This document shows, piece by piece, positions 1 to 64,000 of a DNA stretch of 64,000 nucleotides. Where the stretch lies: positions 124,001 to 188,000 of the forward strand of contig NZ_FOPY01000003.1 of NCBI RefSeq assembly GCF_900113605.1, read 5' to 3'. Each line of letters starts with the position of its first letter. Position 1 is the stretch's first letter. The translations under genes and the position numbers were made by a program. The notes below the pieces were generated by a model. It was not told where the DNA came from, searched no databases, and saw only the letters and a program-made list of their open reading frames with translations. Source of the DNA: Modicisalibacter xianhensis. Its GTDB lineage: Bacteria > Pseudomonadota > Gammaproteobacteria > Pseudomonadales > Halomonadaceae.

Positions 1-17
1 GCGAATAACCCTTTCAT
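1..17 (-). CDS. 5' end of an unidentified minus-strand gene (partial)
   Basis: Only the first codons are in the window: ATG at 17-15 reading leftwards gives M-K-G-L-F before the edge. It is called because a near-perfect Shine-Dalgarno sequence (AAGGAGG) lies six bases before the ATG on the minus strand. M-K followed by hydrophobic residues could be the start of a signal peptide, but five residues cannot show the product. Confidence 0.5.
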
Positions 18-124
18 GCAAAACCTCCTTGCTGCATCAGGTGTGTTTTTACGGTATGGACGCTTGGCGGCGTGAGGTCAAGCGAGGCGAAGCATGATGC
101 CATGGTCATATTGTCGTTTGCCGT

Positions 125-421
125 CTATTTAGCAATGGATGCCTGGGCCGCCCTGTGCCATTGGCGCTCGGTCGCCTTGAGCCAGTCTCCGCATTGCGTG
201 CCGGCACCGGCCCAATCCTGATTCATGCGGCTGACGAAGAGGGCATCTCCCTTGTGGATGTGCGTCAGCAGTTGGTCCCGGAGATCTCCCGATTCGCCTT
301 CCGTCTGGACCAGCCAGAGCGAGTCCATGACATGGATGTGCGGGTAGGATTCCAGGCACTCGTAGAAGGCGTTGTATTCTTGAGGAAAGGTCAGATCGTA
401 GGCGACAGCATGAATAGCCAT
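125..421 (-). CDS. Cas2-fold 'SinR family' protein, standalone
   Basis: A 98-residue protein starting at ATG 421, preceded by GGGAA. It begins with an A-V-A-Y-D-L strand, continues with a helix and an S-L-W-L-V strand, then a segment like R-D-Q-L-...-D-A-L-F-V. This is the small ferredoxin-like arrangement found in the Cas2/VapD group and in proteins annotated as SinR family. The ATG at 490 would add 23 residues that do not look like the family. There is no cas1, effector gene or CRISPR array here, so it is not part of a complete adaptive system in this window. The Asp of the first strand (Y-D-L), which Cas2 nucleases use, is kept. Function is unknown; a toxin or RNase role is only a possibility. 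Confidence 0.7.
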   Translation of the reverse strand: MAIHAVAYDLTFPQEYNAFYECLESYPHIHVMDSLWLVQTEGESGDLRDQLLTHIHKGDALFVSRMNQDWAGAGTQCGDWLKATERQWHRAAQASIAK

Positions 422-906
422 GAGAATTCCCGATGCGTGTTTGTTGTGTAAGCGAGACGCGTCTTCACTGTCAGCGTAGCGGCAGGGCATGTCGCTCGGC
501 GAGGGGAATCTAACCTGCGTTAATGATGAAAATGGCCATCATTTTGACGCTTGTGACAAGGCAAGGCCTGGCGCGCCGCGCATGAGAAAACTCAGCCAAG
601 GGAGGCGGTAAGCGTAAGGAGAGAGGGTAACAACGAATTAGGCCCGGCCATTGCTGGCCGGGCCGTGCAGTACTGACGTGCTGCAAAACGGTAAGCTTGT
701 TGGGATCCTTGGCTCTAGTGGCATCCTGCCCTTGTCACCTGCTTTCCCGAGTACCGGTCGTCCTGACCGCGCACCTCCTTGAACTGGCGACCGTCCTTGG
801 CCGCTGCTCACCGTGGTTATCACCCTAGCCGATTACGTTTCGCTTCGTCAAGCCAGCTTCCCGATACAATTCAATCGATTACCATGAATCGATCAGTGTT
901 GTGCCA
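422..906. other. Gene-free stretch between the Cas2-like gene and phoD
   Basis: I see no convincing gene in these 485 bases. They hold an inverted repeat at 522-543 (arms AATGATG and CATCATT, 8-base spacer), upstream of the Cas2-like gene and possibly part of its promoter, and a strong GC hairpin at 641-664. Short open frames here lack ribosome binding sites and recognisable sequence. Confidence 0.5.
641..664 (-). terminator. GC-rich perfect hairpin downstream of phoD
   Basis: Ten-base perfect arms (GGCCCGGCCA and TGGCCGGGCC) around a TTGC loop. On the minus strand it is followed by a moderately T-rich TAATTCGTTGTT, so it may end the phoD transcript about 240 bases after the stop codon. There is no uninterrupted U-tract, so it could instead be a repeat-type hairpin. 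Confidence 0.4.
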
Positions 907-2457
907 TCAAGCAGGTGTCAGGCGTTTCTCGAATAGCGCCGTGCCTGCGGTGTCCTTCAGCGTGACAGTCAGTTCGCGCGATTCGGCATCCAGATCGACC
1001 TGGCCGAAGAACTGGTAGCCCGCTGATGGGGGCAGGTTGGTCTGGCCGGATGGCGGCGCCTTGGTGAATACCGCCTCGGGGCCAAACGTGGCATCCAACT
1101 CGCCGGGGCCGAAGGTGCCTGCATTGAGCGGGCCACTGACGAACTCCCAGAACGGCGTGAAGTTCTGGAAACTGGCGCGCTCCGGAGAGTAATGGTGCGC
1201 TGCCGTATAGTGCACGTCGGCGGTCAGCCATACGACGTTCTGCACGTTGGCCTTGTACAGTTCTTCCAGCAAGCGAGCAATTTCCTGTTCGCGCCCTAAA
1301 GGCTGCCCCGGTTCGGCGTTGGCCACCGCCTCGTAACGCTCGCCATCCTTGACTACTAGCCCGAGCGGCATGTCCGAGGCCACGATCTTCCATGTCGCGC
1401 GGGATTGGCGTAGCCCGTCGAGAAGCCATTGCAGTTGGGCGTCACCAAGGAAGGCCGCACCGCTGCCTGGGTTCGCCTGCCGGTTGGCGGAGTTGGCGCC
1501 CCTGTAGCTGCGCATGTCGAGACGAAAGATCTCGAGATCGGGACCATAGGTAAAGCGGCGATATAGGCGCTCCGGAGCGTCGGGTGTCTGGCGCACCGGC
1601 ATGTAATCCATGAAGGCACGGCGGGCGCGTGCGTTGAGCAGGGATACGTTCTTTTCGGTATAGCGCGGATCGTCAAGAAGTTCGCCGGGATACCAGTTGT
1701 TGACCGTCTCGTGATCGTCCCACTGGGCAAGCATGGGCACCTCGGCATTGAATCGGCGCAAATTGTCGTCGAGCAGGTTATAGGCGTACTGCCCTCGGTA
1801 CTCCGCCAATGACTCGGCAACCTTGGCCTTGGCCGGTGTGACGATGTTCCTCCAGGTCGAGCCGTCCTCGAGTGTCATGCGCTCCTCGAGCGGGCCATCG
1901 GCATAGATGGTATCGCCGGAGTGGATGAAGAAATCGGGACGTACCTGGCGCATGGTCTCGTAGATTCGCATGCCGCCAAGGTCGGGATTGATGCCCCAGC
2001 CCTGGCCCACGGTATCCCCGGACCAGACGAACCGGACATTGCGCGGCCGAGTCGGCGGCAGACGAAGCCGGCCGACAGCCGGCTCGCTCAACGCGCGCTC
2101 ATCGCCCAGGGCAGCATAGCGTACCCGATAGTGCAGCGACTCCATGTCGCCAAGGCCGGTGACATCGAGCTTGGTAGTAAAGTCGTCGATCGGTAGCGCC
2201 GTGGGGCCAGTCAGGTACCGGGCTTGTCTGAAATCCGGATTGTCGGCCAGCTCAAGAATCATACGCGCCGGACGGTCGCTGCGACTCCAGAGCATGGCAC
2301 GACCCGGCAGCATGTCGCCGCTCATCACACCGTGGGTAACGGTTGGTCGGCGCGATTCCGCCAGCACGATGGCCGGCGCACCAAGCAGGCCGGCAGCACC
2401 CAACGCGGCACCGGCATGCAGGCTCTGCGACAGGAAACGACGACGGGACAGGGACAT
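907..2457 (-). CDS. phoD: Tat-exported PhoD-type alkaline phosphatase/phosphodiesterase
   Basis: A 516-residue secreted metallophosphoesterase that releases phosphate from mono- and diesters. The N-terminus S-R-R-R-F-L-S is a twin-arginine motif followed by an Ala/Gly-rich hydrophobic stretch ending near A-L-A-E-S, so it is exported folded. PhoD metal-site motifs are present: S-G-D-T, then H-S-G-D-T-I-Y-A-D, Q-W-D-D-H-E-T-V-N-N, S-D-M-P-L and T-A-D-V-H-Y-T-A. The start has an AAGGAG sequence. It stands alone on the minus strand. No Pho box was identified in the short upstream region. The family requires Fe/Ca in B. subtilis; the metal use here is inferred. Confidence 0.9.
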   Translation of the reverse strand: MSLSRRRFLSQSLHAGAALGAAGLLGAPAIVLAESRRPTVTHGVMSGDMLPGRAMLWSRSDRPARMILELADNPDFRQARYLTGPTALPIDDFTTKLDVTGLGDMESLHYRVRYAALGDERALSEPAVGRLRLPPTRPRNVRFVWSGDTVGQGWGINPDLGGMRIYETMRQVRPDFFIHSGDTIYADGPLEERMTLEDGSTWRNIVTPAKAKVAESLAEYRGQYAYNLLDDNLRRFNAEVPMLAQWDDHETVNNWYPGELLDDPRYTEKNVSLLNARARRAFMDYMPVRQTPDAPERLYRRFTYGPDLEIFRLDMRSYRGANSANRQANPGSGAAFLGDAQLQWLLDGLRQSRATWKIVASDMPLGLVVKDGERYEAVANAEPGQPLGREQEIARLLEELYKANVQNVVWLTADVHYTAAHHYSPERASFQNFTPFWEFVSGPLNAGTFGPGELDATFGPEAVFTKAPPSGQTNLPPSAGYQFFGQVDLDAESRELTVTLKDTAGTALFEKRLTPA

Positions 2458-2569
2458 GGGGCTCTCCTTGCGGGCAATATCACCGGTGGACTTGGAGAGC
2501 TACCTTGCCTGTCGTTCATGACGATGGCCTGACGAGAGCATGAGCGTACGATGACGAAGTCATGACAGC

Positions 2570-2791
2570 TCAAGGCAAGACGCCTGGCGATACCGGGCTG
2601 GCCGGCTCCACGATACCGAACAGTTGAAGCAGAAGTGGACTGGCGGCGATCAGAAAGCCTAGCACCGCCAGGCCCCGGCCAAGCCCACGACGGGTAGGGC
2701 GGCGGGCAAGGTGCAGCCCCACCAGGCAGACAATGATGCCGATGATATTGAACAAGTAACCGGCCATGGCGAATAGCTGGGCGAATGTCAT
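2570..2791 (-). CDS. Small two-helix inner-membrane protein, unknown function
   Basis: A 73-residue protein with a first hydrophobic helix at about residues 5-27, a short basic loop containing R-R-P-T-R-R-G-L-G-R-G, and a second helix at about 40-62. The basic loop suggests it faces the cytoplasm, with both termini outside. I do not recognise the family. It lies between phoD and the divergent DUF924 gene, with an open frame and composition like its neighbours. Confidence 0.55.
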   Translation of the reverse strand: MTFAQLFAMAGYLFNIIGIIVCLVGLHLARRPTRRGLGRGLAVLGFLIAASPLLLQLFGIVEPASPVSPGVLP

Positions 2792-2901
2792 GCAATCTCT
2801 CTGCGTTGGTCACATGGGCTCGGGGCGTGAAAGGCTCGCCGCCGAGACAGTCGTTACCTACGCTCAGGATATCAATTCGCGATCGTTGGGAGCAGAGACC
2901 C

Positions 2902-3450
2902 ATGAACGAGACGACTGCCCAGACGATTCTTCAGTTCTGGTTCGAGGCTCTTGAGCCGCGACAGTGGTTCGCCAAGGATGAGGCGCTCGATGCCGAAATC
3001 ACCGAACGGTTTTCAGCCGTATTGCAGGCCGCCATCGCGGGAGAGTTCTGGACATGGCGGCGTTCTCCGCAAGGCCGGCTGGCCGAGATCCTCGTGCTTG
3101 ACCAGTTCTCGCGCAATATTCATCGTGGCAGTATCCAGGCCTTCGCCCAGGACCCGCAAGCCCTGGTGCTGGCCCAGGAGGCCGTAATGGCCGGGGCGGA
3201 CCGGCACCTCGACGTGCGTCAGCGCGCCTTTCTCTACATGCCCTACATGCACAGCGAGTCGCTGCTCATCCACGAGGAGGCGCTACGTCTGTTCGACCAG
3301 CCTGGACTCGAGGACAACTTGGATTTCGAGCACCGGCATCGGGCAATCCTGGAGCGCTTTGGGCGTTACCCGCACCGTAACGCGCTGCTGGGGCGCCCTT
3401 CCACTGCCGAGGAACAGGCCTTTCTCGAGCAGCCGGGATCCGCGTTCTAG
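2902..3450 (+). CDS. DUF924 family protein
   Basis: A 182-residue soluble protein opening with I-L-Q-F-W-F and carrying the family hallmarks W-F-A-K-D, L-D-Q-F-S-R-N-I-H-R, Y-M-P-Y-M-H-S-E and F-G-R-Y-P-H-R-N. DUF924 proteins are alpha-helical, TPR-like and widespread in proteobacteria; no reaction is established. The start at 2902 is chosen because homologous sequence begins there and GGGAGCAGAG precedes it; an upstream in-frame ATG at 2785 would add unrelated residues. Confidence 0.8.
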   Translation: MNETTAQTILQFWFEALEPRQWFAKDEALDAEITERFSAVLQAAIAGEFWTWRRSPQGRLAEILVLDQFSRNIHRGSIQAFAQDPQALVLAQEAVMAGADRHLDVRQRAFLYMPYMHSESLLIHEEALRLFDQPGLEDNLDFEHRHRAILERFGRYPHRNALLGRPSTAEEQAFLEQPGSAF

Positions 3451-3652
3451 CTCCTGCCGTGACAAAACACTGCACACGGAATTTGCGTCGGGCTCGTTGG
3501 GCTGACTACCTTTGCATGGCGAGTACGATCAAAAAAAGTGAGAACGATGCCTGATCGCCGGCAAGGGAGCGACATGGTTGGCCTCCGTGTCCATGCCGGC
3601 GTGGCCTTGCGAGATGGGTGGGCCGACATACGCAAACGAGGAGTGCTTGAAC

Positions 3653-5803
3653 ATGGCGAAAAACCCCCACACGAATCCGAACAGCGACGGTCCGCATGAC
3701 CAGGATTTCAAGACCACCGAGCACAGCAAGTCGGAAAATCTCGAGAAGTACCGTAGCGACGCCGAAGGACACGACTTGCGCACCAATCAGGGGATTCGCA
3801 TCTCCGATAACCATAACTCGCTGAAGGCCGGCGAGCGTGGTCCCACCCTGATGGAAGATTTCATCTTCCGCGAGAAGCTTAATCACTTTGACAACGAGCG
3901 AATTCCCGAGCGTATCGTGCATGCCCGTGGTGCCGCGGCGCATGGCTATTTCCAGCCCTACCAGGAAGCCGCCAGGTTTTCCAAGGCTGGGCTGTTCCAG
4001 GATCCCGGCAAGAAAACGCCCGTCTTCGTGCGCTTCTCGACGGTGCAGGGTTCGCGCGGCTCCAACGATACCGTCCGCGACGTACGCGGCTTCGCTACCA
4101 AGTTTTACACCGATGAAGGCAACTGGGATCTGGTCGGTAACGACATGCCTGTGTTCTTCATCCAGGATGCCATCAAGTTTCCTGACTTCGTGCATGCCGT
4201 GAAGCCGGAACCGCACAACGAGATTCCACAGGGCCAGTCCGCTCATGATACGTTCTGGGATTTCGTGTCTCTGATGCCCGAGTCCACCCACATGGTGCTG
4301 TGGACCATGTCGGATCGCGCCTTCCCGCGTCACTATCGCAACATGGAAGGCTTCGGGGTACACACGTTCCGGCTGATCGACAAGCAGGGCAAGGCGCGTT
4401 TTGCCAAGTTTCACTGGAAGCCTCTTGCCGGCACCTGCTCGCTGATCTGGGACGAGGCGCAGAAACTGTGGGGGCGTGACCCGGACTTCAACCGTCGCAA
4501 CATGTGGGACGATATCGAGAACGGCGATTTTCTTGAGTATGAACTTGGGGTGCAGATCGTCGAGGAAGAAGACGAGCACAAGTTCGACTTCGATTTGCTC
4601 GATCCGACCAAGCTCATTCCCGAGGAACAGGTACCGGTCATTCCCATCGGCAAGATGGTGCTCAACCGCAACCCGGACAACTACTTCGCCGAGACGGAGC
4701 AGGTCGCCTACAATCCGGCCAATGTGGTACCAGGGATCGACTTTACCAACGATCCGTTGCTGCAGGGCCGGTTGTTCTCCTATCTCGATACCCAGATGCT
4801 GCGTCTCGGTGGCCCCAACTTCCACGAGATTCCCATCAATCAGCCGGTGGCGCCGTTCCATAACAACCAGCGCGACTCCATGCACCGTCAGACGATCAAC
4901 AAGGGCCAGGCCTCCTACGAGCCCAATTCGATCGACGGTGGCTGGCCGCGCGAGACACCGGCAGGCCCCGAAAACGGCGGTTACGAGTCCTATTACGAGC
5001 GTGTCGATGCCAACAAGGTGCGCGCGCGTAGCGCCTCGTTCGGCGATCATTACTCACAGGCGACACTGTTCTGGAACAGCCAGACCGATGTGGAGAAGGA
5101 ACACATCATTGCCGCCTATACCTTCGAGCTTTCAAAGGTCGAGCGCCCTTGGATCCGCGAGCGGGTGATCAAGGAAATCCTGCCCAACATCGACCTCGAG
5201 CTGGCGCGTCGGGTTGGCGAGAACCATGGTATCGAGGCGCCCTCCAGCAAGACGGCGCCAGCCGACGAGCTGGGGACGAGTTCTCAGGCAGATTCACCGG
5301 CGCTGAGCCTGATGGCCCGCCTGCCGGGCAACATCAAGTATCGCAAAGTGGCGATTCTGGCGGCCGATGGCGTGGACGGCGATCAAGTGGCTGCCGCCAA
5401 GGCCAAGCTCGAAGCCGAAGGCGCCCAAGGCATGGTCATTGCCCCGAGCATGGCCCCGGTCAAGGCGGCCAATGGCCAGACGATTACTCCAGACGCCATG
5501 CTCAACGGCATGCCTTCGGTGACGTTGGACTCGGTGATCGTGGCCGGTGGGGCAGAAAGCGTCAAAGCACTATCGCAGTCGGGGCAGGGGCTTTACTACG
5601 TGCAGGAAGCCTACAAGCACCTCAAGGCGATCGCCGCCATTGGCGAAGGCAAGGACCTGCTGTCTGCCGCGGGTATTCCCGCACAGGAAGAGGGTATATT
5701 CCTTGGCGCGACAGTCGATGATGTCTTTACGCCGTTCACCGAGGCGATGGGCAAGCATCGGGTGTGGGCGCGTGATGCGAAGGCCAACATGATGCCAGCC
5801 TGA
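3653..5803 (+). CDS. katE: Large-subunit catalase HPII (KatE), monofunctional
   Basis: A 716-residue clade 2 catalase that dismutates hydrogen peroxide to water and oxygen. Heme-pocket residues are visible: distal His90 in R-I-V-H-A-R-G, Asn163 in V-G-N-D-M-P, and the proximal ligand Tyr377 in R-L-F-S-Y-L-D-T-Q. From about residue 585 a flavodoxin/class I amidotransferase-like C-terminal domain follows ([12 protein letters not shown]), as in E. coli HPII. The ATG at 3653 follows GAGGAG with 9-base spacing; the upstream in-frame ATG at 3578 adds 25 residues without family similarity. It is followed by a strong terminator. In E. coli katE belongs to the RpoS stationary-phase response; regulation here is not visible. 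Confidence 0.95.
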
Positions 5804-5864
5804 GGATTGACTCGCCTCGCACGCAATGGCAGATAGGCGGTGAAACTCAGTCACCGCAACCCAG

Positions 5865-5894
5865 AAGCCCGGCTGCAGGACAGCCGGGCTTTTT
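5865..5894 (+). terminator. Rho-independent terminator of katE
   Basis: Arms AAGCCCGGCTG (5865-5875) and CAGCCGGGCTT (5881-5891) around a five-base loop, with five T residues at 5890-5894. It lies between convergent katE and gabT and could also slow antisense transcription. Confidence 0.9.
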
Positions 5895-5917
5895 CATGCA
5901 GTTTTCATGCAGTCATT

Positions 5918-7216
5918 TCAGGCGTTGACGGTGCCCTTGGACTCGACCAGCTCCTTGAGCGCTTCCTCGATGATACCGAGGCCTTCTTCGAGGATGTCAT
6001 CCTCGATAGTCACCGGCATCAGGAAACGGATGGAGTTGCCGTACAGGCCACAGGACAGCAAAATCAGACCTTTCTCACGGGCGCGCTTGCAAAGGGCTCC
6101 TGCGAGGTCGGCATCCGGGGTGTGGCTGGCCTTGTCGGACACGAGGTCGAAGGCGGCCATGGCGCCCATGGTGCGAGGATGGTCGACACAAGCGAAATCC
6201 TGCTGCCACTGCGCGAAGCGCTTGGCCAGCTTGTCGCCCAGGACCCGGCTCTTCTCGAGGATGTTCTCTTCCTCGAAAACCTGAAGCACGGCCAGGGTCG
6301 CGGCGCACGAGACAGGACTGCCGGTGTAGGTGCCGCCCAGCGAGTTGCCACCGCTGGCATCCATGTGCTTGTCGGTTCCGACAACGGCGGAAATCGGCAT
6401 GCCGTCTGCCATGCTCTTGGCCATGGTAATGATGTCCGGCTCCACGCCGCTGTGCTCGATCGCGAACAACTTGCCGGTACGCCCGAAGCCGGACTGCACT
6501 TCATCGATGATCATCAGCATGCCGTGTTCATCGCAGATCTCGCGGATCGCCTTGAGGAAGCTGGCTGGCGCCGGGTAGAACCCACCCTCGCCGAGTACCG
6601 GCTCGAGCACGATGGCTGCCGTGTCCTTGGGATTGGCATCGGTCTTGAGTGCCATCTTCAGGCCACGCAGGGCTTCATCCTCGCTGACACCGTGATACGG
6701 CACCGGATACGGGGCACGAAAGACGTTGCCCGGCATCGAGCCGAAGTCGGTGGCATAGGGCGCCACCTTGCCGTTCATGGCCATGGTCATGAATGTGCGG
6801 CCATGGTAGCCGCCGTCGAAACAGATCACATTGTTCTTGCCGGTGGCGGCACGCGCGATCTTGACAGCATTTTCCAGGGCTTCCGCACCGGAGTTGGCGA
6901 GCATGACCTTGGCATGGCCACGCACCGGCGTAACTTGGCTGAGCTTTTCGGCTACCTTTACATACCCTTCGTAGGGCATCACGGTCTGGCAGGTATGCAT
7001 CACCTTGTCGAGCTGTGCCTTCACGGCCTCGACCACCTTGGGATGGCGGTGCCCGATATTGAGCACACCGATGCCGCCGGCGAAGTCGATGATACGATTG
7101 CCGTCGGCGTCCCAGATCAACGCGTTCTCGGCACGGTCGGCGAACTGGGTCGCCGGGCTGGCCGCACCGTTGGCGACATAGCGCTGCTTGAGCTCGTTGA
7201 GTTGAGCATTATTCAT
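5918..7216 (-). CDS. gabT: 4-aminobutyrate aminotransferase GabT
   Basis: A 432-residue PLP enzyme of aminotransferase class III that moves the amino group of GABA to 2-oxoglutarate, giving succinate semialdehyde and glutamate. Visible landmarks are N-S-G-A-E-A (PLP phosphate contact), F-D-G-G-Y-H-G-R-T, I-I-D-E-V-Q-S-G-F-G-R-T-G, and the Schiff-base lysine in M-A-K-S-M-A-D-G. The ATG at 7216 follows GACAAGGAGGAAGCC, an ideal ribosome binding site; the longer frame to 7267 is not needed. It lies 32 bases behind gabD, so the two form one operon. Confidence 0.95.
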   Translation of the reverse strand: MNNAQLNELKQRYVANGAASPATQFADRAENALIWDADGNRIIDFAGGIGVLNIGHRHPKVVEAVKAQLDKVMHTCQTVMPYEGYVKVAEKLSQVTPVRGHAKVMLANSGAEALENAVKIARAATGKNNVICFDGGYHGRTFMTMAMNGKVAPYATDFGSMPGNVFRAPYPVPYHGVSEDEALRGLKMALKTDANPKDTAAIVLEPVLGEGGFYPAPASFLKAIREICDEHGMLMIIDEVQSGFGRTGKLFAIEHSGVEPDIITMAKSMADGMPISAVVGTDKHMDASGGNSLGGTYTGSPVSCAATLAVLQVFEEENILEKSRVLGDKLAKRFAQWQQDFACVDHPRTMGAMAAFDLVSDKASHTPDADLAGALCKRAREKGLILLSCGLYGNSIRFLMPVTIEDDILEEGLGIIEEALKELVESKGTVNA

Positions 7217-7248
7217 GGCTTCCTCCTTGTCATCCCGGGCAGTGACGA

Positions 7249-8697
7249 TCACAGCCCGCCAACGCAAACATATTTTAGTTCGGTATACTCATCGAGGCCG
7301 TGACGCGACCCTTCGCGACCCAGGCCCGATTCCTTGACGCCACCGAAGGGGGCCAGTTCGGTGGACAATAGTCCTTCGTTGACGGCGACCATGCCATACT
7401 CCAGGCCCTCCATGACATGCCAGATGCGCTTGTAGTCCCGCGCATAGAAATAGGCAGCGAGGCCGAACTCGGTGGCATTGGCCATGGCAATGGCCTGCTC
7501 GTCGGTCTCGAAACTAAAGACCGGTGCCAGTGGACCGAACGTTTCTTCCCGGGCGACCTGCATCGCGTCGGTGACATCGGCCAGCACGGTAGGCTGGAAG
7601 AAGGTGCCACCCAAGGCGTGTGGCTCGCCCCCACACACCAGGCGGGCCCCCTTGCCAAGCGCATCACCAATATGTGCCTGCACCTTGTCGACGGCGGCCG
7701 GATTGATGAGCGGTCCCTGAACGACACCGTCATCCAGGCCGTTGCCCACCTTCAGTTCGTTGACTCGCTTCGCCAGTTTCTCTAGGAAAGCGTCGTATAT
7801 TCCTGCCTGAACCAGCAAGCGATTCGTGCATACGCAGGTCTGGCCGGAGTTGCGAAACTTGGAAGCAATGGCGCCTTCCACGGCGGCGTCCAGGTCGGCA
7901 TCGTCAAATACAATGAACGGGGCATTGCCACCGAGCTCCATGGAGGCTTTCTTGACCGTTCCGGCGCACTGCGCCAACAGCTTCTTGCCCACCGGCGTCG
8001 AGCCAGTAAACGACACCTTGCGGACACGCGGGTCGGTGGTCAATACCTCACCGATCTCGGCCGGTCGCGAGGCGGTCACTACATTCAGTACCCCGGCCGG
8101 AAACCCGGCATCCTCGGCCAGCTTGGCCAGGGCCAGGGCGGTCAGAGGCGTCGCTTCTGCGGGTTTGATCACCACCGGGCAGCCCGCGGCCAGGGCCGGA
8201 GCGCATTTACGAGTGATCATGGCCAGCGGGAAGTTCCAGGGAGTGATGGCCGCGACCACGCCGATCGGCTCGCGAAAGACCAGAATGCGCTTGTCGACCC
8301 CGTGAGAGGGCAGCGTTTCCCCGGCGACGCGCTTGGCCTCCTCGGCATAGTACTCGACGAACGAGGCGCCATAGCCCACTTCACCCTTCGCCTCGGCGAG
8401 CGGCTTTCCCTGCTCTAGCGTCATCAACCGCGCCAGGTCGTCACCATGGGCAACGATCAGCTCGTACCATCGGCGCAGCAGGCTCGACCGTTCCTTGGCC
8501 GAACGCTTGCGCCAGGCCGGCCAGGCAGCTTCTGCGCTTGCCACGGCGGCCCGGGCATCGTCGGCGTCAAGATCGGGTACGTCGGCCAGCGTCTCCCCAG
8601 TAGCAGGATTGGTTACCGCAAAACGGCGCTCGGCATCGCGCCACTGGCCGTCGATGTAGGCCTTGGGAATCAGCAGGTCAGGCAAGGTGAGGGGCAT
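7249..8697 (-). CDS. gabD: Succinate-semialdehyde dehydrogenase (NADP+) GabD
   Basis: A 482-residue aldehyde dehydrogenase, the same length as E. coli GabD, which oxidises the semialdehyde made by GabT to succinate for the TCA cycle. Family motifs are F-T-G-S-T-P-V-G-K, the glutamate segment M-E-L-G-G-N-A-P-F, and the nucleophile in N-S-G-Q-T-C-V-C. The ATG at 8697 has TTGGAG upstream; an extra in-frame start at 8730 would add 11 residues. It is the first gene of the gabDT operon, transcribed away from the DUF1266 gene. Confidence 0.94.
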   Translation of the reverse strand: MPLTLPDLLIPKAYIDGQWRDAERRFAVTNPATGETLADVPDLDADDARAAVASAEAAWPAWRKRSAKERSSLLRRWYELIVAHGDDLARLMTLEQGKPLAEAKGEVGYGASFVEYYAEEAKRVAGETLPSHGVDKRILVFREPIGVVAAITPWNFPLAMITRKCAPALAAGCPVVIKPAEATPLTALALAKLAEDAGFPAGVLNVVTASRPAEIGEVLTTDPRVRKVSFTGSTPVGKKLLAQCAGTVKKASMELGGNAPFIVFDDADLDAAVEGAIASKFRNSGQTCVCTNRLLVQAGIYDAFLEKLAKRVNELKVGNGLDDGVVQGPLINPAAVDKVQAHIGDALGKGARLVCGGEPHALGGTFFQPTVLADVTDAMQVAREETFGPLAPVFSFETDEQAIAMANATEFGLAAYFYARDYKRIWHVMEGLEYGMVAVNEGLLSTELAPFGGVKESGLGREGSRHGLDEYTELKYVCVGGL

Positions 8698-8728
8698 AGA
8701 CACACGCTCCAACAGTCCAGGGGCTATC

Positions 8729-8760
8729 ATGTTTTACAGACTGTGCATTATATAAAACAT
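8729..8760 (-). promoter_or_regulatory. Inverted repeat with TATAAT upstream of gabDT
   Basis: Perfect 8-base arms ATGTTTTA (8729-8736) and TAAAACAT (8753-8760) separated by 16 bases. On the minus strand the right side contains TATAAT (8753-8748), a consensus -10 placed to serve gabD. No good -35 stands at the right distance, which fits a regulated promoter. The bound factor is unknown. Confidence 0.45.
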
Positions 8761-8912
8761 TTTGCCAAGTCCCGCTATAGGAATCCCCTTGTGAAGCTTG
8801 GGGTTTTGCTAGGTATCTTCGCCGTGGCATGGCAGCATCGGCGAGGCTACCGCTTTCCGGTAGACTATGGGGCCTGCAATTCATTCGTCATCAGAGAGTC
8901 AGAGGTGAGACC

Positions 8913-11372
8913 TTGGCCGATCCGCTAAATGCCTGGTGGGCACAGCAACTGGTCCTGTGCGGCTGGGCTTTCGAACCCGATCCCACCGACATGGAGCCGC
9001 CAATAGCCGTGGCTCGATTGGCGCAGTTGGGCGTGGTCGAGCGCGGTGAGCTGGGCTGGCGCCTGCTGGAAGCTTTTCCGCCCGGCGTACCGAACCCCCA
9101 ATTCCAGTTGGCTGCGCTCGAGTTGATCGCCTTGGCGGCGGCGGCAGACTGGCTACCTTCTGCTCAGACCCGGGCTTGGGTGCTGCGTGTGGCCAAGAGC
9201 ATTCACGCTCAGTATGCGTCCCTCGATGAATGGCTTGCGGCTTTGAAGCGGGCACGTCTGGAGGAAGGGTGGTCCCATGGCGACGAGGACTTCGCTCTGG
9301 CCGGGGAGGCGCTGGCGCAGCTCGAGCACCAGGGGGATGGCATCACTTGGGATGCCATCAGTCAGCACTTGGCCTCGTGCCGGGAACAGTCGCTGTGGCC
9401 TGAGCATGAGAACGAACGCCCCTGGGCCCTGCGTGCCATCTTCGCGCCAGTGCTGGTCTTGCCGCCACAGCCGGACCGGGACTGGCCCGAGGTTGCACGC
9501 TGGCTGGAAAGCGAGTGGCAGATACGTGGTCGCGATGAGTTGATCCATATCCTGCTGTGGCTCGGCGGCCAGGGGCACCGTTACGGTTGGGACCTGGATG
9601 CTGCCCGGCTGCTCGAGGCCGATGGTGCGACTCGCCAGTCCTGGCTGCGCGGACTCAACGAGCAGCGGCGGTATGGACAGGTGATGCTCGCCTATCTCGA
9701 GCAGGGGGAGCCCCTGGAATGGGCCGCCTGGGACTGGCTGCGTCTGGTCGATCTCGCCTATGCCGGCCTGATGCTTGGTTGGTTGAGTGCTGACGAGGCC
9801 GAGGATTTCGCGGCGCATGCCGCTGACTTGCTGATGCGTCGCTACAATGACTGGATGGCGCTGGTCCAGGCCTACCAGCGTGGGCGAAGTCTGTTCGAAG
9901 GACATCGCTATCCCACCGACCAGGCAGTTCCCGAGTTGGCGTTACTCTTGAATTCATCGGTCAGCCCATGGCGGGTGCCTCTACAGGATGTGGTGTCGGA
10001 AACGCAGCGTGAACGCTCGCGCCTGGCCTTGCGTAGTTGGCGTGCCGATGCCCGGCACTGGGTACTGGCGCTGGCCTCGGTGCGGGAACCCGACCTGCTC
10101 TACCGCCAGGGGATGAGCGTGGCGCTCGACGAGACGCGCCGTCAGGATGCTCGCCGCTACCTGGCAGAGACACTGGGGCTGTTTCCGGATGAGGGCATCG
10201 AAGGGCTGATGCGTTACTGGCTGCCGGCCCAGTCCCATCATCTCAATCAATTGGCTATCGATGCAGCCCACGGGGCCTTGCCGCCGCTGGACACCGATTT
10301 CGGGCGTCCTCCCGACGACGCCATTCGCTTGCGTGAGCGGGTGCAGTCATGTGTGCGTCATGCCGCCACGATCCATATGGCCGAGAAATATGCCTTCTAC
10401 CTGTTGATGGCGGGAGACAGCGGTGACTTCGATGCGGCGGGGCTGGGGCGACTCGCCGAGTCACTGCGCGGCGTACTCTGCCGGCTGTATCCCAACCCCA
10501 AGCGGCTGCTCGATGCCTGGGCGGCTTGGGAAGCAGCCTTGCCGGAATTGCCCGAAGATACGCTGGTTCACGATATTCGCTGGCATAGGGATGACCCGGG
10601 CAGCCCTTTTCACTGGCTCGACTGGCACCAGATCGAATGGCAGGAACCCGGTCCAAGGCCCAGCCTGACCCGTCTGACGGCGCTGTCGCTAGCCGGCCCG
10701 CTCAATCCCGGTACCTGGGGAGAGCCTCAGCGTGAAAGCCGGGCGGAGCGTGAGGCGCTGCAGCAGTGGCTGGACAGCCATTACGGCCTGCATAGCCCGG
10801 AAGGGCTACAGGATTTCATCGATTTCCTGCTCGAAGCCGGGGATCGTCAGGAATACCAGATCAACTACGCGCCATATACGCTCAACCGGGCACGCCTGGA
10901 AGAAGAGATCGCCATTCTCGAGTCGGGCGAATGTGGCGAGGAAGAGCGTAACCATCTGCTGCGTCTGCGACGTGTACGCGACAACGAGGCGGGCTGCAAC
11001 GACATCGATATGACGGCCTGGGATCTGGCTCAGGCGGTGGATCTGGCCATTGCCGGCCGTAGCCTGGATTGGTTGGGTGCCAAGCGATTCGATGATGTAC
11101 TCGATACCGCCCTGGCCGAATCCCAGCGGCATTACGGTAACTGGCGGGACTATGCGCTGGGACTCTATGCGGGGTTCGCCTTCTTTATGGGAGAGACCGA
11201 AGACCGCGACAATTTCCTCGCCCGTTTCCGCGAAGGACTGGCCGCGTGGCTGAGCGCAGCGCCGCCGCTTGCCGGCTCCTGGGCCAGCCTGGACTTTCCT
11301 GGCGCACGACCACGTCATTGGGCGCCGCTGCATATCGATACGCTACCCGGCGATGCACGCACGCTGCATTGA
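8913..11372 (+). CDS. Large tandem DUF1266-type protein, unknown function
   Basis: An 819-residue, Trp- and Leu-rich, apparently soluble protein with no signal peptide. Two regions resemble each other and the DUF1266 pattern: one around A-W-D-W-L-R-L-V-D-L-A with R-Y-N-D-W-M-A-L-V-Q-A-Y-Q-R-G-R, the other near the C-terminus around A-W-D-L-A-Q-A-V-D-L-A with H-Y-G-N-W-R-D-Y-A-L-G-L-Y. DUF1266 proteins (such as E. coli YbeR/YbeU) have no known biochemical role. I favour TTG at 8913 as the start because AGAGGTGAG lies just before it; the in-frame ATG at 8829 has no ribosome binding site. It is followed by an NlpC/P60 lipoprotein gene on the same strand. Confidence 0.7.
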   Translation: MADPLNAWWAQQLVLCGWAFEPDPTDMEPPIAVARLAQLGVVERGELGWRLLEAFPPGVPNPQFQLAALELIALAAAADWLPSAQTRAWVLRVAKSIHAQYASLDEWLAALKRARLEEGWSHGDEDFALAGEALAQLEHQGDGITWDAISQHLASCREQSLWPEHENERPWALRAIFAPVLVLPPQPDRDWPEVARWLESEWQIRGRDELIHILLWLGGQGHRYGWDLDAARLLEADGATRQSWLRGLNEQRRYGQVMLAYLEQGEPLEWAAWDWLRLVDLAYAGLMLGWLSADEAEDFAAHAADLLMRRYNDWMALVQAYQRGRSLFEGHRYPTDQAVPELALLLNSSVSPWRVPLQDVVSETQRERSRLALRSWRADARHWVLALASVREPDLLYRQGMSVALDETRRQDARRYLAETLGLFPDEGIEGLMRYWLPAQSHHLNQLAIDAAHGALPPLDTDFGRPPDDAIRLRERVQSCVRHAATIHMAEKYAFYLLMAGDSGDFDAAGLGRLAESLRGVLCRLYPNPKRLLDAWAAWEAALPELPEDTLVHDIRWHRDDPGSPFHWLDWHQIEWQEPGPRPSLTRLTALSLAGPLNPGTWGEPQRESRAEREALQQWLDSHYGLHSPEGLQDFIDFLLEAGDRQEYQINYAPYTLNRARLEEEIAILESGECGEEERNHLLRLRRVRDNEAGCNDIDMTAWDLAQAVDLAIAGRSLDWLGAKRFDDVLDTALAESQRHYGNWRDYALGLYAGFAFFMGETEDRDNFLARFREGLAAWLSAAPPLAGSWASLDFPGARPRHWAPLHIDTLPGDARTLH

Positions 11373-11409
11373 ACCAGCGATGCTGAGGCTTGCTACCAGA
11401 GATGTCGCG

Positions 11410-12030
11410 ATGAGTTCTGTTCCGGTTCGTACACGAGGACGCAGGCCTGGGCGTCGCAGGCTTCTGCTGCCTTGCGTGGTGGCAGGTTTGCTTGCGGGGT
11501 GCGCTACCGCGCCCCAGGATGATGAGCGTCAAGCGACGAGGGGCGGCCAGGCGTTTGCCGAGAAGTCCTACATCAGCGGGCCGGTCAATCAACTGGCACA
11601 GCGTATGAGAACGCTGCGGCGTTCATCGCTGGAAGCGATACGCCGGGCACTGATGAACGAGCATGATCGCTGGCAGGGGACGCCTTACGTACTGGGCGGC
11701 GAAGGCCTGCGGGGCATCGATTGCTCGGCATTGGTGCAACGGGTCTACAGTGAAGCCTTTGCACTGAAATTGCCACGTACGACGCGTGGCCAGGTCCATG
11801 AAGGCAATTTTGTCGAGCGTGAGGCACTGGAGGCTGGCGACCTCGTGTTCTTTCGGCCTCCCGGTGTCTACCGTCACGTCGGGATCTATATCGGTGACGG
11901 CTACTTTCTGCATGCCTCGGCCTCCAAAGGCGTCACCTTGTCCCGGGTCGATAACGTGTTCTGGCATCGCCATTACTGGCAGGCGCGACGGCCCTTGCTA
12001 TTGACGGAAATCGCTCAGCGCCTCGAGTAG
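11410..12030 (+). CDS. NlpC/P60 family lipoprotein, probable peptidoglycan endopeptidase
   Basis: A 206-residue protein with an Arg-rich N-terminus, a hydrophobic core and a lipobox L-L-A-G-C, so it is probably anchored in the outer membrane. The C-terminal half is NlpC/P60: catalytic Cys in G-I-D-C-S-A-L-V-Q, His in Y-R-H-V-G-I-Y-I-G-D, and a final polar residue near F-L-H-A-S. E. coli MepS and NlpC are relatives and cut DD- or LD-peptide bonds in the cell wall. The ATG at 11410 places the signal peptide correctly; its ribosome binding site is weak. The stop lies two bases from the stop of the convergent LysR gene. Confidence 0.85.
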   Translation: MSSVPVRTRGRRPGRRRLLLPCVVAGLLAGCATAPQDDERQATRGGQAFAEKSYISGPVNQLAQRMRTLRRSSLEAIRRALMNEHDRWQGTPYVLGGEGLRGIDCSALVQRVYSEAFALKLPRTTRGQVHEGNFVEREALEAGDLVFFRPPGVYRHVGIYIGDGYFLHASASKGVTLSRVDNVFWHRHYWQARRPLLLTEIAQRLE

Positions 12031-12032
12031 CC

Positions 12033-12926
12033 TCAGTGCTGGAGGCGAGGGCTGTGTTCGAGCACGAAATCGACGAAAGTACGCTCGGCCCGCGAGAGAT
12101 AGGCCCCCTGATTCCATGCCAGTGATAGGTCCAGCCAGGCTGACGGTTCGAACGATACGGCAGCGAGATCGGGCTCCTCGACGACGCGGCGTAAAAAGGT
12201 CGTGATACCGAAACCCTGGCGTACGATGGCCTTGGTCAATGGAATCAGGTTGGACTGGAAGGCGACCTGGGGTTGCTGGCCGGTTTCCGTAGCCAGGCGG
12301 TCGACGAATTCGCGATGGAAGTAGCCATCCTGAAAAAGCACCAGCGGCTCGCTCAATACGTCCCGGGCTGTCACGCTCTCCCGTTGCGCAAAGCGGTGGT
12401 CCTTGGGTACGCAGACCACCATCTCCTCGCGTAGAAAACGGTGGCACTCGAGCCTGTGTGTCGAGGCGTCCTCGGTGACCACGCCCAGATCGAGCTCCCC
12501 TTCGGCAATCATGCGTTGCAGGCGCCGAGTGCCGGCTTCGACGACCGTCAGGCGAATCCCGGGGTGGCGGGACTTGAAGCCCATCAGCAGGGGAGGAAAG
12601 TAGTAGGAGCCCAGCATCGAGGGAATACCGATGCGTACCTCGCCCTTGACCAGCCCATGCACTTCGCGCATGGCCAGTTCTATCGACTCGGCCTGACTGA
12701 GCAAGTCCCGAGCCTGGCCAAGCAGGAGCTCGCCCTCCGGGGTCAGGCTGATGCGGCGTTCATGCCGATGAAACAGCCGCAGTTCCAGGCGCGACTCGAG
12801 TCCCGCAATGGTCTGACTGACAGCCGATTGGGCCACATGCAGGGTTTGGGCGGCGCGGGTGAATCCCCCATGCTCGGCAACGGCCACGAAGTAACGCAGT
12901 GCCCTGAGGTCAAACGATAGATTCAT
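12033..12926 (-). CDS. LysR-type transcriptional regulator next to an MFS transporter
   Basis: A 297-residue regulator. An N-terminal winged helix-turn-helix (R-A-L-R-Y-F-V-A-V-A, then R-A-A-Q-T-L-H-V-A-Q-S-A-V-S) is followed by a periplasmic-binding-like effector domain with I-G-I-P-S-M-L and an aromatic-rich C-terminus. It is divergent from the MFS gene at 13015 with an 88-base shared regulatory region that holds nested inverted repeats. The usual arrangement is a regulator of its divergent neighbour. The effector is unknown. Confidence 0.88.
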   Translation of the reverse strand: MNLSFDLRALRYFVAVAEHGGFTRAAQTLHVAQSAVSQTIAGLESRLELRLFHRHERRISLTPEGELLLGQARDLLSQAESIELAMREVHGLVKGEVRIGIPSMLGSYYFPPLLMGFKSRHPGIRLTVVEAGTRRLQRMIAEGELDLGVVTEDASTHRLECHRFLREEMVVCVPKDHRFAQRESVTARDVLSEPLVLFQDGYFHREFVDRLATETGQQPQVAFQSNLIPLTKAIVRQGFGITTFLRRVVEEPDLAAVSFEPSAWLDLSLAWNQGAYLSRAERTFVDFVLEHSPRLQH

Positions 12927-12983
12927 AAGCCAATGCGATCGTTGGTATCGTCAAGCCCTATTTGGCTTATTGGTTTTGATACC
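12925..12983. promoter_or_regulatory. Nested inverted repeats in the lysR/MFS divergon
   Basis: Arms ATAAGCCAA (12925-12933) and TTGGCTTAT (12962-12970) interlock with GGTATC (12944-12949) and GATACC (12978-12983). The first pair starts within the second codon of the LysR gene. Two overlapping dyads in a LysR intergenic region suggest a recognition site and an activation site. Confidence 0.45.
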
Positions 12984-13014
12984 GGATCATGCTCGCAAGT
13001 ACAAGGAGTGATTC

Positions 13015-14217
13015 ATGATCCAAGCCCATAGCCGAGACTGGTGGCGTGCCACGTTGGCCCTGTGCCTGGGCTCGTTTACCGTGTTCGTCAATCTCTACGC
13101 GGCGCAGCCGCTATTGCCAGAGTTGCGGCAGGTCTTCGACGTGTCAACGCTGGCCGTGGCCATGGTCATGGCTGTCTCGACCTTGACTCTGGCGGGCGCG
13201 CTATTGGTCTTCGGTCCTCTTTCCGACGCTATTGGTCGTGGCGGTATCATGCGCGTCACGCTGCTGGTCGCTGCCTTCTGTTCGTTGATATTGCCGTTTG
13301 TCGATGATTTCGCCTGGCTTCTCGTCATTCGGGCAGTGCAAGGGTTCGTGCTCGGTGGACTGCCTGCCGTGGCGATTGCCTGGATGGGCGATGAGTTCGA
13401 CAAGCGGGCCCTGATGCTGGCCGTGGGGCTGTATATCAGTGCCAATACCCTGGGAGGGATCGGTGGGCGTGTCATGGGCGGGGTCGCCGGTGAGTATGGC
13501 GGCTGGCATGCCAGTTTCCTGACCGTAGGGTTGGTCAGCCTGCTCTGCCTGGCGATCTTCTGGCGATTGTTACCTGCAGCGCGTGAATTCAAGCCTGCAC
13601 CGTTGCGTCTGGGCGTGGCGTTGGGCTCGTTGAAGCGCCATCTGTGCAATCCGCTACTGCTCGGCGCCTACCTGATCGGCGGCTTGAACTTCTTCATCTT
13701 CATCAACCAGTACAGCTACATCACGTTCCGGCTCAACGAGGCGCCGTATTCGCTCTCCACGCAGTGGCTGGGCATGATCTTCGTCACCTACTTGGGAGGT
13801 ACCCTGGGATCGGCCTTGTCAGGACGAATTGCCCAGCGCCTGGCACAGCCGGCTTGCATGATGCTTGGCATTGCCATCTTCATGGCCGGAACGCTGGTAA
13901 CGTTGAGCGAGGGGCTACCACTGATCCTGGCTGGCCTGGTCATCAATGCCTTCGGCTTCTTCCTCTGTCACTCCATGGCCTCGAGCTGGGTAAGCCGACA
14001 GGCACTCGAGGCAAGGGGCAGTGCATCGGCGCTCTATCTGGTTTTCTATTATATCGGCGCCAGTCTCGGCGGCTTCTACCTGGAGCCTTTCTGGCAGGCC
14101 GCCGGCTGGTGGGGCGTGGCGATGGCCTCATGGCTGGTGCTGGGCATGACCCTGGCACTTTCCGCCTGGTTGTGGCGCAAGGAACGACGCGTGGCCATCG
14201 TCGATGCCAGTCCCTGA
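13015..14217 (+). CDS. MFS efflux transporter, YnfM-like
   Basis: A 400-residue major facilitator with about 12 membrane helices. The loop 2-3 signature reads G-P-L-S-D-A-I-G-R-G, and helix 5 contains G-G-I-G-G-R-V-M-G-G, as in drug/arabinose efflux relatives such as YnfM. An AAGGAG site precedes the ATG. It is divergent from the LysR gene and probably controlled by it. The substrate is not predictable. Confidence 0.85.
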   Translation: MIQAHSRDWWRATLALCLGSFTVFVNLYAAQPLLPELRQVFDVSTLAVAMVMAVSTLTLAGALLVFGPLSDAIGRGGIMRVTLLVAAFCSLILPFVDDFAWLLVIRAVQGFVLGGLPAVAIAWMGDEFDKRALMLAVGLYISANTLGGIGGRVMGGVAGEYGGWHASFLTVGLVSLLCLAIFWRLLPAAREFKPAPLRLGVALGSLKRHLCNPLLLGAYLIGGLNFFIFINQYSYITFRLNEAPYSLSTQWLGMIFVTYLGGTLGSALSGRIAQRLAQPACMMLGIAIFMAGTLVTLSEGLPLILAGLVINAFGFFLCHSMASSWVSRQALEARGSASALYLVFYYIGASLGGFYLEPFWQAAGWWGVAMASWLVLGMTLALSAWLWRKERRVAIVDASP

Positions 14218-14233
14218 GCCAGTGGGCTGCCGA

Positions 14234-14848
14234 TCAATTTCCCGGTAGCCCGGCCTGGTCTCCCCAGATTTCCTCGAGCCGCTCGGTGCGTCCGCAGCCA
14301 GCCTTGTAGAAGCGATAACGGACCGGATTCTTTTCGTAGTAATCCTGATGGTACGCTTCTGCCTCCCAGAACTGGCCGGCCGGAACGATCTGGGTCGCGA
14401 TGTCGCGACCGAAGCGCTGCTCGAGGTCTGCCTTGGTGCGTTCGGCCAGCTGTTTCTGCTGCTCGTCATGGTAAAAGATGGCACTACGGTATTGGCTGCC
14501 TGCGTCACAGAACTGGCGATCCTTCGCGAAGGGGTCGATGTTGTGCCAGAACGCCTCGAGAAGCGTGGCGTAGTCGACCTGAGAGGGATCGTATGCAACA
14601 CGTACGGCTTCGGCATGTTCGGTGGCTCCGCTCGCAACCTGTTCATACGAGGGATCCTGTTCGTCGCCACCGGTGTAACCCGAGACCGTACGCCGGACGC
14701 CTTCTATCTCGTCGTAGGCTTCCTCGACGCACCAAAAGCAGCCGCCGGCAAAGGTGGCCTGGGCAGTTTCAGCTGAAGTTTCCTGGGCCAGGGTGGGTGG
14801 GACGATGGCAGCCAGGGCCATCCATCCCCAAAGCAGGGAGGACCTCAT
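14234..14848 (-). CDS. msrA: Peptide methionine-S-sulfoxide reductase MsrA, exported form
   Basis: A 204-residue protein. Residues 1-21 form a signal peptide (M-R-S-S-L-L-W-G-W-M-A-L-A-A...-A-Q), so this MsrA acts in the periplasm. The catalytic motif G-G-C-F-W-C has the nucleophile at Cys37. Other landmarks are Y-T-G-G, H-A-E-A-V-R-V-A-Y, W-H-N-I-D-P and the resolving Cys in A-G-C-G-R. AGAGGTAACGCC precedes the ATG at 14848. It repairs the S-epimer of oxidised methionine; MsrB at 57.2 kb handles the R-epimer, but it has no signal peptide, so the two act in different compartments. Confidence 0.92.
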   Translation of the reverse strand: MRSSLLWGWMALAAIVPPTLAQETSAETAQATFAGGCFWCVEEAYDEIEGVRRTVSGYTGGDEQDPSYEQVASGATEHAEAVRVAYDPSQVDYATLLEAFWHNIDPFAKDRQFCDAGSQYRSAIFYHDEQQKQLAERTKADLEQRFGRDIATQIVPAGQFWEAEAYHQDYYEKNPVRYRFYKAGCGRTERLEEIWGDQAGLPGN

Positions 14849-14930
14849 GGCGTTACCTCTAACGTAGGCATTCATGGCTTTGAGGAGTGTTGGCCATGCA
14901 GGGTTCCAATTTCCGGCATTGCCAGGCAAA

Positions 14931-14960
14931 AGAAAAGGGCAACCAGTGTTGGTTGCCCTT
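14931..14960 (-). terminator. Rho-independent terminator of slyD
   Basis: Arms of 11 bases (AAGGGCAACCA at 14935-14945, TGGTTGCCCTT at 14950-14960) with a four-base loop. On the minus strand the stem is followed by TTTTCTTTT. It ends the slyD transcript before msrA. Confidence 0.88.
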
Positions 14961-14998
14961 CGGGTTTCGGCGCTACCCCACTGTCTGCGGGATACGCC

Positions 14999-15481
14999 TT
15001 AGTGCTGATGGCCGCCTTCGCCATGCACGTGGCCGTGCTCGACTTCCTCGGAAGTGGCTTCGCGGACTTCGGCGATTTCCACGTCGAAGTTGAGTTTCTG
15101 GCCGGCTAGCGGATGGTTGCCATCCACGGTCACGGTGTCGCCTTCGACCTTGGTCACGGTAACCATGAGCGGGCCACCCTGAGTCTGGGCCTGGAACTGC
15201 ATGCCCGGCTCGACGTTTTCGACACCCTGAAAAGCATCGCGGGGCACTTCCTGAACCAGTGCGGGCTGAGTCTCGCCGTAACCTTCTTCCGGGTTGACGC
15301 TGACCTGCAGCTTTTCGCCACTCTCGCGGCCTTCCAGTTCCTTCTCAAGGCCGGGAATGATATTGCCTGCGCCATGGAGATAGGTCAGCGGCTCGCGACC
15401 TTCCGAGCTGTCCAGCACCTCACCTGCATCGTTGGTCAGGGTGTAATGGAACGCGACAACGGAGTTCTGCGCAATCTGCAT
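14999..15481 (-). CDS. slyD: FKBP-type peptidyl-prolyl isomerase SlyD
   Basis: A 160-residue protein with an FKBP domain (V-V-A-F-H-Y-T-L) split by the insert-in-flap chaperone domain (P-E-E-G-Y-G through V-E-P-G-M-Q-F), then a short His-rich tail (H-G-H-V-H-G-E-G-G-H-Q-H). It accelerates proline isomerisation, holds unfolded chains, and binds nickel through the tail. The tail is much shorter than in E. coli SlyD. The start at 15481 matches the family; upstream in-frame codons extend it without similarity. It ends in a strong terminator. Confidence 0.92.
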   Translation of the reverse strand: MQIAQNSVVAFHYTLTNDAGEVLDSSEGREPLTYLHGAGNIIPGLEKELEGRESGEKLQVSVNPEEGYGETQPALVQEVPRDAFQGVENVEPGMQFQAQTQGGPLMVTVTKVEGDTVTVDGNHPLAGQKLNFDVEIAEVREATSEEVEHGHVHGEGGHQH

Positions 15482-15729
15482 GTTAAGATGGACCTTTCGG
15501 TGAGTGCATGTCATTTCCATGGTAACGCGTACCTCTGCACCTGTCAGGGGCACCGAGGAATTTTCATGACGATGGGGGAGCGCCTTGATTGCTGTTCAAG
15601 CTTTCGGGGCGCCTAACCTGTATCGGAGCCGTAAATCTGAGGCAAAGTAGACGAAGCCGTCGACGGCGTTTTTTCTCGGCAGGTCAGTTGCATGGCGATT
15701 AAGGGCAAGGGTACCCTGCCCATAGCCCG

Positions 15730-15828
15730 ATGGCAGAACAACGTTTACTAGATGCGGTGTCTGAGAAGCGCCGTTTCTGGTGGATTGCGATTACGTCTAT
15801 GACTCTACTGGGAGCAAACGTTCTATGA
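15730..15828 (+). CDS. Possible 32-residue mini-protein coupled to the next gene
   Basis: ATG at 15730 opens a 32-codon frame whose TGA overlaps the ATG at 15825 (ATGA), a standard translational coupling arrangement. The product begins M-A-E-Q-R-L-L-D, has a basic E-K-R-R-F-W-W segment and ends in a hydrophobic stretch (I-A-I-T-S-M-T-L-L-G-A), so it could insert in the membrane. No clear Shine-Dalgarno site precedes it; a near-palindromic hairpin (GGGCAAGGGTACCCTGCCC) lies just upstream. It may be a leader peptide or an undescribed small protein. Confidence 0.35.
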   Translation: MAEQRLLDAVSEKRRFWWIAITSMTLLGANVL

Positions 15829-16103
15829 TCGAGACTCTGGTCTGGCTGATTGCCTTTGGCGTCATCCTGTTTCTATCGCTCAAGAGCTGGGATGGTGCGC
15901 TGGGCAAGGCTTTCGAGCGTAGGTTGCCGCACACCTTCAAGGGCAGTGACGACGATCGCTGGATCTGGAGCATAGGGCTGGCAGTGATTGGCGCAACGTT
16001 CATCGTTCGCCCCGTTTCCATGCTGCTGACTCTGCTCCTGATGGGGCTGATTGCCTGGATTGTCGTGAAGCTGGCTCGCTGGGGATTGTCAAAGACCCAC
16101 TGA
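15825..16103 (+). CDS. Small inner-membrane protein, unknown function
   Basis: A 92-residue protein with three hydrophobic segments at about residues 1-18, 45-62 and 62-80, separated by a basic/acidic loop (K-A-F-E-R-R-L-P-H-T-F-K-G-S-D-D-D). The ATG at 15825 follows GGGAG and overlaps the stop of a 32-codon upstream frame. I do not recognise a family. A bidirectional terminator separates it from the convergent SlyB-like gene. Confidence 0.65.
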   Translation: MIETLVWLIAFGVILFLSLKSWDGALGKAFERRLPHTFKGSDDDRWIWSIGLAVIGATFIVRPVSMLLTLLLMGLIAWIVVKLARWGLSKTH

Positions 16104-16130
16104 GTGACTCAGCAAGCCGTCAGTACCTAT

Positions 16131-16159
16131 GAAAAATCCCGCATTATGCGGGATTTTTC
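16131..16159. terminator. Bidirectional rho-independent terminator
   Basis: A perfect 13-base dyad (GAAAAATCCCGCA, loop TTA, TGCGGGATTTTTC) supplies an A-tract and a T-tract on both sides, so it can end transcripts from the membrane-protein gene on the left and the SlyB-like gene on the right. Confidence 0.92.
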
Positions 16160-16178
16160 ATGGTTAATCGTCGTGGAA

Positions 16179-16646
16179 TCAGTAGGGGGCGACGCTCATA
16201 TTGGCACCGCTGCCGATCAGGCGGACACGCTGACCGACCTGCCATTGACGATCCGCTTTCTGAACAACGATCACGGTGTCGCCCACATCACGACGAACCT
16301 CGATTTCCCAGGCATTGGTCTGGTTGGCCTTGTCCTCGATCTTGCTGCCAGCCACACTACCGCCAATGGCACCGGCGGCGGTAGCGATGGTGCGTCCGGA
16401 GCCACCGCCGATCTGGTTGCCCAACAGGCCACCGATCACTGCACCTCCCAAGCCGCCTAGAACGCCGCTGTTCTGATCGCTGGCCTGGATCTGTACCGGG
16501 CGAAGCGCTGTGATGGTGCCATAGGTGACCGTCTGGCCGGTCTTGGCCTGGCTTCCCCGATACACATCCCCCGAGTAGAGGTCGGAGTTGGCGCACCCAC
16601 CCAACGTCAGCAGGCCCATGGCGATAACGGGAAGAAGACGCTTCAT
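16179..16646 (-). CDS. SlyB-like glycine-zipper outer-membrane lipoprotein
   Basis: A 155-residue lipoprotein. The signal sequence ends in the lipobox L-T-L-G-G-C, then comes the SlyB/Pcp pattern: V-T-Y-G-T-I, a glycine-zipper segment rich in G-G-L-G-G and G-G-L-L-G-N-Q-I-G-G-G, and a beta-rich C-terminus. SlyB family proteins sit in the outer membrane and support its integrity. Two ATGs stand in tandem (16649 and 16646) behind GAGGAGGGT; the second has the better spacing. Confidence 0.87.
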   Translation of the reverse strand: MKRLLPVIAMGLLTLGGCANSDLYSGDVYRGSQAKTGQTVTYGTITALRPVQIQASDQNSGVLGGLGGAVIGGLLGNQIGGGSGRTIATAAGAIGGSVAGSKIEDKANQTNAWEIEVRRDVGDTVIVVQKADRQWQVGQRVRLIGSGANMSVAPY

Positions 16647-16806
16647 CATACCCTCCTCAACTTGGCGAGAACGCCAAGCGTACAATCATTGAAAACGCTG
16701 TTCTAAAACAGTGTAGCGAGTCGTGCTTCCTTAGACCAGAGGCAGGAGGATAGGTGCCTGCCTCTTTCGCCGGGATATTGCAAAAAATGTGAAAATAGCG
16801 TCAACG

Positions 16807-16830
16807 AAAAAGGAGGCCGTAAGGCCTCCC
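16807..16830 (-). terminator. Rho-independent terminator of aceA
   Basis: On the minus strand GGAGGCC, loop TTAC, GGCCTCC is followed by five T residues (complement of 16811-16807), about 35 bases after the aceA stop. A second hairpin (arms at 16739-16746 and 16757-16764) lies further downstream, without a U-tract in this direction. Confidence 0.9.
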
Positions 16831-16863
16831 TGGAATGAAGCGGGTCATACCGCCAGATCAAGT

Positions 16864-18462
16864 TCAGGCAAACTGGTTCATGGTGTTGTCCTTGCCACCG
16901 GCCTTGAGGGCGCGCTCGCTGGAGAAATACTCCTTATGGTCGTCCCCGAGGTTGGAGCCGGCCATGTCCTGGTGCTTGACGCAGGCCAGTCCCTGACGAA
17001 TCTCCTGACGTTGCACGTCCCGAACATAGGCCAGCATGCCTTCGTCACCAAAGTATCCCTTGGCCAGGTTGTCCGTGGACAGGGCCGCGGTATGGTAGGT
17101 CGGCAGCGTGATCAGGTGGTGGAAGATGCCGGCCTCTCGAGCGGCGTCGCGCTGGAAGTTGCGTGTCCATTCGTCGGCAAGGGCAGCGAGTTCGGTGTCG
17201 TCGTACTCGGCGCTCATCAGCCGGGCACGATCGTAAGCCGACACATCCTTGCCTTCTTGCTCCCAGGCATCGAACACTTGCTGGCGGAAATTGAGCGTCC
17301 AGTTGAAGGACGGGGAGTTGTTGTAGACCAGCTTGGCGTCGGGCACCACGTCGCGGATCCGGTTGACCATGCTGGCAATCTGGCCGACATGCGGCTTCTC
17401 GGTCTCGATCCACAGCAGGTCGGCGCCATTCTGCAAGGCGGTGATGCAATCGAGCACCACGCGATCCTCACCGGTGCCTGGACGGAACAGATAGAGGCCG
17501 TTGGCCACGCGCAAGGGCTTCTGCAACTGCCCGTCGAGCTTGATGACCATATCGCCGTCGACGAGGTCATCTTCGTTACACACCGGCGTCGTGTACAGGA
17601 AGCTGGTGTACTGTGAAGCCAGATCCCCCGGCTCCGTGCTGACCGGAATCTTCTGGGTCAGGCCAGCGCCCAGTGAGTCGGTGCGTGCCACGATGACCCC
17701 GTCCTCGACACCCAGTTCCAGAAAGGCGTAGCGAACGGCATTGATCTTGGCCAAGAAATCCTCGTGGGGCACGGTCACCTTGCCGTCCTGATGGCCGCAC
17801 TGCTTGGCATCCGATACCTGGTTCTCGAGTTGGATGCAGCAAGCGCCGGCTTCGATCATGCGCTTGGCCAGCAGGTAGGTCGCTTCCTCGTTGCCGAAGC
17901 CGGCATCGATATCGGCAATGATCGGTACCACATGGGTTTCGAAATTGTCGATTTTGTCCTGTACGGCCCTGGCCGCGACTTCATCGCCCTTGGTGTGGGC
18001 GGCATCGAGCTCGCGGAACAGGTGCCCCAGCTCGCGGGCATCTGCCTGACGCAGGAACGTGTAGAGTTCTTCAATGAGTGCGGGAACGGCTGTCTTTTCA
18101 TGCATCGACTGGTCGGGAAGCGGGCCGAATTCGGAGCGCATGGCGGCCACCATCCATCCCGAGAGATAGAGATAGCGCCCCTTGGTCGATCCGAAGTGCT
18201 TCTTGATGGAGATCATCTTCTGTTGGCCGATGAAGCCATGCCAGCAGCCCAGCGACTGGGTATAGCGTGACGGGTCCTCATCGTAGGCAGCCATGTCGCG
18301 ACGCATGATGCCAGCAGTGTAGCGGGCGATATCCAGGCCGGTGCGGAAGCGATTCTGGAGCGCCATGCGGGCAGCATGCTCAGGGTTGATCGTGTCCCAT
18401 TTTCCGGCGTGCTTTTCGCGCAGCTTGGCAAAAGTATTAACGGTTTCCCGATAGGCAGACAT
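16864..18462 (-). CDS. aceA: Isocitrate lyase AceA, long (Pseudomonas-type) subfamily
   Basis: A 532-residue enzyme that cleaves isocitrate to glyoxylate and succinate, the first step of the glyoxylate shunt used on acetate or fatty acids. The signature region is K-Q-C-G-H (220-224) with catalytic Cys222; Gln in place of the second Lys is normal in the ~531-residue subfamily seen in P. aeruginosa, as I recall it. Metal and substrate motifs include A-D-I-D-A-G-F-G-N and N-N-S-P-S-F-N-W. It stands alone, with a 370-base upstream region carrying repeated TGTAGT/ACTACA elements. No malate synthase gene is in the window. Confidence 0.94.
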   Translation of the reverse strand: MSAYRETVNTFAKLREKHAGKWDTINPEHAARMALQNRFRTGLDIARYTAGIMRRDMAAYDEDPSRYTQSLGCWHGFIGQQKMISIKKHFGSTKGRYLYLSGWMVAAMRSEFGPLPDQSMHEKTAVPALIEELYTFLRQADARELGHLFRELDAAHTKGDEVAARAVQDKIDNFETHVVPIIADIDAGFGNEEATYLLAKRMIEAGACCIQLENQVSDAKQCGHQDGKVTVPHEDFLAKINAVRYAFLELGVEDGVIVARTDSLGAGLTQKIPVSTEPGDLASQYTSFLYTTPVCNEDDLVDGDMVIKLDGQLQKPLRVANGLYLFRPGTGEDRVVLDCITALQNGADLLWIETEKPHVGQIASMVNRIRDVVPDAKLVYNNSPSFNWTLNFRQQVFDAWEQEGKDVSAYDRARLMSAEYDDTELAALADEWTRNFQRDAAREAGIFHHLITLPTYHTAALSTDNLAKGYFGDEGMLAYVRDVQRQEIRQGLACVKHQDMAGSNLGDDHKEYFSSERALKAGGKDNTMNQFA

Positions 18463-18636
18463 AGTGGCTTCCTCGTTGCGTTAAGAGTCAGGGGCACCTT
18501 GCGCCGACATCGGGCGTGGGTGCCACAGCAAACATTTCCTGGCGCAGTCAGCATGATTTATCACTTGAATTGACCTGCTGCGCCGCAGAAACAGCTCGGG
18601 ATCTGTCCGGCTTGTCTTCAGTCGCCATGGCTTTTC

Positions 18637-18682
18637 TGTAGAAGAGTCTTTGACTACAGGCGCCAGGGGGCATAGTTGTCAA
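18637..18682 (-). promoter_or_regulatory. Predicted aceA promoter with an overlapping operator
   Basis: On the minus strand TTGACA (18682-18677), an 18-base spacer and TGTAGT (18658-18653) form a promoter ~190 bases before aceA. The -10 is also half of an imperfect dyad: on the plus strand TGTAGA (18637-18642), N10, ACTACA (18653-18658). A protein bound there would block polymerase. The sites resemble what I remember of RpiR-family RccR sites at glyoxylate-shunt genes in pseudomonads; that link is from memory and unverified. Confidence 0.5.
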
Positions 18683-18771
18683 ACGGCTGTTTTATTGCCG
18701 CCTTGTCAGGAACTATGGCCCATGATTGCTGGGCTCAACAATCAGCACTTAGAGGCAGGGAGGGTTGTAGT

Positions 18772-18813
18772 ATGACTACAGGAAACGCAAGTTGTTCGTC
18801 TTTCTGTAGTCAT
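18772..18813. promoter_or_regulatory. Second TGTAGT-type dyad upstream of aceA
   Basis: Perfect 10-base arms ATGACTACAG (18772-18781) and CTGTAGTCAT (18804-18813) separated by 22 bases. They share the ACTACA/TGTAGT core with the promoter-proximal site but in outward orientation. It lies 20 bases from the end of the GNAT gene. No U-tract follows, so a terminator is unlikely. Confidence 0.45.
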
Positions 18814-18834
18814 GTTTCGGGAGGGAAAGTTTTA

Positions 18835-19269
18835 TCAGCAGGAACAGGAGGATAGTATCAGGCGCATGTTGCGATGCGGAATGCCGGCATCGAGAAATTC
18901 TTCGCCGTACGCCTGGAAGCCTAGCCTTTCGTAGAAAGGCATCGCCTGGATCTGGGCCGCAAGGACAGCCTCTTCATGGCCTCGGAGGCGCGCAGCCGCG
19001 ATGGCTTCGCGCATGAGCCTCACTCCGATGCCGCGCCCACGTGCCTGGCCCAGTACGGCCACACGGCCTATATGTCCATCCGGGAGAAGCCGGGCCGTAC
19101 CGATCGGTTGCCCGTTCTCGCAAGCTAGAAAATGCAGGCAATCGGGGTCTTGTCCGTCCCATTCCTCTGCCTCGGGGACCTGCTGTTCGTCAATGAAGAC
19201 GCGGCGACGGAGTTCGCTCGCTCGCTGGCCCAGCGTCTGCCAATCGCCCTGGATGACTTGTACGGTCAC
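18835..19269 (-). CDS. GNAT family N-acetyltransferase
   Basis: A 144-residue acetyltransferase of the ElaA/YjcF type: R-R-V-F-I-D-E-Q-Q-V-P near the N-terminus, G-T-A-R-L-L-P-D-G-H-I-G-R-V-A-V, then the acetyl-CoA loop G-Q-A-R-G-R-G-I-G and F-Y-E-R-L-G-F. The acceptor substrate is unknown. The ATG overlaps the roxA stop by four bases, so the two are translationally coupled. It ends with an unusual S-S-C-S-C tail. Confidence 0.85.
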   Translation of the reverse strand: MTVQVIQGDWQTLGQRASELRRRVFIDEQQVPEAEEWDGQDPDCLHFLACENGQPIGTARLLPDGHIGRVAVLGQARGRGIGVRLMREAIAAARLRGHEEAVLAAQIQAMPFYERLGFQAYGEEFLDAGIPHRNMRLILSSCSC

Positions 19270-20444
19270 GCCTCTTCCTCATCGTCTGGCCAGCTCAAGC
19301 TGCCGCGATCGAGCAGGTGGGCAAGCAGTTCTGCAGCGCCGTCGTGGGTCAACAGGTTCGCATCGACAGGTGCATTGTCGGCCAGGGCGCGAGCGAGTGA
19401 TAGCGGGCAATCCATGGCATCGCCGTCGACGAAGAGGGTGGCGACATGGTCCGTCCCGTCCCGATACGCGAAGCGTGAACCCAGTGTCCGTTCCAGTGTC
19501 ACGCCAGCCTGTAGTTCCGCAACAAGCGACCCGACGTCCGTCGGAACGTTCTGGGGCACCAGCTGGTCGAGGTACTTGGGCTGTGTCATCGCACGACCGA
19601 ACCACTGTGCAAGCTGTTCCGGGTTATCGAGGGTATTCAGGATAAGCGCGCGCATACGCTCCAGTGAAACATCGTCAATCTCGCCGGGATGCAGGGCCGG
19701 GGTGAGGTCCGGGTCGGCATAGCGCTGCGAGTCCGGCAGCAGTTCTCCCAGATAGTCGGCATATGAGGTGATCGATTCATCGGCGGAAAGGGCGCGGAAA
19801 CCCACCGAGAAGGTCATGCAGTCGTCCGAGCGGCTGATGCCGTGGTGTGCCCAGCCAGGCGGCAGGTAGAGCATGTCGCCGGGTTCCAGCAGCCAGTCCT
19901 GATCGGATTCGATCTCGAAGTGCTCGAGAATGCGCAGATCGATACCCTGAACGATAGTTGCATCGTCGGGTACCTTGCCGCCCAATTGCCATTGGCGGGC
20001 GCCGCTGGCCTGCAGCAGGAACACGTCGTACTGGTCGACATGGGGCCCGACGCTGCCGCCGGGGGGCGCGTAACTGACCATGATATCGTCGAGACGCCAA
20101 CGGGGCAGGAAGTCGAAGGCCTCAAGCAAGGCGCTCACGTCGGGTACGTAGTGATCAACGGCCTGAACCAGCAATGTCCAGTCGCGTTCGGGCAGCCGAG
20201 CAAAGGTCGCCTCGTCGAACGGGCCATGCGAAACCTGCCAGGGCTTCTCGGCGCCATGCTCCTCGACAAGGCGCGCTTCAATGCCGTCCTCGCAGGCCAG
20301 GCCAGCCAGCTCATCGGGGGACAGCGGCGACTCGAAATCGGCAAAGGCACCGCGAATCAGCAGTGGCTTCTTCTGCCAATGTTCGGCCAGGAACTGGGCG
20401 GCGCTCATGCCGCCGAGCAAGGGAAGGGGGGTATTGGCGGGCAT
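19266..20444 (-). CDS. roxA: Ribosomal protein uL16 arginine hydroxylase RoxA (YcfD)
   Basis: A 392-residue JmjC-type 2-oxoglutarate/Fe(II) oxygenase. The iron triad is visible as H-V-D in G-P-H-V-D-Q-Y-D-V-F and the distal His in P-P-G-W-A-H-H-G-I-S, with a winged-helix C-terminal region. E. coli YcfD hydroxylates an arginine of ribosomal protein L16. In E. coli roxA also lies near purB, with phoPQ between; here they are adjacent. It is the upstream partner of the overlapping GNAT gene. Confidence 0.9.
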   Translation of the reverse strand: MPANTPLPLLGGMSAAQFLAEHWQKKPLLIRGAFADFESPLSPDELAGLACEDGIEARLVEEHGAEKPWQVSHGPFDEATFARLPERDWTLLVQAVDHYVPDVSALLEAFDFLPRWRLDDIMVSYAPPGGSVGPHVDQYDVFLLQASGARQWQLGGKVPDDATIVQGIDLRILEHFEIESDQDWLLEPGDMLYLPPGWAHHGISRSDDCMTFSVGFRALSADESITSYADYLGELLPDSQRYADPDLTPALHPGEIDDVSLERMRALILNTLDNPEQLAQWFGRAMTQPKYLDQLVPQNVPTDVGSLVAELQAGVTLERTLGSRFAYRDGTDHVATLFVDGDAMDCPLSLARALADNAPVDANLLTHDGAAELLAHLLDRGSLSWPDDEEEA

Positions 20445-20476
20445 GGGATCGTTTTCCGTTCAGTGAGTTGATACGC

Positions 20477-20504
20477 GACAGGCACGGGACAACCCGTGCC
20501 TGTC
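20477..20504. terminator. Strong hairpin between purB and roxA
   Basis: Twelve-base perfect arms GACAGGCACGGG and CCCGTGCCTGTC around a four-base loop, with no U-tract on either strand. It lies ~30 bases after the purB stop and ~30 before roxA. It may be a processing or attenuating hairpin rather than a full terminator. Confidence 0.4.
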
Positions 20505-20535
20505 GATCGATGCAGCCAGCGTAGCCTGAAGGCAT

Positions 20536-21954
<1,419 letters not shown>

Positions 21955-21970
21955 TCAGGTTACGTCAGGT

Positions 21971-22609
21971 TCAATTCAGCCGATCCAGGGTCTTCTTGAT
22001 GGCCCCGCGCTGAAACAGCAGTTTCCAGCGACGCCCGCCTTGCTGATGCCATAGCAGGGCAAAGCGAATCCCGGCGAGCAGGGCCGTACGCACCCGTTCC
22101 GGCATCATGCGCTGCTGGAGCAGGCCGGGGTCGCCCTGGACGACGATGCGCTGGCGGAAGGTCGATATGGTGTCCTGATAGAGCTCGCCGAGGCTGGCAA
22201 TGACATTCTCGTGGGTAGTGCCGAAATGCTCGGCCTGACCCTGAATGCGTGTCAGGCGCTGTCCCAGCGTGTCCATCATCTGCGGCTGCTGGCGCAATTT
22301 CTGCATCAACATCAGTAGTGAAAAGCCATAGCGCAGCACGGCCGGATCGCTGCGATCCCGGCCAACTACGGCGTTGAGCACTTCGAGGCCTTGACGCAGG
22401 TTGTTGTGGTGGCCGCCATAGATGGTTTCGAACGAGGCCGGGTTGGTGTCGACCGTGGCATGGATCAGTGTCTTCCAGGCGCGCTCGTCACACTGGCCGG
22501 TGCGTGCCAGCTGGTCGACGACGGCAGCGGCTTGAAAGACGCCGGCCAGCGCCAGGGTCTGGCGGGCAATCGGGTCGTCGGGGGCGGTCTGGATAGGAGT
22601 TGCGGTCAT
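21971..22609 (-). CDS. hflD: HflD, lysogenization regulator homolog
   Basis: A 212-residue all-helical protein. In E. coli HflD associates with the inner membrane and binds lambda CII; its normal cellular role is unclear. Recognisable segments are [16 protein letters not shown] near residue 65 and R-R-W-K-L-L-F-Q-R near the C-terminus. Position supports the call: it overlaps mnmA by four bases and precedes purB, the same order as in E. coli. Confidence 0.9.
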
Positions 22610-23748
22610 GCAGCGCGTACTCCCTGTTTCCAGGTGTCCCGAATCACCCCACCGCCCAGACAGATCTCGCCATCGTAGAGTACCAGTGACTGGCCGGGTG
22701 TCACCGCACGCTGGGGGGCGTCGAAGATGACCTCGACACCGCCGTCGGAGCGTGTGGTCATCCGGCAGGCGACGTCTTCCTGGCGATAGCGTGTCTTGGC
22801 GCGAAGGTGCATGTCATGTCCCGGTGGTTCGCCGGCAATCCAGTCCATGGGTTCGGTCGCGAGGGCATCGGTATAGAGCAGTTCATGATGCTTGCCTTGG
22901 ACGACGATCAACACGTTGCGCTCCAGATCCTTGCCAGCCACGTACCAGGGCGCATCGGAATAGTCGGCCAGTCCACCGATGCCCAGCCCCTGGCGCTGCC
23001 CCAGGGTGTAATACATCAGGCCCATGTGGTCACCGATCACGTCGCCCTCGGGCGTCTCGATGCGGCCGGGCTGTGCCGGCAGGTACTGCTGGAGAAAATC
23101 GCGGAAGCGACGTTCGCCGATGAAGCAGATGCCGGTGGAGTCCTTCTTGCGGGCCGTCACCAGATCATGTCGCTCGGCGAGTTCGCGCACCGCCGGCTTC
23201 TCGAGTTCCCCAATGGGGAACAGCGTACGGGCAATGGCGGCCTCGGGGACGGCATGCAGGAAATAGCTTTGATCCTTGTTGGCATCGAGCCCCTTGAGCA
23301 GGCGGGCGCGACCGCCGGATTCGCCGCGACGCACGTAGTGCCCGGTGGCGATCTTCTCTGCGCCGAGCATTTCGGCATAGTCGAGGAAGACCTTGAACTT
23401 GATTTCCCGGTTGCAGAGGATGTCCGGGTTGGGCGTTCTGCCGGCGCGATATTCGGCCAGGAAGTGTTCGAAGACGTTATCCCAGTACTCGGCTGCGAAA
23501 TTGGCAGTGTGCAGCTTGATGCCCAGTTTGTCGCAGACGGCCTGGGCATCCGCCAGGTCTTCCTTGGCGGTGCAGTACTCGGTGCCGTCGTCTTCGTCCC
23601 AGTTCTTCATGAACAGGCCTTCCACTTCGTAGCCCTGCTCGATAAGCAGCAGGGCGGAAACGGAAGAGTCGACACCGCCGGACATGCCGACGATGACCTT
23701 GCCCGTGGCAGAGGGCCCCGTGGGTACAGACCCCGTGGCTTGAGACAT
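22606..23748 (-). CDS. mnmA: tRNA-specific 2-thiouridylase MnmA
   Basis: A 380-residue enzyme that puts sulfur at position 2 of the wobble uridine in tRNA-Lys, -Glu and -Gln. The PP-loop G-M-S-G-G-V-D-S-S activates the uridine; the catalytic cysteines are in N-P-D-I-L-C-N and T-G-I-C-F-I-G-E-R. The ATG at 23748 agrees with the family; a longer frame to 23853 adds 35 unrelated residues. The stop overlaps hflD by four bases. The tRNA-Glu copies at 57.8-58.1 kb are expected substrates. Confidence 0.95.
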
Positions 23749-23819
23749 AGTCGCTCTCGGATGGGATACGATGAAATGGTTGCGCGAGATTATACCTGAA
23801 ACCGGCGCAAGGCTTCGAG

Positions 23820-24269
23820 TCACCGTTCGCGGATCACATCCAGCGGAAAGCACTGCCCGCGGCGCAGGTCACGAATACGCTGCATGACCAATGGGCTGCG
23901 TAGGCGCTTGGCCCGGTGGAGGTCGTCGATCTCATCGAGGGTCAGCCAGTGGGCGGCCACCACGCTCTTGTCGAGCGCTGAGTCCAGGTGAGCCAGAGGC
24001 AGCCCCACGAAGGCGTGGCTATGAAATACCAGGCCGTCAGCAGCGGTGAAGATATACAGGCCGAGATAATCGGTGATGGCCACCTGCCAGCCGGCTTCCT
24101 CGCGGGTCTCACGTACAGCGGCATCGGTCAGGCGCTCGCCGGGTTCAAGGTGACCCGCCGGCTGGTTGTACAGGCTGAACGGGCCGCCATGGTCTTCCTC
24201 GACGAGCAAATAACGTCCACCGCGTTCGATCACCGATGCCACGGTGACTCGGGGGCTCCAGCGTTTCAT
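23820..24269 (-). CDS. nudJ: NUDIX phosphatase NudJ
   Basis: A 149-residue NUDIX hydrolase. The box reads [20 protein letters not shown] with A-G-W following. NudJ in E. coli releases phosphate from thiamine-HMP-PP and nucleoside diphosphates. The ATG at 24269 has CGAGGAG upstream and overlaps the rluE stop by four bases. The order rluE-nudJ-mnmA-hflD-purB matches E. coli. Confidence 0.9.
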
Positions 24270-24865
24270 CGGTGTCTCCTCGTGCGGCGGGTTGATGCCT
24301 GCCGGTGGTTTGCCGGTCGCGGTGCGTTCAGCGTTTCGCTTCGCCATTCCCCCGGTGACAGCCCGTCCAGGCGCCAGGGACCGATGGCGACGCGAATCAG
24401 GCGTAGCGTCGGGAAGCCAATGTGTGCCGTCATGCGTCTCACCTGGCGGTTCCGGCCTTCGTGCAATGTCAGTTCCAGCCAGCTCGTGGCGATGCCTTGA
24501 CGCTGCCGAATCGGCGGCTGGCGTGGCCCGACGCCGGGTGACCCTAGCATTCTCACCTTGGCTGGGCGAGTGGGACCATCCTTAAGTGTCACGCCTTGTC
24601 GGAGAGCGTCAAGGCTTTCCTCGTCGGGCTGGCCTTCTACCTGTACCCAATATTTCTTGGGCTGCTTGTGCCTGGGGTCGCTGATATGATGAATGAGAGC
24701 GCCATCGTCGGTGAGCAGCAGCAGGCCTTCGGAATCGTAGTCGAGTCGTCCTGCGGCATAGATGCCAGGTACGTCAATGACCTGGGCGAGAGTGTCCCGT
24801 CCCTGATCGTCGGTAAACTGCGAAAGCATGCGGTAGGGCTTGTGAAGCAGGTAGATCGTGCTCAT
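24266..24865 (-). CDS. rluE: 23S rRNA pseudouridine synthase RluE
   Basis: A 199-residue RsuA-family synthase without an S4 domain. The catalytic motif G-R-L-D-Y-D-S-E-G-L-L-L-L-T-D-D-G carries the essential Asp, and H-E-G-R-N-R-Q-V-R-R-M follows. E. coli RluE makes pseudouridine 2457 in 23S rRNA. The ATG at 24865 agrees with the family; the long upstream open frame to 25234 is spurious. The tail is Arg/His-rich. It is the first gene of the rluE-nudJ-mnmA-hflD-purB run. Confidence 0.92.
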   Translation of the reverse strand: MSTIYLLHKPYRMLSQFTDDQGRDTLAQVIDVPGIYAAGRLDYDSEGLLLLTDDGALIHHISDPRHKQPKKYWVQVEGQPDEESLDALRQGVTLKDGPTRPAKVRMLGSPGVGPRQPPIRQRQGIATSWLELTLHEGRNRQVRRMTAHIGFPTLRLIRVAIGPWRLDGLSPGEWRSETLNAPRPANHRQASTRRTRRHR

Positions 24866-25148
24866 TTCGTCCCGTTGTCTGAGGCGCGGCGAAGTCAAGG
24901 AGGGTACGAGACTAGCGGGGACCGGGACGCCTGCCAACAACCTCGTAGGGCCTGCATTTTTCTTGAGTCGATCCGTTGACGTCGTGAACGGGTTATTTTC
25001 ATTCTGACGCTTGCAAGGTGCAGCGACTGCACGCATCTTGCTAGTGAACTCCGAGTGTCTTTCTACGTCAAAGTGAGTGACGTCGTAGCACTTCGGCTTG
25101 TGTTGATGGGTTAAGCCTCTTATGTTCAATACAGACGAGAGAATTTCG

Positions 25149-25511
25149 ATGACCGCCGCGGTGCAAACGATCTGGGCAGGAATGACTCGCCCCCCACGGC
25201 CAGAAGAAGAGGATGAAGGGGATCTGTCCGTCAAGCCGGCAGACCCCGAATTGGAAGAACCGCCGCGTTACAAGGTGGTCTTGCATAATGACGACTACAC
25301 GCCAATGGAGTTTGTCGTCGAGGTGTTGCAGACCTTCTTTCATATGGACAACGAGAAGGCCGTACAGATCATGCTGGCGGTGCACACCCAGGGCAAGGCT
25401 ACCTGTGGCATCTTTACCCGCGACATTGCGGAAACCAAAAGTCATCTAGTCAACGAATACGCGCGAGAGTGCCAGCATCCTTTGCTGTGCGATATCGACA
25501 GGGCCGACTGA
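25149..25511 (+). CDS. clpS: ATP-dependent Clp protease adaptor ClpS
   Basis: A 120-residue adaptor that binds N-degron residues (Leu, Phe, Trp, Tyr) and delivers them to ClpA. The ligand-pocket motif [11 protein letters not shown] is intact, preceded by an acidic flexible N-terminal extension that engages the ClpA pore. ATG 25149 follows GAGAG; ATG 25122 (nine codons earlier) is an alternative. clpA follows 96 bases downstream. Confidence 0.92.
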
Positions 25512-25607
25512 CGCCTGGCAACGTGACAGTCCGGGTTTGCTAAATTGCCCGATGTGCCCGATTGTGAAAGTGCCGACGATGCCCGAGGCGGCGAGAAGGG
25601 GACTGCC

Positions 25608-27875
25608 ATGCTGAGCAAAGAACTTGAACTGACCCTGAACACGGCCTTCACGGTGGCGCGCTCCAAGCGTCATGAATTCATGACCGTCGAGCACCTGCTG
25701 TTGGCCTTACTGGACAATGCCTCCGCTGCGGATGTGCTGCGTGCCTGCGGAGCCAATCTGGACAAGCTGCGCTCGGATCTGCAGGACTTCATCAACTCCA
25801 CCACTCCTCTGATACCCGAAGGGCAGGACGATCGCGAAACCCAGCCGACCCTGGGCTTTCAGCGTGTCCTGCAGCGCGCGGTCTTCCACGTACAGTCTTC
25901 GGGCAAGAGTGAGGTGACCGGCGCCAATGTGCTGGTGGCCATCTTCTCCGAGCAGGAAAGCCAGGCAGTCTATTTCCTCAAGCAACAGAACGTGGCGCGC
26001 GTGGATGCCGTCAACTACATCGCCCACGGCATTTCCAAAGTGGCTGGGCACGGCCAGAATCCGTCGCCCTCGCAGGACGCCGAGGAGGGCGAGGAAGGCA
26101 TGAGCGAAGGCAATGCACATCCGTTGACCGGTTATGCCACGAACCTTAACGAGCAGGCCCGCCTGGGCAAGATCGATCCGCTGATCGGGCGCGATCATGA
26201 GCTCGAGCGCACCGTGCAGATCCTGGCCCGGCGTCGCAAGAACAACCCCTTGCTGGTCGGTGAAGCCGGCGTGGGCAAGACGGCCATTGCCGAAGGGCTG
26301 GCCAAGCGCATCGTCGAAGAGGATGTTCCTGACGTCATTAGTGATGCCGTCGTCTATTCCCTCGACATGGGAGCTCTGCTGGCCGGGACCAAGTACCGCG
26401 GTGACTTCGAGAAGCGCCTCAAGAGCCTGCTCGCCGAACTCAAGAAGCAGCCCAACGCGATCCTGTTCATTGACGAGATCCATACCGTGATCGGGGCGGG
26501 TGCGGCATCGGGTGGTGTCATGGATGCCTCCAACCTGCTCAAGCCGTTGCTGTCATCGGGTGAGCTGCGCTGCATTGGCTCCACGACGTTCCAGGAGTTC
26601 CGTGGCATCTTCGAGAAGGATCGGGCGTTGGCGCGGCGTTTCCAGAAGGTTGACGTGCTCGAGCCCTCCGTGGAAGACACCATTCGCATCCTCAAGGGGC
26701 TGCGTGGGCGCTTCGAGGAGCATCACCAGCTCAAGTACACCGATACGGCCCTGGAAAGTGCCGTGCGCCTGGCGGATCGCTACATCAATGATCGCCACCT
26801 GCCGGACAAGGCCATCGACGTCATCGACGAGGCCGGGGCGCACCAGCGCCTGCTGCCGCCCGAGGTGCGCGTCTCGACTATCGACGTCGAGCAAGTCGAG
26901 GCGGTGGTGGCATCGATCGCTCGCATACCGCCGAAGAGCGTGTCCAGTTCCGACCGCAAGCTGCTCTCCAACCTGGAGCGCGACCTGAAGATGCTGGTGT
27001 TCGGGCAGGACGAGGCAATCCAGAGCCTGTCGGCGGCGATCAAGCTGTCACGGGCAGGCCTCAAGTCTCCCGACAAGCCGGTGGGCAGCTTCCTGTTCGC
27101 GGGACCGACCGGGGTCGGCAAGACCGAGGTGGCGCGTCAGTTGTCCCAGTTGATGGGGATCGAATTGGTGCGCTTCGACATGTCCGAGTACATGGAACGG
27201 CATACCGTGTCGCGCCTGATTGGCGCCCCTCCCGGCTACGTCGGGTATGACCAGGGTGGTCTGCTGACCGAAGCGATCACCAAGCAGCCGCACTGCGTAC
27301 TGCTGCTCGATGAGATTGAAAAGGCGCATCCGGAAGTTTTCAACCTGCTGCTGCAGGTCATGGATCATGGGCGTCTGACCGATAACAATGGCCGTGAAGC
27401 TGACTTCCGCCATGTCATCGTGATCATGACTTCGAATGCGGGGGCAGAGCAGATCTCACGTCGTTCGATCGGCTTCCAGACCCAGGATCATTCGACTGAC
27501 GGCATGGAAGTCATTCGCAAGACCTTCACGCCGGAGTTCCGTAATCGCCTGGATGGCATTATTCAGTTCCACGGCCTGGCGCCGGAAGTGGTGCGGAATG
27601 TAGTCGACAAGTTCCTGGTCGAACTTCAGGCACAGCTTGACGAGAAGCGCGTCCAGCTCGATGTCAGCGAAGAGGCCAGGGCGTGGCTGGCCGACAAGGG
27701 CTATGATCCGGAGATGGGGGCGCGTCCGATGGCCCGCGTGATTCAGGAGAAGCTCAAGAAGCCCTTGGCCGAGATGATTCTTTTCGGCGAGCTGGCTGAC
27801 AATGGAGGCTTGGTTCACGTGACGGTGGAAGGCGATGAGTTGCATCTTGCCACCGAGGCGGAACAGCTTGCCTGA
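25608..27875 (+). CDS. clpA: ATP-dependent Clp protease ATPase subunit ClpA
   Basis: A 755-residue AAA+ unfoldase of the ClpAP protease. It has an N-domain with two Clp-N repeats (1-145), a first AAA module with Walker A G-E-A-G-V-G-K-T and Walker B I-L-F-I-D-E-I-H, and a second with G-P-T-G-V-G-K-T-E and L-L-L-D-E-I-E-K. The R-S-I-G-F segment is the loop that docks on ClpP. The ATG at 25608 follows AAGGGGA. Together with ClpS, Aat and Bpt nearby it completes the N-degron pathway except for ClpP. Confidence 0.96.
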
Positions 27876-27962
27876 TCGTGAGGGAGCGCCTGCAGGGTAA
27901 GAGCATTGCCTTGCAGGCGTTACGCTCGGCTACTGGTACCCAGTATTCACCGCAACTAACGC

Positions 27963-27995
27963 AGCGCCCTGTCAATGGACGGGGCGTTGTTTTTT
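27963..27995 (+). terminator. Rho-independent terminator of clpA
   Basis: An 11-pair stem with two G-U wobbles (27963-27973 with 27978-27988, loop AATG) is followed by six T residues. It lies between convergent clpA and infA. Confidence 0.88.
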
Positions 27996-28057
27996 CAGCT
28001 ATCGATCATTTCCACAAGACGAGCATGAGCGGTGCAAGGCGGGCTGCACGATTTACC

Positions 28058-28084
28058 TGTGCCTTTTGTGCCTTTTGTGCCTTG
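28058..28084. repeat. Three tandem 9-base repeats downstream of infA
   Basis: The unit TGTGCCTTT occurs three times head to tail (the last ends in G). It lies 16 bases beyond the infA stop. Simple repeats like this can vary in copy number between strains. Confidence 0.7.
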
Positions 28085-28099
28085 GGCCGGGCGCCGTCA

Positions 28100-28318
28100 T
28101 CAGCGTGAGCGGTAGACAATGCGTCCCTTGGACAAGTCGTAGGGCGTCAGTTCGACCTTGACCTTGTCACCGGTCAGGATGCGGATGTAATTCTTGCGCA
28201 TCTTGCCCGAAATGTGAGCCGTGACTACGTGGCCGTTTTCCAGCTCGACCCGGAACATGGTGTTGGGCAGCGTGTCGACGACGACACCTTCCATTTCGAT
28301 ATGATCTTCTCGTGCCAT
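28100..28318 (-). CDS. infA: Translation initiation factor IF-1
   Basis: A 72-residue OB-fold protein, the exact usual length, that binds the ribosomal A site during initiation. [13 protein letters not shown] sets the start at 28318, and the ending G-R-I-V-Y-R-S-R is typical. Linkage to clpA and aat is common in gammaproteobacteria. Confidence 0.97.
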
Positions 28319-28444
28319 ATAAGGCATACCCTCGTGGTTGTCGTTACGCATGACAGTCAGGCGTTACACCACTGCGTCGCCTGTGCTGATCAAGATAGCC
28401 CGATATTGTGCCGCATGCCGCGCGTTAAGGCAAAAAGCGCGGAA

Positions 28445-29182
28445 TCAGAGAGGAATCGCACGGCGCCAATGACGCCCATCAAGGTATTCGAGCGGCTGGA
28501 ACGTTCGCTTGTAGTTCATCTTGCGCGATTCGCGAATCCAGTAACCGAGATAAACGTGGGGCAGGCCGAGTTCACGGGCCATCTCGACCTGACGCAGGAC
28601 GGCATAGACCCCAAGTGAGCGGCGTTCGAGTTCGGGGTCGGGATCGAAGAAGGTGTAGATCGCCGACAGGCCATGGCTGAGATGGTCGATGGCTGCGACC
28701 GCCAGCAACCGCTCATTGCGACGAAATTCCAGTAGCCGGGCGTAGGGATGGTCGAGCGTCAGGAACGTACGGTACTGCTCATGGCTTGGAGGGTACATGT
28801 CGCCATCGGCATGACGTGTGCGAATGTAGCGCGCATAAAGCTCGTAATGCTCGGCATCGAAGAACGCAGGCCGCTCATGCATGGTCAGATCATCGTTGCG
28901 GCGCAGGAGCTTGCGTTGCGTACGATTGGGTGAGAAGTCCTCGACGGGAATGCGCACCGAGATGCAGGCGCTGCATCCCTCGCAATGGGGCCGGTAGAGG
29001 TGGCGGCCGCTGCGGCGAAAGCCAAGGAGTGCCAAGGCATCATAGACATTTTGTCCCGGAGACTCTTGCGGATCCAAAAACAGCGTGGTTGCCTCTCGCT
29101 CGGGCAGGTAACTACAGGCATGAGGCACTGTCAGGAAGAAGCGCAGGTCCCGCGCCGGCTGTTGCGGAGCGCTACTGCTCAC
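28445..29182 (-). CDS. bpt: Aspartate/glutamate leucyltransferase Bpt
   Basis: A 245-residue transferase that puts Leu from Leu-tRNA on proteins with N-terminal Asp or Glu, marking them for ClpS/ClpAP. The N-terminal domain has the C-E-G-C-S-A-C cluster; the C-terminal GNAT-like domain contains [15 protein letters not shown]. Databases sometimes call it Ate. The ATG overlaps the aat stop by four bases. Confidence 0.93.
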
Positions 29183-29895
29183 GTTGGGTTATCCTCCCGG
29201 GTCGCTGGCAAGGTGGCATCCATGTCCCAGCCTGGAGACGGCTGATCTACATATGTCTCAAGATAGTCGATGAAGTCGCTGCGGGCGATGTCCCTGGCGC
29301 CAAGGCTGACAAGGTGCGGGGTATGCATCTGGCAATCGATCAGGCCGCCGCCGGTGGCTTGCATGTGCCTGGCCAGATGCACCAAGGCCACCTTGGAGGC
29401 ATCGCTTTCGAGACTGAACATCGATTCGCCGAAGAACATCCGGCCCAGAGCCACGCCATAAAGGCCACCTACCAGACGACGATTGCGCCAGACTTCGACG
29501 GAGTGCGCATGGCCCATCTTGTGCAACTGGCCGTAGGCCTGCTGCATGGGACGGGTAATCCAGGTGCCTTCGGCATCGGCGCGACTGCTGGCGCATGCCT
29601 CGATGACGGCGTTGAAATCCCGGTCGAAGGTCGTCTGGAAACCGGCGTTGCGCAGGCGCTTGGCGAGGCTGCGTCGCACGCGGATCTCGTTAGGAAACAG
29701 GACCAGGCGAGGATCGGGGCTCCACCACAGGATGGGTTGGTCCTCCGAATACCACGGGAAGATACCGCGTCGATAGGCTGCTAGCAGCCAGTCCGGGGTC
29801 AGCGCGCCACCGGCGGCCAACAGGCCATCTGGCTCGTCGAGCGCCGTTTCCAGGGGCGGAAAGATCACGGGATGGGAAAGGAGCCAGGGCAGCAT
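29179..29895 (-). CDS. aat: Leucyl/phenylalanyl-tRNA-protein transferase Aat
   Basis: A 238-residue enzyme that adds Leu or Phe to proteins with N-terminal Lys or Arg, creating degrons for ClpS. Hallmarks are [25 protein letters not shown] and F-G-E-S-M-F-S. ATG 29895 is chosen; a GTG two codons upstream (29901) is possible, and neither has a strong ribosome binding site. It overlaps bpt, and is divergent from ftsK. Confidence 0.93.
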
Positions 29896-30117
29896 GGGCA
29901 CGCGGTGGTCGGCTGTTGGAAATGTCGTTCAGTCTGCCGGCCTTTCCAGGTGATCTCAATGCCTGCCATGCCATGAAGTGATCGTATGCTAACCCCTGTG
30001 CCACGCGGTTCAGGCTCGGTATGATGTCCTCCTTGAAAAGGATAAATCCATGTTCGTCCGTGGCTCATGTCAAGAGTACTTATTTTTCGCGAACATGGTA
30101 GTGAAGGGGGGAGTCAT

Positions 30118-33513
<3,396 letters not shown>

Positions 33514-33637
33514 CGCGGCGCATTATGCAGACAATGAGGAAATCCGCGGCGTCGTGCAGTCATCGGCGAGGCGCTGCGGTCCATGGTCTAGCGGAACGTG
33601 AATACGTCCGCCGACCGGAGTGAACCAAGGAGAAGGC

Positions 33638-34270
33638 ATGAAACTGATGAAGAGCCTGGCTGTCATGGGGGCAGCGTTGATGATGCCCATGCTGGCCAAT
33701 GCCGATGAACAGGCAGCCGAGCGCCTGACCCATCTGCTCGAACCGCTTAAGACCTATTCCGCCGATTTCGACCAGCAGATCCTCGATGGTTCCGGCCAGC
33801 GCCTGCAGGAGGCCCGCGGTCATATCTGGCTGTCACGCCCCGGTCAGTTTCGCTGGGAAGTCGAAGCCCCGTATCGTCAGGTCGTGGTGTCCGACGGGCA
33901 GAACGTGTTTCTCCACGATCCCGACCTCGAGCAGGTGACTATCCAGCCCCTCGATACGCGCGTTACCCACACGCCGGCACTGCTGCTTTCCGGCAAGGCC
34001 AGTGCACTGACCGAAAACTATGATGTGTCGCGCCAGCAACAGGGCACGACGGAAACTTTCACGCTGTTGCCCAAGTCGCCCGACACCCTGTTCGAAGATC
34101 TCAAGCTGACCTTCCGTTCCGAGGCATTGCGAGGGTTGCAGATGAGCGACAGCACCGGGCAGCGTACGGCCATTGCCTTTTCCGATGTCGAGGCCAATGC
34201 GCCCATTGAATCATCCCGGTTCGACTTCCAGGTGCCCGAGGGGGCCGATGTGATCCAGGAAGCCCATTGA
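33638..34270 (+). CDS. lolA: Outer-membrane lipoprotein carrier LolA
   Basis: A 210-residue periplasmic chaperone that ferries lipoproteins from LolCDE to LolB. A signal peptide covers residues 1-16 or so (cut near M-L-A-N-A), then comes the LolA beta-barrel with S-A-D-F-D-Q-Q and F-R-W-E-V-E-A-P-Y. An AAGGAGAAGG site fixes the ATG at 33638. It follows ftsK and precedes convergent rarA, a conserved neighbourhood. The lipoproteins at 11.4 and 16.2 kb are possible clients. Confidence 0.94.
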   Translation: MKLMKSLAVMGAALMMPMLANADEQAAERLTHLLEPLKTYSADFDQQILDGSGQRLQEARGHIWLSRPGQFRWEVEAPYRQVVVSDGQNVFLHDPDLEQVTIQPLDTRVTHTPALLLSGKASALTENYDVSRQQQGTTETFTLLPKSPDTLFEDLKLTFRSEALRGLQMSDSTGQRTAIAFSDVEANAPIESSRFDFQVPEGADVIQEAH

Positions 34271-34289
34271 GCCCAGATCCCACCCGACC

Positions 34290-34329
34290 AAGCCCCGGTG
34301 AGCCATTCAGCCGCTTCCCGGGGCTTTTT
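34290..34329 (+). terminator. Rho-independent terminator of lolA
   Basis: Arms AAGCCCCGG (34290-34298) and CCGGGGCTT (34318-34326) with five T residues at 34325-34329. It separates lolA from convergent rarA. Confidence 0.85.
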
Positions 34330-34343
34330 GCTGCCTGGCTCAT

Positions 34344-35681
34344 TCACTCGGGCTGGCGATCGGCCTGGGCATCCAGTTCAGCGCGGTAATCGAGCATCTG
34401 CTTGAAGCGTTTTTCCTGTCCCTGTTCGCTGGGGATGAAGAAGCGGGTATGAGGGACAGTGTCGGGCCAGCAGTCATGGGCGCTGCCCGCCGGATAGCCG
34501 TTGGGCTCGTTGTGCGCATAGCGATAACCCTCTCCGTGCCCCAGCGAGGCCATCAGCCGGGTCGGTGCGTTGCGCAGGTAGGTAGGCACCTCGATATCGG
34601 GATGCTCGGCCACAAACCCCTTGGCACGCTTCCAGGCCTGATCGATGGCATTGCTCTTGGGAGCCACGGCCAGGTGAATCGCGGCGTGAGCGATGGCCCG
34701 CTGGCCCTCGTAGTCGCCGAGCCGCAGGTAGGCATCCCAGGCAGCCATCACCAGTGGCAGGGCGCGTGGCTCGGCATTGCCGACGTCCTCCGAGGCGATG
34801 GCTGCCAGGCGACGGATGACATCCAGCGGATCTCCACCACCTTGCATGAACTGCGCCATGTAAAGCAGGGCTGCATCGGGTCGCGATGAGCGTACCGACT
34901 TGTGAATTGCCGACAGCAGGTCATAGTAGTGGTCGCCCTGCTTGTCGAACGCGCTGGCCTGGTGGCCGATCACTTCGGCCAGGGCATCCTTGGCCAGGCG
35001 CTCCAGGCCCTGTTCCTCCACGGTAAAGTCGCAAGCCGTCTCGAGCAGCCCCAGGGCGCGGCGGGCGTCGCCGCTGCTTGCCCGCGCGAGAATGGCCAGC
35101 ACATCGTCATCCACTTGGATATTGCGCCGGCCCAGGCCGCGGTCAGGGTCCTGCAGTGCATGCCGCATCACATCGGTCAGCTCGGCCTCGTCGAGTTTCT
35201 TGAGCACATAGACCCGGGCCCGCGACAGCAAGGCCGAATTGACCTCGAACGAGGGGTTCTCGGTCGTGGCACCGATCAGGGTCAGCAGCCCCGATTCTAC
35301 ATGGGGCAGCAGCGCATCCTGTTGGCTCTTGTTGAGACGGTGTATTTCGTCGAGGAACAGCACGGTAGGGCGTTGTTGCGCCTGGGCGGCCCTGGCGCGC
35401 TCCACGGCGGCGCGGATGTCCTTGACGCCGGCCATGACGGCCGACAGGTGTTCCAGCTGGGCGTCCGAAGCGGCGGCCAGAATCTCGGCCAGGGTCGTCT
35501 TGCCCACGCCGGGCGGGCCCCAGAGGATCATGGACCGAAGCGTGCCGCTCTCGGCCATGCGGCGTAGCGGCTTGCCGGGGCCGACCAGGGCCTGTTGGCC
35601 GATATAGTCATCAAGGCGCCGTGGGCGCATGCGAAATGCCAAGGGAGCGCTGTCCTGCGAGGCATGGCTGAACAAGTCCAT
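34344..35681 (-). CDS. rarA: Replication-associated recombination protein RarA (MgsA)
   Basis: A 445-residue AAA+ clamp-loader-like ATPase that acts at stalled replication forks. It has Walker A W-G-P-P-G-V-G-K-T-T, Walker B L-F-L-D-E-I-H-R, sensor motif G-A-T-T-E-N-P-S-F and a C-terminal tetramerisation domain with D-I-E-V-P-T-Y-L-R-N-A. ATG 35681 matches E. coli RarA; the open frame runs on to 35822 without similarity. Convergent with lolA. Confidence 0.94.
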   Translation of the reverse strand: MDLFSHASQDSAPLAFRMRPRRLDDYIGQQALVGPGKPLRRMAESGTLRSMILWGPPGVGKTTLAEILAAASDAQLEHLSAVMAGVKDIRAAVERARAAQAQQRPTVLFLDEIHRLNKSQQDALLPHVESGLLTLIGATTENPSFEVNSALLSRARVYVLKKLDEAELTDVMRHALQDPDRGLGRRNIQVDDDVLAILARASSGDARRALGLLETACDFTVEEQGLERLAKDALAEVIGHQASAFDKQGDHYYDLLSAIHKSVRSSRPDAALLYMAQFMQGGGDPLDVIRRLAAIASEDVGNAEPRALPLVMAAWDAYLRLGDYEGQRAIAHAAIHLAVAPKSNAIDQAWKRAKGFVAEHPDIEVPTYLRNAPTRLMASLGHGEGYRYAHNEPNGYPAGSAHDCWPDTVPHTRFFIPSEQGQEKRFKQMLDYRAELDAQADRQPE

Positions 35682-35996
35682 GAAAGCCGCCGATGCTAGG
35701 GTTGGGGTCGATAAGGTTGTATTACCGCAACGATACCATGCGTGTGCAGTGGTCAGGGGGCGCGTCGCTGTCTTTCGCGTTTTCAACGAGCGTAAACTCG
35801 TCATACCCACTAGGGTAAACATTCAGGCTCATGTAACGGATTATGGCCATGCCGGCCTATCTCATCATCCAGCCAAGGCGCCGATGAGAAGCAGGGAGCA
35901 ATTGCCTGAAAAACGTCAATTTGCGTTGTCGCCTAAACTGTCATCAGCGTGGCGGTATCTTAATGTCGGCCCACGTAAGCAGAGGAGACTCCTACC
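35682..35996. other. Intergenic region between divergent rarA and the hemerythrin-like gene
   Basis: No gene or strong hairpin is seen in these ~315 bases, which must hold both divergent promoters. The part from about 35800 to 35960 is more AT-rich than its surroundings. Confidence 0.4.
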
Positions 35997-36548
35997 ATGC
36001 CCATGCTCACTCAACTGCGCCAGGATCATGCCAACATGGCGCGGCTGTTGCACGTGCTCGCGCTCAAGCACAAAACGCTGGACCATGGCGAGCGTCCCGA
36101 CTTTCAACTCATCCGTGAAGTCGTGGACTTCATCCTCGATTACATGACCGGCTTTACCGTGCCGCTGGAGCGTATCAGCAGTCAGCAGTTGCTGACCAAG
36201 GTTCCCGAAGCCAGCGAACTCGGAGCGCGTCTCGCCGAGGATTACGTGGCGCTGAATGAGCGCCTGGCCTGCCTCTCCCAGGACATCGATATGATTCTCA
36301 TGGATGCCGTCGTGCCCATGGACCGTTTCGCCAATGACCTGCAAGCCTATCTCGAGGCGCACCGTGCCTATCTGCGCGCCGAACGTGAGGAACTCTTTCC
36401 GCTCATGCGCGAGCATCTTGATGAGGAGGAGCTCCAGCTACTGGCCGACGCCCTGCCCGAAGGTGCCCAGGCCGAACTGGAACGTCTCCAGGAGGCCTAC
36501 CCTGAGCTATACGCCGAATTTCGTGACGCGCCTTCTCCCTTTGCCTGA
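35997..36548 (+). CDS. Hemerythrin-like helical protein with degenerate iron site
   Basis: A 183-residue protein with the hemerythrin/HHE helix pattern: L-R-Q-D-H-A-N-M (His11), D-F-I-L-D-Y-M-T-G-F, an E-D-Y segment, and E-A-H-R-A-Y-L-R-A-E-R-E-E-L-F-P-L. At the helix-B position where homologs have F-H-H-P-K-E it reads F-T-V-P-L-E (Thr54, Val55), and Tyr83 replaces a His. Several iron ligands therefore seem lost. The start follows AGAGGAGACTCCTACC. It may be structural, or bind a different ligand. Confidence 0.75.
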   Translation: MPMLTQLRQDHANMARLLHVLALKHKTLDHGERPDFQLIREVVDFILDYMTGFTVPLERISSQQLLTKVPEASELGARLAEDYVALNERLACLSQDIDMILMDAVVPMDRFANDLQAYLEAHRAYLRAEREELFPLMREHLDEEELQLLADALPEGAQAELERLQEAYPELYAEFRDAPSPFA

Positions 36549-36566
36549 ATCTGAATTGTGGCAGGA

Positions 36567-36601
36567 CTGACGGGCCGGGCCTGCAGGGGCCGGCCCGTCA
36601 G
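36567..36601. terminator. Long hairpin between the hemerythrin-like gene and umuC
   Basis: Perfect 12-base arms CTGACGGGCCGG (36567-36578) and CCGGCCCGTCAG (36590-36601), 11-base loop. The right arm includes the umuC stop codon. No U-tract follows on either strand, but its place between convergent genes suggests a shared transcript end. Confidence 0.5.
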
Positions 36602-37857
36602 GTCGATACCTGCGGCAGTTCATCCCACCGGGTCGTGTAACATGGCGAGCGATACCGGCTGTTCATCGGCCATGTGGCGTTGTCGTAGCGCAATCCCAGT
36701 GTGAGTGAATCGCGGCCATACCGCTGTCTGATGGCATCCCAGGCAAGCATCAGCGCTTCCTGTCGGGCGGGCTCGTGCCCCTCGAACAGCGAGGCCTGGC
36801 TGCCATGGCGCGGGGACAGGTCGGCCAGCATGACTCCCAGCTTCTGATAGGCGATACCGGGACGCCACAGGTCCGCCAGGAGTCGTTGGGCATGGTGGTT
36901 GAGCCGCAAGGTGTCGGCACTGGGGAAGGGCAGCATCGTCCACAGGGAGTGCGATTGTTGCGGGCCAGTGTGATGAGGGTTGGTTCGCAGGAATACCCCG
37001 ATGGCACTGGCCAGCATATCGTCACGACGCAGCTTTTCCCCGGCACGCTGGCAGTGGTGGCGTAGTGCGTCGCTCAGTTGTTGGCGATCGTTGATCAGCC
37101 GGCCGAACGAACGTGAACAGAGAATGCTGCGCCGTGGCGTAGCCAATTCGTGGGCTTCCAGGCAGGGTGTGCCGCGCAGTTCGCGAGCCGTGCGGGCCAC
37201 TACCACGCTGAAGCGCATGCGCAGTAGGGCTTCAGGCGTTTCGCGAAGCGCGGCGGCGTTGTCGATCCCCAGGCTGGCCAGTTTCAGGGCGAGACGACTA
37301 CCGATGCCCCACACAGCCTTGAGCGGGAGTTGGTGCAGATACCGGCTGAGTTCGGGCGCCTGCGCATCCGGCCACAGGCAGAACTGGGAATGGCCTGGCA
37401 TGCCCTTGGCGCGGCGATTGGCCAGTTTGGCCAGGGTACGTGTCGGGGCGATACCCAAAGAGACGGGCAGGCCAACCTCGCGCTCCACCGCTTGAACGAG
37501 ACTGCGTCCCAGAACGTCAAGGTCGCCGCCGATACCCCGCAGGTCAAGAAAGCACTCATCGATGGAATAAGGCTCGAGAGCAGGCACGCGTGCTGCCAGG
37601 ACCTGTTGAACACGGCTGGAAAGGTCGCCGTAGAGGGCGTAGTTCGAGGATCTGAGCACGATTCTGCGCCGTTGTCCTGACGGTATCTGGTGCACTGGCA
37701 TACCCATGGTGATACCCAGCGCCTTGAGTTCCTCGGAGCGTGCAATGACACAGCCATCGTTGTTCGACAATACGCCGACCGGCACGCCCTCCAGGCCAGG
37801 TTCGAACAGACGTTCACAACTGACGAAGAAATTGTTGCAGTCGATCAGCGCGTACAT
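36598..37857 (-). CDS. umuC: Y-family DNA polymerase V subunit UmuC
   Basis: A 419-residue translesion polymerase. The catalytic acidic residues are present: Asp6 in M-Y-A-L-I-D-C-N-N-F-F and Asp100-Glu101 in Y-S-I-D-E-C-F. The Y-family palm, fingers (R-S-E-E-L-K-A-L-G-I) and C-terminal domain follow, with R-S-F-G-R typical of UmuC. ATG 37857 lies eight bases after the umuD stop, so the two are co-translated. Transcription is expected from the LexA-boxed umuD promoter. The protein appears intact, in contrast to its partner UmuD. Confidence 0.94.
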   Translation of the reverse strand: MYALIDCNNFFVSCERLFEPGLEGVPVGVLSNNDGCVIARSEELKALGITMGMPVHQIPSGQRRRIVLRSSNYALYGDLSSRVQQVLAARVPALEPYSIDECFLDLRGIGGDLDVLGRSLVQAVEREVGLPVSLGIAPTRTLAKLANRRAKGMPGHSQFCLWPDAQAPELSRYLHQLPLKAVWGIGSRLALKLASLGIDNAAALRETPEALLRMRFSVVVARTARELRGTPCLEAHELATPRRSILCSRSFGRLINDRQQLSDALRHHCQRAGEKLRRDDMLASAIGVFLRTNPHHTGPQQSHSLWTMLPFPSADTLRLNHHAQRLLADLWRPGIAYQKLGVMLADLSPRHGSQASLFEGHEPARQEALMLAWDAIRQRYGRDSLTLGLRYDNATWPMNSRYRSPCYTTRWDELPQVST

Positions 37858-37865
37858 GGCAGCAC

Positions 37866-38300
37866 TCAACGGCGAAAGGCATGAATGACATGACAGACCG
37901 GGCCCCAGATGCGGTGATCGTGCTCGCCGTCCAGGGGAACCCGGGCCAGGCGGCTGTCTTCGCCCTGAAGCCAGAAGCGACCGGCATGGCTATCCAGGCG
38001 CTGCAGGCTCAGGCTGCCGTCGATGGTGGCTACGACCCAGTCGCCGGCCCGGGGGGATAGTGCCCGGTCGATGATCAACAGGTCCTTGTCATGGAAGCCG
38101 GCCTGGACCAGGCCATGCCCACTGACACGCATGAAGAAGGTCGAGGCGGGGTGGGGCACCAGGTAGCGATCGAGATCCAGAGGGAATTCACGATAATCGT
38201 CGGCGGGGGATGGAAAGCCACTCGCTCCGCGTAGCTCGGGACTGGGAGCCAGAAGTGAGGTGCTTCTGGGGGATGCGTAAGCGAAGCGGCTGACGTTCAT
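37866..38300 (-). CDS. umuD: UmuD-like subunit lacking the catalytic Ser-Lys dyad
   Basis: A 144-residue LexA/UmuD-family protein. It aligns without gaps to E. coli UmuD (from memory) with an offset of three: S27-G28-F-P-S-P-A-D-D-Y at the cleavage site, H-P-A-S-T-F-F-M-R-V-S-G, then H-D-K-D-L-L-I-I-D. At the position of catalytic Ser60 it has Gly63 (S-G-H-G-L instead of S-G-D-S-M), and at Lys97 it has Gln100 (S-L-Q-R-L). Self-cleavage to UmuD' should therefore be impossible. AAGGAGGCATACCC precedes the ATG. The frame is open and the fold motifs are conserved, so this does not look like a random pseudogene. Confidence 0.9.
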   Translation of the reverse strand: MNVSRFAYASPRSTSLLAPSPELRGASGFPSPADDYREFPLDLDRYLVPHPASTFFMRVSGHGLVQAGFHDKDLLIIDRALSPRAGDWVVATIDGSLSLQRLDSHAGRFWLQGEDSRLARVPLDGEHDHRIWGPVCHVIHAFRR

Positions 38301-38329
38301 GGGTATGCCTCCTTGGGTAATGGTATGGA

Positions 38330-38349
38330 TACTGTAAAAATAACCAGTA
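38330..38349 (-). promoter_or_regulatory. LexA (SOS) box upstream of umuDC
   Basis: TACTGTAAAAATAACCAGTA closely matches the gammaproteobacterial LexA palindrome (consensus CTGT-N8-ACAG; here CTGT-N8-CCAG). It lies 30 bases before the umuD ATG, and so predicts DNA-damage induction of the operon. Confidence 0.85.
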
Positions 38350-38429
38350 TTTGAAGGGGCGACAAGGGTCGGGCCTGTTGGGCGTCGGTCAGGTAGAATG
38401 CGCACCAAGTAGTGTGGTGAGGAATCGGG

Positions 38430-39323
38430 ATGGACCGGCTTCAGGCAATGCAGACCTTTCGTGCGGTGGTCGAGGCCGGCAGCTTCGCGGGCGGCGCCCG
38501 GCGTCTGGGGCTATCCAATGCGATGGTCAGCAAGCAGGTGGCGCGCCTGGAAGAGCAACTAGGTGTCAGGCTGCTGGCCCGAACGACTCGTCGCCTGCAC
38601 CTGACGGCCGAAGGAGAGCGTTACCTGCGCGGAGCCGCACGCCTGCTCGACGAACTGCAGGAACTGGAAGCGGGGCTGGGCGAACAGCGCGGCGAGATTC
38701 GTGGCAAGGTGCGTCTCTCGGCGCCGCTGGATTTCGGTGTACGCGAGCTGATGCCGGCATTGCAGGCCTTCGAGCAGAAGCATCCGGCCGTGCGACTCGA
38801 GGTGGCGCTGGAAGACCGCCGTGTCGACCTGCTGGCCGAGGATTTCGACCTGGTGGTGCGCATCGGTGAACTCGAGGATTCGAGCCTGATTGCGCGCCGC
38901 CTGATGACCATGCCCATGCATGTCTATGCTTCGCCCGGCTACTTGGCGCGTTATGGCACGCCGGGTCACCCCGATGAGCTGCGCTCGCATCGCTGCCTGC
39001 ATTACAGCCTGCAACGCGACGGGCCCAGTTGGACATTTCTCGTTGATGGCAAGCCCCAGCGTTATCGCTTCCAGCCGGTGATGACGTGCAACAACGGGCG
39101 GGCGCTGGCAGAAGCCGCATCGCGGGGCATGGGCCTGGTTTACAAGCCGGCCTTTCTGGGGGAGCCGGAAGTCGCCAGGGGGCGCCTGGTGCATGTCCTG
39201 GACGATTTCGTGACCCGGCCGCTCGGTGTGTACCTGCTGTATGCCGAGCGTGACCTCATGCCGGCGCGGCTGCAGGCACTGATTCACACGTTATGCGAGT
39301 ACTTTGCCGAGGAGAAGGGATGA
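38430..39323 (+). CDS. LysR-type regulator (CrgA-like)
   Basis: A 297-residue regulator with N-terminal helix-turn-helix (M-Q-T-F-R-A-V-V-E-A-G-S-F, then A-R-R-L-G-L-S-N-A-M-V-S-K-Q) and effector domain with G-K-V-R-L-S-A-P and P-G-Y-L-A-R-Y-G-T-P, typical of the CrgA/DsdC-like subgroup. GAGGAATCGGG precedes the ATG. Its stop overlaps the murI start (ATGA), so expression of the two is coupled, which is unusual for murI. The target genes are unknown. Confidence 0.87.
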   Translation: MDRLQAMQTFRAVVEAGSFAGGARRLGLSNAMVSKQVARLEEQLGVRLLARTTRRLHLTAEGERYLRGAARLLDELQELEAGLGEQRGEIRGKVRLSAPLDFGVRELMPALQAFEQKHPAVRLEVALEDRRVDLLAEDFDLVVRIGELEDSSLIARRLMTMPMHVYASPGYLARYGTPGHPDELRSHRCLHYSLQRDGPSWTFLVDGKPQRYRFQPVMTCNNGRALAEAASRGMGLVYKPAFLGEPEVARGRLVHVLDDFVTRPLGVYLLYAERDLMPARLQALIHTLCEYFAEEKG

Positions 39324-40117
39324 GCGGGCCGGTTCTCGTCTTCGATTCCGGGGTCGGCGGGTTGTCGGTTGCGGCCGCCATACGCCAGCGCCTGCCACAG
39401 GCCGCGCTGGCGTATGTCTGCGACAATGCCATGCTGCCCTATGGCACCAAGCCCGACGACTGGCTGGTGGGGCGTATTGTCGATGTGTGCCTTGCTGCCG
39501 TGGCAGCCTGTAGGGCCAGCACCCTGGTCGTGGCCTGCAATACGGCAAGTACGCTGGCCTTGCGTGAGTTGCGCGCCCGGCTGGAGATTCCCGTGGTGGG
39601 CACCGTGCCTGCCATCAAGCCGGCGGCAATGCTGACGCGTAGCGGCACGATCGGTTTGCTGGCGACCTCGGCCACCGTTCACCGCCCCTACACCGACGCC
39701 TTGATCCGTGACTTCGCGGCCCACTGCCAGGTGGTCAGGGTGGCTGCCGATGGCCTGGTTACCCTGGCTGAGCGCAAGCTGGCCGGACTGGAACTGGACG
39801 AAGCGATTCTGGCAGAGGAATTGGCGCCGCTCTGGAAGCGTCCCGAACTCGATACCGTGGTGTTGGGGTGTACGCACTTTCCGCTGCTGGTCGATCAATT
39901 GCGTGCGCAGGCGCCGCAACCGGTCGCCTGGATCGACTCGGGGGCGGCCATTGCACGTCGCGTCGCCAGCGTCGTTTCCGGCATGGGCCAGCCCTGCTCG
40001 ACTGACCAAGCCTGGGCCACGGCACCCATGCCAGCACTCTCTGTCGCCCTGGCAAACTACGGTTTTGCCGCCCCGCAGTGGCTTGCCGTGGAATCCCTGC
40101 CGCATCTGCTGCGCTGA
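39320..40117 (+). CDS. murI: Glutamate racemase MurI
   Basis: A 265-residue cofactor-independent racemase that makes D-glutamate for peptidoglycan. Substrate motif V-F-D-S-G-V-G-G-L-S, the first catalytic Cys in V-A-C-N-T-A-S-T and the second in L-G-C-T-H-F-P-L-L are present. ATG 39320 follows GGAGAAGGG and overlaps the LysR stop by four bases; the longer frame from 39293 is not supported. Confidence 0.94.
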   Translation: MSGPVLVFDSGVGGLSVAAAIRQRLPQAALAYVCDNAMLPYGTKPDDWLVGRIVDVCLAAVAACRASTLVVACNTASTLALRELRARLEIPVVGTVPAIKPAAMLTRSGTIGLLATSATVHRPYTDALIRDFAAHCQVVRVAADGLVTLAERKLAGLELDEAILAEELAPLWKRPELDTVVLGCTHFPLLVDQLRAQAPQPVAWIDSGAAIARRVASVVSGMGQPCSTDQAWATAPMPALSVALANYGFAAPQWLAVESLPHLLR

Positions 40118-40156
40118 TGCGCCTTTACCCCTTTTATCATCAAGCAAGGAGACTAC

Positions 40157-41263
40157 GTGGCCATACCCGTTGTCGAACCTGAGCGTTATCAGGAGCAACT
40201 GGACGCCAAGCGCGATTTCCTGATCGAACGCTTCGCACCACTCGATGCCCCCGAACTCGAGGTATATGCCTCGCCACCCAGCCATTATCGGCAGCGGTGC
40301 GAGTTTCGCGTCTGGCATGAAGGCGATGATCTTTATTACGCGATGTTCGAGGTAGACCCCGAGGATCCCAAGAAGAAGACGGTCGTACGGCTCGATCAAT
40401 ACCCCGTGGCCAGTCGGCGCATCAATGAACTGATGCCACAGTTGCTCGATGCCGTACGGGATAATCCCGTGTTGCGACGCAAGCTGTTTCAGGTGGAATT
40501 CCTGACCACGCTCACCGGTGAAGCGCTGATCACGCTGATCTATCACCGCCCGCTGGGCGAGGACTGGGAAAGCGATGCGCGCTGGCTCCAGGCGCACCTG
40601 GGCGTTTCCATCATCGGCCGGGCCCGCAAGCAGCGCCTGATCCTGGAACGCGATCACGTCTGGGAGCGGCTCGAAGTGGACGGGCAGGTATTCACGTATC
40701 AGCAGGTCGAGAACAGCTTCACCCAGCCCAACGCATGCATCAACCAGGCCATGTTGCACTGGGCAAGGAACGTGACGGCTGATGGCCAGGCGCGGGATCT
40801 TGTCGAGCTGTACTGTGGCAATGGCAACTTCACCGTGGCGTTGGCCGAAAACTTCCGTCGCGTGTTGGCCACGGAGATTTCCCGGACCTCGGTGGCTTCA
40901 GCCAACGTCAATATCGAGGCCAACGGCATCGATAATGCCGTGGTGGGACGCATGTCCGCCGAGGAGTTCTCGCAGGCCCTGGCCGGGGAGAAGAGCGGAC
41001 GCAGAGTGGCCGAGATGGCGCTGGACGACTACGATTTCTCCACGGTACTGGTCGATCCACCCCGTGCAGGGCTGGATCCACAAAGCTGTGAGCGTCTCAG
41101 GGAATATTCGCGCATCGTCTATATTTCCTGCAATCCGGCGACCTTGTTGGACAATCTGCAGCAGTTGCATGATACCCATGCCATCCGACGCTTCGCGCTA
41201 TTCGATCAGTTCCCTTGGACGGACCACTGCGAATGCGGGGTGCTGCTCGAAAGACATGCCTGA
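40157..41263 (+). CDS. trmA: tRNA (uracil-5-)-methyltransferase TrmA
   Basis: A 368-residue SAM enzyme that makes ribothymidine at position 54 of tRNAs. The SAM motif is V-E-L-Y-C-G-N-G-N-F-T, the catalytic segment D-P-P-R-A-G-L-D, and the nucleophile lies in I-S-C-N-P-A-T-L. The start is GTG at 40157, with AAGGAGACTAC before it. It follows murI by 39 bases and may be cotranscribed. Confidence 0.95.
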   Translation: MAIPVVEPERYQEQLDAKRDFLIERFAPLDAPELEVYASPPSHYRQRCEFRVWHEGDDLYYAMFEVDPEDPKKKTVVRLDQYPVASRRINELMPQLLDAVRDNPVLRRKLFQVEFLTTLTGEALITLIYHRPLGEDWESDARWLQAHLGVSIIGRARKQRLILERDHVWERLEVDGQVFTYQQVENSFTQPNACINQAMLHWARNVTADGQARDLVELYCGNGNFTVALAENFRRVLATEISRTSVASANVNIEANGIDNAVVGRMSAEEFSQALAGEKSGRRVAEMALDDYDFSTVLVDPPRAGLDPQSCERLREYSRIVYISCNPATLLDNLQQLHDTHAIRRFALFDQFPWTDHCECGVLLERHA

Positions 41264-41400
41264 TGCGTGAGGGGGAGGCAGGATAGGCCAGAGTTGTCCT
41301 CTGTAACGAAAAGTCAAGAGGCAATGCGCAACTGATATGCTCCATGAAAGTTGGGGCATGATGATAGGGCTGTCCGGGGAGCTGGAGTACGCTCGCATAA

Positions 41401-41451
41401 CGCGACACGCGAGTCGCGCCGATGAACATCCCACCGGTCACTGGTGACCGG
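41401..41451 (+). promoter_or_regulatory. Two tandem hairpins in the gdhB leader
   Basis: CGCGAC-N6-GTCGCG (41401-41418) and CCGGTCAC-TG-GTGACCGG (41434-41451) stand 15 bases apart, the second ending 18 bases before the gdhB ATG. They could act as protein operators or as an RNA structure limiting access to the GAGGTGA ribosome binding site. Confidence 0.45.
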
Positions 41452-41469
41452 GTGCAGCCGAGGTGATTG

Positions 41470-44400
41470 ATGCAACACGTCGCAATCGATGGCAAACAGG
41501 AATTTCTTGCCCAGCTTCGCGAGCAACTCGCCAAGCGCCTTCCTCAGGAAAAAGTGAAGGCGATTGCAGCCTTCGCCGAGGATTTCTATGCCAGTGCACC
41601 TTTCGAGGATCTCGCCGAGCGCCATCTCGACGATATCTATGGTGCCACCCTGACCATCTGGCATTTCATGCAGCAGCACGACCCCAAATCGCCCAAGGTC
41701 GGGGTCTACAACCCGGATTTCGAGAAGCACGGTTGGCAATCTTCGCACACCGTGGTGGGCGTGCTGCAGCAGGACATGCCGTTTCTGGTCGACTCGGTGC
41801 GCATCGAACTCAATCGGCGCGGCATTACTGTACATGCCATTCACAATGCCGTGCTGGCCGTCGAGCGCGACCCGCAGCATCGACTCAAGCGTGTGACCCC
41901 GGTCAATGCCAAGCAGGCGCCCAAGACGCACGAGTCGGTCATCGTCATCGAGATCGATCGCCATTCCGATCCCGCCGTGCTCGAGGAACTGGAAAGCAGT
42001 ATTCGCGACGTGCTTCGCGACGTGCGCACGGCGGTCGAGGATTTCGAGGCAATGCGCGATCAGGTCAGCGCGGCGCTCGAGGAACTCAAGGCATCGCGGC
42101 CATCCCAGATCGAAGCGGCCAATCACGAAGAGGCCATCGCTTTTCTCGAGTGGTTGAAAAGCGATAATTTCACTTTCCTTGGCTACGATGAGTACGAGGT
42201 CGTCAAGGAAGACGGTCAGGACCAGTTGCGTCACATCAAAGGCAGCGACCTGGGGGTGTTCAAGCTGGATCAGCCTCGCTACCGCGAGCGTATCCGCAAC
42301 GACCTGGGCGTCGAGGGCGATCACTACGTGCTGGTGCCCGAACTGCTGTCGTTTGCCAAGAGTGCCTACCATTCTCGGGTACATCGCCCGGCCTATCCCG
42401 ATTACATTTCCGTCGATCGCTACGATGCCGACGGCAATGTCATTGGCGAGAGACGCTTCCTGGGGTTGTATGCGGCGACGGTCTACAATGATTCACCGCG
42501 CCATATTCCGATCCTGCGCAAGAAAATCCAGGCCGTGATCCAGGCCACCGGCGTCGATCCGCGTGGTCATGATGGTCATCAATTGCGCCAGATCCTCAAT
42601 GTCTACCCGCGCGACGACCTGTTCCAGATATCTACTGATGAGCTGATACGGACCGCGACGGGAATCCTCAATATTCGCGAGCGACGCCGGGTGCGTCTGT
42701 TCATTCGCGAGGACCGTTTCGGGCGTTTCTACTCGTGCCTGGTCTTTGTGCCACGCGACGTGTTCTCCACCGACCTGCGCGTGCGTATCCAGAACCTGCT
42801 CTGCGATGAGCTCGATGCCACGTTCGGCGATTTCAATACCTACCTCTCCGAGTCGGTGCTGGCGCGTATCCAGTTGATCCTGCGTTTCAATGGCGAGACG
42901 CCGGTGGATTACGACATCCGGCGGCTGGAGAAAAAGGTCGGCATGCTGGCCCGCAGTTGGCGAGACGACCTGCAGCATGCCATGGTCGAAGGCTTCGGCG
43001 AGGAACAGGCCAACCAGCTGATGGATCGCTACCGCGAGGCGTTCCCCGGGAGCTATCGCGACGATTTCTCGGCACGCACCGCCGTTTACGATCTGCATCA
43101 CATTGGCGAGCTCGAGGAAGGTCAGGCGCTGGCACTGAGCCTGTATCGTCTGGTCGAGGAAGAAGAGGACGGCGTCAACCTCAAGCTGTTCCATGCCGAC
43201 TGCCCGGTGCCGCTGTCCGACGTGTTGCCGGTCATGGAGAACCTCGGCCTGCGCGTGCTGGGAGAGCGACCCTATAACATTCATCGCGAGGACCGCGATT
43301 TCTGGGTTCACGATTTCGATCTGGAGCATCATTCCAACGAGATCGTCAATCTTCAGGAGATGCGTGACACGTTCATCGAGGCGTTCAAGCGTATCTGGGT
43401 TGGCGATGCCGAGAACGATCCGTTCAACCGCCTAGTGATCGGTGCCAACCTGACATGGCGCGAGGTCGCGCTGCTGCGTGCCTATGCCCGTTATCTCAAG
43501 CAGTTGCGCTTCGGGCTGTCACAGCTCTATATCGCCACCACGCTGGCCAGTTATCCGGAGATCACCCGCGAACTGGTGACCCTGTTCGAACTGCGTTTCG
43601 ATCCCGACCAGCAGGGTCAGCAGAGCGAGATCGATGCTTGTCTGGAGCGTATTACCGGGCAACTAGACGCGGTGGCCAGCCTCAACGACGATCTGTTGCT
43701 GCGGCGTTATGTCGAGTTGATCCAGGCAACGCTGCGCACCAACTATTACCAGGCCGACGAGAGTGGCGATTACAAGGGCTATATTGCGATCAAGCTCGAG
43801 CCGGCCAAGATTCCCGACATGCCCAAGCCGCGGCCGAAATACGAAATATTCGTCTACTCGCCGCGTGTCGAAGGGGTGCACCTGCGGGGTGGCAAGGTCG
43901 CCCGTGGTGGGCTGCGCTGGTCTGATCGCCACGAGGACTTCCGGACTGAAATCCTTGGGCTGGTCAAGGCCCAGCAGGTCAAGAATGCGGTCATCGTGCC
44001 GGTGGGGGCCAAGGGCGGATTCATCTGCAAGCGCATGCCTGACACGACCGATCGCGATGCCATCCAGAAGGAAGGGATCGCCTGCTACCAGATATTCATT
44101 CGGGCATTACTCGATGTGACCGACAACCTCGCTGGGGGGGAAGTCGTCCCGCCCAAGGCAGTCGTGCGTCACGACGACGACGACCCCTACCTGGTGGTCG
44201 CTGCCGACAAGGGAACGGCTACTTTTTCCGATATCGCCAACGCGATTTCGCTCGAGTACGGTCACTGGCTGGGTGATGCCTTCGCCTCGGGTGGCGCCAA
44301 CGGTTATGACCACAAGAAGATGGCCATCACCGCTCGTGGTGCCTGGGAGTCGGTAAAGCGCCATTTCCGCGAGTTGGGCGTCGACACCCAGCAGGACGAG

Positions 44401-46308
44401 TTTACGGTGCTGGGGGTTGGCGACATGGCCGGCGACGTGTTCGGCAATGGCATGCTGCTGTCGGACAAGATTCGCCTCGTCGGGGCGTTCAATCATCTGC
44501 ATATCTTCATCGACCCCGAGCCCGACGCCGCTGCCTCGTTCAAGGAACGCAAGCGTCTCTTCGACCAGCCGCGCTCCAGTTGGGAGGAGTACGACAGCAG
44601 CTTGATTTCCGAAGGGGGAGGCATCTTCAAGCGTAGCGCCAAGTCGATCACCATCACGCCGCAGATGAAGCAGGTCTTTGGTATCGAGGCCGACAAGCTG
44701 TCTCCCAATGACCTTATCAATGCCATGCTCAAGGCAGAGGTCGACTTGATCTGGAACGGCGGGATCGGCACCTACGTCAAGTCTCGTGAGGAAACCCATG
44801 CCGATGTCGGAGACAAGGCCAACGATTCCCTGCGAGTGAATGGCGAGGAACTGCGCTGCCGTGTCGTCGGCGAAGGCGGTAACCTGGGGTTGACCCAGCG
44901 CGGGCGCATGGAGGCCGCACGCCAGGGCGTCCGGGTCAATACCGATTTCATCGATAACTCCGGCGGGGTTGATTGCTCCGACCACGAGGTCAACATCAAG
45001 ATCCTGCTCGACGATGTGGTCAAGCGTGGCGACATGACCGACAAGCAGCGTAACCAGTTGCTGGCGGACATGACCGAGGAGGTCGCTGAGCTGGTGTTGC
45101 TGGACAACTACCGCCAGACCCAGGCGCTGTCATTGTCCCGGCGTCTGTCCCAGGATGGCCTGGGACCGTTCCGGCGTTTCATCAATGAACTCGAGGCGCA
45201 TGGCCAGTTGGATCGCGAACTGGAGTTCCTGCCCAGTGACGAGATGCTGCTCGAGCGCTCCAATGCCGACGAGGGACTAACCCTGCCCGAACTGTCGGTA
45301 CTCATCTCATATGCCAAGAGTACGTTGAAAAGCGACCTGATTGCCTCGGAGGTACCCGACGACCCGTATATCCAGACGCATCTCGAACGTGCCTTTCCCA
45401 AGGTGCTGGTCGAGCGTTTCCGCGATGAGATGTACGAGCACCGGCTGAAACGTGAGATCGCGGCGACCCAGATATCCAATGATCTGGTCGATCACATGGG
45501 CATCGTGTTCATGCGTCGCCTGATCGACTCCACGGGAGCAGGGCGTGCCGATATCACACGTGCCTATATCGTGGCCCGGGACAGTTTCAACCTCGACAGC
45601 CTGTGGCAACAGATCGAGGCGCTGGACAACAAGGTCGACAGTGAAATCCAGTACACCATGATGCAGGACCTGATGCGGTTGCTGCGCCGTGCGACGCGCT
45701 GGTTCCTGCGCCACCGCAGCAGCATGACGGTCAAGGAGAGCGTTGAACACTTCGCGCCGCGACTGACACAGCTTCAGGAGAGCATTGGTGACCACCTGCG
45801 GGGCGATGATCACGAAGCCTGGCAATCACGTTGCGAGGAGTTGACCGGGGCCGGCGTGCCCGAGGAACTGGCAAGGGTGATCGCGGCGACACGCAATCTC
45901 TATGGCGGGTTGGGAATCATCGAAGCCGCCAAGCAGGCCAACGAAAAAGTGCAGCGTGTTGCCGAGGTCTACTTCGAGATCGGGCATCGCCTGGAGTTGC
46001 CTTGGATGACCGAGCAGGTCAACGAGCTCAAGGTACGCGATGCCTGGCAGGCACAGGCCCGGGAGACCTTCCGTGACGATCTCGACCGCCAGCAGCTGGC
46101 GCTGACGGTCAGTGTGCTCAGCATGGAAGACAGTTCGCTGGATGTCGGGCCGCGTGTCGAGCAGTGGTTGTCGCGGCATTCGGAATTGCACAATCGTTGG
46201 TGTGGGTTGGTCAACGAAGTGCGGCATGGTGCCCAGGGCGGTTTCCCGCTGTTCGCCGTGGCCATCCGTGAGCTGGTCGATCTGGCCGAAAGTAACGGCG
46301 AAAGCTGA
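41470..46308 (+). CDS. gdhB: NAD-specific glutamate dehydrogenase, large (180-kDa) type
   Basis: A 1612-residue enzyme of the large NAD-GDH class known from Streptomyces and P. aeruginosa (about 1620 residues). It oxidises glutamate to 2-oxoglutarate and ammonia. Long N-terminal regulatory domains precede the catalytic core, where G-G-L-R-W-S-D-R, V-G-A-K-G-G-F and V-G-D-M-A-G-D-V-F-G-N are the substrate- and NAD-binding motifs. A helical C-terminal domain follows. GAGGTGATTG precedes the ATG at 41470. It should link glutamate, the product of GabT, to the TCA cycle. Confidence 0.95.
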   Translation: MQHVAIDGKQEFLAQLREQLAKRLPQEKVKAIAAFAEDFYASAPFEDLAERHLDDIYGATLTIWHFMQQHDPKSPKVGVYNPDFEKHGWQSSHTVVGVLQQDMPFLVDSVRIELNRRGITVHAIHNAVLAVERDPQHRLKRVTPVNAKQAPKTHESVIVIEIDRHSDPAVLEELESSIRDVLRDVRTAVEDFEAMRDQVSAALEELKASRPSQIEAANHEEAIAFLEWLKSDNFTFLGYDEYEVVKEDGQDQLRHIKGSDLGVFKLDQPRYRERIRNDLGVEGDHYVLVPELLSFAKSAYHSRVHRPAYPDYISVDRYDADGNVIGERRFLGLYAATVYNDSPRHIPILRKKIQAVIQATGVDPRGHDGHQLRQILNVYPRDDLFQISTDELIRTATGILNIRERRRVRLFIREDRFGRFYSCLVFVPRDVFSTDLRVRIQNLLCDELDATFGDFNTYLSESVLARIQLILRFNGETPVDYDIRRLEKKVGMLARSWRDDLQHAMVEGFGEEQANQLMDRYREAFPGSYRDDFSARTAVYDLHHIGELEEGQALALSLYRLVEEEEDGVNLKLFHADCPVPLSDVLPVMENLGLRVLGERPYNIHREDRDFWVHDFDLEHHSNEIVNLQEMRDTFIEAFKRIWVGDAENDPFNRLVIGANLTWREVALLRAYARYLKQLRFGLSQLYIATTLASYPEITRELVTLFELRFDPDQQGQQSEIDACLERITGQLDAVASLNDDLLLRRYVELIQATLRTNYYQADESGDYKGYIAIKLEPAKIPDMPKPRPKYEIFVYSPRVEGVHLRGGKVARGGLRWSDRHEDFRTEILGLVKAQQVKNAVIVPVGAKGGFICKRMPDTTDRDAIQKEGIACYQIFIRALLDVTDNLAGGEVVPPKAVVRHDDDDPYLVVAADKGTATFSDIANAISLEYGHWLGDAFASGGANGYDHKKMAITARGAWESVKRHFRELGVDTQQDEFTVLGVGDMAGDVFGNGMLLSDKIRLVGAFNHLHIFIDPEPDAAASFKERKRLFDQPRSSWEEYDSSLISEGGGIFKRSAKSITITPQMKQVFGIEADKLSPNDLINAMLKAEVDLIWNGGIGTYVKSREETHADVGDKANDSLRVNGEELRCRVVGEGGNLGLTQRGRMEAARQGVRVNTDFIDNSGGVDCSDHEVNIKILLDDVVKRGDMTDKQRNQLLADMTEEVAELVLLDNYRQTQALSLSRRLSQDGLGPFRRFINELEAHGQLDRELEFLPSDEMLLERSNADEGLTLPELSVLISYAKSTLKSDLIASEVPDDPYIQTHLERAFPKVLVERFRDEMYEHRLKREIAATQISNDLVDHMGIVFMRRLIDSTGAGRADITRAYIVARDSFNLDSLWQQIEALDNKVDSEIQYTMMQDLMRLLRRATRWFLRHRSSMTVKESVEHFAPRLTQLQESIGDHLRGDDHEAWQSRCEELTGAGVPEELARVIAATRNLYGGLGIIEAAKQANEKVQRVAEVYFEIGHRLELPWMTEQVNELKVRDAWQAQARETFRDDLDRQQLALTVSVLSMEDSSLDVGPRVEQWLSRHSELHNRWCGLVNEVRHGAQGGFPLFAVAIRELVDLAESNGES

Positions 46309-46327
46309 TTTCGCAGCCAGAAGCTGT

Positions 46328-46355
46328 AAACCGCCCGGCGTGAGCCGGGCGGTTT
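46328..46355 (+). terminator. Terminator of gdhB
   Basis: Perfect 12-base arms AAACCGCCCGGC and GCCGGGCGGTTT with loop GTGA, 20 bases after the gdhB stop, followed by a short T-rich tract. Confidence 0.82.
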
Positions 46356-46469
46356 GCGTTGTTAGCCTGGTCTCGCTTACCGTTCAAGGTTTAATGACAT
46401 GACACGCCAGTCGGGGGCGCTCTGGTATGCTGTGCCACGACCGGTTAAACGCCATCGTAGAGAGACCCT

Positions 46470-47495
46470 ATGAAACATCGCGTATTACCTATCATCGTGG
46501 CACTGGGATTGGCTGGCTCGGCATCACTGGCGATTGCCGATAGTCCCGCCCTGCAGCGTGCCCGCGAATCCGCTGACAAGGTTGACCTGAGCAAGTTCTT
46601 CACGTCTCGCACCGATGCACGCAGCCAAAGCTTTGGTTTTGGAGGCACGCACGAACATCCATTCACCGTCGACAAGGCAGGCCAATACGTCTTTACCAGC
46701 AGCACTCTACCGGGTGAGTCGAATGATTACCGCATTAATGCGGTCATTCTCGATGAGCAAGGCAACGCAGTGGCGCGTGGCGATGCGCTGGGCAAAAACG
46801 GTGGCCTACGCCTGGTGGAGCAGCTCGAGCCGGGGGATTACACCCTGCGAGTCACGGCGAACAAGTTCGGGACCGAGAGCACCGGTGGCAACAGCTACAA
46901 CGTCGAAGTGGCTGGGCTGGACTCGCAAGGACGCCGGTTGAGCAGTGACCAGAGCGGCATCGATGGTGGCACCGGGATAAGCTTCGGCGGGCCGGGGCGC
47001 GATGGTCGTACCACGGCGTTCGTGAACAAGAACGATGCCGTTGCTGCCATCGCTGCGCCTCAAGTTACCCAGGAGACGCCAGCCAGCAAGGCCGCCGCGC
47101 CAGAAACGTCAACTGTCGCCCAGCCCGCGCAGTCCGCAAGCGAGCCAGCGCAGGAAGCCATGCCCAAGGCCTTTGATGAAATCGTCGCGGATATCGATAT
47201 CCGAACCCGGGGGGAAGTATTGTCTTTCGACGTTGTCGAAGCGGGCACGGTTTCCGTCACCAGTTCCACCTTCGTGGGGAGCGAAACTGAATATCGTCTC
47301 GAAGCGAAAATTCTCGATGCGCAGGGCAACGTCGTGGCCAGTGACAAGGCGACCGGCTTCGAGGGCGACTTTGCCATTCGCACACGTCTGGAGCCGGGCC
47401 GTTACACCGTCTGGGTCAACGGCCAGAAGTTTGGTCGGGCCAACAGTGGTGTCAACAACTATACGCTGCGCATCCAGCAACTCGATACCCAGTAA
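46470..47495 (+). CDS. Secreted two-repeat beta-sandwich protein, unknown function
   Basis: A 341-residue exported protein. A signal peptide covers residues 1-23 (cut after S-L-A-I-A). Two similar ~90-residue modules follow, at about 60-150 and 248-340. Each runs through hydrophobic strands: F-T-S-S-T or V-T-S-S-T, then I-L-D-E-Q-G-N-A-V-A or I-L-D-A-Q-G-N-V-V-A, then L-E-P-G-D-Y-T-L or L-E-P-G-R-Y-T-V, ending in G-N-S-Y-N or V-N-N-Y-T. They resemble bacterial pre-peptidase-type domains. The modules are joined by an Ala/Pro/Glu/Gln linker. No enzyme motif is seen. It probably binds something in the periplasm or at the surface. Confidence 0.7.
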   Translation: MKHRVLPIIVALGLAGSASLAIADSPALQRARESADKVDLSKFFTSRTDARSQSFGFGGTHEHPFTVDKAGQYVFTSSTLPGESNDYRINAVILDEQGNAVARGDALGKNGGLRLVEQLEPGDYTLRVTANKFGTESTGGNSYNVEVAGLDSQGRRLSSDQSGIDGGTGISFGGPGRDGRTTAFVNKNDAVAAIAAPQVTQETPASKAAAPETSTVAQPAQSASEPAQEAMPKAFDEIVADIDIRTRGEVLSFDVVEAGTVSVTSSTFVGSETEYRLEAKILDAQGNVVASDKATGFEGDFAIRTRLEPGRYTVWVNGQKFGRANSGVNNYTLRIQQLDTQ

Positions 47496-47614
47496 GCGCC
47501 ACAGTCGATAGCCCCACGTCCTGCCAGGCCCACGTACCTTCGTACGATGTGGATTAAGCCTGGCGGGGCGCTTGGGGTATACTCTCGGCGTTTTTCATTG
47601 ATGCCGAGCTGCCC

Positions 47615-48628
47615 ATGTACTCTCTTTTCCGCTCCCTGCTGTTCCGACTGGATGCCGAAACCGCCCATGGCGTATCTCTGTCCCTGCTGGATGGGGTGTA
47701 TCGCTTGCGGCTTACCGGCATGCTGGGGGCAGAAGCCCGTGTTGCCGATCCCGTCGAGATCATGGGGCTTACGTTTCCCAATCGCGTCGGTCTGGCAGCG
47801 GGGCTGGACAAGAACGCCGATCACCTGGACGCCCTCGGCGCACTGGGATTCGGCTTCGTCGAGGTAGGAACAGTCACGCCCGAGCCACAAACGGGCAATC
47901 CCAAGCCACGCCTGTTCCGCTTGCCCGAGCGGGGCGCCATCATCAATCGCATGGGCTTCAACAATGCCGGTGTCGATCACTTGGTGCGCAACGTGCAGCG
48001 CAGCCGCTTCGATGGTGTCATCGGCATCAACATCGGCAAGAACCTGACCACACCGGTCGAGCGTGCCGTGGACGATTACCTGGCATGTCTCCGGCGAGTG
48101 CATGCGCATGCCCATTACGTGGCGGTGAATATTTCTTCCCCCAATACGCCGGGATTGAGAAACCTGCAATTTGGAGAGCATCTGGACCATCTGCTCGGTG
48201 CGCTGCGTGAAGAGTGTTCCAGGCTCGACCGGGAGACTGGGCGGCGTGTGCCGCTGGCAGTCAAGATTGCGCCGGACATGAATGACAACGAGACGGCACT
48301 GGTGGCCAAGGCATTGGCCGTCAATGGCATCGATGGCGTGATTGCCACCAACACCACCGTAGCCCGCGATGCGGTGGCGGGATTGCCGCATGCCGAGGAG
48401 CAGGGCGGGTTGTCGGGAAAACCTGTATTCGAACCGTCAAATGTCGTGATTCGTGCGCTTCGCCATCATCTGCCAACGATGCCGATCATCGGTGTAGGAG
48501 GCGTCGACAGCGGCGAGACAGCACGCGCCAAGCGCGATGCCGGGGCGGACCTGGTGCAATTGTATTCTGGCTTCATCTATCGCGGGCCGGCACTGGTGGC
48601 GGAATGTGCCAGGGCGCTCAAGGTTTGA
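47615..48628 (+). CDS. pyrD: Dihydroorotate dehydrogenase (quinone) PyrD
   Basis: A 337-residue class 2 enzyme bound to the inner membrane by an amphipathic N-terminus. It oxidises dihydroorotate and passes electrons to quinone. FMN and active-site segments are [29 protein letters not shown] with the catalytic Ser, and V-G-G-V-D-S-G near the C-terminus. It lies next to rmf and rlmL, as in pseudomonads. Confidence 0.95.
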
Positions 48629-48632
48629 GAAA

Positions 48633-48666
48633 AAACGCAGGAAGGCCCGCATCTCAGGCGGGCCTT
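48633..48666. terminator. Hairpin between convergent pyrD and rmf
   Basis: Arms AAGGCCCGC (48642-48650) and GCGGGCCTT (48658-48666). On the minus strand a T-tract follows six bases after the stem (GCGTTTTTTC), so it may end the rmf transcript; on the plus strand there is no U-tract. Confidence 0.6.
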
Positions 48667-48745
48667 GGAGAGTCATCATCCTTCACCGAGGCATGTGCCG
48701 GTGGCGGGAGAGCCGACAACCGGCATTACGGTGGGAGACGGATGG

Positions 48746-48952
48746 TCACATCACCATGGGGTTCTTGTGCAGTCCGGAGACACCGGTCATGCCGGCCCAA
48801 TGATCCCCACGACCTTCACGCCAACCGCTCATCCAGTATTCTCGCAGATTCACGTCCTGACTGGGACAATCGTCACGGGAGCGACCAGTGATACCGGCCT
48901 TGTAGCCGTGAACATAAGCACGCTGGAAGCGATCACGTTTCTGTCGTTTCAT
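48746..48952 (-). CDS. rmf: Ribosome modulation factor RMF
   Basis: A 68-residue basic protein that pairs ribosomes into inactive 100S dimers in stationary phase. M-K-R-Q-K-R-D-R-F-Q-R-A-Y-V-H-G-Y and A-G-I-T-G-R-S-R-D-D-C-P match E. coli RMF, as does W-M-S-G-W-R-E-G. The start at 48952 follows AAAGAGG; the frame to 49036 is a spurious extension. The C-terminal tail (about 13 residues beyond the 55-residue E. coli protein) is extra. Confidence 0.93.
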   Translation of the reverse strand: MKRQKRDRFQRAYVHGYKAGITGRSRDDCPSQDVNLREYWMSGWREGRGDHWAGMTGVSGLHKNPMVM

Positions 48953-49163
48953 CGGATGGCCTCTTTGAAGAACCGATTTTTTGGTATCGAGACTTTTGCG
49001 AAGACAAAAGACATCATGCAATACGCTTGGCGTCATTGCAGGTCGATTAGCCTCGCAAACCCACAGGGCCCACGAATAGAACGCATGCGTGTCATCAGTA
49101 GCTACTGATTTAATTACTAGTTCAGAATGACCAGGCTTGTCGAGTCGCGTTTTGTCAACAAAA

Positions 49164-49182
49164 GGTTACCTAACGGTTACCT
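49164..49182. promoter_or_regulatory. Direct repeat GGTTACCT with 11-base period upstream of rlmL
   Basis: GGTTACCT occurs at 49164-49171 and 49175-49182, so both copies face the same side of the helix. They lie 50-70 bases before rlmL and in the shared regulatory region with divergent rmf. Confidence 0.35.
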
Positions 49183-49231
49183 GATTGAAATCAAAGGATC
49201 ATGCTAGCGTGATCCCGGAGTCGCTTAGCTT

Positions 49232-51406
49232 ATGACCAACTCCCATTCCGCCACGGGAAGCATGTTCGCAACGTGTCCCAAGGGCCTGGAAACGCTCCTC
49301 GCCGAAGAAATCACCGCGCTGGGAGGCGAGGTCGCCAGGACCACTGTCGCCGGGGTGCATCTTCAGGCATCGCTCGATGTGGCCTACCGTATCTGCCTAT
49401 GGTCGCGCCTGGCCAATCGCCTCATTCTGGTGCTTGCTCAGGAAGAGGGAGTAGAGACGCCGGATGCTGTGCATGGTGTCGCCAGCAACATCGACTGGTC
49501 GCGTCATGTCATGTCGGATCGCAGCCTGGCTGTGGATTTTCATGGTCAGTCTTCGCAGATTCGCCATACCCGCTATGGCGCCCAGACCGTCAAGGATGGC
49601 ATCGTCGATGCCCTGCAGGCAGCCGGACGCGAGCGTCCGACCATCGATGTCCGCCAGCCCGATCTGCGGATCTACGCCAACCTGTATCGGGGACGGTTCA
49701 CCCTGGGTATCGACCTGTCGGGTAACAGCTTGCACCAGCGAGGCTATCGCAAGGAACTGGGGCATGCGCCGCTCAAGGAGAACCTGGCCGCAGCCTTGTT
49801 GATACGGGCTGGCTGGCCGGAGCGGGCTCGCCGGGGCGAGCCGCTAGTCGATCCCCTGTGTGGGTCGGGCACGCTAGTCATCGAGGCCGGGCTGATCGCG
49901 GCAGACACGGCGCCCGGGCTGCGCCGGGAGCGCTATGGCTTCCATGGCTGGGCAGGGCATGACGAGTCGGCTTGGCGTGAGCTCAAGCGCGAAGCCGAGG
50001 CCAGGGCCAGCCTTGGTCGCCGGCGCATCAAGTCGCGTTTGTATGGCTTCGATATCAGCCCTCAGGCACTGGCGGCTGCCAAGGCCAACGCCATGCGGGC
50101 CGGTATCCCCGCACTGATCGAGTTCCATGGCGGAGCGCTAGCCGAGCTCAAGCGGCCGGTGGAGAGCGAGCAGCCGGGGTTGATCATGACCAATCCGCCC
50201 TATGGCGAGCGTATCGGCGAACTTCCCGAACTGGTTCCGCTCTATGCGGCGCTGGGTGAACGGGCGCGTAGCGAGTTTCCTGGCTGGTCCATGGCGCTGT
50301 TCACGGCCAATCCTGACCTTGGCCATCGTGTCGGGCTACGTGCCGAAAAGCAGTATGCCTTCAAGAACGGGGCGCTGGATTGCAAGCTGCTGCTCATTTC
50401 CGTGCCCGAGTCGTCGGACCAGCCGTCGGATAGCCTGCAGGAGGCGGGGAGCGCACGCTCCGATGGGGCGCAGATGTTCGCCAACCGACTGGAAAAGAAC
50501 CGTAAGCGGCTGCGCAAATGGCTCAAGCAGAGCGGGGAGTGCTGCTATCGCGTGTACGATGCGGACATGCCGGAATATGCCTTGGCCGTGGATGTCTATG
50601 GTGAGCGTGTCCATGTGCAAGAGTATGCGCCACCCCGGTCGGTCAACCCCGCCCAGGCTCAGCGCCGACTGATGGATGCCTTGCAGGTCTTGCCTGGCGT
50701 GCTGGGCGTGCGCCCGGAAAATGTCTATTTCAAGCAGCGTGAGCGCCAGGCGGGCAAGGCCCAGTACCAGAAGCGAGACAGCAGTGGCGAGCGTTTCCAG
50801 GTACGCGAGGGCCAGGCGTTGCTGTGGGTCAATCTGCGGGATTATCTCGACACTGGTCTGTTTCTCGATCACCGTCCGGTGCGGCGACTGCTGAACCAGA
50901 TGGCCGACGGCAAGCGCTTTCTCAATCTGTTCTGCTATACCGGCACGGCGACAGTGCAGGCAGCGCTGGGAGGCGCCAGTGACAGTGTCAGCGTCGACCT
51001 GTCCAACACCTATCTCGAATGGGCTCGCGACAACCTGGCGCTCAATCGACTCGATCCCAGCCGGCACAGGGTGATTCGCGACGATTGCCTGCATTGGCTG
51101 GAAACGGCGGGTAGCGAGTTCGACCTGATTTTCCTCGATCCGCCGACGTTTTCAAATTCCAAGCGCATGGAAGGCACGCTGGATATTCAGCGTGACCATG
51201 CAAGACTGGTGAATCTTGCCATGGCACGTTTGGCTCCAGGTGGCACCTTGGTGTTCTCCAACAACCAGCGCCGCTTCCAACTCGACGACGGACTGCTGCA
51301 GCGTTACGAGATCAAGGACATTACCTCTCGTACCTTCGATCCGGACTTCCAGCGTCGGCCCAATCTCCATCACTGCTTCCAGATCCGTCACCGGGGTGCA
51401 AAATGA
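49232..51406 (+). CDS. rlmL: Bifunctional 23S rRNA methyltransferase RlmKL
   Basis: A 724-residue fusion enzyme. An N-terminal ferredoxin-like/THUMP region is followed by the RlmL module (D-P-L-C-G-S-G-T, N-P-P-Y-G-E-R) that makes m2G2445, and a C-terminal RlmK module (L-N-L-F-C-Y-T-G-T-A-T, D-P-P-T-F-S-N-S) that makes m7G2069. Length and domain order match E. coli RlmKL. Its stop overlaps the glutaredoxin gene start (ATGA). Confidence 0.95.
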   Translation: MTNSHSATGSMFATCPKGLETLLAEEITALGGEVARTTVAGVHLQASLDVAYRICLWSRLANRLILVLAQEEGVETPDAVHGVASNIDWSRHVMSDRSLAVDFHGQSSQIRHTRYGAQTVKDGIVDALQAAGRERPTIDVRQPDLRIYANLYRGRFTLGIDLSGNSLHQRGYRKELGHAPLKENLAAALLIRAGWPERARRGEPLVDPLCGSGTLVIEAGLIAADTAPGLRRERYGFHGWAGHDESAWRELKREAEARASLGRRRIKSRLYGFDISPQALAAAKANAMRAGIPALIEFHGGALAELKRPVESEQPGLIMTNPPYGERIGELPELVPLYAALGERARSEFPGWSMALFTANPDLGHRVGLRAEKQYAFKNGALDCKLLLISVPESSDQPSDSLQEAGSARSDGAQMFANRLEKNRKRLRKWLKQSGECCYRVYDADMPEYALAVDVYGERVHVQEYAPPRSVNPAQAQRRLMDALQVLPGVLGVRPENVYFKQRERQAGKAQYQKRDSSGERFQVREGQALLWVNLRDYLDTGLFLDHRPVRRLLNQMADGKRFLNLFCYTGTATVQAALGGASDSVSVDLSNTYLEWARDNLALNRLDPSRHRVIRDDCLHWLETAGSEFDLIFLDPPTFSNSKRMEGTLDIQRDHARLVNLAMARLAPGGTLVFSNNQRRFQLDDGLLQRYEIKDITSRTFDPDFQRRPNLHHCFQIRHRGAK

Positions 51407-51732
51407 GCCAATTGACGCTTTACACCACCCTGGGGTGTCACCTTTGCGAAATACTGGAGGCAGAGCTGGCACGCCTGGGGCACGCCAGTATCCAGCTGGA
51501 GCGTGTCGAAATCGCCGAGAGCGAGATATTGCTGGCCCGCTACGGGACACGCATTCCCGTGCTGGCCGACGAGGGAGGCAACGAACTCGAGCGAGGATTC
51601 GAGCGCGACCGCCTGGCTGCCTGGCTCGAGGCGAGAGGGTTATGCGCTGAAGGCAAGAGCGAATCGGGAGCCGATCAGGGGCCGTCCCGGATCAGCATGC
51701 GGCTGGTCAAGGGGCGGCGTGTTCTGAAATGA
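51403..51732 (+). CDS. Glutaredoxin-like protein (DUF836 type)
   Basis: A 109-residue thioredoxin-fold protein starting L-T-L-Y-T-T-L-G-C-H-L-C (Cys12-Cys15), with the cis-proline in T-R-I-P-V-L. Such proteins are common next to rlmL in pseudomonads and relatives. It overlaps rlmL by four bases and is probably cotranslated. Redox partner unknown. The C-terminal 25 residues are basic. Confidence 0.85.
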   Translation: MSQLTLYTTLGCHLCEILEAELARLGHASIQLERVEIAESEILLARYGTRIPVLADEGGNELERGFERDRLAAWLEARGLCAEGKSESGADQGPSRISMRLVKGRRVLK

Positions 51733-51734
51733 CC

Positions 51735-52013
51735 TCAGAGTCCCAGTAGCGACAATTGGCGAACGGCATCGCGTCCTTCGGGGCTGTCCTCGCTGGTTTC
51801 CAGAACCTTGCGGAATCCGCGCGACGACTGGATATGGTCGACGTCGTCGAGCCACATCAAGGCCTGATCGTAGCTGTCGGCCAACTGGTGCTTGAGCCCG
51901 CCGAACTGCGTGCCGATCTGGCCCCAGGCGCGACTGAAGATCCAGTCGCCGAACATGTCCTGATGGACATGGACAAGAACGTAGTCATGTTCACTTTCCC
52001 AGCGGACGATCAC
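51735..52013 (-). CDS. Small WGR-like domain protein
   Basis: A 92-residue protein that consists almost only of a WGR-like unit: Y-V-L-V-H-V-H-Q-D-M-F-G-D-W-I-F-S-R-A, then W-G-Q-I-G-T in place of W-G-R-I-G, then a helix S-Y-D-Q-A-L-M-W-L and R-G-F-R-K-V. WGR domains occur in PARPs and in MolR-type bacterial proteins and can bind nucleic acid. It converges with the glutaredoxin gene with a two-base gap. Confidence 0.65.
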   Translation of the reverse strand: MIVRWESEHDYVLVHVHQDMFGDWIFSRAWGQIGTQFGGLKHQLADSYDQALMWLDDVDHIQSSRGFRKVLETSEDSPEGRDAVRQLSLLGL

Positions 52014-52118
52014 GATGGCTCCTGAAATGGCACGGCTTGCCGCTCCCGGTGGCGCGGCCTAAGATGACCAGCGTCATTGTAACTGTCCGCCGGCCACGAA
52101 CAAGGAGCGAAACATTCC

Positions 52119-53270
52119 ATGCGTATTCTAGTGGACCAGAACGTTCCATTGGCCGAGGAGTTCTTCGCCGATCTGGGTGAAATCACCCGCATGCCAGGGC
52201 GAGAAATGACCCGCGAAGCCGTGCGTGACAAGGATGTGCTGATCGTACGTTCGATCACGCCGGTGAACGCAGAATTACTGGAAGGGTCTCGGGTCAAGTT
52301 CGTGGGGACGTGCACCATCGGTACCGACCACGTCGATCTCGCCTACCTTCGCGACAAGCGCATTGCCTTTGCCAGTGCCCCCGGCAGCAATGCCGACTCG
52401 GTTGTCGACTACGTGCTTTCCAGCCTGCTGGTACTGGCCGAGGAGGAAGACTTCGCCTTGGCCAGGCGTACCGTGGGGATCGTTGGTGCCGGCAATGTGG
52501 GAAACCGACTATGGCAGCGTCTGCAGGAACTCGGTGCCCGTTGCCTGATCTGCGATCCTCCGCGTGCCGACGCGGAAGGACGCAGCGATTTCGTCGACAT
52601 CGACACGCTGATCGAGCAGGCGGATATCGTTTGCCTGCATACACCGTTGGTACGCGATGGGGACCACCCGACCTACCATCTCATGGATGCGGCGCGTATC
52701 GAGACACTCAGGCCGGGCACCGTCCTGATCAATGCTGGCAGGGGCGCCTGCCTGGATAATGCCGCGCTGAGCCATCGCCTGGAAAGCCGGGGCGACCTGC
52801 GCACGGTCCTCGATGTCTGGGAAAACGAGCCGGCCATCGATGAAACCCTCTATTCACTGGTCGATATCGCCACGCCGCACATTGCCGGCCATAGCTTGGA
52901 TGGCAAGATGCGTGGCACCGAGTTGATCTACCAGGCATTGATGGAGCATTTCGGACTGCCAGCCAGGCGCAAGCTGGGCCAGATCAAGCCTGAGCCCTGG
53001 CTGCACAAGGTCGTTCTCACGGCATGGGCGCCCCCGCTGGAAGCCTTGGCGCTTTGCGTCAGGGCCTGTTACGACGTGCGTCGGGACATGGTCGGCTTCG
53101 AGCGGTATCGCCGCCGTCTGGGGATGGCAACTGCCTTCGATCGCTACCGCGCTGAATATCCGGTGCGCCGTGAGTTCTCTACCCTGCGAGTGGACTTGAA
53201 GAAGAATAACGCCGGTCTTCGTGACGTGATCGAAGGCTTCGGTTTCAAGTTAAAACTGGCAGGCAAATGA
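52119..53270 (+). CDS. pdxB: Erythronate-4-phosphate dehydrogenase PdxB
   Basis: A 383-residue D-2-hydroxyacid dehydrogenase acting second in the DXP-independent pyridoxal phosphate pathway. NAD motif G-I-V-G-A-G-N-V-G-N, active-site N-A-G-R-G, E in E-N-E-P and H in H-I-A-G-H-S are present, with the PdxB-specific C-terminal dimerisation domain. AAGGAGCG precedes the ATG. The product feeds PLP for enzymes such as GabT and AlaA. Confidence 0.94.
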   Translation: MRILVDQNVPLAEEFFADLGEITRMPGREMTREAVRDKDVLIVRSITPVNAELLEGSRVKFVGTCTIGTDHVDLAYLRDKRIAFASAPGSNADSVVDYVLSSLLVLAEEEDFALARRTVGIVGAGNVGNRLWQRLQELGARCLICDPPRADAEGRSDFVDIDTLIEQADIVCLHTPLVRDGDHPTYHLMDAARIETLRPGTVLINAGRGACLDNAALSHRLESRGDLRTVLDVWENEPAIDETLYSLVDIATPHIAGHSLDGKMRGTELIYQALMEHFGLPARRKLGQIKPEPWLHKVVLTAWAPPLEALALCVRACYDVRRDMVGFERYRRRLGMATAFDRYRAEYPVRREFSTLRVDLKKNNAGLRDVIEGFGFKLKLAGK

Positions 53271-53279
53271 CCAATGACG

Positions 53280-53303
53280 TGTGCCCGCGTCATGGCGGGC
53301 ACA
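53280..53303 (+). terminator. Hairpin downstream of pdxB
   Basis: Arms TGTGCCCGC and GCGGGCACA with a six-base loop, about ten bases after the pdxB stop, without a U-tract. A possible 3' end-forming structure. Confidence 0.5.
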
Positions 53304-53408
53304 GTAGGAACGGATGGCAGCAAACGGCTGTCTTTATCTCGCTTGGCCCTGGCCCAGGCATTACCACAAGGCATGGTTCCCGAGCTTCATAACCTTGACC
53401 GTAAAAAC

Positions 53409-53573
53409 TTAGACCGTCGCGTAGTAGGGAGCGCGCTGAGCCTGGTAACCCTTGTAGGCTCCCTCCGACATCAGAACCAGGACCCGGTAGGCCTTCATAC
53501 CAATGCGCTTGAACAGAGAAGGCTGAGATGAAGTGATGTTGGTGCGGGTTGAAGAGACTGTCTGGGTAGTCAT
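53409..53573 (-). CDS. 54-residue orphan small protein
   Basis: Begins M-T-T-Q-T-V-S-S with a Ser/Thr-rich half, then an amphipathic basic helix (F-K-R-I-G-M-K-A-Y-R-V-L-V-L-M-S-E-G-A-Y) and ends Y-Y-A-T-V. AGGGGTT precedes the ATG and a fair promoter lies 35-60 bases upstream, so it is probably expressed. I do not recognise it. The short Y-K-G-Y-Q-A-Q-R tail recalls small stress-induced proteins of halomonads, but no function is implied. Confidence 0.55.
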   Translation of the reverse strand: MTTQTVSSTRTNITSSQPSLFKRIGMKAYRVLVLMSEGAYKGYQAQRAPYYATV

Positions 53574-53604
53574 GTCGTAACCCCTATTGTTTGAAGACGT
53601 ACCT

Positions 53605-53635
53605 ATAGTATGCGGGGTGTTAGACTTTAGTTCAA
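53605..53635 (-). promoter_or_regulatory. Predicted promoter of the 54-residue gene
   Basis: On the minus strand TTGAAC (53635-53630) and CATACT/TACTAT (around 53612-53605) with a 17- or 19-base spacer, placed 30-60 bases before the ATG. Confidence 0.45.
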
Positions 53636-53710
53636 TGCGCTGGATGATGGAGCTTGCGACGTTAGTCGAATATGTACGGTCCAGAGCATGGCTGCTGCAG
53701 TCACTATAAA

Positions 53711-53739
53711 GAAAAGCCCTCACCCGAAGGGTGAGGGCT
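53711..53739 (-). terminator. Rho-independent terminator of htpX
   Basis: Arms AGCCCTCACCC and GGGTGAGGGCT with a three-base loop, followed on the minus strand by TTTTCTTTA, 30 bases after the htpX stop. Confidence 0.9.
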
Positions 53740-53766
53740 GGCGAGGCAGCGGCGATAGCCCCCCGG

Positions 53767-54666
53767 TTACTGACGATAAGCTGACTCCTTGAGGGCGCGG
53801 ATGCGATCGTCCAGCGGGGGATGGCTGGCGAAAAGGCGTTCCATGATCTTGCGGGACTGGCCGGCCGTGATGCCGAACGCCGTCAGCGTGTCAGGCATCT
53901 GGTTGGGCATCTGCGTTTCCGCCTTGAGGCGGGCAAGCGCATTGATCATGGCGCCGGAGCCAGCCAGCTTGGCGCCAGCCGCGTCGGCGCGGTACTCACG
54001 GAAACGCGAGAACCAGGCGACGATGACCGATGCAATCAGGCCGAAGACGATCTCGGCAACGATGACCACGGCGAAGTAGCCCATGAAGCCCAAGCCTTCG
54101 TTGTCGTCACGCCGCAGGAAACTGTCCAGTACCTGGGCAACGACACGTGCGAAGAACATCACAAAGGTATTGAGTACACCCTGAATCAGCGCCAGGGTTA
54201 CCATGTCGCCATTGGCCACATGGCCGATCTCATGGGCCAGCACGGCCCGGATCTCCTCGGGGCGCATGCGATTGAGCAAGCCGGCCGAAACCGCAACCAG
54301 CGCATCGTTCTTGTTCCAGCCGGTGGCAAACGCATTGGATTGCTGGGCCGGAAAGATGCCTACCTGCGGTGTCTTGATGCCGGCGTCACGTGCCAGTTCG
54401 GCCACGGTATTGACCAGCCACTGTTCGTTGGCATCGCGTGGTTGATCGATGATCTGCGTTTTCGTGCTCCACTTGGCCATTTTCTTGGAGAGGAACAGCG
54501 ACACCAGCGACCCCGCCATTCCGAACACGAAGCAGAAGATCAGCAGGCTGTTCATGTTCAGCCCGTTGGCCTGCAGGTATGGCTCGACGCCCAACAGGCG
54601 CAGTGTGATGCTCGCCACCAGCACGACGGCCAGGTTGGTGGCAAGAAACAGGATGATGCGCATCAT
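53767..54666 (-). CDS. htpX: Membrane zinc metalloprotease HtpX
   Basis: A 299-residue inner-membrane M48 protease for quality control of membrane proteins. Two N-terminal membrane helices precede the zinc motif H-E-I-G-H (in [13 protein letters not shown]), two further helices, and F-R-E-Y-R-A-D with the third ligand. GAGGGTTAACTCC precedes tandem ATG codons. In E. coli it responds to CpxR; no site was identified here. Confidence 0.95.
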
Positions 54667-54782
54667 GGAGTTAACCCTCGATAGTCTGGAAACCAGGGGA
54701 AATTCAGGTTCTTGTTGGCCACTTAGATGCGTCCCGTGCGGCCGAGTTTCAATCGCTTACCGGATGAGCCGACGGAAATGGC

Positions 54783-56015
54783 TCATTGGCGATAGCGGGA
54801 CAAAAAGCGTGCGAAACGGTCCAGTGCATCTTCCAGCTGGTCGGCCCAGGGCAGGGTAACGATACGCACATGGTCCGGCTCGGGCCAGTTGAAGGCCGTG
54901 CCCTGGACCAGCAGGATCTTTTCCTGAAGCAGCAGGTCGAGGACCAGTTTTTCGTCATCCTGAATGTTGAAGACCGCCGGGTCGAGTTTGGGAAAGGCGT
55001 ATAGTGCTCCCTTGGGCTTGGTACATGACACGCCGGGAATGGCGTTGAGCTTCTCGTAGGTAATGTCGCGCTGGGCGCGCAGCCGGCCTCCCGGCAACAC
55101 CAGGTCGTTGATCGACTGATAACCGCCCAGGGCGGTCTGGATGGCGTGCTGGGCCGGAACATTGGCACACAGGCGCATCGAGGCCAGCATGTTGAGGCCC
55201 TGGATGTAGTCCCTGGCCTGCTGCTTGGCGGCGGTACCCGACAGAATCATCCAGCCGGAGCGGAAGCCAGCACAGCGATAGCTCTTGGACAGCCCATTGA
55301 GGGTCACGACCAACTGATCCTCATCGGCCAGCGCGCCGGTAGACACGTGCTCGACGTCGTCATAGAGGACCTTGTCGTAGATCTCATCGGAGAAGACCAC
55401 CAGGTTGTGTTCGCGAGCGATGCTCAACAGCTCCTTGACCACCGCAGGGGGATACACGGCGCCGGTGGGGTTGTTGGGATTGATCAGGACCAGGGCGCGC
55501 GTATGTGAAGTGATCTTTTCCCGGATATCGGCAAGATCGGGGACCCAGTCCGCCTGCTCGTCGCACAGGTAATGAACAGGACGACCGCCCGACAGGTTGG
55601 CCGCAGCCGTCCACAATGGATAATCAGGCGCGGGAATCAATACCTCGTCACCATCGTTGAGCAGCGCCTGCATGGCCATCACGATCAGCTCGGATACGCC
55701 ATTACCGATATAGATGTCCTCGATGCCGACCCCGGGAATTTGCTTGCGCTGGCATTCCTGCATAATCGCCTTGCGCGCAGAGTACAGCCCCTTGGAATCG
55801 CAATACCCCTGTGCGGTCGGCAGGTTGCGCATCACATCCTGGAGAATTTCCTCCGGCGCCTCGAACCCGAAGGGGGCCGGATTGCCGATGTTGAGCTTCA
55901 AGATGCGCTGACCTTCATCCTCGAGGCGCTTGGCGTGATCGAGTACCGGACCGCGAATGTCGTAGCAGACGTTGTCGAGCTTGTGCGATTTCCTGAGTGG
56001 TGTCGGGGTGTCCAT
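54783..56015 (-). CDS. alaA: Glutamate-pyruvate aminotransferase, AlaA-like
   Basis: A 410-residue fold-type I PLP enzyme close to E. coli AlaA (YfbQ), which makes alanine from pyruvate and glutamate. Landmarks are G-N-P-A-P-F-G-F near the N-terminus, Y-C-D-S-K-G-L, N-P-N-N-P-T-G, F-S-D-E-I-Y-D-K, and the Schiff-base Lys in L-S-K-S-Y-R-C-A-G-F-R. It neighbours htpX in many gammaproteobacteria. A more general aminotransferase role is possible. Confidence 0.9.
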   Translation of the reverse strand: MDTPTPLRKSHKLDNVCYDIRGPVLDHAKRLEDEGQRILKLNIGNPAPFGFEAPEEILQDVMRNLPTAQGYCDSKGLYSARKAIMQECQRKQIPGVGIEDIYIGNGVSELIVMAMQALLNDGDEVLIPAPDYPLWTAAANLSGGRPVHYLCDEQADWVPDLADIREKITSHTRALVLINPNNPTGAVYPPAVVKELLSIAREHNLVVFSDEIYDKVLYDDVEHVSTGALADEDQLVVTLNGLSKSYRCAGFRSGWMILSGTAAKQQARDYIQGLNMLASMRLCANVPAQHAIQTALGGYQSINDLVLPGGRLRAQRDITYEKLNAIPGVSCTKPKGALYAFPKLDPAVFNIQDDEKLVLDLLLQEKILLVQGTAFNWPEPDHVRIVTLPWADQLEDALDRFARFLSRYRQ

Positions 56016-56142
56016 TGGGATTCCGTTAGCCGTACGGTGAGGGGCGGCAATGAAAGAGTTCTAGGGTCAAGCCAATACCGGTGTTGCGCGGCGAAGCACA
56101 GCATATAACGCGGTCGTGATACTGCCAAAGCGCAATTACCGC

Positions 56143-57093
56143 TCAGACAGGTGTGCTTTCCTGATCGCTTGCCTGGCTTTCCGGTGGAGGAATGTCAGCC
56201 GGTGTCTCGAGCGTCACGCGGCCCAGCTTGCCGTCGCGCAGTTCATGCAACAGCACTTCCGCACCGCGATGCATGTCGACCTCGCCACCGGCTCGCAGGC
56301 CTCCGCGCTTGCTGGCGATTTCACTGACGATGGCCTGCCCGTCGAAACCGGCCAGGGCCAGCAGGTCGATCCGCTGAGGGCCATCGGCCTCGACATCGGC
56401 TGCCTGGGGAACGGGGGAGTAGGGAGGCAGTTCCTTGAGCTTGAATCGGCTGCTCAACGCATCCGGGTAGCGTTTGGCCAGTTCGGCTGCGGCAACGATG
56501 GCAACGTCCAAGTAATCAATGGCGGTATCACGGATCGCGCCGCTGGCGGCCAGGCGATAGGCACTGGCCTGATTCTCGATCTTGGGCCAGAGCACACCGG
56601 GCGTGTCGATCAGTGCAATGCGTCCCTCGATACGGATTTTCTGCTGGCGCTTGGTCACTGCCGGCTCGTTGCCGGTCTTGGCGATCTTGCGTCCGGCAAG
56701 CCCGTTGATCAGGGTCGACTTGCCGACGTTGGGAATGCCCATGACCATGACACGAACGTCGCGGTCAGCACGCACCTGGCCGGCCAGTTCGTGGCACAGT
56801 TTGGGTATGCGCTTGAGTTCGCGTGCCTGGGTGGTGGTGACCGCCAGTGCGCGCGTATCTTCCTGGGCATCGAAATACTCGACCCACGTCTCTGTCTGCG
56901 CCGGGTCGGCGAGATCGGCGCGCGAGAGGATCTTGAGTACTGGCTTGTGCTCGGTCAGTTCGGCGAGCATGGGATTGGCGCTGGAGTAGGGCAGGCGTGC
57001 ATCGAGCACTTCCAGCACCACGTCGATTTCCGGCAACGCCTCCTTGATCTGGCGGCGTGCCTTGTTCATGTGTCCCGGATACCAACCGAGCAT
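56143..57093 (-). CDS. Circularly permuted ribosome-assembly GTPase, RbgA/YlqF family
   Basis: A 316-residue protein beginning W-Y-P-G-H-M-N-K-A-R, with motif order G4-G1-G3 typical of the YlqF group. G1 is G-I-P-N-V-G-K-S-T and G3 is D-T-P-G. The G4 position reads L-S-R-A-D in place of the usual N-K-x-D, which would be expected to alter guanine recognition. RbgA assists late 50S assembly in Bacillus. The C-terminus ends in an acidic tail (P-P-P-E-S-Q-A-S-D-Q-E-S). Confidence 0.88.
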   Translation of the reverse strand: MLGWYPGHMNKARRQIKEALPEIDVVLEVLDARLPYSSANPMLAELTEHKPVLKILSRADLADPAQTETWVEYFDAQEDTRALAVTTTQARELKRIPKLCHELAGQVRADRDVRVMVMGIPNVGKSTLINGLAGRKIAKTGNEPAVTKRQQKIRIEGRIALIDTPGVLWPKIENQASAYRLAASGAIRDTAIDYLDVAIVAAAELAKRYPDALSSRFKLKELPPYSPVPQAADVEADGPQRIDLLALAGFDGQAIVSEIASKRGGLRAGGEVDMHRGAEVLLHELRDGKLGRVTLETPADIPPPESQASDQESTPV

Positions 57094-57168
57094 GGCGTCA
57101 CCTTGTACCGATAGCGATGAAAAGAGGCGCCCATCTTAGCAGATCGGCGCCCTTGTCGCGGTCGGTGT

Positions 57169-57570
57169 CTACTCGCCGGGATGAAAGCTCAGTGCCACGG
57201 AATTGATGCAGTAACGCAGGCCAGTCGTCTGCTGGGGTCCATCGGGAAACACATGGCCCAGGTGGGCATCGCAACGCGAGCACACTACCTCGGTACGGCG
57301 CATGCCGTGCGAGGCGTCGAAGTGTTCTTCCACGGTCTCCTTGCCCAAGGGACGGTCGAAACTGGGCCAGCCACAGCCCGAGTCGAACTTGTGCTCATTC
57401 TCGAACAGGGCTGCGCCACAACATACACAGTGATAGATGCCCTGTTCGTCACTGACCTGGTGGTCGCCGCTGAAAGGCGGCTCCGTGCCTTTCTCGCGCG
57501 TCACATGGTACTGCTCGGGGGTAAGCTGCTCGCGCCATTCGGCGTCGCTCTTGTCGAGTTTCTTGCGCAT
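57169..57570 (-). CDS. msrB: Peptide methionine-R-sulfoxide reductase MsrB
   Basis: A 133-residue cytoplasmic zinc-containing reductase. Zinc cysteines are in C-V-C-C and C-S-R-C; the catalytic Cys is in [15 protein letters not shown] and H-L-G-H-V-F are also typical. ATG 57570 follows GGGAGA. Homologs start at this point, so the 55-residue upstream extension is spurious. Confidence 0.94.
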
Positions 57571-57729
57571 GGTGTTCTCCCGTTGAACTGGCCGGGACAG
57601 AATCGGCCGGAACGTCATGGTGCGACAATGATGAGGTTGGTCGGGTTCACGACACAATGCCAGTGCAGACTCCGGCATGTGTGGATGGGGCGCAGAAACG
57701 CAATTGCCACATTGCGACTCGCCGCCTGT

Positions 57730-57758
57730 TGACACCTGCCGCCTGGCTAACTAATATA
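57730..57758 (+). promoter_or_regulatory. Strong promoter of the tRNA array
   Basis: TTGACA (57730-57735), a 17-base spacer and TAATAT (57753-57758), followed by the GC-rich ACGCGCC. The GC-rich discriminator fits a stable-RNA promoter under stringent control. Confidence 0.8.
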
Positions 57759-57787
57759 CGCGCCACCTCGACGAGGCAAGGCATTGC

Positions 57788-57863
57788 GTCCCATTCGTCT
57801 AGTGGTCCAGGACACCGCCCTTTCACGGCGGTAACAGGGGTTCGAACCCCCTATGGGACGCCA
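57788..57863 (+). tRNA. tRNA-Glu (TTC), copy 1
   Basis: A 76-base cloverleaf with encoded CCA. Acceptor arms GTCCCAT and ATGGGAC pair; the anticodon loop CTTTCAC gives UUC at 57822-57824. T-loop GGTTCGAAC is intact. Its U34 is a substrate of MnmA. Confidence 0.97.
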
Positions 57864-57895
57864 CTTCCTCCTCGGGTGCCGGATTGGTGTATTAA

Positions 57896-57970
57896 GCGGG
57901 AATAGCTCAGTGGTAGAGCATCGCCTTGCCAAGGCGAGGGTCGCGAGTTCGAATCTCGTTTCCCGCTCCA
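57896..57970 (+). tRNA. tRNA-Gly (GCC), copy 1
   Basis: A 75-base tRNA with encoded CCA. Acceptor arms GCGGGAA and TTCCCGC pair; anticodon stem CGCCT/AGGCG encloses GCC. The T-arm is GCGAGTTCGAATCTCGT. Confidence 0.97.
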
Positions 57971-57984
57971 TTCGCCGTCTATGC

Positions 57985-58060
57985 GTCCCATTCGTCTAGT
58001 GGTCCAGGACACCGCCCTTTCACGGCGGTAACAGGGGTTCGAACCCCCTATGGGACGCCA
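57985..58060 (+). tRNA. tRNA-Glu (TTC), copy 2
   Basis: Identical to the first copy over all 76 bases, with the same flanking TGCGTCCC lead-in. It shows the array is a tandem duplication of a Glu-Gly unit. Confidence 0.97.
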
Positions 58061-58083
58061 CTTGCTTGCTCCTCTCTCGATCG

Positions 58084-58158
58084 GCGGGAATAGCTCAGTG
58101 GTAGAGCATCGCCTTGCCAAGGCGAGGGTCGCGAGTTCGAATCTCGTTTCCCGCTCCA
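58084..58158 (+). tRNA. tRNA-Gly (GCC), copy 2
   Basis: Identical to the first tRNA-Gly copy, 75 bases with CCA. It is followed at once by a derived, broken copy of its 3' half. Confidence 0.97.
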
Positions 58159-58185
58159 TCGTATAATTTTTCTGCAAGCAAGGTT

Positions 58186-58238
58186 AGGGTCGCGAGCTGG
58201 AGCGCCAGCCCGGTCGCCTCTCGTTCCCGCTCCATCGT
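58186..58238 (+). pseudogene. Remnant of the tRNA-Gly 3' half with an insertion
   Basis: AGGGTCGCGAG at 58186-58196 and TCTCGTTCCCGCTCCATCGT at 58219-58238 match the T-arm, acceptor and 3' flank of the tRNA-Gly copies (one T is missing). The T-loop is replaced by 22 bases containing the small hairpin GCTGG-AGCG-CCAGC. The 5' half of a tRNA is absent, so it cannot fold as tRNA. Confidence 0.75.
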
Positions 58239-58426
58239 GTATCATCCCCTCATGTCGCTGCCGACACTGCATGGCTATAGGCTATCGTAGTCTTATCCAT
58301 TCTTCGCTGCGACAGCCATGGCACGCCAACCTGGTGAAATTATTAGCCAGGCATTGATTTTTGCCGCTCCGGCCCCCATGTCATGTGTTCTTTTCCCTAG
58401 CGACCGACTGACGACAGGTGCGTTTG

Positions 58427-59395
58427 ATGGCGGAACCGGCTTTGTCCATCCGTGGGCTGACCAAGGTCTACGGCAATGGCTTTCATGCCCTGAAGGGCAT
58501 CGATCTGGATGTACCCGAAGGGGATTTCTTTGCACTGCTTGGCCCTAATGGCGCAGGCAAGTCGACCACGTTGGGCATCGTCTGCTCGTTGGTGCAGAAA
58601 ACCGCCGGCCAGGTGAAGATCTACGGTATTGACATCGACCGTGATTTTGCCAAGGCCAAATACCACCTTGGTGTCGTACCCCAGGAATTCAATTTTTCCC
58701 AATTCGAGAAGGTCGAGGATATTATCCTTGCCCAGGCGGGCTATTACGGTCTGTCGCTGCGCCAGGCCAAGCCGCGCTGCGATCAATTGCTCAAGGACCT
58801 GGGCCTGTGGGACAAGCGCCATGGGCCGGCACGCATGCTCTCGGGAGGGATGAAACGGCGCCTGATGATTGCCCGTGCGCTCATACATCGCCCGCGCCTG
58901 TTGATTCTCGACGAGCCGACGGCCGGGGTGGATATCGAACTGCGCCGCAGCATGTGGGACTACATGCGTCGTATCAATCGCGAGGAAGGCACCACCATTA
59001 TCCTGACCACGCACTATCTCGAGGAAGCCGAGAGTCTGTGCCGCAACATTGCCATCATCAATCACGGCGAAATCGTCAGGAACACCTCGGTGCGCGATCT
59101 GTTGACCGAGCTGGATACCGAAACCTTTTTGCTCGACCTGGCCCGCCCCATCGTCGAGGCACCCCGCATCGAGGGCTTTGACGTCGAGAAGGTCGACAGT
59201 GCACAGCTCGCCCTGTCGGTAAGAAAAGGGCAGCGTCTCAACGATGTCTTCGCCCAGCTTTCCGATCAGGACATGCAGGTCGTATCGATGCGCAACCGGG
59301 CCAACCGTCTTGAGGAACTGTTCGTCTCGATGGTCGAGGGTAACAACGCCAAGGCAGAGGCAAAGCGAGCGGCACAGGAGGAAGTGCGTCAATGA
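58427..59395 (+). CDS. yadG: ABC transporter ATP-binding protein YadG
   Basis: A 322-residue ABC ATPase with Walker A G-P-N-G-A-G-K-S-T, signature L-S-G-G-M-K-R-R, Walker B L-L-I-L-D-E-P-T-A-G and H-loop T-T-H-Y. It powers the ABC-2 permease that follows. The start is ATG 58427 with AGGTG before it; a GTG three codons earlier is also possible. It overlaps yadH by four bases. The substrate is unknown. Confidence 0.9.
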   Translation: MAEPALSIRGLTKVYGNGFHALKGIDLDVPEGDFFALLGPNGAGKSTTLGIVCSLVQKTAGQVKIYGIDIDRDFAKAKYHLGVVPQEFNFSQFEKVEDIILAQAGYYGLSLRQAKPRCDQLLKDLGLWDKRHGPARMLSGGMKRRLMIARALIHRPRLLILDEPTAGVDIELRRSMWDYMRRINREEGTTIILTTHYLEEAESLCRNIAIINHGEIVRNTSVRDLLTELDTETFLLDLARPIVEAPRIEGFDVEKVDSAQLALSVRKGQRLNDVFAQLSDQDMQVVSMRNRANRLEELFVSMVEGNNAKAEAKRAAQEEVRQ

Positions 59396-60165
59396 ACCCA
59401 ATGCAGATCCTGATTTCGCTCTGGACCCTGGTCGTCAAGGAAGTGCGTCGCTTCACGCGTATCTGGCCGCAGACGCTGTTGCCGCCGTCGATCACCATGA
59501 CCATGTACTTCATCATCTTTGGCAACCTGATCGGCTCGCGTATCGGTGAAATGGATGGCATTAGTTACATGGCCTATATCGTGCCGGGTCTGATCATGAT
59601 GTCCGTGATCACCAACAGCTATTCCAATGTCGCGTCGTCGTTCTTCTCCAACAAGTTCCAGCGCTCCGTGGAAGAGATGATGGTCTCACCGATGCCCAAC
59701 TGGGTCATCCTGTCGGGGTTCGTGCTGGGTGGCATGGCGCGTGGCCTTGGGGTGGGGCTGATCGTGACCCTGGTGTCGTTCTTTTTCACCGACCTGAACA
59801 TCCACCACCCGCTGGTGACCCTCGGCGTGGTGACCATGACGGCGACACTCTTCTCGATTGGTGGCTTCATCAATGCCCTGCTGGCACACAAGTTCGACGA
59901 TATCTCCATCGTGCCGATCTTCGTGCTCACGCCACTGACCTACCTGGGTGGGGTGTTCTACTCGATCAACATGCTGCCGGAATTTTGGCAGAGTGTGTCG
60001 CTGGCCAACCCGATCCTGTACATGGTCAATGCCTTCCGCTATGGCATTCTAGGCGTTTCCGACATTCCCGTGGGCGGAGCACTGGTCGCCATCGCCCTTT
60101 TCATCGTGGCCTTCTTCGTCCTGGCGCTGTGGATGCTGGAGCGGGGCAAGGGTATCAGGAGCTAA
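59392..60165 (+). CDS. yadH: ABC-2 type permease YadH
   Basis: A 257-residue inner-membrane protein with about six helices and the ABC-2 signature near T-P-L-T-Y-L-G-G-V-F-Y-S. It forms an exporter with YadG. The family includes drug, O-antigen and heme exporters; the cargo here is not known. Translationally coupled to yadG. Confidence 0.9.
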   Translation: MNPMQILISLWTLVVKEVRRFTRIWPQTLLPPSITMTMYFIIFGNLIGSRIGEMDGISYMAYIVPGLIMMSVITNSYSNVASSFFSNKFQRSVEEMMVSPMPNWVILSGFVLGGMARGLGVGLIVTLVSFFFTDLNIHHPLVTLGVVTMTATLFSIGGFINALLAHKFDDISIVPIFVLTPLTYLGGVFYSINMLPEFWQSVSLANPILYMVNAFRYGILGVSDIPVGGALVAIALFIVAFFVLALWMLERGKGIRS

Positions 60166-60169
60166 TGAC

Positions 60170-61003
60170 GTGACACATCGTCCCGACACCCTCAAGCATG
60201 CGCCGCTTGGCCGCGAGTCCGTATACCCCGAGCATTACGATCCGACGCTACTGTTTCCTATCGCGCGTTCGGCCAATCGCGCGCCGTTGGGTATCGACAA
60301 TGCCGACCTGCCGTTCGTTGGCGAGGACGAATGGCACGCTTTCGAGATGTCCTGGCTTGATGAGCGCGGCAAGCCGATCGTCGCGGTTGCACGGTTCCGG
60401 TTACCGGCGACCTCGCCCAACCTGATCGAATCCAAGTCCTGGAAGCTGTATCTCAACAGCTTCAACCAGACCCGCTTCGCAGATTGGAATGCGGTGCTGG
60501 GCACGCTTGCCGAGGACCTGTCCGCCGCGGCAGGAGGGGGTGTCGAGGTCAGCCTGCTCGATCTCGATGACGATGCGTTGATGCCTCGAAAATTGCCTGG
60601 AGAATGCATCGATGGGCTTGATGTCGAGATTAGCGATTACTCGCCGAATTCGAGGCTATTAACGGCCAGTGAGGAAATCGTCGAGGAGAGCCTGTATTCA
60701 CACCTTCTCAAGTCCAACTGTCCGGTGACCGGCCAGCCGGACTGGGGCAGCGTACTGATCCGCTACCGTGGACCGAAGATCGACCGGGAAGGCCTGCTGC
60801 GCTATGTGGTGTCATTCCGTCAACATCAGGATTTCCATGAGCATTGTGTCGAGCATATCTTTACCGACCTGATGGCCAGGGTGCGGCCGAAGCGCTTGCT
60901 GGTCATGGCTCGTTACGTGAGGCGTGGCGGGCTGGATATCAGCCCTTGGCGCGGTACGCCCGGCGAGAGGCCTCCCGAGCCGCTGCGGTTGGCACGTCAG
61001 TGA
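60170..61003 (+). CDS. queF: NADPH-dependent 7-cyano-7-deazaguanine reductase QueF
   Basis: A 277-residue bimodular QueF, the E. coli-size form, reducing preQ0 to preQ1 for queuosine in tRNA. The catalytic Cys lies in K-S-N-C-P-V-T-G-Q-P-D-W-G-S. The substrate motif E-S-K-S-W-K-L-Y and H-Q-D-F-H-E are present. The start is GTG 60170 with AGGAG eight bases before. It lies four bases after yadH, so they share an operon without an evident functional link. Confidence 0.94.
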   Translation: MTHRPDTLKHAPLGRESVYPEHYDPTLLFPIARSANRAPLGIDNADLPFVGEDEWHAFEMSWLDERGKPIVAVARFRLPATSPNLIESKSWKLYLNSFNQTRFADWNAVLGTLAEDLSAAAGGGVEVSLLDLDDDALMPRKLPGECIDGLDVEISDYSPNSRLLTASEEIVEESLYSHLLKSNCPVTGQPDWGSVLIRYRGPKIDREGLLRYVVSFRQHQDFHEHCVEHIFTDLMARVRPKRLLVMARYVRRGGLDISPWRGTPGERPPEPLRLARQ

Positions 61004-61051
61004 GGGATTCGATAAAGTGTTGAGAGATTTTCTCGTTTGAAGGGGCATGCC

Positions 61052-61612
61052 GTGGATGCAATGACACTCCTGCACGAAAGAAATTCTATGGGCAAACTGA
61101 TGGGACCCGCGCCCAGTCGCGAGCAGTTGGATGCCATGTACCGCGCGGCACTCAGAGCGCCCGATCACAAGGAGCTGACCCCGTGGCGCTTTATCGAGTT
61201 CAGCGGTGATGGCATCGACCGCCTGGGTGACCTGTTTGCCGAAGGCGAGCGCAAGGCCAACCCGACTATCGATGAGGGGAAACTGGATTCGATTCGCAAG
61301 AAGCCCAAGCGGGCGCCGATGATCATGGCCGTGATTGCCAAGGTGACGCCCGAACTTCCCAAGGTGCCGCCCATCGAACAGGTGATCTCGGCAGGATGTG
61401 CTGCTCATGGCATTCTGCTTGCCGCACAAGCCCTGGGCTTGGGAGCGATGTGGCGCACAGGTACCTTCGCCTTCGACGAGACGGTTCGGCAGGGGCTTGG
61501 ACTGGGTGAGCACGACCAGATTGTCGGATTCCTCTACCTGGGCCAGCCGGGAGGGCGTCGCAAGCCCCTTCCCAAGCGCGATCCGAGCGATTTCGTCGAG
61601 CGCTGGAACTGA
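61052..61612 (+). CDS. Nitroreductase family protein, YdjA-like
   Basis: A 186-residue FMN enzyme of the small YdjA type. R-A-P-D-H-K-E-L-T-P-W-R-F and S-A-G-C-A-A-H-G-I-L-L are family motifs. GTG 61052 is chosen: AAGGGGC precedes it and M-D-A-M-T-L-L aligns with the start of YdjA. Alternatives are TTG 61037 and ATG 61061. Physiological substrate unknown. Confidence 0.85.
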   Translation: MDAMTLLHERNSMGKLMGPAPSREQLDAMYRAALRAPDHKELTPWRFIEFSGDGIDRLGDLFAEGERKANPTIDEGKLDSIRKKPKRAPMIMAVIAKVTPELPKVPPIEQVISAGCAAHGILLAAQALGLGAMWRTGTFAFDETVRQGLGLGEHDQIVGFLYLGQPGGRRKPLPKRDPSDFVERWN

Positions 61613-61620
61613 GGCTCGCC

Positions 61621-62148
61621 ATGCGCCATCACGGTGTGCCTTTTCCGCGTCTGCCGCTACCCAGCGCTCAGCCTGGTGGGGCAGGGCAGGGAGAAAGCCT
61701 CGAGACATTCCAGCAGTGGCTGGGCGAGGCGATTCCTCTGGTCGGTCATCTGGGTATCAAGCGCATGTACTGGCAAGGCGACTCGCTGGTCTGGGATCTG
61801 GCGCTTTCGCCCAACCTCAATGACAAGGGCACCGGCTTCGGCGGCTCCCTGACAGCGCAGACTACGCTGATCGGCTGGTGCTGGACCGCGCTTTGGCTGC
61901 GGGCACGTCTACGAGAGCAGGATGTGGTTGTCGCCCAGGCCAGTCAACGGTTTCTCGCCCCGGTGACCGGCGACTATCGTCTGGAGTGCCGGCCGTGTCA
62001 GGTTGACGGCCCTGAACAACTGCAAGCCCGTCTGGCGAGCGCCGGCAAGGGACGGTTGGCCTTGGTTCAGCAGCTTTATTTGGATGATGTGCTGTGCCTG
62101 GAAGCCGAGGGTGACTACGCGGTCCTGCCAGCAATATCCACGGGTTGA
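61621..62148 (+). CDS. YiiD C-terminal-like thioesterase (hot-dog fold)
   Basis: A 175-residue protein. After a variable N-terminus it shows the hot-dog pattern: L-N-D-K-G-T-G-F-G-G-S-L, a long helix with W-C-W-T-A-L-W-L, and V-A-Q-A-S-Q-R-F-L-A-P-V. This is the domain fused to an acetyltransferase in YiiD/FabY-type proteins; the acyl substrate is unknown. It starts eight bases after the nitroreductase. Confidence 0.75.
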   Translation: MRHHGVPFPRLPLPSAQPGGAGQGESLETFQQWLGEAIPLVGHLGIKRMYWQGDSLVWDLALSPNLNDKGTGFGGSLTAQTTLIGWCWTALWLRARLREQDVVVAQASQRFLAPVTGDYRLECRPCQVDGPEQLQARLASAGKGRLALVQQLYLDDVLCLEAEGDYAVLPAISTG

Positions 62149-62238
62149 GCCAAAAAATGGCTTGCAATCGCGGGCTTAGCTCGCTACCATTTGCGCCGTT
62201 CTTGAGAGATGCCGAGCGCAGCGCAAGAACCACAATGT

Positions 62239-62326
62239 GGAGAGGTGTCCGAGTGGTCGAAGGAGCACGCCTGGAAAGTGTGTAAGTCGAAAGGCTTCGA
62301 GGGTTCGAATCCCTCCCTCTCCGCCA
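62239..62326 (+). tRNA. tRNA-Ser (GGA)
   Basis: An 88-base class II tRNA with encoded CCA. Acceptor arms GGAGAGG and CCTCTCC pair; the anticodon GGA lies at 62273-62275; the long variable arm and the T-arm GAGGGTTCGAATCCCTC are present. It is followed by a strong terminator. Confidence 0.97.
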
Positions 62327-62338
62327 AAGAATATGAAT

Positions 62339-62365
62339 AAGCCGCTGATTCCAGCGGCTTTTTTT
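62339..62365 (+). terminator. Rho-independent terminator of tRNA-Ser
   Basis: Arms AAGCCGCTG and CAGCGGCTT with a four-base loop, and a run of seven T residues at 62359-62365. Confidence 0.93.
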
Positions 62366-62490
62366 ATGTCTATAAAACGCCGGCCCATATTTCAGCCCAT
62401 ACTTTGATTTTGGCTTGCCCCGGCCTTGATGGGAATCCTTTGGACAACCCAGGCATTTCCTTTGAGCCATTTCCCTCAATTTGATCAGCA

Positions 62491-63144
62491 TCACATGGTG
62501 TGTAAGCTTGACGCTGAACTTGCCGTTTCATGTATCTCTGGCCGGAATCCCTGTTGGAATAACCGAACAATCGAAGCAGGAGTGAGTACGGTAACACTTG
62601 TGCCATCCTCAGGCAGCAACGCTGGTGGCTGGCTGTAGCCGTAGAAGGACCAGGGAAGCAGCTCTTCTTCTCCTACCAAAAAGGTGGCCCCATCCTGTTC
62701 GATGATCGTCCCGAACGGCAGGGTCTCAATGGCGGCTTTAAACGTGACCTTATCCCCGCTCTGAGCGGTCCGCTCGGCATGAAGCACTCTATCGATTGCT
62801 GCGATCGAAGGATTTTCTCCTGTCACTAACCCTGGGTTGGCAGCGAGCCACTTCACCTTGAATTCTCTGTAGCGCCTGTTACGGCAGGAACCACAGGGGC
62901 GATGTCCCGCCGCAAAGGCCGTGGCCTCATCAAGGAAGAACAGCTCGGAATAGGAGTCGGGGGAGAAGATGGTGCGCTGGATGTCGACATATTCGAGCGA
63001 GCACGTCACCCAAGCCTTGGTTTTCCATGCACGGACAATAGTCTTGTCCGCATCGTGCAGCCGACCACGATTGCCCAGCAAGGTCCCTCGAGCTTGTACT
63101 GCATGCAAGTTGCCAAAGGGATTAACTCGATTCTGTAGTGGCAT
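62491..63144 (-). CDS. Conserved hypothetical protein with C-G-S-C motif
   Basis: A 217-residue protein beginning M-P-L-Q-N-R-V-N-P-F-G, with R-G-T-L-L-G-N-R-G-R-L-H-D, Y-S-E-L-F-F-L-D-E-A-T-A-F-A-A-G-H-R-P-C and C-G-S-C-R. I recognise this layout as a widespread uncharacterised family; the C-x2-C with nearby His resembles Ada-type zinc sites, but only as a suggestion. AAGGAA precedes ATG 63144. It sits beside tRNA-Ser in a locally less GC-rich segment, which may mean it was acquired. Confidence 0.75.
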   Translation of the reverse strand: MPLQNRVNPFGNLHAVQARGTLLGNRGRLHDADKTIVRAWKTKAWVTCSLEYVDIQRTIFSPDSYSELFFLDEATAFAAGHRPCGSCRNRRYREFKVKWLAANPGLVTGENPSIAAIDRVLHAERTAQSGDKVTFKAAIETLPFGTIIEQDGATFLVGEEELLPWSFYGYSQPPALLPEDGTSVTVLTPASIVRLFQQGFRPEIHETASSASSLHTM

Positions 63145-63327
63145 AGCTTTTCCTTGTGAGGGGCCTTGAATGGCCAGCGTTGGCCATAGCTTCAACTGAC
63201 ACGTTCGAGGTGAGACCTGTAATAACCCTCATCCGTTAGCCCAACCTGGCGATACAGTTGAGCTGTACTCGGGCAAGAGTTATACCGTAGCCATTCAGGC
63301 AAATTCCAAGCATGGCTACTATGCTAA

Positions 63328-63957
63328 TTAAGCCAGCTTAGGGTTTCGGGGAATGACATGCCAGAAGGTGGGATGACGCAGCAGCTTTATCGTCTCGGGT
63401 TGCTGAAGGCACTCGCGGATAATGGTTAGAAAAGGGGATGTGACAGGCATCAGTGCCATGCGGCGTAGCAATCGAGCCAGCGAGGCAGAGCCAGGCAGGC
63501 CGATGGCCGCCAGAATGACAGAACGCCTGAATGCCAGGCATGCGGGTAGCTGCCGTTCGCTCCAGCCCATGCGCTGGGCATATTCCACCAGGAGTATCAA
63601 CAACAGTGGGTTATCACTGGCCAGCTCGAGTGCTGCTGGAATGCGCGCACAAGCTTGTAGCAATGCGTAGCGCCAGAGGAGCGCCATACTGCCGACGGTC
63701 GCCACCGTGTGAGGAACGTCCCGGTACAGCGAGCCGGGTAGCGGAATACCGGGCGCTTCAAGAAAGGCGCCTTTTGCCAGCGGTTCGCCGTGGCTGAAAC
63801 TGCGCCATGCGAACGGCTGGGGCCCATGCCACCCTTGCACCTGGAGCTGAAGCGGATAGTGCAAGTATTCGGTGATGTCGATTGTCAGACAGTGCGAATC
63901 GGCCACTTCACAGGGCATGGGCAAGCCGAAGGCCGCCTGCTCCGACTGCTTAGGCAT
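63328..63957 (-). CDS. Hypothetical helical protein
   Basis: A 209-residue protein rich in Leu, Ala, Pro and Trp. The C-terminal half (L-L-L-I-L-L-V-E-Y, R-R-S-V-I-L-A-A-I-G-L-P-G, L-L-R-R-M) resembles helical repeats seen in PcfJ-like proteins, but this is weak. ATG 63957 has GGGTA upstream. The same frame is open to the window edge, so the true start could be farther out. It overlaps the end of the upstream gene by eight bases. Confidence 0.5.
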   Translation of the reverse strand: MPKQSEQAAFGLPMPCEVADSHCLTIDITEYLHYPLQLQVQGWHGPQPFAWRSFSHGEPLAKGAFLEAPGIPLPGSLYRDVPHTVATVGSMALLWRYALLQACARIPAALELASDNPLLLILLVEYAQRMGWSERQLPACLAFRRSVILAAIGLPGSASLARLLRRMALMPVTSPFLTIIRECLQQPETIKLLRHPTFWHVIPRNPKLA

Positions 63958-64000
63958 CGGCGGGTACCCTGTCTCTGTTGAGGCGCGCCAGGATAGCCTC
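63950..64000 (-). CDS. 3' end of an unidentified gene (partial)
   Basis: Reading in from the right edge on the minus strand, one frame gives E-A-I-L-A-R-L-N-R-D-R-V-P-A-D-A and then TAA at 63952-63950, overlapping the start of the 209-residue gene. Sixteen codons are too few to name a product; the overlap suggests an operon. Confidence 0.35.
   Translation of the reverse strand, partial: EAILARLNRDRVPADA

What the first reader, a model, noticed from the sequence alone, without database searches (positions are those of the whole stretch)
37866..38349. SOS-regulated UmuD that has lost both catalytic residues
The operon looks functional: a good LexA box at 38330-38349, an ideal ribosome binding site, an intact UmuC active site and tight coupling. 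Yet the UmuD partner, aligned without gaps to E. coli UmuD, has Gly63 where the Ser60 nucleophile belongs (S-G-H-G-L) and Gln100 where the Lys97 base belongs. RecA-assisted self-cleavage to the active UmuD' form should not happen. Either polymerase V here works with uncleaved UmuD, or another protease makes UmuD', or UmuD has become a permanent inhibitor or damage timer. I read both codons from the DNA (GGC for Gly63, CAG for Gln100).
Basis: partly seen in the sequence, partly recalled or inferred. Interest (0 to 1): 0.8.

Follow-up and report, generated by a model that had tools for sequence, protein, structure and literature searches.

The report
UmuD that no longer cuts itself
A DNA-damage-induced helper protein of a mutation-prone DNA polymerase has lost, in a branch of salt-loving bacteria and again in an unrelated branch, the parts it needs to cut and switch itself on, which suggests that some bacteria run this polymerase without its usual safety catch.

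Summary
Confirmed. The window UmuD (38300-37866, minus) has Gly63 for Ser60 and Gln100 for Lys97, with a LexA box and a UmuC that keeps its catalytic residues. It is no error or decaying copy. It belongs to one Halomonadaceae clade (26 genomes, six genera): Lys97 is gone and the LexA box kept in 26 of 26, the chromosomal slot is shared, and selection is purifying. The rest of the self-cleavage apparatus is gone too: the arm motif Pro-hydrophobic at its fixed place (56 of 63 intact relatives, 0 of 26 here) and the hydrophobic P3 residue (50 of 63 against 0 of 26). The post-cleavage arm GFPSPAD is invariant. In 12 of 26 genomes no other UmuD was found. The same pattern recurs in 17 UmuDs of a Cyanobacteriota/Melainabacteria-group order, though 9 of those keep Ser60. 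Best explanation: a UmuD'-like pol V subunit that needs no cleavage, comparable to the laboratory mutant UmuD-3A, so that pol V is gated by transcription and RecA only. Rivals: an unknown protease, or an inhibitor. No cleavage or mutagenesis data exist.

The parts
38330..38349 (-). LexA (SOS) box TACTGGTTATTTTTACAGTA
   Evidence: Read; a box of the form TACTG-N10-CAG lies upstream of 26 of 26 clade members
38308..38314 (-). Shine-Dalgarno AAGGAGG, 7 bases before the ATG
37866..38300 (-). umuD-like gene, 144 aa, UmuD family without Ser/Lys dyad
   Evidence: NF007621 111.4 bits, cut-off 110; PF00717 57.3 bits, cut-off 23.3
38220..38300 (-). residues 1-27, N-terminal leader before the former cleavage site; no Pro-Leu-Phe motif; ends R-G-A-S
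38199..38219 (-). residues 28-34, GFPSPAD, the part of the arm that a cleaved UmuD' would keep; invariant in 26 of 26
38112..38114 (-). Gly63 codon GGC at the Ser60 nucleophile position
38001..38003 (-). Gln100 codon CAG at the Lys97 base position
36598..37857 (-). umuC, 419 aa; Asp6, Asp100, Glu101 and a clamp-type motif QASLF present; Phe11 at the steric gate; C-terminal DUF4113
   Evidence: NF002955 347.8 bits, below its cut-off of 431

Best explanation
The protein is a pseudo-protease UmuD that works as a ready-made UmuD'. SOS induction through LexA makes it together with its own UmuC. It folds like UmuD'. Its N-terminal arm no longer docks on its own globular domain and is not cut, so the conserved GFPSPADDY arm is free from the start to bind UmuC. 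Pol V from this operon is therefore gated by transcription (and RecA transfer) but not by RecA-triggered UmuD cleavage. Shown by sequence: loss of the dyad, of the arm-docking motif and of P3; retention of the arm, the fold (model), UmuC and the LexA box; purifying selection. Inferred: free arms, no cleavage in the cell, active pol V.
For: Lys97 lost in 26 of 26 and the Ser60 position drifting (D10 T6 A5 G2 S2 H1). Pro-hydrophobic arm motif at its fixed place in 56 of 63 intact UmuDs (62 of the family, one of the order), 55 of 59 in the order and 56 of 65 from other groups, but 0 of 26 here. Large hydrophobic P3 in 50 of 63, 54 of 59 and 62 of 65, but 0 of 26 here. GFPSPAD invariant. Core dN/dS 0.04-0.38 in 37 of 74 within-genus pairs. 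LexA box 26 of 26. UmuC Asp6/Asp100/Glu101 26 of 26. One clade on the UmuC tree, 100/100; shared chromosomal slot. Only UmuD and only UmuC found in 12 of 26 genomes. AlphaFold model with UmuD' as best PDB match, prob 1.00, TM 0.83 by target length. Recurrence: of 23 UmuD loci in a Cyanobacteriota/Melainabacteria-group order, 17 have Arg97; 0 of the 17 keep P3 or the arm motif, while 4 of 4 with Ser, Lys and a leader keep both; the 16 with a full-length UmuC fall apart from the Halomonadaceae clade. In E. [quoted passage not shown]
Against: No expression, cleavage or mutagenesis data. R-[GS]-A-S just before the former cut site is invariant in 26 of 26, which an idle leader would not need. A leader of 12 to about 27 residues is kept rather than trimmed away, and in the g5 (Chromohalobacter-like) pairs it is hardly more variable than the core. 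In E. coli, S60A UmuD strongly reduces UV mutagenesis (PMC3901139, PMC5342242, passages), and UmuD 18 gives only low mutagenesis. The arms are of low confidence in the models of both the window protein and an intact one, so the models do not test docking. In the second lineage 9 of 17 keep Ser60 with Arg97, so the chemical loss there is less clear. 2 of the 26 clade members still have Ser at position 60, without Lys97.
Confidence: 0.66

Rival explanations
1. Another protease trims the arm. The invariant R-[GS]-A-S/G stretch is a new processing site, and the UmuD' form is made by a housekeeping or SOS protease (or by LexA or the HTH-less LexA-like S24 protein acting in trans).
For: R-[GS]-A-S is invariant in 26 of 26 while much of the leader before it varies. 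An Arg at P4 is found in 14 of 17 of the second lineage. LexA accompanies it in 26 of 26 genomes and a further LexA-like S24 protein in 25 of 26 (not found in G152); the Ser/Lys and missing HTH of the latter were read only in the own genome.
Against: The P3 hydrophobic residue and the arm motif by which the known self-cleavage substrate docks are lost. The HTH-less S24 protein is in 54 of 61 sampled family genomes (four of these partial and weak), so it is not linked to this clade. Among the neighbouring genes identified (LolA, RarA, hemerythrin-like, LysR, MurI, TrmA) none is a known protease.
Confidence: 0.17
2. Trans-cleavage by an intact UmuD paralogue in mixed dimers, as E. coli UmuD S60A can be cut in trans.
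For: The window genome has two UmuDs with Ser and Lys. Trans-cleavage of UmuD S60A in heterodimers is documented (PMC5342242, passage).
Against: In 12 of 26 genomes no other UmuD was found, one of them a single-contig genome, G007. The substrate's P3 and arm motif are lost. The own paralogues are only 34% and 39% identical.
Confidence: 0.05
3. Permanent full-length UmuD: a checkpoint factor, inhibitor or timer that holds its UmuC (or DinB) off.
For: Uncleaved UmuD in E. coli restrains mutagenesis and joins a checkpoint (PMC3901139, passages).
Against: The arm motif of full-length UmuD is lost; in E. coli the 3A change at that motif makes UmuD bind the alpha C-terminus as weakly as UmuD' does (PMC5342242, passages). 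An operon kept as the only umuDC found in 12 genomes, with complete UmuC catalytic residues, is hard to explain as a pure inhibitor.
Confidence: 0.08
4. Decaying or non-functional gene.
For: In 7 of 7 same-genus genomes without it the slot holds no umuD or umuC match, so it can be absent. The UmuC stem branch is long, 1.01.
Against: Open reading frames, LexA box, UmuC catalytic residues and low dN/dS across 26 genomes.
Confidence: 0.03

Closest known systems
E. coli UmuD/UmuD' (S24 family, pol V)
   Same: Fold (1ay9, UmuD', first in Foldseek), arm GFPSPA, partner UmuC in an operon, LexA control.
   Different: No Ser-Lys dyad, no Pro-Leu-Phe arm motif, no P3 hydrophobic residue; cannot self-cleave by the known chemistry.
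E. coli laboratory mutants UmuD-3A and UmuD 18 (PMC5342242, passages read)
   Same: Non-cleavable with free, weakly docked arms; described there as UmuD'-like.
   Different: Engineered; UmuD 18 is low in activity. Here the state is natural, conserved, and combined with loss of the dyad.
YqjX/YolD, proposed UmuD analogue of Gram-positive Y-family polymerases (PMC6511836, PMC12926913, passages read)
   Same: Small partner whose N-terminal arm is modelled in the polymerase cleft; no cleavage step was mentioned in the passages read.
   Different: A separate protein family; the window protein is a true UmuD homologue.
Streptococcus pyogenes SipA, signal peptidase homologue (4n31, a weak hit, E 5e-3)
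   Same: Same superfamily; recalled as a natural pseudo-enzyme without its dyad.
   Different: Pilus polymerisation factor by its title; the inactivity is recalled, not read here.
HumD of phage P1 (NF051876 hit)
   Same: Recalled as a UmuD'-length protein made without cleavage.
   Different: Score 65.6 against a cut-off of 120; there the UmuD' state would come from a short gene, not from losing the dyad.

Membership tests
UmuD, autoproteolytic pol V subunit (NF007621) | Profile score over the curated cut-off | tested here: met
   111.4 bits, cut-off 110, just over; 12 of the 26 clade members fall under it, at 102.7-109.7 bits
UmuD, autoproteolytic pol V subunit (NF007621) | Ser60-Lys97 catalytic dyad | tested here: not met
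   Gly63/Gln100; Lys97 absent in 26 of 26
UmuD, autoproteolytic pol V subunit (NF007621) | Self-cleavage site with docking residues (arm motif, hydrophobic P3) | tested here: not met
   0 of 26 and 0 of 26; a Ser-Gly bond itself is present
UmuD, autoproteolytic pol V subunit (NF007621) | Operon with umuC under a LexA box | tested here: met
UmuD, autoproteolytic pol V subunit (NF007621) | RecA-stimulated cleavage in the cell | not testable with these tools
   needs a blot
UmuD'-like pol V subunit (functional likeness) | UmuD' fold | tested here: met
   model mean pLDDT 77.6, 63 of 144 residues at 90 or more, leader low; 1ay9 prob 1.00
UmuD'-like pol V subunit (functional likeness) | Free arm GFPSPADDY that binds UmuC | tested here: inconclusive
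   GFPSPAD invariant; freedom and binding not tested
UmuC, pol V catalytic subunit | Catalytic Asp/Asp/Glu, clamp motif, C-terminal region | tested here: met
   Asp6, Asp100, Glu101, Gln354, Leu357 in 26 of 26; DUF4113 matched in the window UmuC
UmuC, pol V catalytic subunit | NF002955 curated cut-off | tested here: not met
   347.8 bits, cut-off 431

The most novel reading that the evidence does not exclude
Cleavage-free pol V is a second natural regulatory design of the SOS mutasome. Bacteria have dismantled UmuD self-cleavage at least twice (Halomonadaceae, and a Cyanobacteriota/Melainabacteria-group order), each time losing the catalytic Lys, the arm-docking motif and the P3 residue together, keeping the UmuC-binding arm, and mostly carrying an Arg four residues before the old cut site. 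The uncut arm, with that Arg, may reach into the UmuC cleft and tune the polymerase.
Probability: 0.45. Interest if true: 0.82.

Novelty: new variant of a known kind. Interest (0 to 1): 0.72.

Why it matters
UmuD cleavage is described as the safety catch that delays mutagenic pol V until damage persists. A conserved UmuD lineage without that catch, in some genomes with no other pol V found, gives natural material to ask whether cleavage is needed for activity or only for timing. It would also show which UmuD features serve self-cleavage alone: they disappear together in two unrelated lineages, while the arm thought to touch UmuC stays.

Tried and rejected
Sequencing error: rejected, the clade of 26 genomes shares the loss. 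Alternative dyad: rejected, no conserved Lys after the former cut site. Internal start making UmuD' directly: by reading, no in-frame ATG, GTG or TTG lies at the former cut site of the window gene. The starts used are inferred; those of L012, L023 and L025 are probably too far upstream. HTH-less S24 protein as a dedicated trans-protease: no link to the clade. Structure as a test of arm docking: uninformative, the arms are of low confidence in the window protein and in an intact one. Literature: nine searches of an open-licence library; nothing in their listings, or in the passages read of eight papers, described a natural UmuD without the dyad. Subscription papers are mostly not held, so this is not proof of absence. 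No paper was read whole.

Rows dropped before counts, and limits: one search lists only part of its matches, and I read 90 distinct family UmuDs, not all. One search reduced 121 loci to these 90 rows (26 clade, 63 intact, and L038 with Ala60/Lys97). The 63 'intact' rows are 62 of the family plus L128 of the order; L195 had no readable site there. In one search one of 60 loci (L265) could not be read; these 60 were picked by hand from matches at E 1e-20 or better and are no random sample. The 65 loci of 'other groups' are those of L047-L120 left after nine were set aside (L049, L050, L051, L068, L090, L103, L106, L107, L113); two of them (L060, L120) have Cys60. One search shows 37 of 74 within-genus pairs (8 of 45 in g5). 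One search left out L138 and L185. One search left out L203, whose UmuC was cut short. The second-lineage leaders were typed from the output; L222 was left out of both and L218 out. L202 has a Pro-Met-Phe in frame upstream of its likely start and L221 a Pro-Leu two residues off; neither is at the fixed place.

Full report
OBSERVATION. The window encodes umuD (38300-37866) and umuC (37857-36598) on the minus strand, with a LexA box at 38349-38330 and a strong ribosome site. Gly63 and Gln100 stand at the Ser60 and Lys97 positions in an alignment to solved UmuD and UmuD' that is gap-free through both. PF00717 and the UmuD model NF007621 both match over their cut-offs, the latter only just.

OWN GENOME. 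The window lies in a 4.36 Mb genome of 45 contigs. Besides LexA with its adjacent DinB, it has three umuDC operons. The UmuDs of the other two keep Ser and Lys. A further place holds a decayed umuDC remnant.

A CONSERVED CLADE. A search of 275 family genomes gave 26 with a UmuD of this type among the matches that I read: 7 of 14 listed genomes of the own genus (g1), 2 of 2 of g2, 10 of 10 of g5, 4 of 5 of g7, 2 of 2 of g12 and 1 listed of g21. Lower-scoring matches were read only in part, so 26 is a minimum. Named members include Modicisalibacter ilicicola, Halomonas salipaludis and three Chromohalobacter species (residues). Position 97 is Leu (10), Gln (7), Arg (5) or Tyr (4), never Lys; position 60 is Asp 10, Thr 6, Ala 5, Gly 2, Ser 2 or His 1. 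20 of 26 have no Lys at all after the former cut site. 26 of 26 have TACTG-N10-CAG upstream.

The 26 UmuC partners form one clade with 100/100 support and a long stem (1.01) among 95 UmuCs. The operon keeps its neighbours: in 25 of 25 short loci at least one of the window's flanking genes (MurI, LysR, TrmA on one side, hemerythrin-like on the other) is found beside it, and in 6 of 7 longer loci RarA follows. There are local changes: LysR is not found in L013/L041, L014-L017/L042 and L018; hemerythrin and RarA are not found in L027/L045. In 7 of 7 same-genus genomes without the operon the slot has no umuD or umuC match. Core dN/dS is 0.04-0.38 in 37 of 74 within-genus pairs; synonymous differences are high in the more distant pairs, so those values are rough. 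The leader varies several-fold more than the core in many g1 pairs but not in the g5 pairs.

CONTROLS. Of 60 UmuDs picked by hand elsewhere in the order, 59 were readable and 59 of 59 keep Ser60 and Lys97. In the family, 63 of 90 distinct rows keep both, 26 are the clade, and one (L038) has Ala60 with Lys97.

THE WHOLE SELF-CLEAVAGE APPARATUS IS GONE. In E. coli the change T14A L17A F18A (3A) frees the arm from the globular domain; [quoted passage not shown] The matching motif, Pro nine residues before the scissile Gly followed by a hydrophobic residue, is in 56 of 63 intact UmuDs, 55 of 59 in the order and 56 of 65 from other groups, and in 0 of 26 here, also when a shift of one residue is allowed. 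A looser regex gave 58 of 63 against 2 of 26. The P3 residue of the cut site is a large hydrophobic in 50 of 63, 54 of 59 and 62 of 65 and in 0 of 26 here. GFPSPAD stays invariant. According to the model described in PMC12926913 (passages), one UmuD' inserts its N-terminal arm in the UmuC cleft with its end near the active site; that is a structural model, not a solved complex.

IS THERE A PARTNER THAT COULD CUT IT? In 12 of 26 genomes no other UmuD and no other UmuC was found (G147, G001, G002, G132, G133, G006, G007, G008, G012-G015). Most are drafts; G007 is a single contig. LexA remains as a possible protease in 26 of 26 and a further LexA-like S24 protein in 25 of 26; the latter matches in 54 of 61 family genomes sampled, four of them weakly.

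RECURRENCE. L106, from the MAG Cyanobacteria bacterium SZAS LIN-3, has Gly60 and Arg97 beside a umuC with its SIDE motif. Of 53 genomes of its order, 22 match; of 23 loci, 17 have Arg97 and 6 Lys97. Of the 17, 8 have also lost Ser60 and 9 keep it, so the loss of chemistry is less complete there, and sequence alone cannot rule out an Arg base. 0 of 17 have the arm motif at its place and 0 of 17 a hydrophobic P3; 9 of them could start at a Met nine or ten residues before the old site (by reading). The 4 loci with Ser60, Lys97 and a leader carry both the motif and P3. L218 (Ala60, Lys97) has lost the motif; L222 keeps Ser and Lys, but its only nearby Met stands just before the site. A quick UmuC tree of 49 rows needs three changes for the two groups taken together, all forced by branches with SH-aLRT of 95 or more; it has no bootstrap. 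The query was itself of this type, so 17 of 23 is not a frequency.

MECHANISM. The pattern is that of a protein that no longer docks or cuts its arm but still needs the arm. The most economical reading is a UmuD' made directly by translation, with pol V gated by LexA and RecA only. The invariant R-[GS]-A-S before the old cut site is not explained by that reading alone. It may be part of the UmuC-binding arm or a new protease site. An Arg four residues before the site is found in 26 of 26 here and 14 of 17 of the second lineage, against 21 of 63, 20 of 59 and 15 of 65 in the comparison sets.

NOVELTY. The fold, operon and regulation are known; a natural loss of UmuD self-cleavage was not found in nine searches of an open-licence library (calls in Tried and rejected). 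I rate it a new variant of a known kind.

Noticed in passing
L004 (G000:C30:1829-5155), locus about 2060-2411 +: A solo UmuD'-like protein of 117 aa with no Ser or Lys at the dyad (weak NF007621 match, E 1.1e-5) lies just upstream of an SRAP-like gene (named by eye from MCGRFALY) and divergent from a umuDC operon with intact UmuD.
   Followed up: partly
L006 (G000:C21:1823-5158): Decayed umuDC remnant with stops in umuD and only fragments of umuC.
   Followed up: no
L002 (G000:C37:121924-122394): A LexA-like S24 protein with no HTH part in the 157 aa read but Ser/Lys and a VTAG site; matches in 54 of 61 sampled family genomes, four of them weakly.
   Followed up: partly
window 36598-37857: UmuC has Phe at the steric gate (position 11), as do 7 of 26 clade members, against Tyr in 57 of 57 intact-partner UmuCs compared.
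   Followed up: no
L004 and L003 (own-genome paralogues): The two UmuDs of this genome that keep Ser and Lys are themselves odd: one has extra residues before the Ser loop (VVDDGDSM), the other reads GFPIHA instead of GFPSPA.
   Followed up: no
L038, L060, L120, L090: Further UmuDs with changed Ser60: Ala with Lys kept (L038), Cys with Lys kept (L060, L120), and Ala with Arg97 and no umuC found nearby (L090).
   Followed up: no
L222 (G674): A UmuD that keeps Ser and Lys but whose only nearby Met stands just before AFPSP, so it may be UmuD'-length at birth.
   Followed up: no
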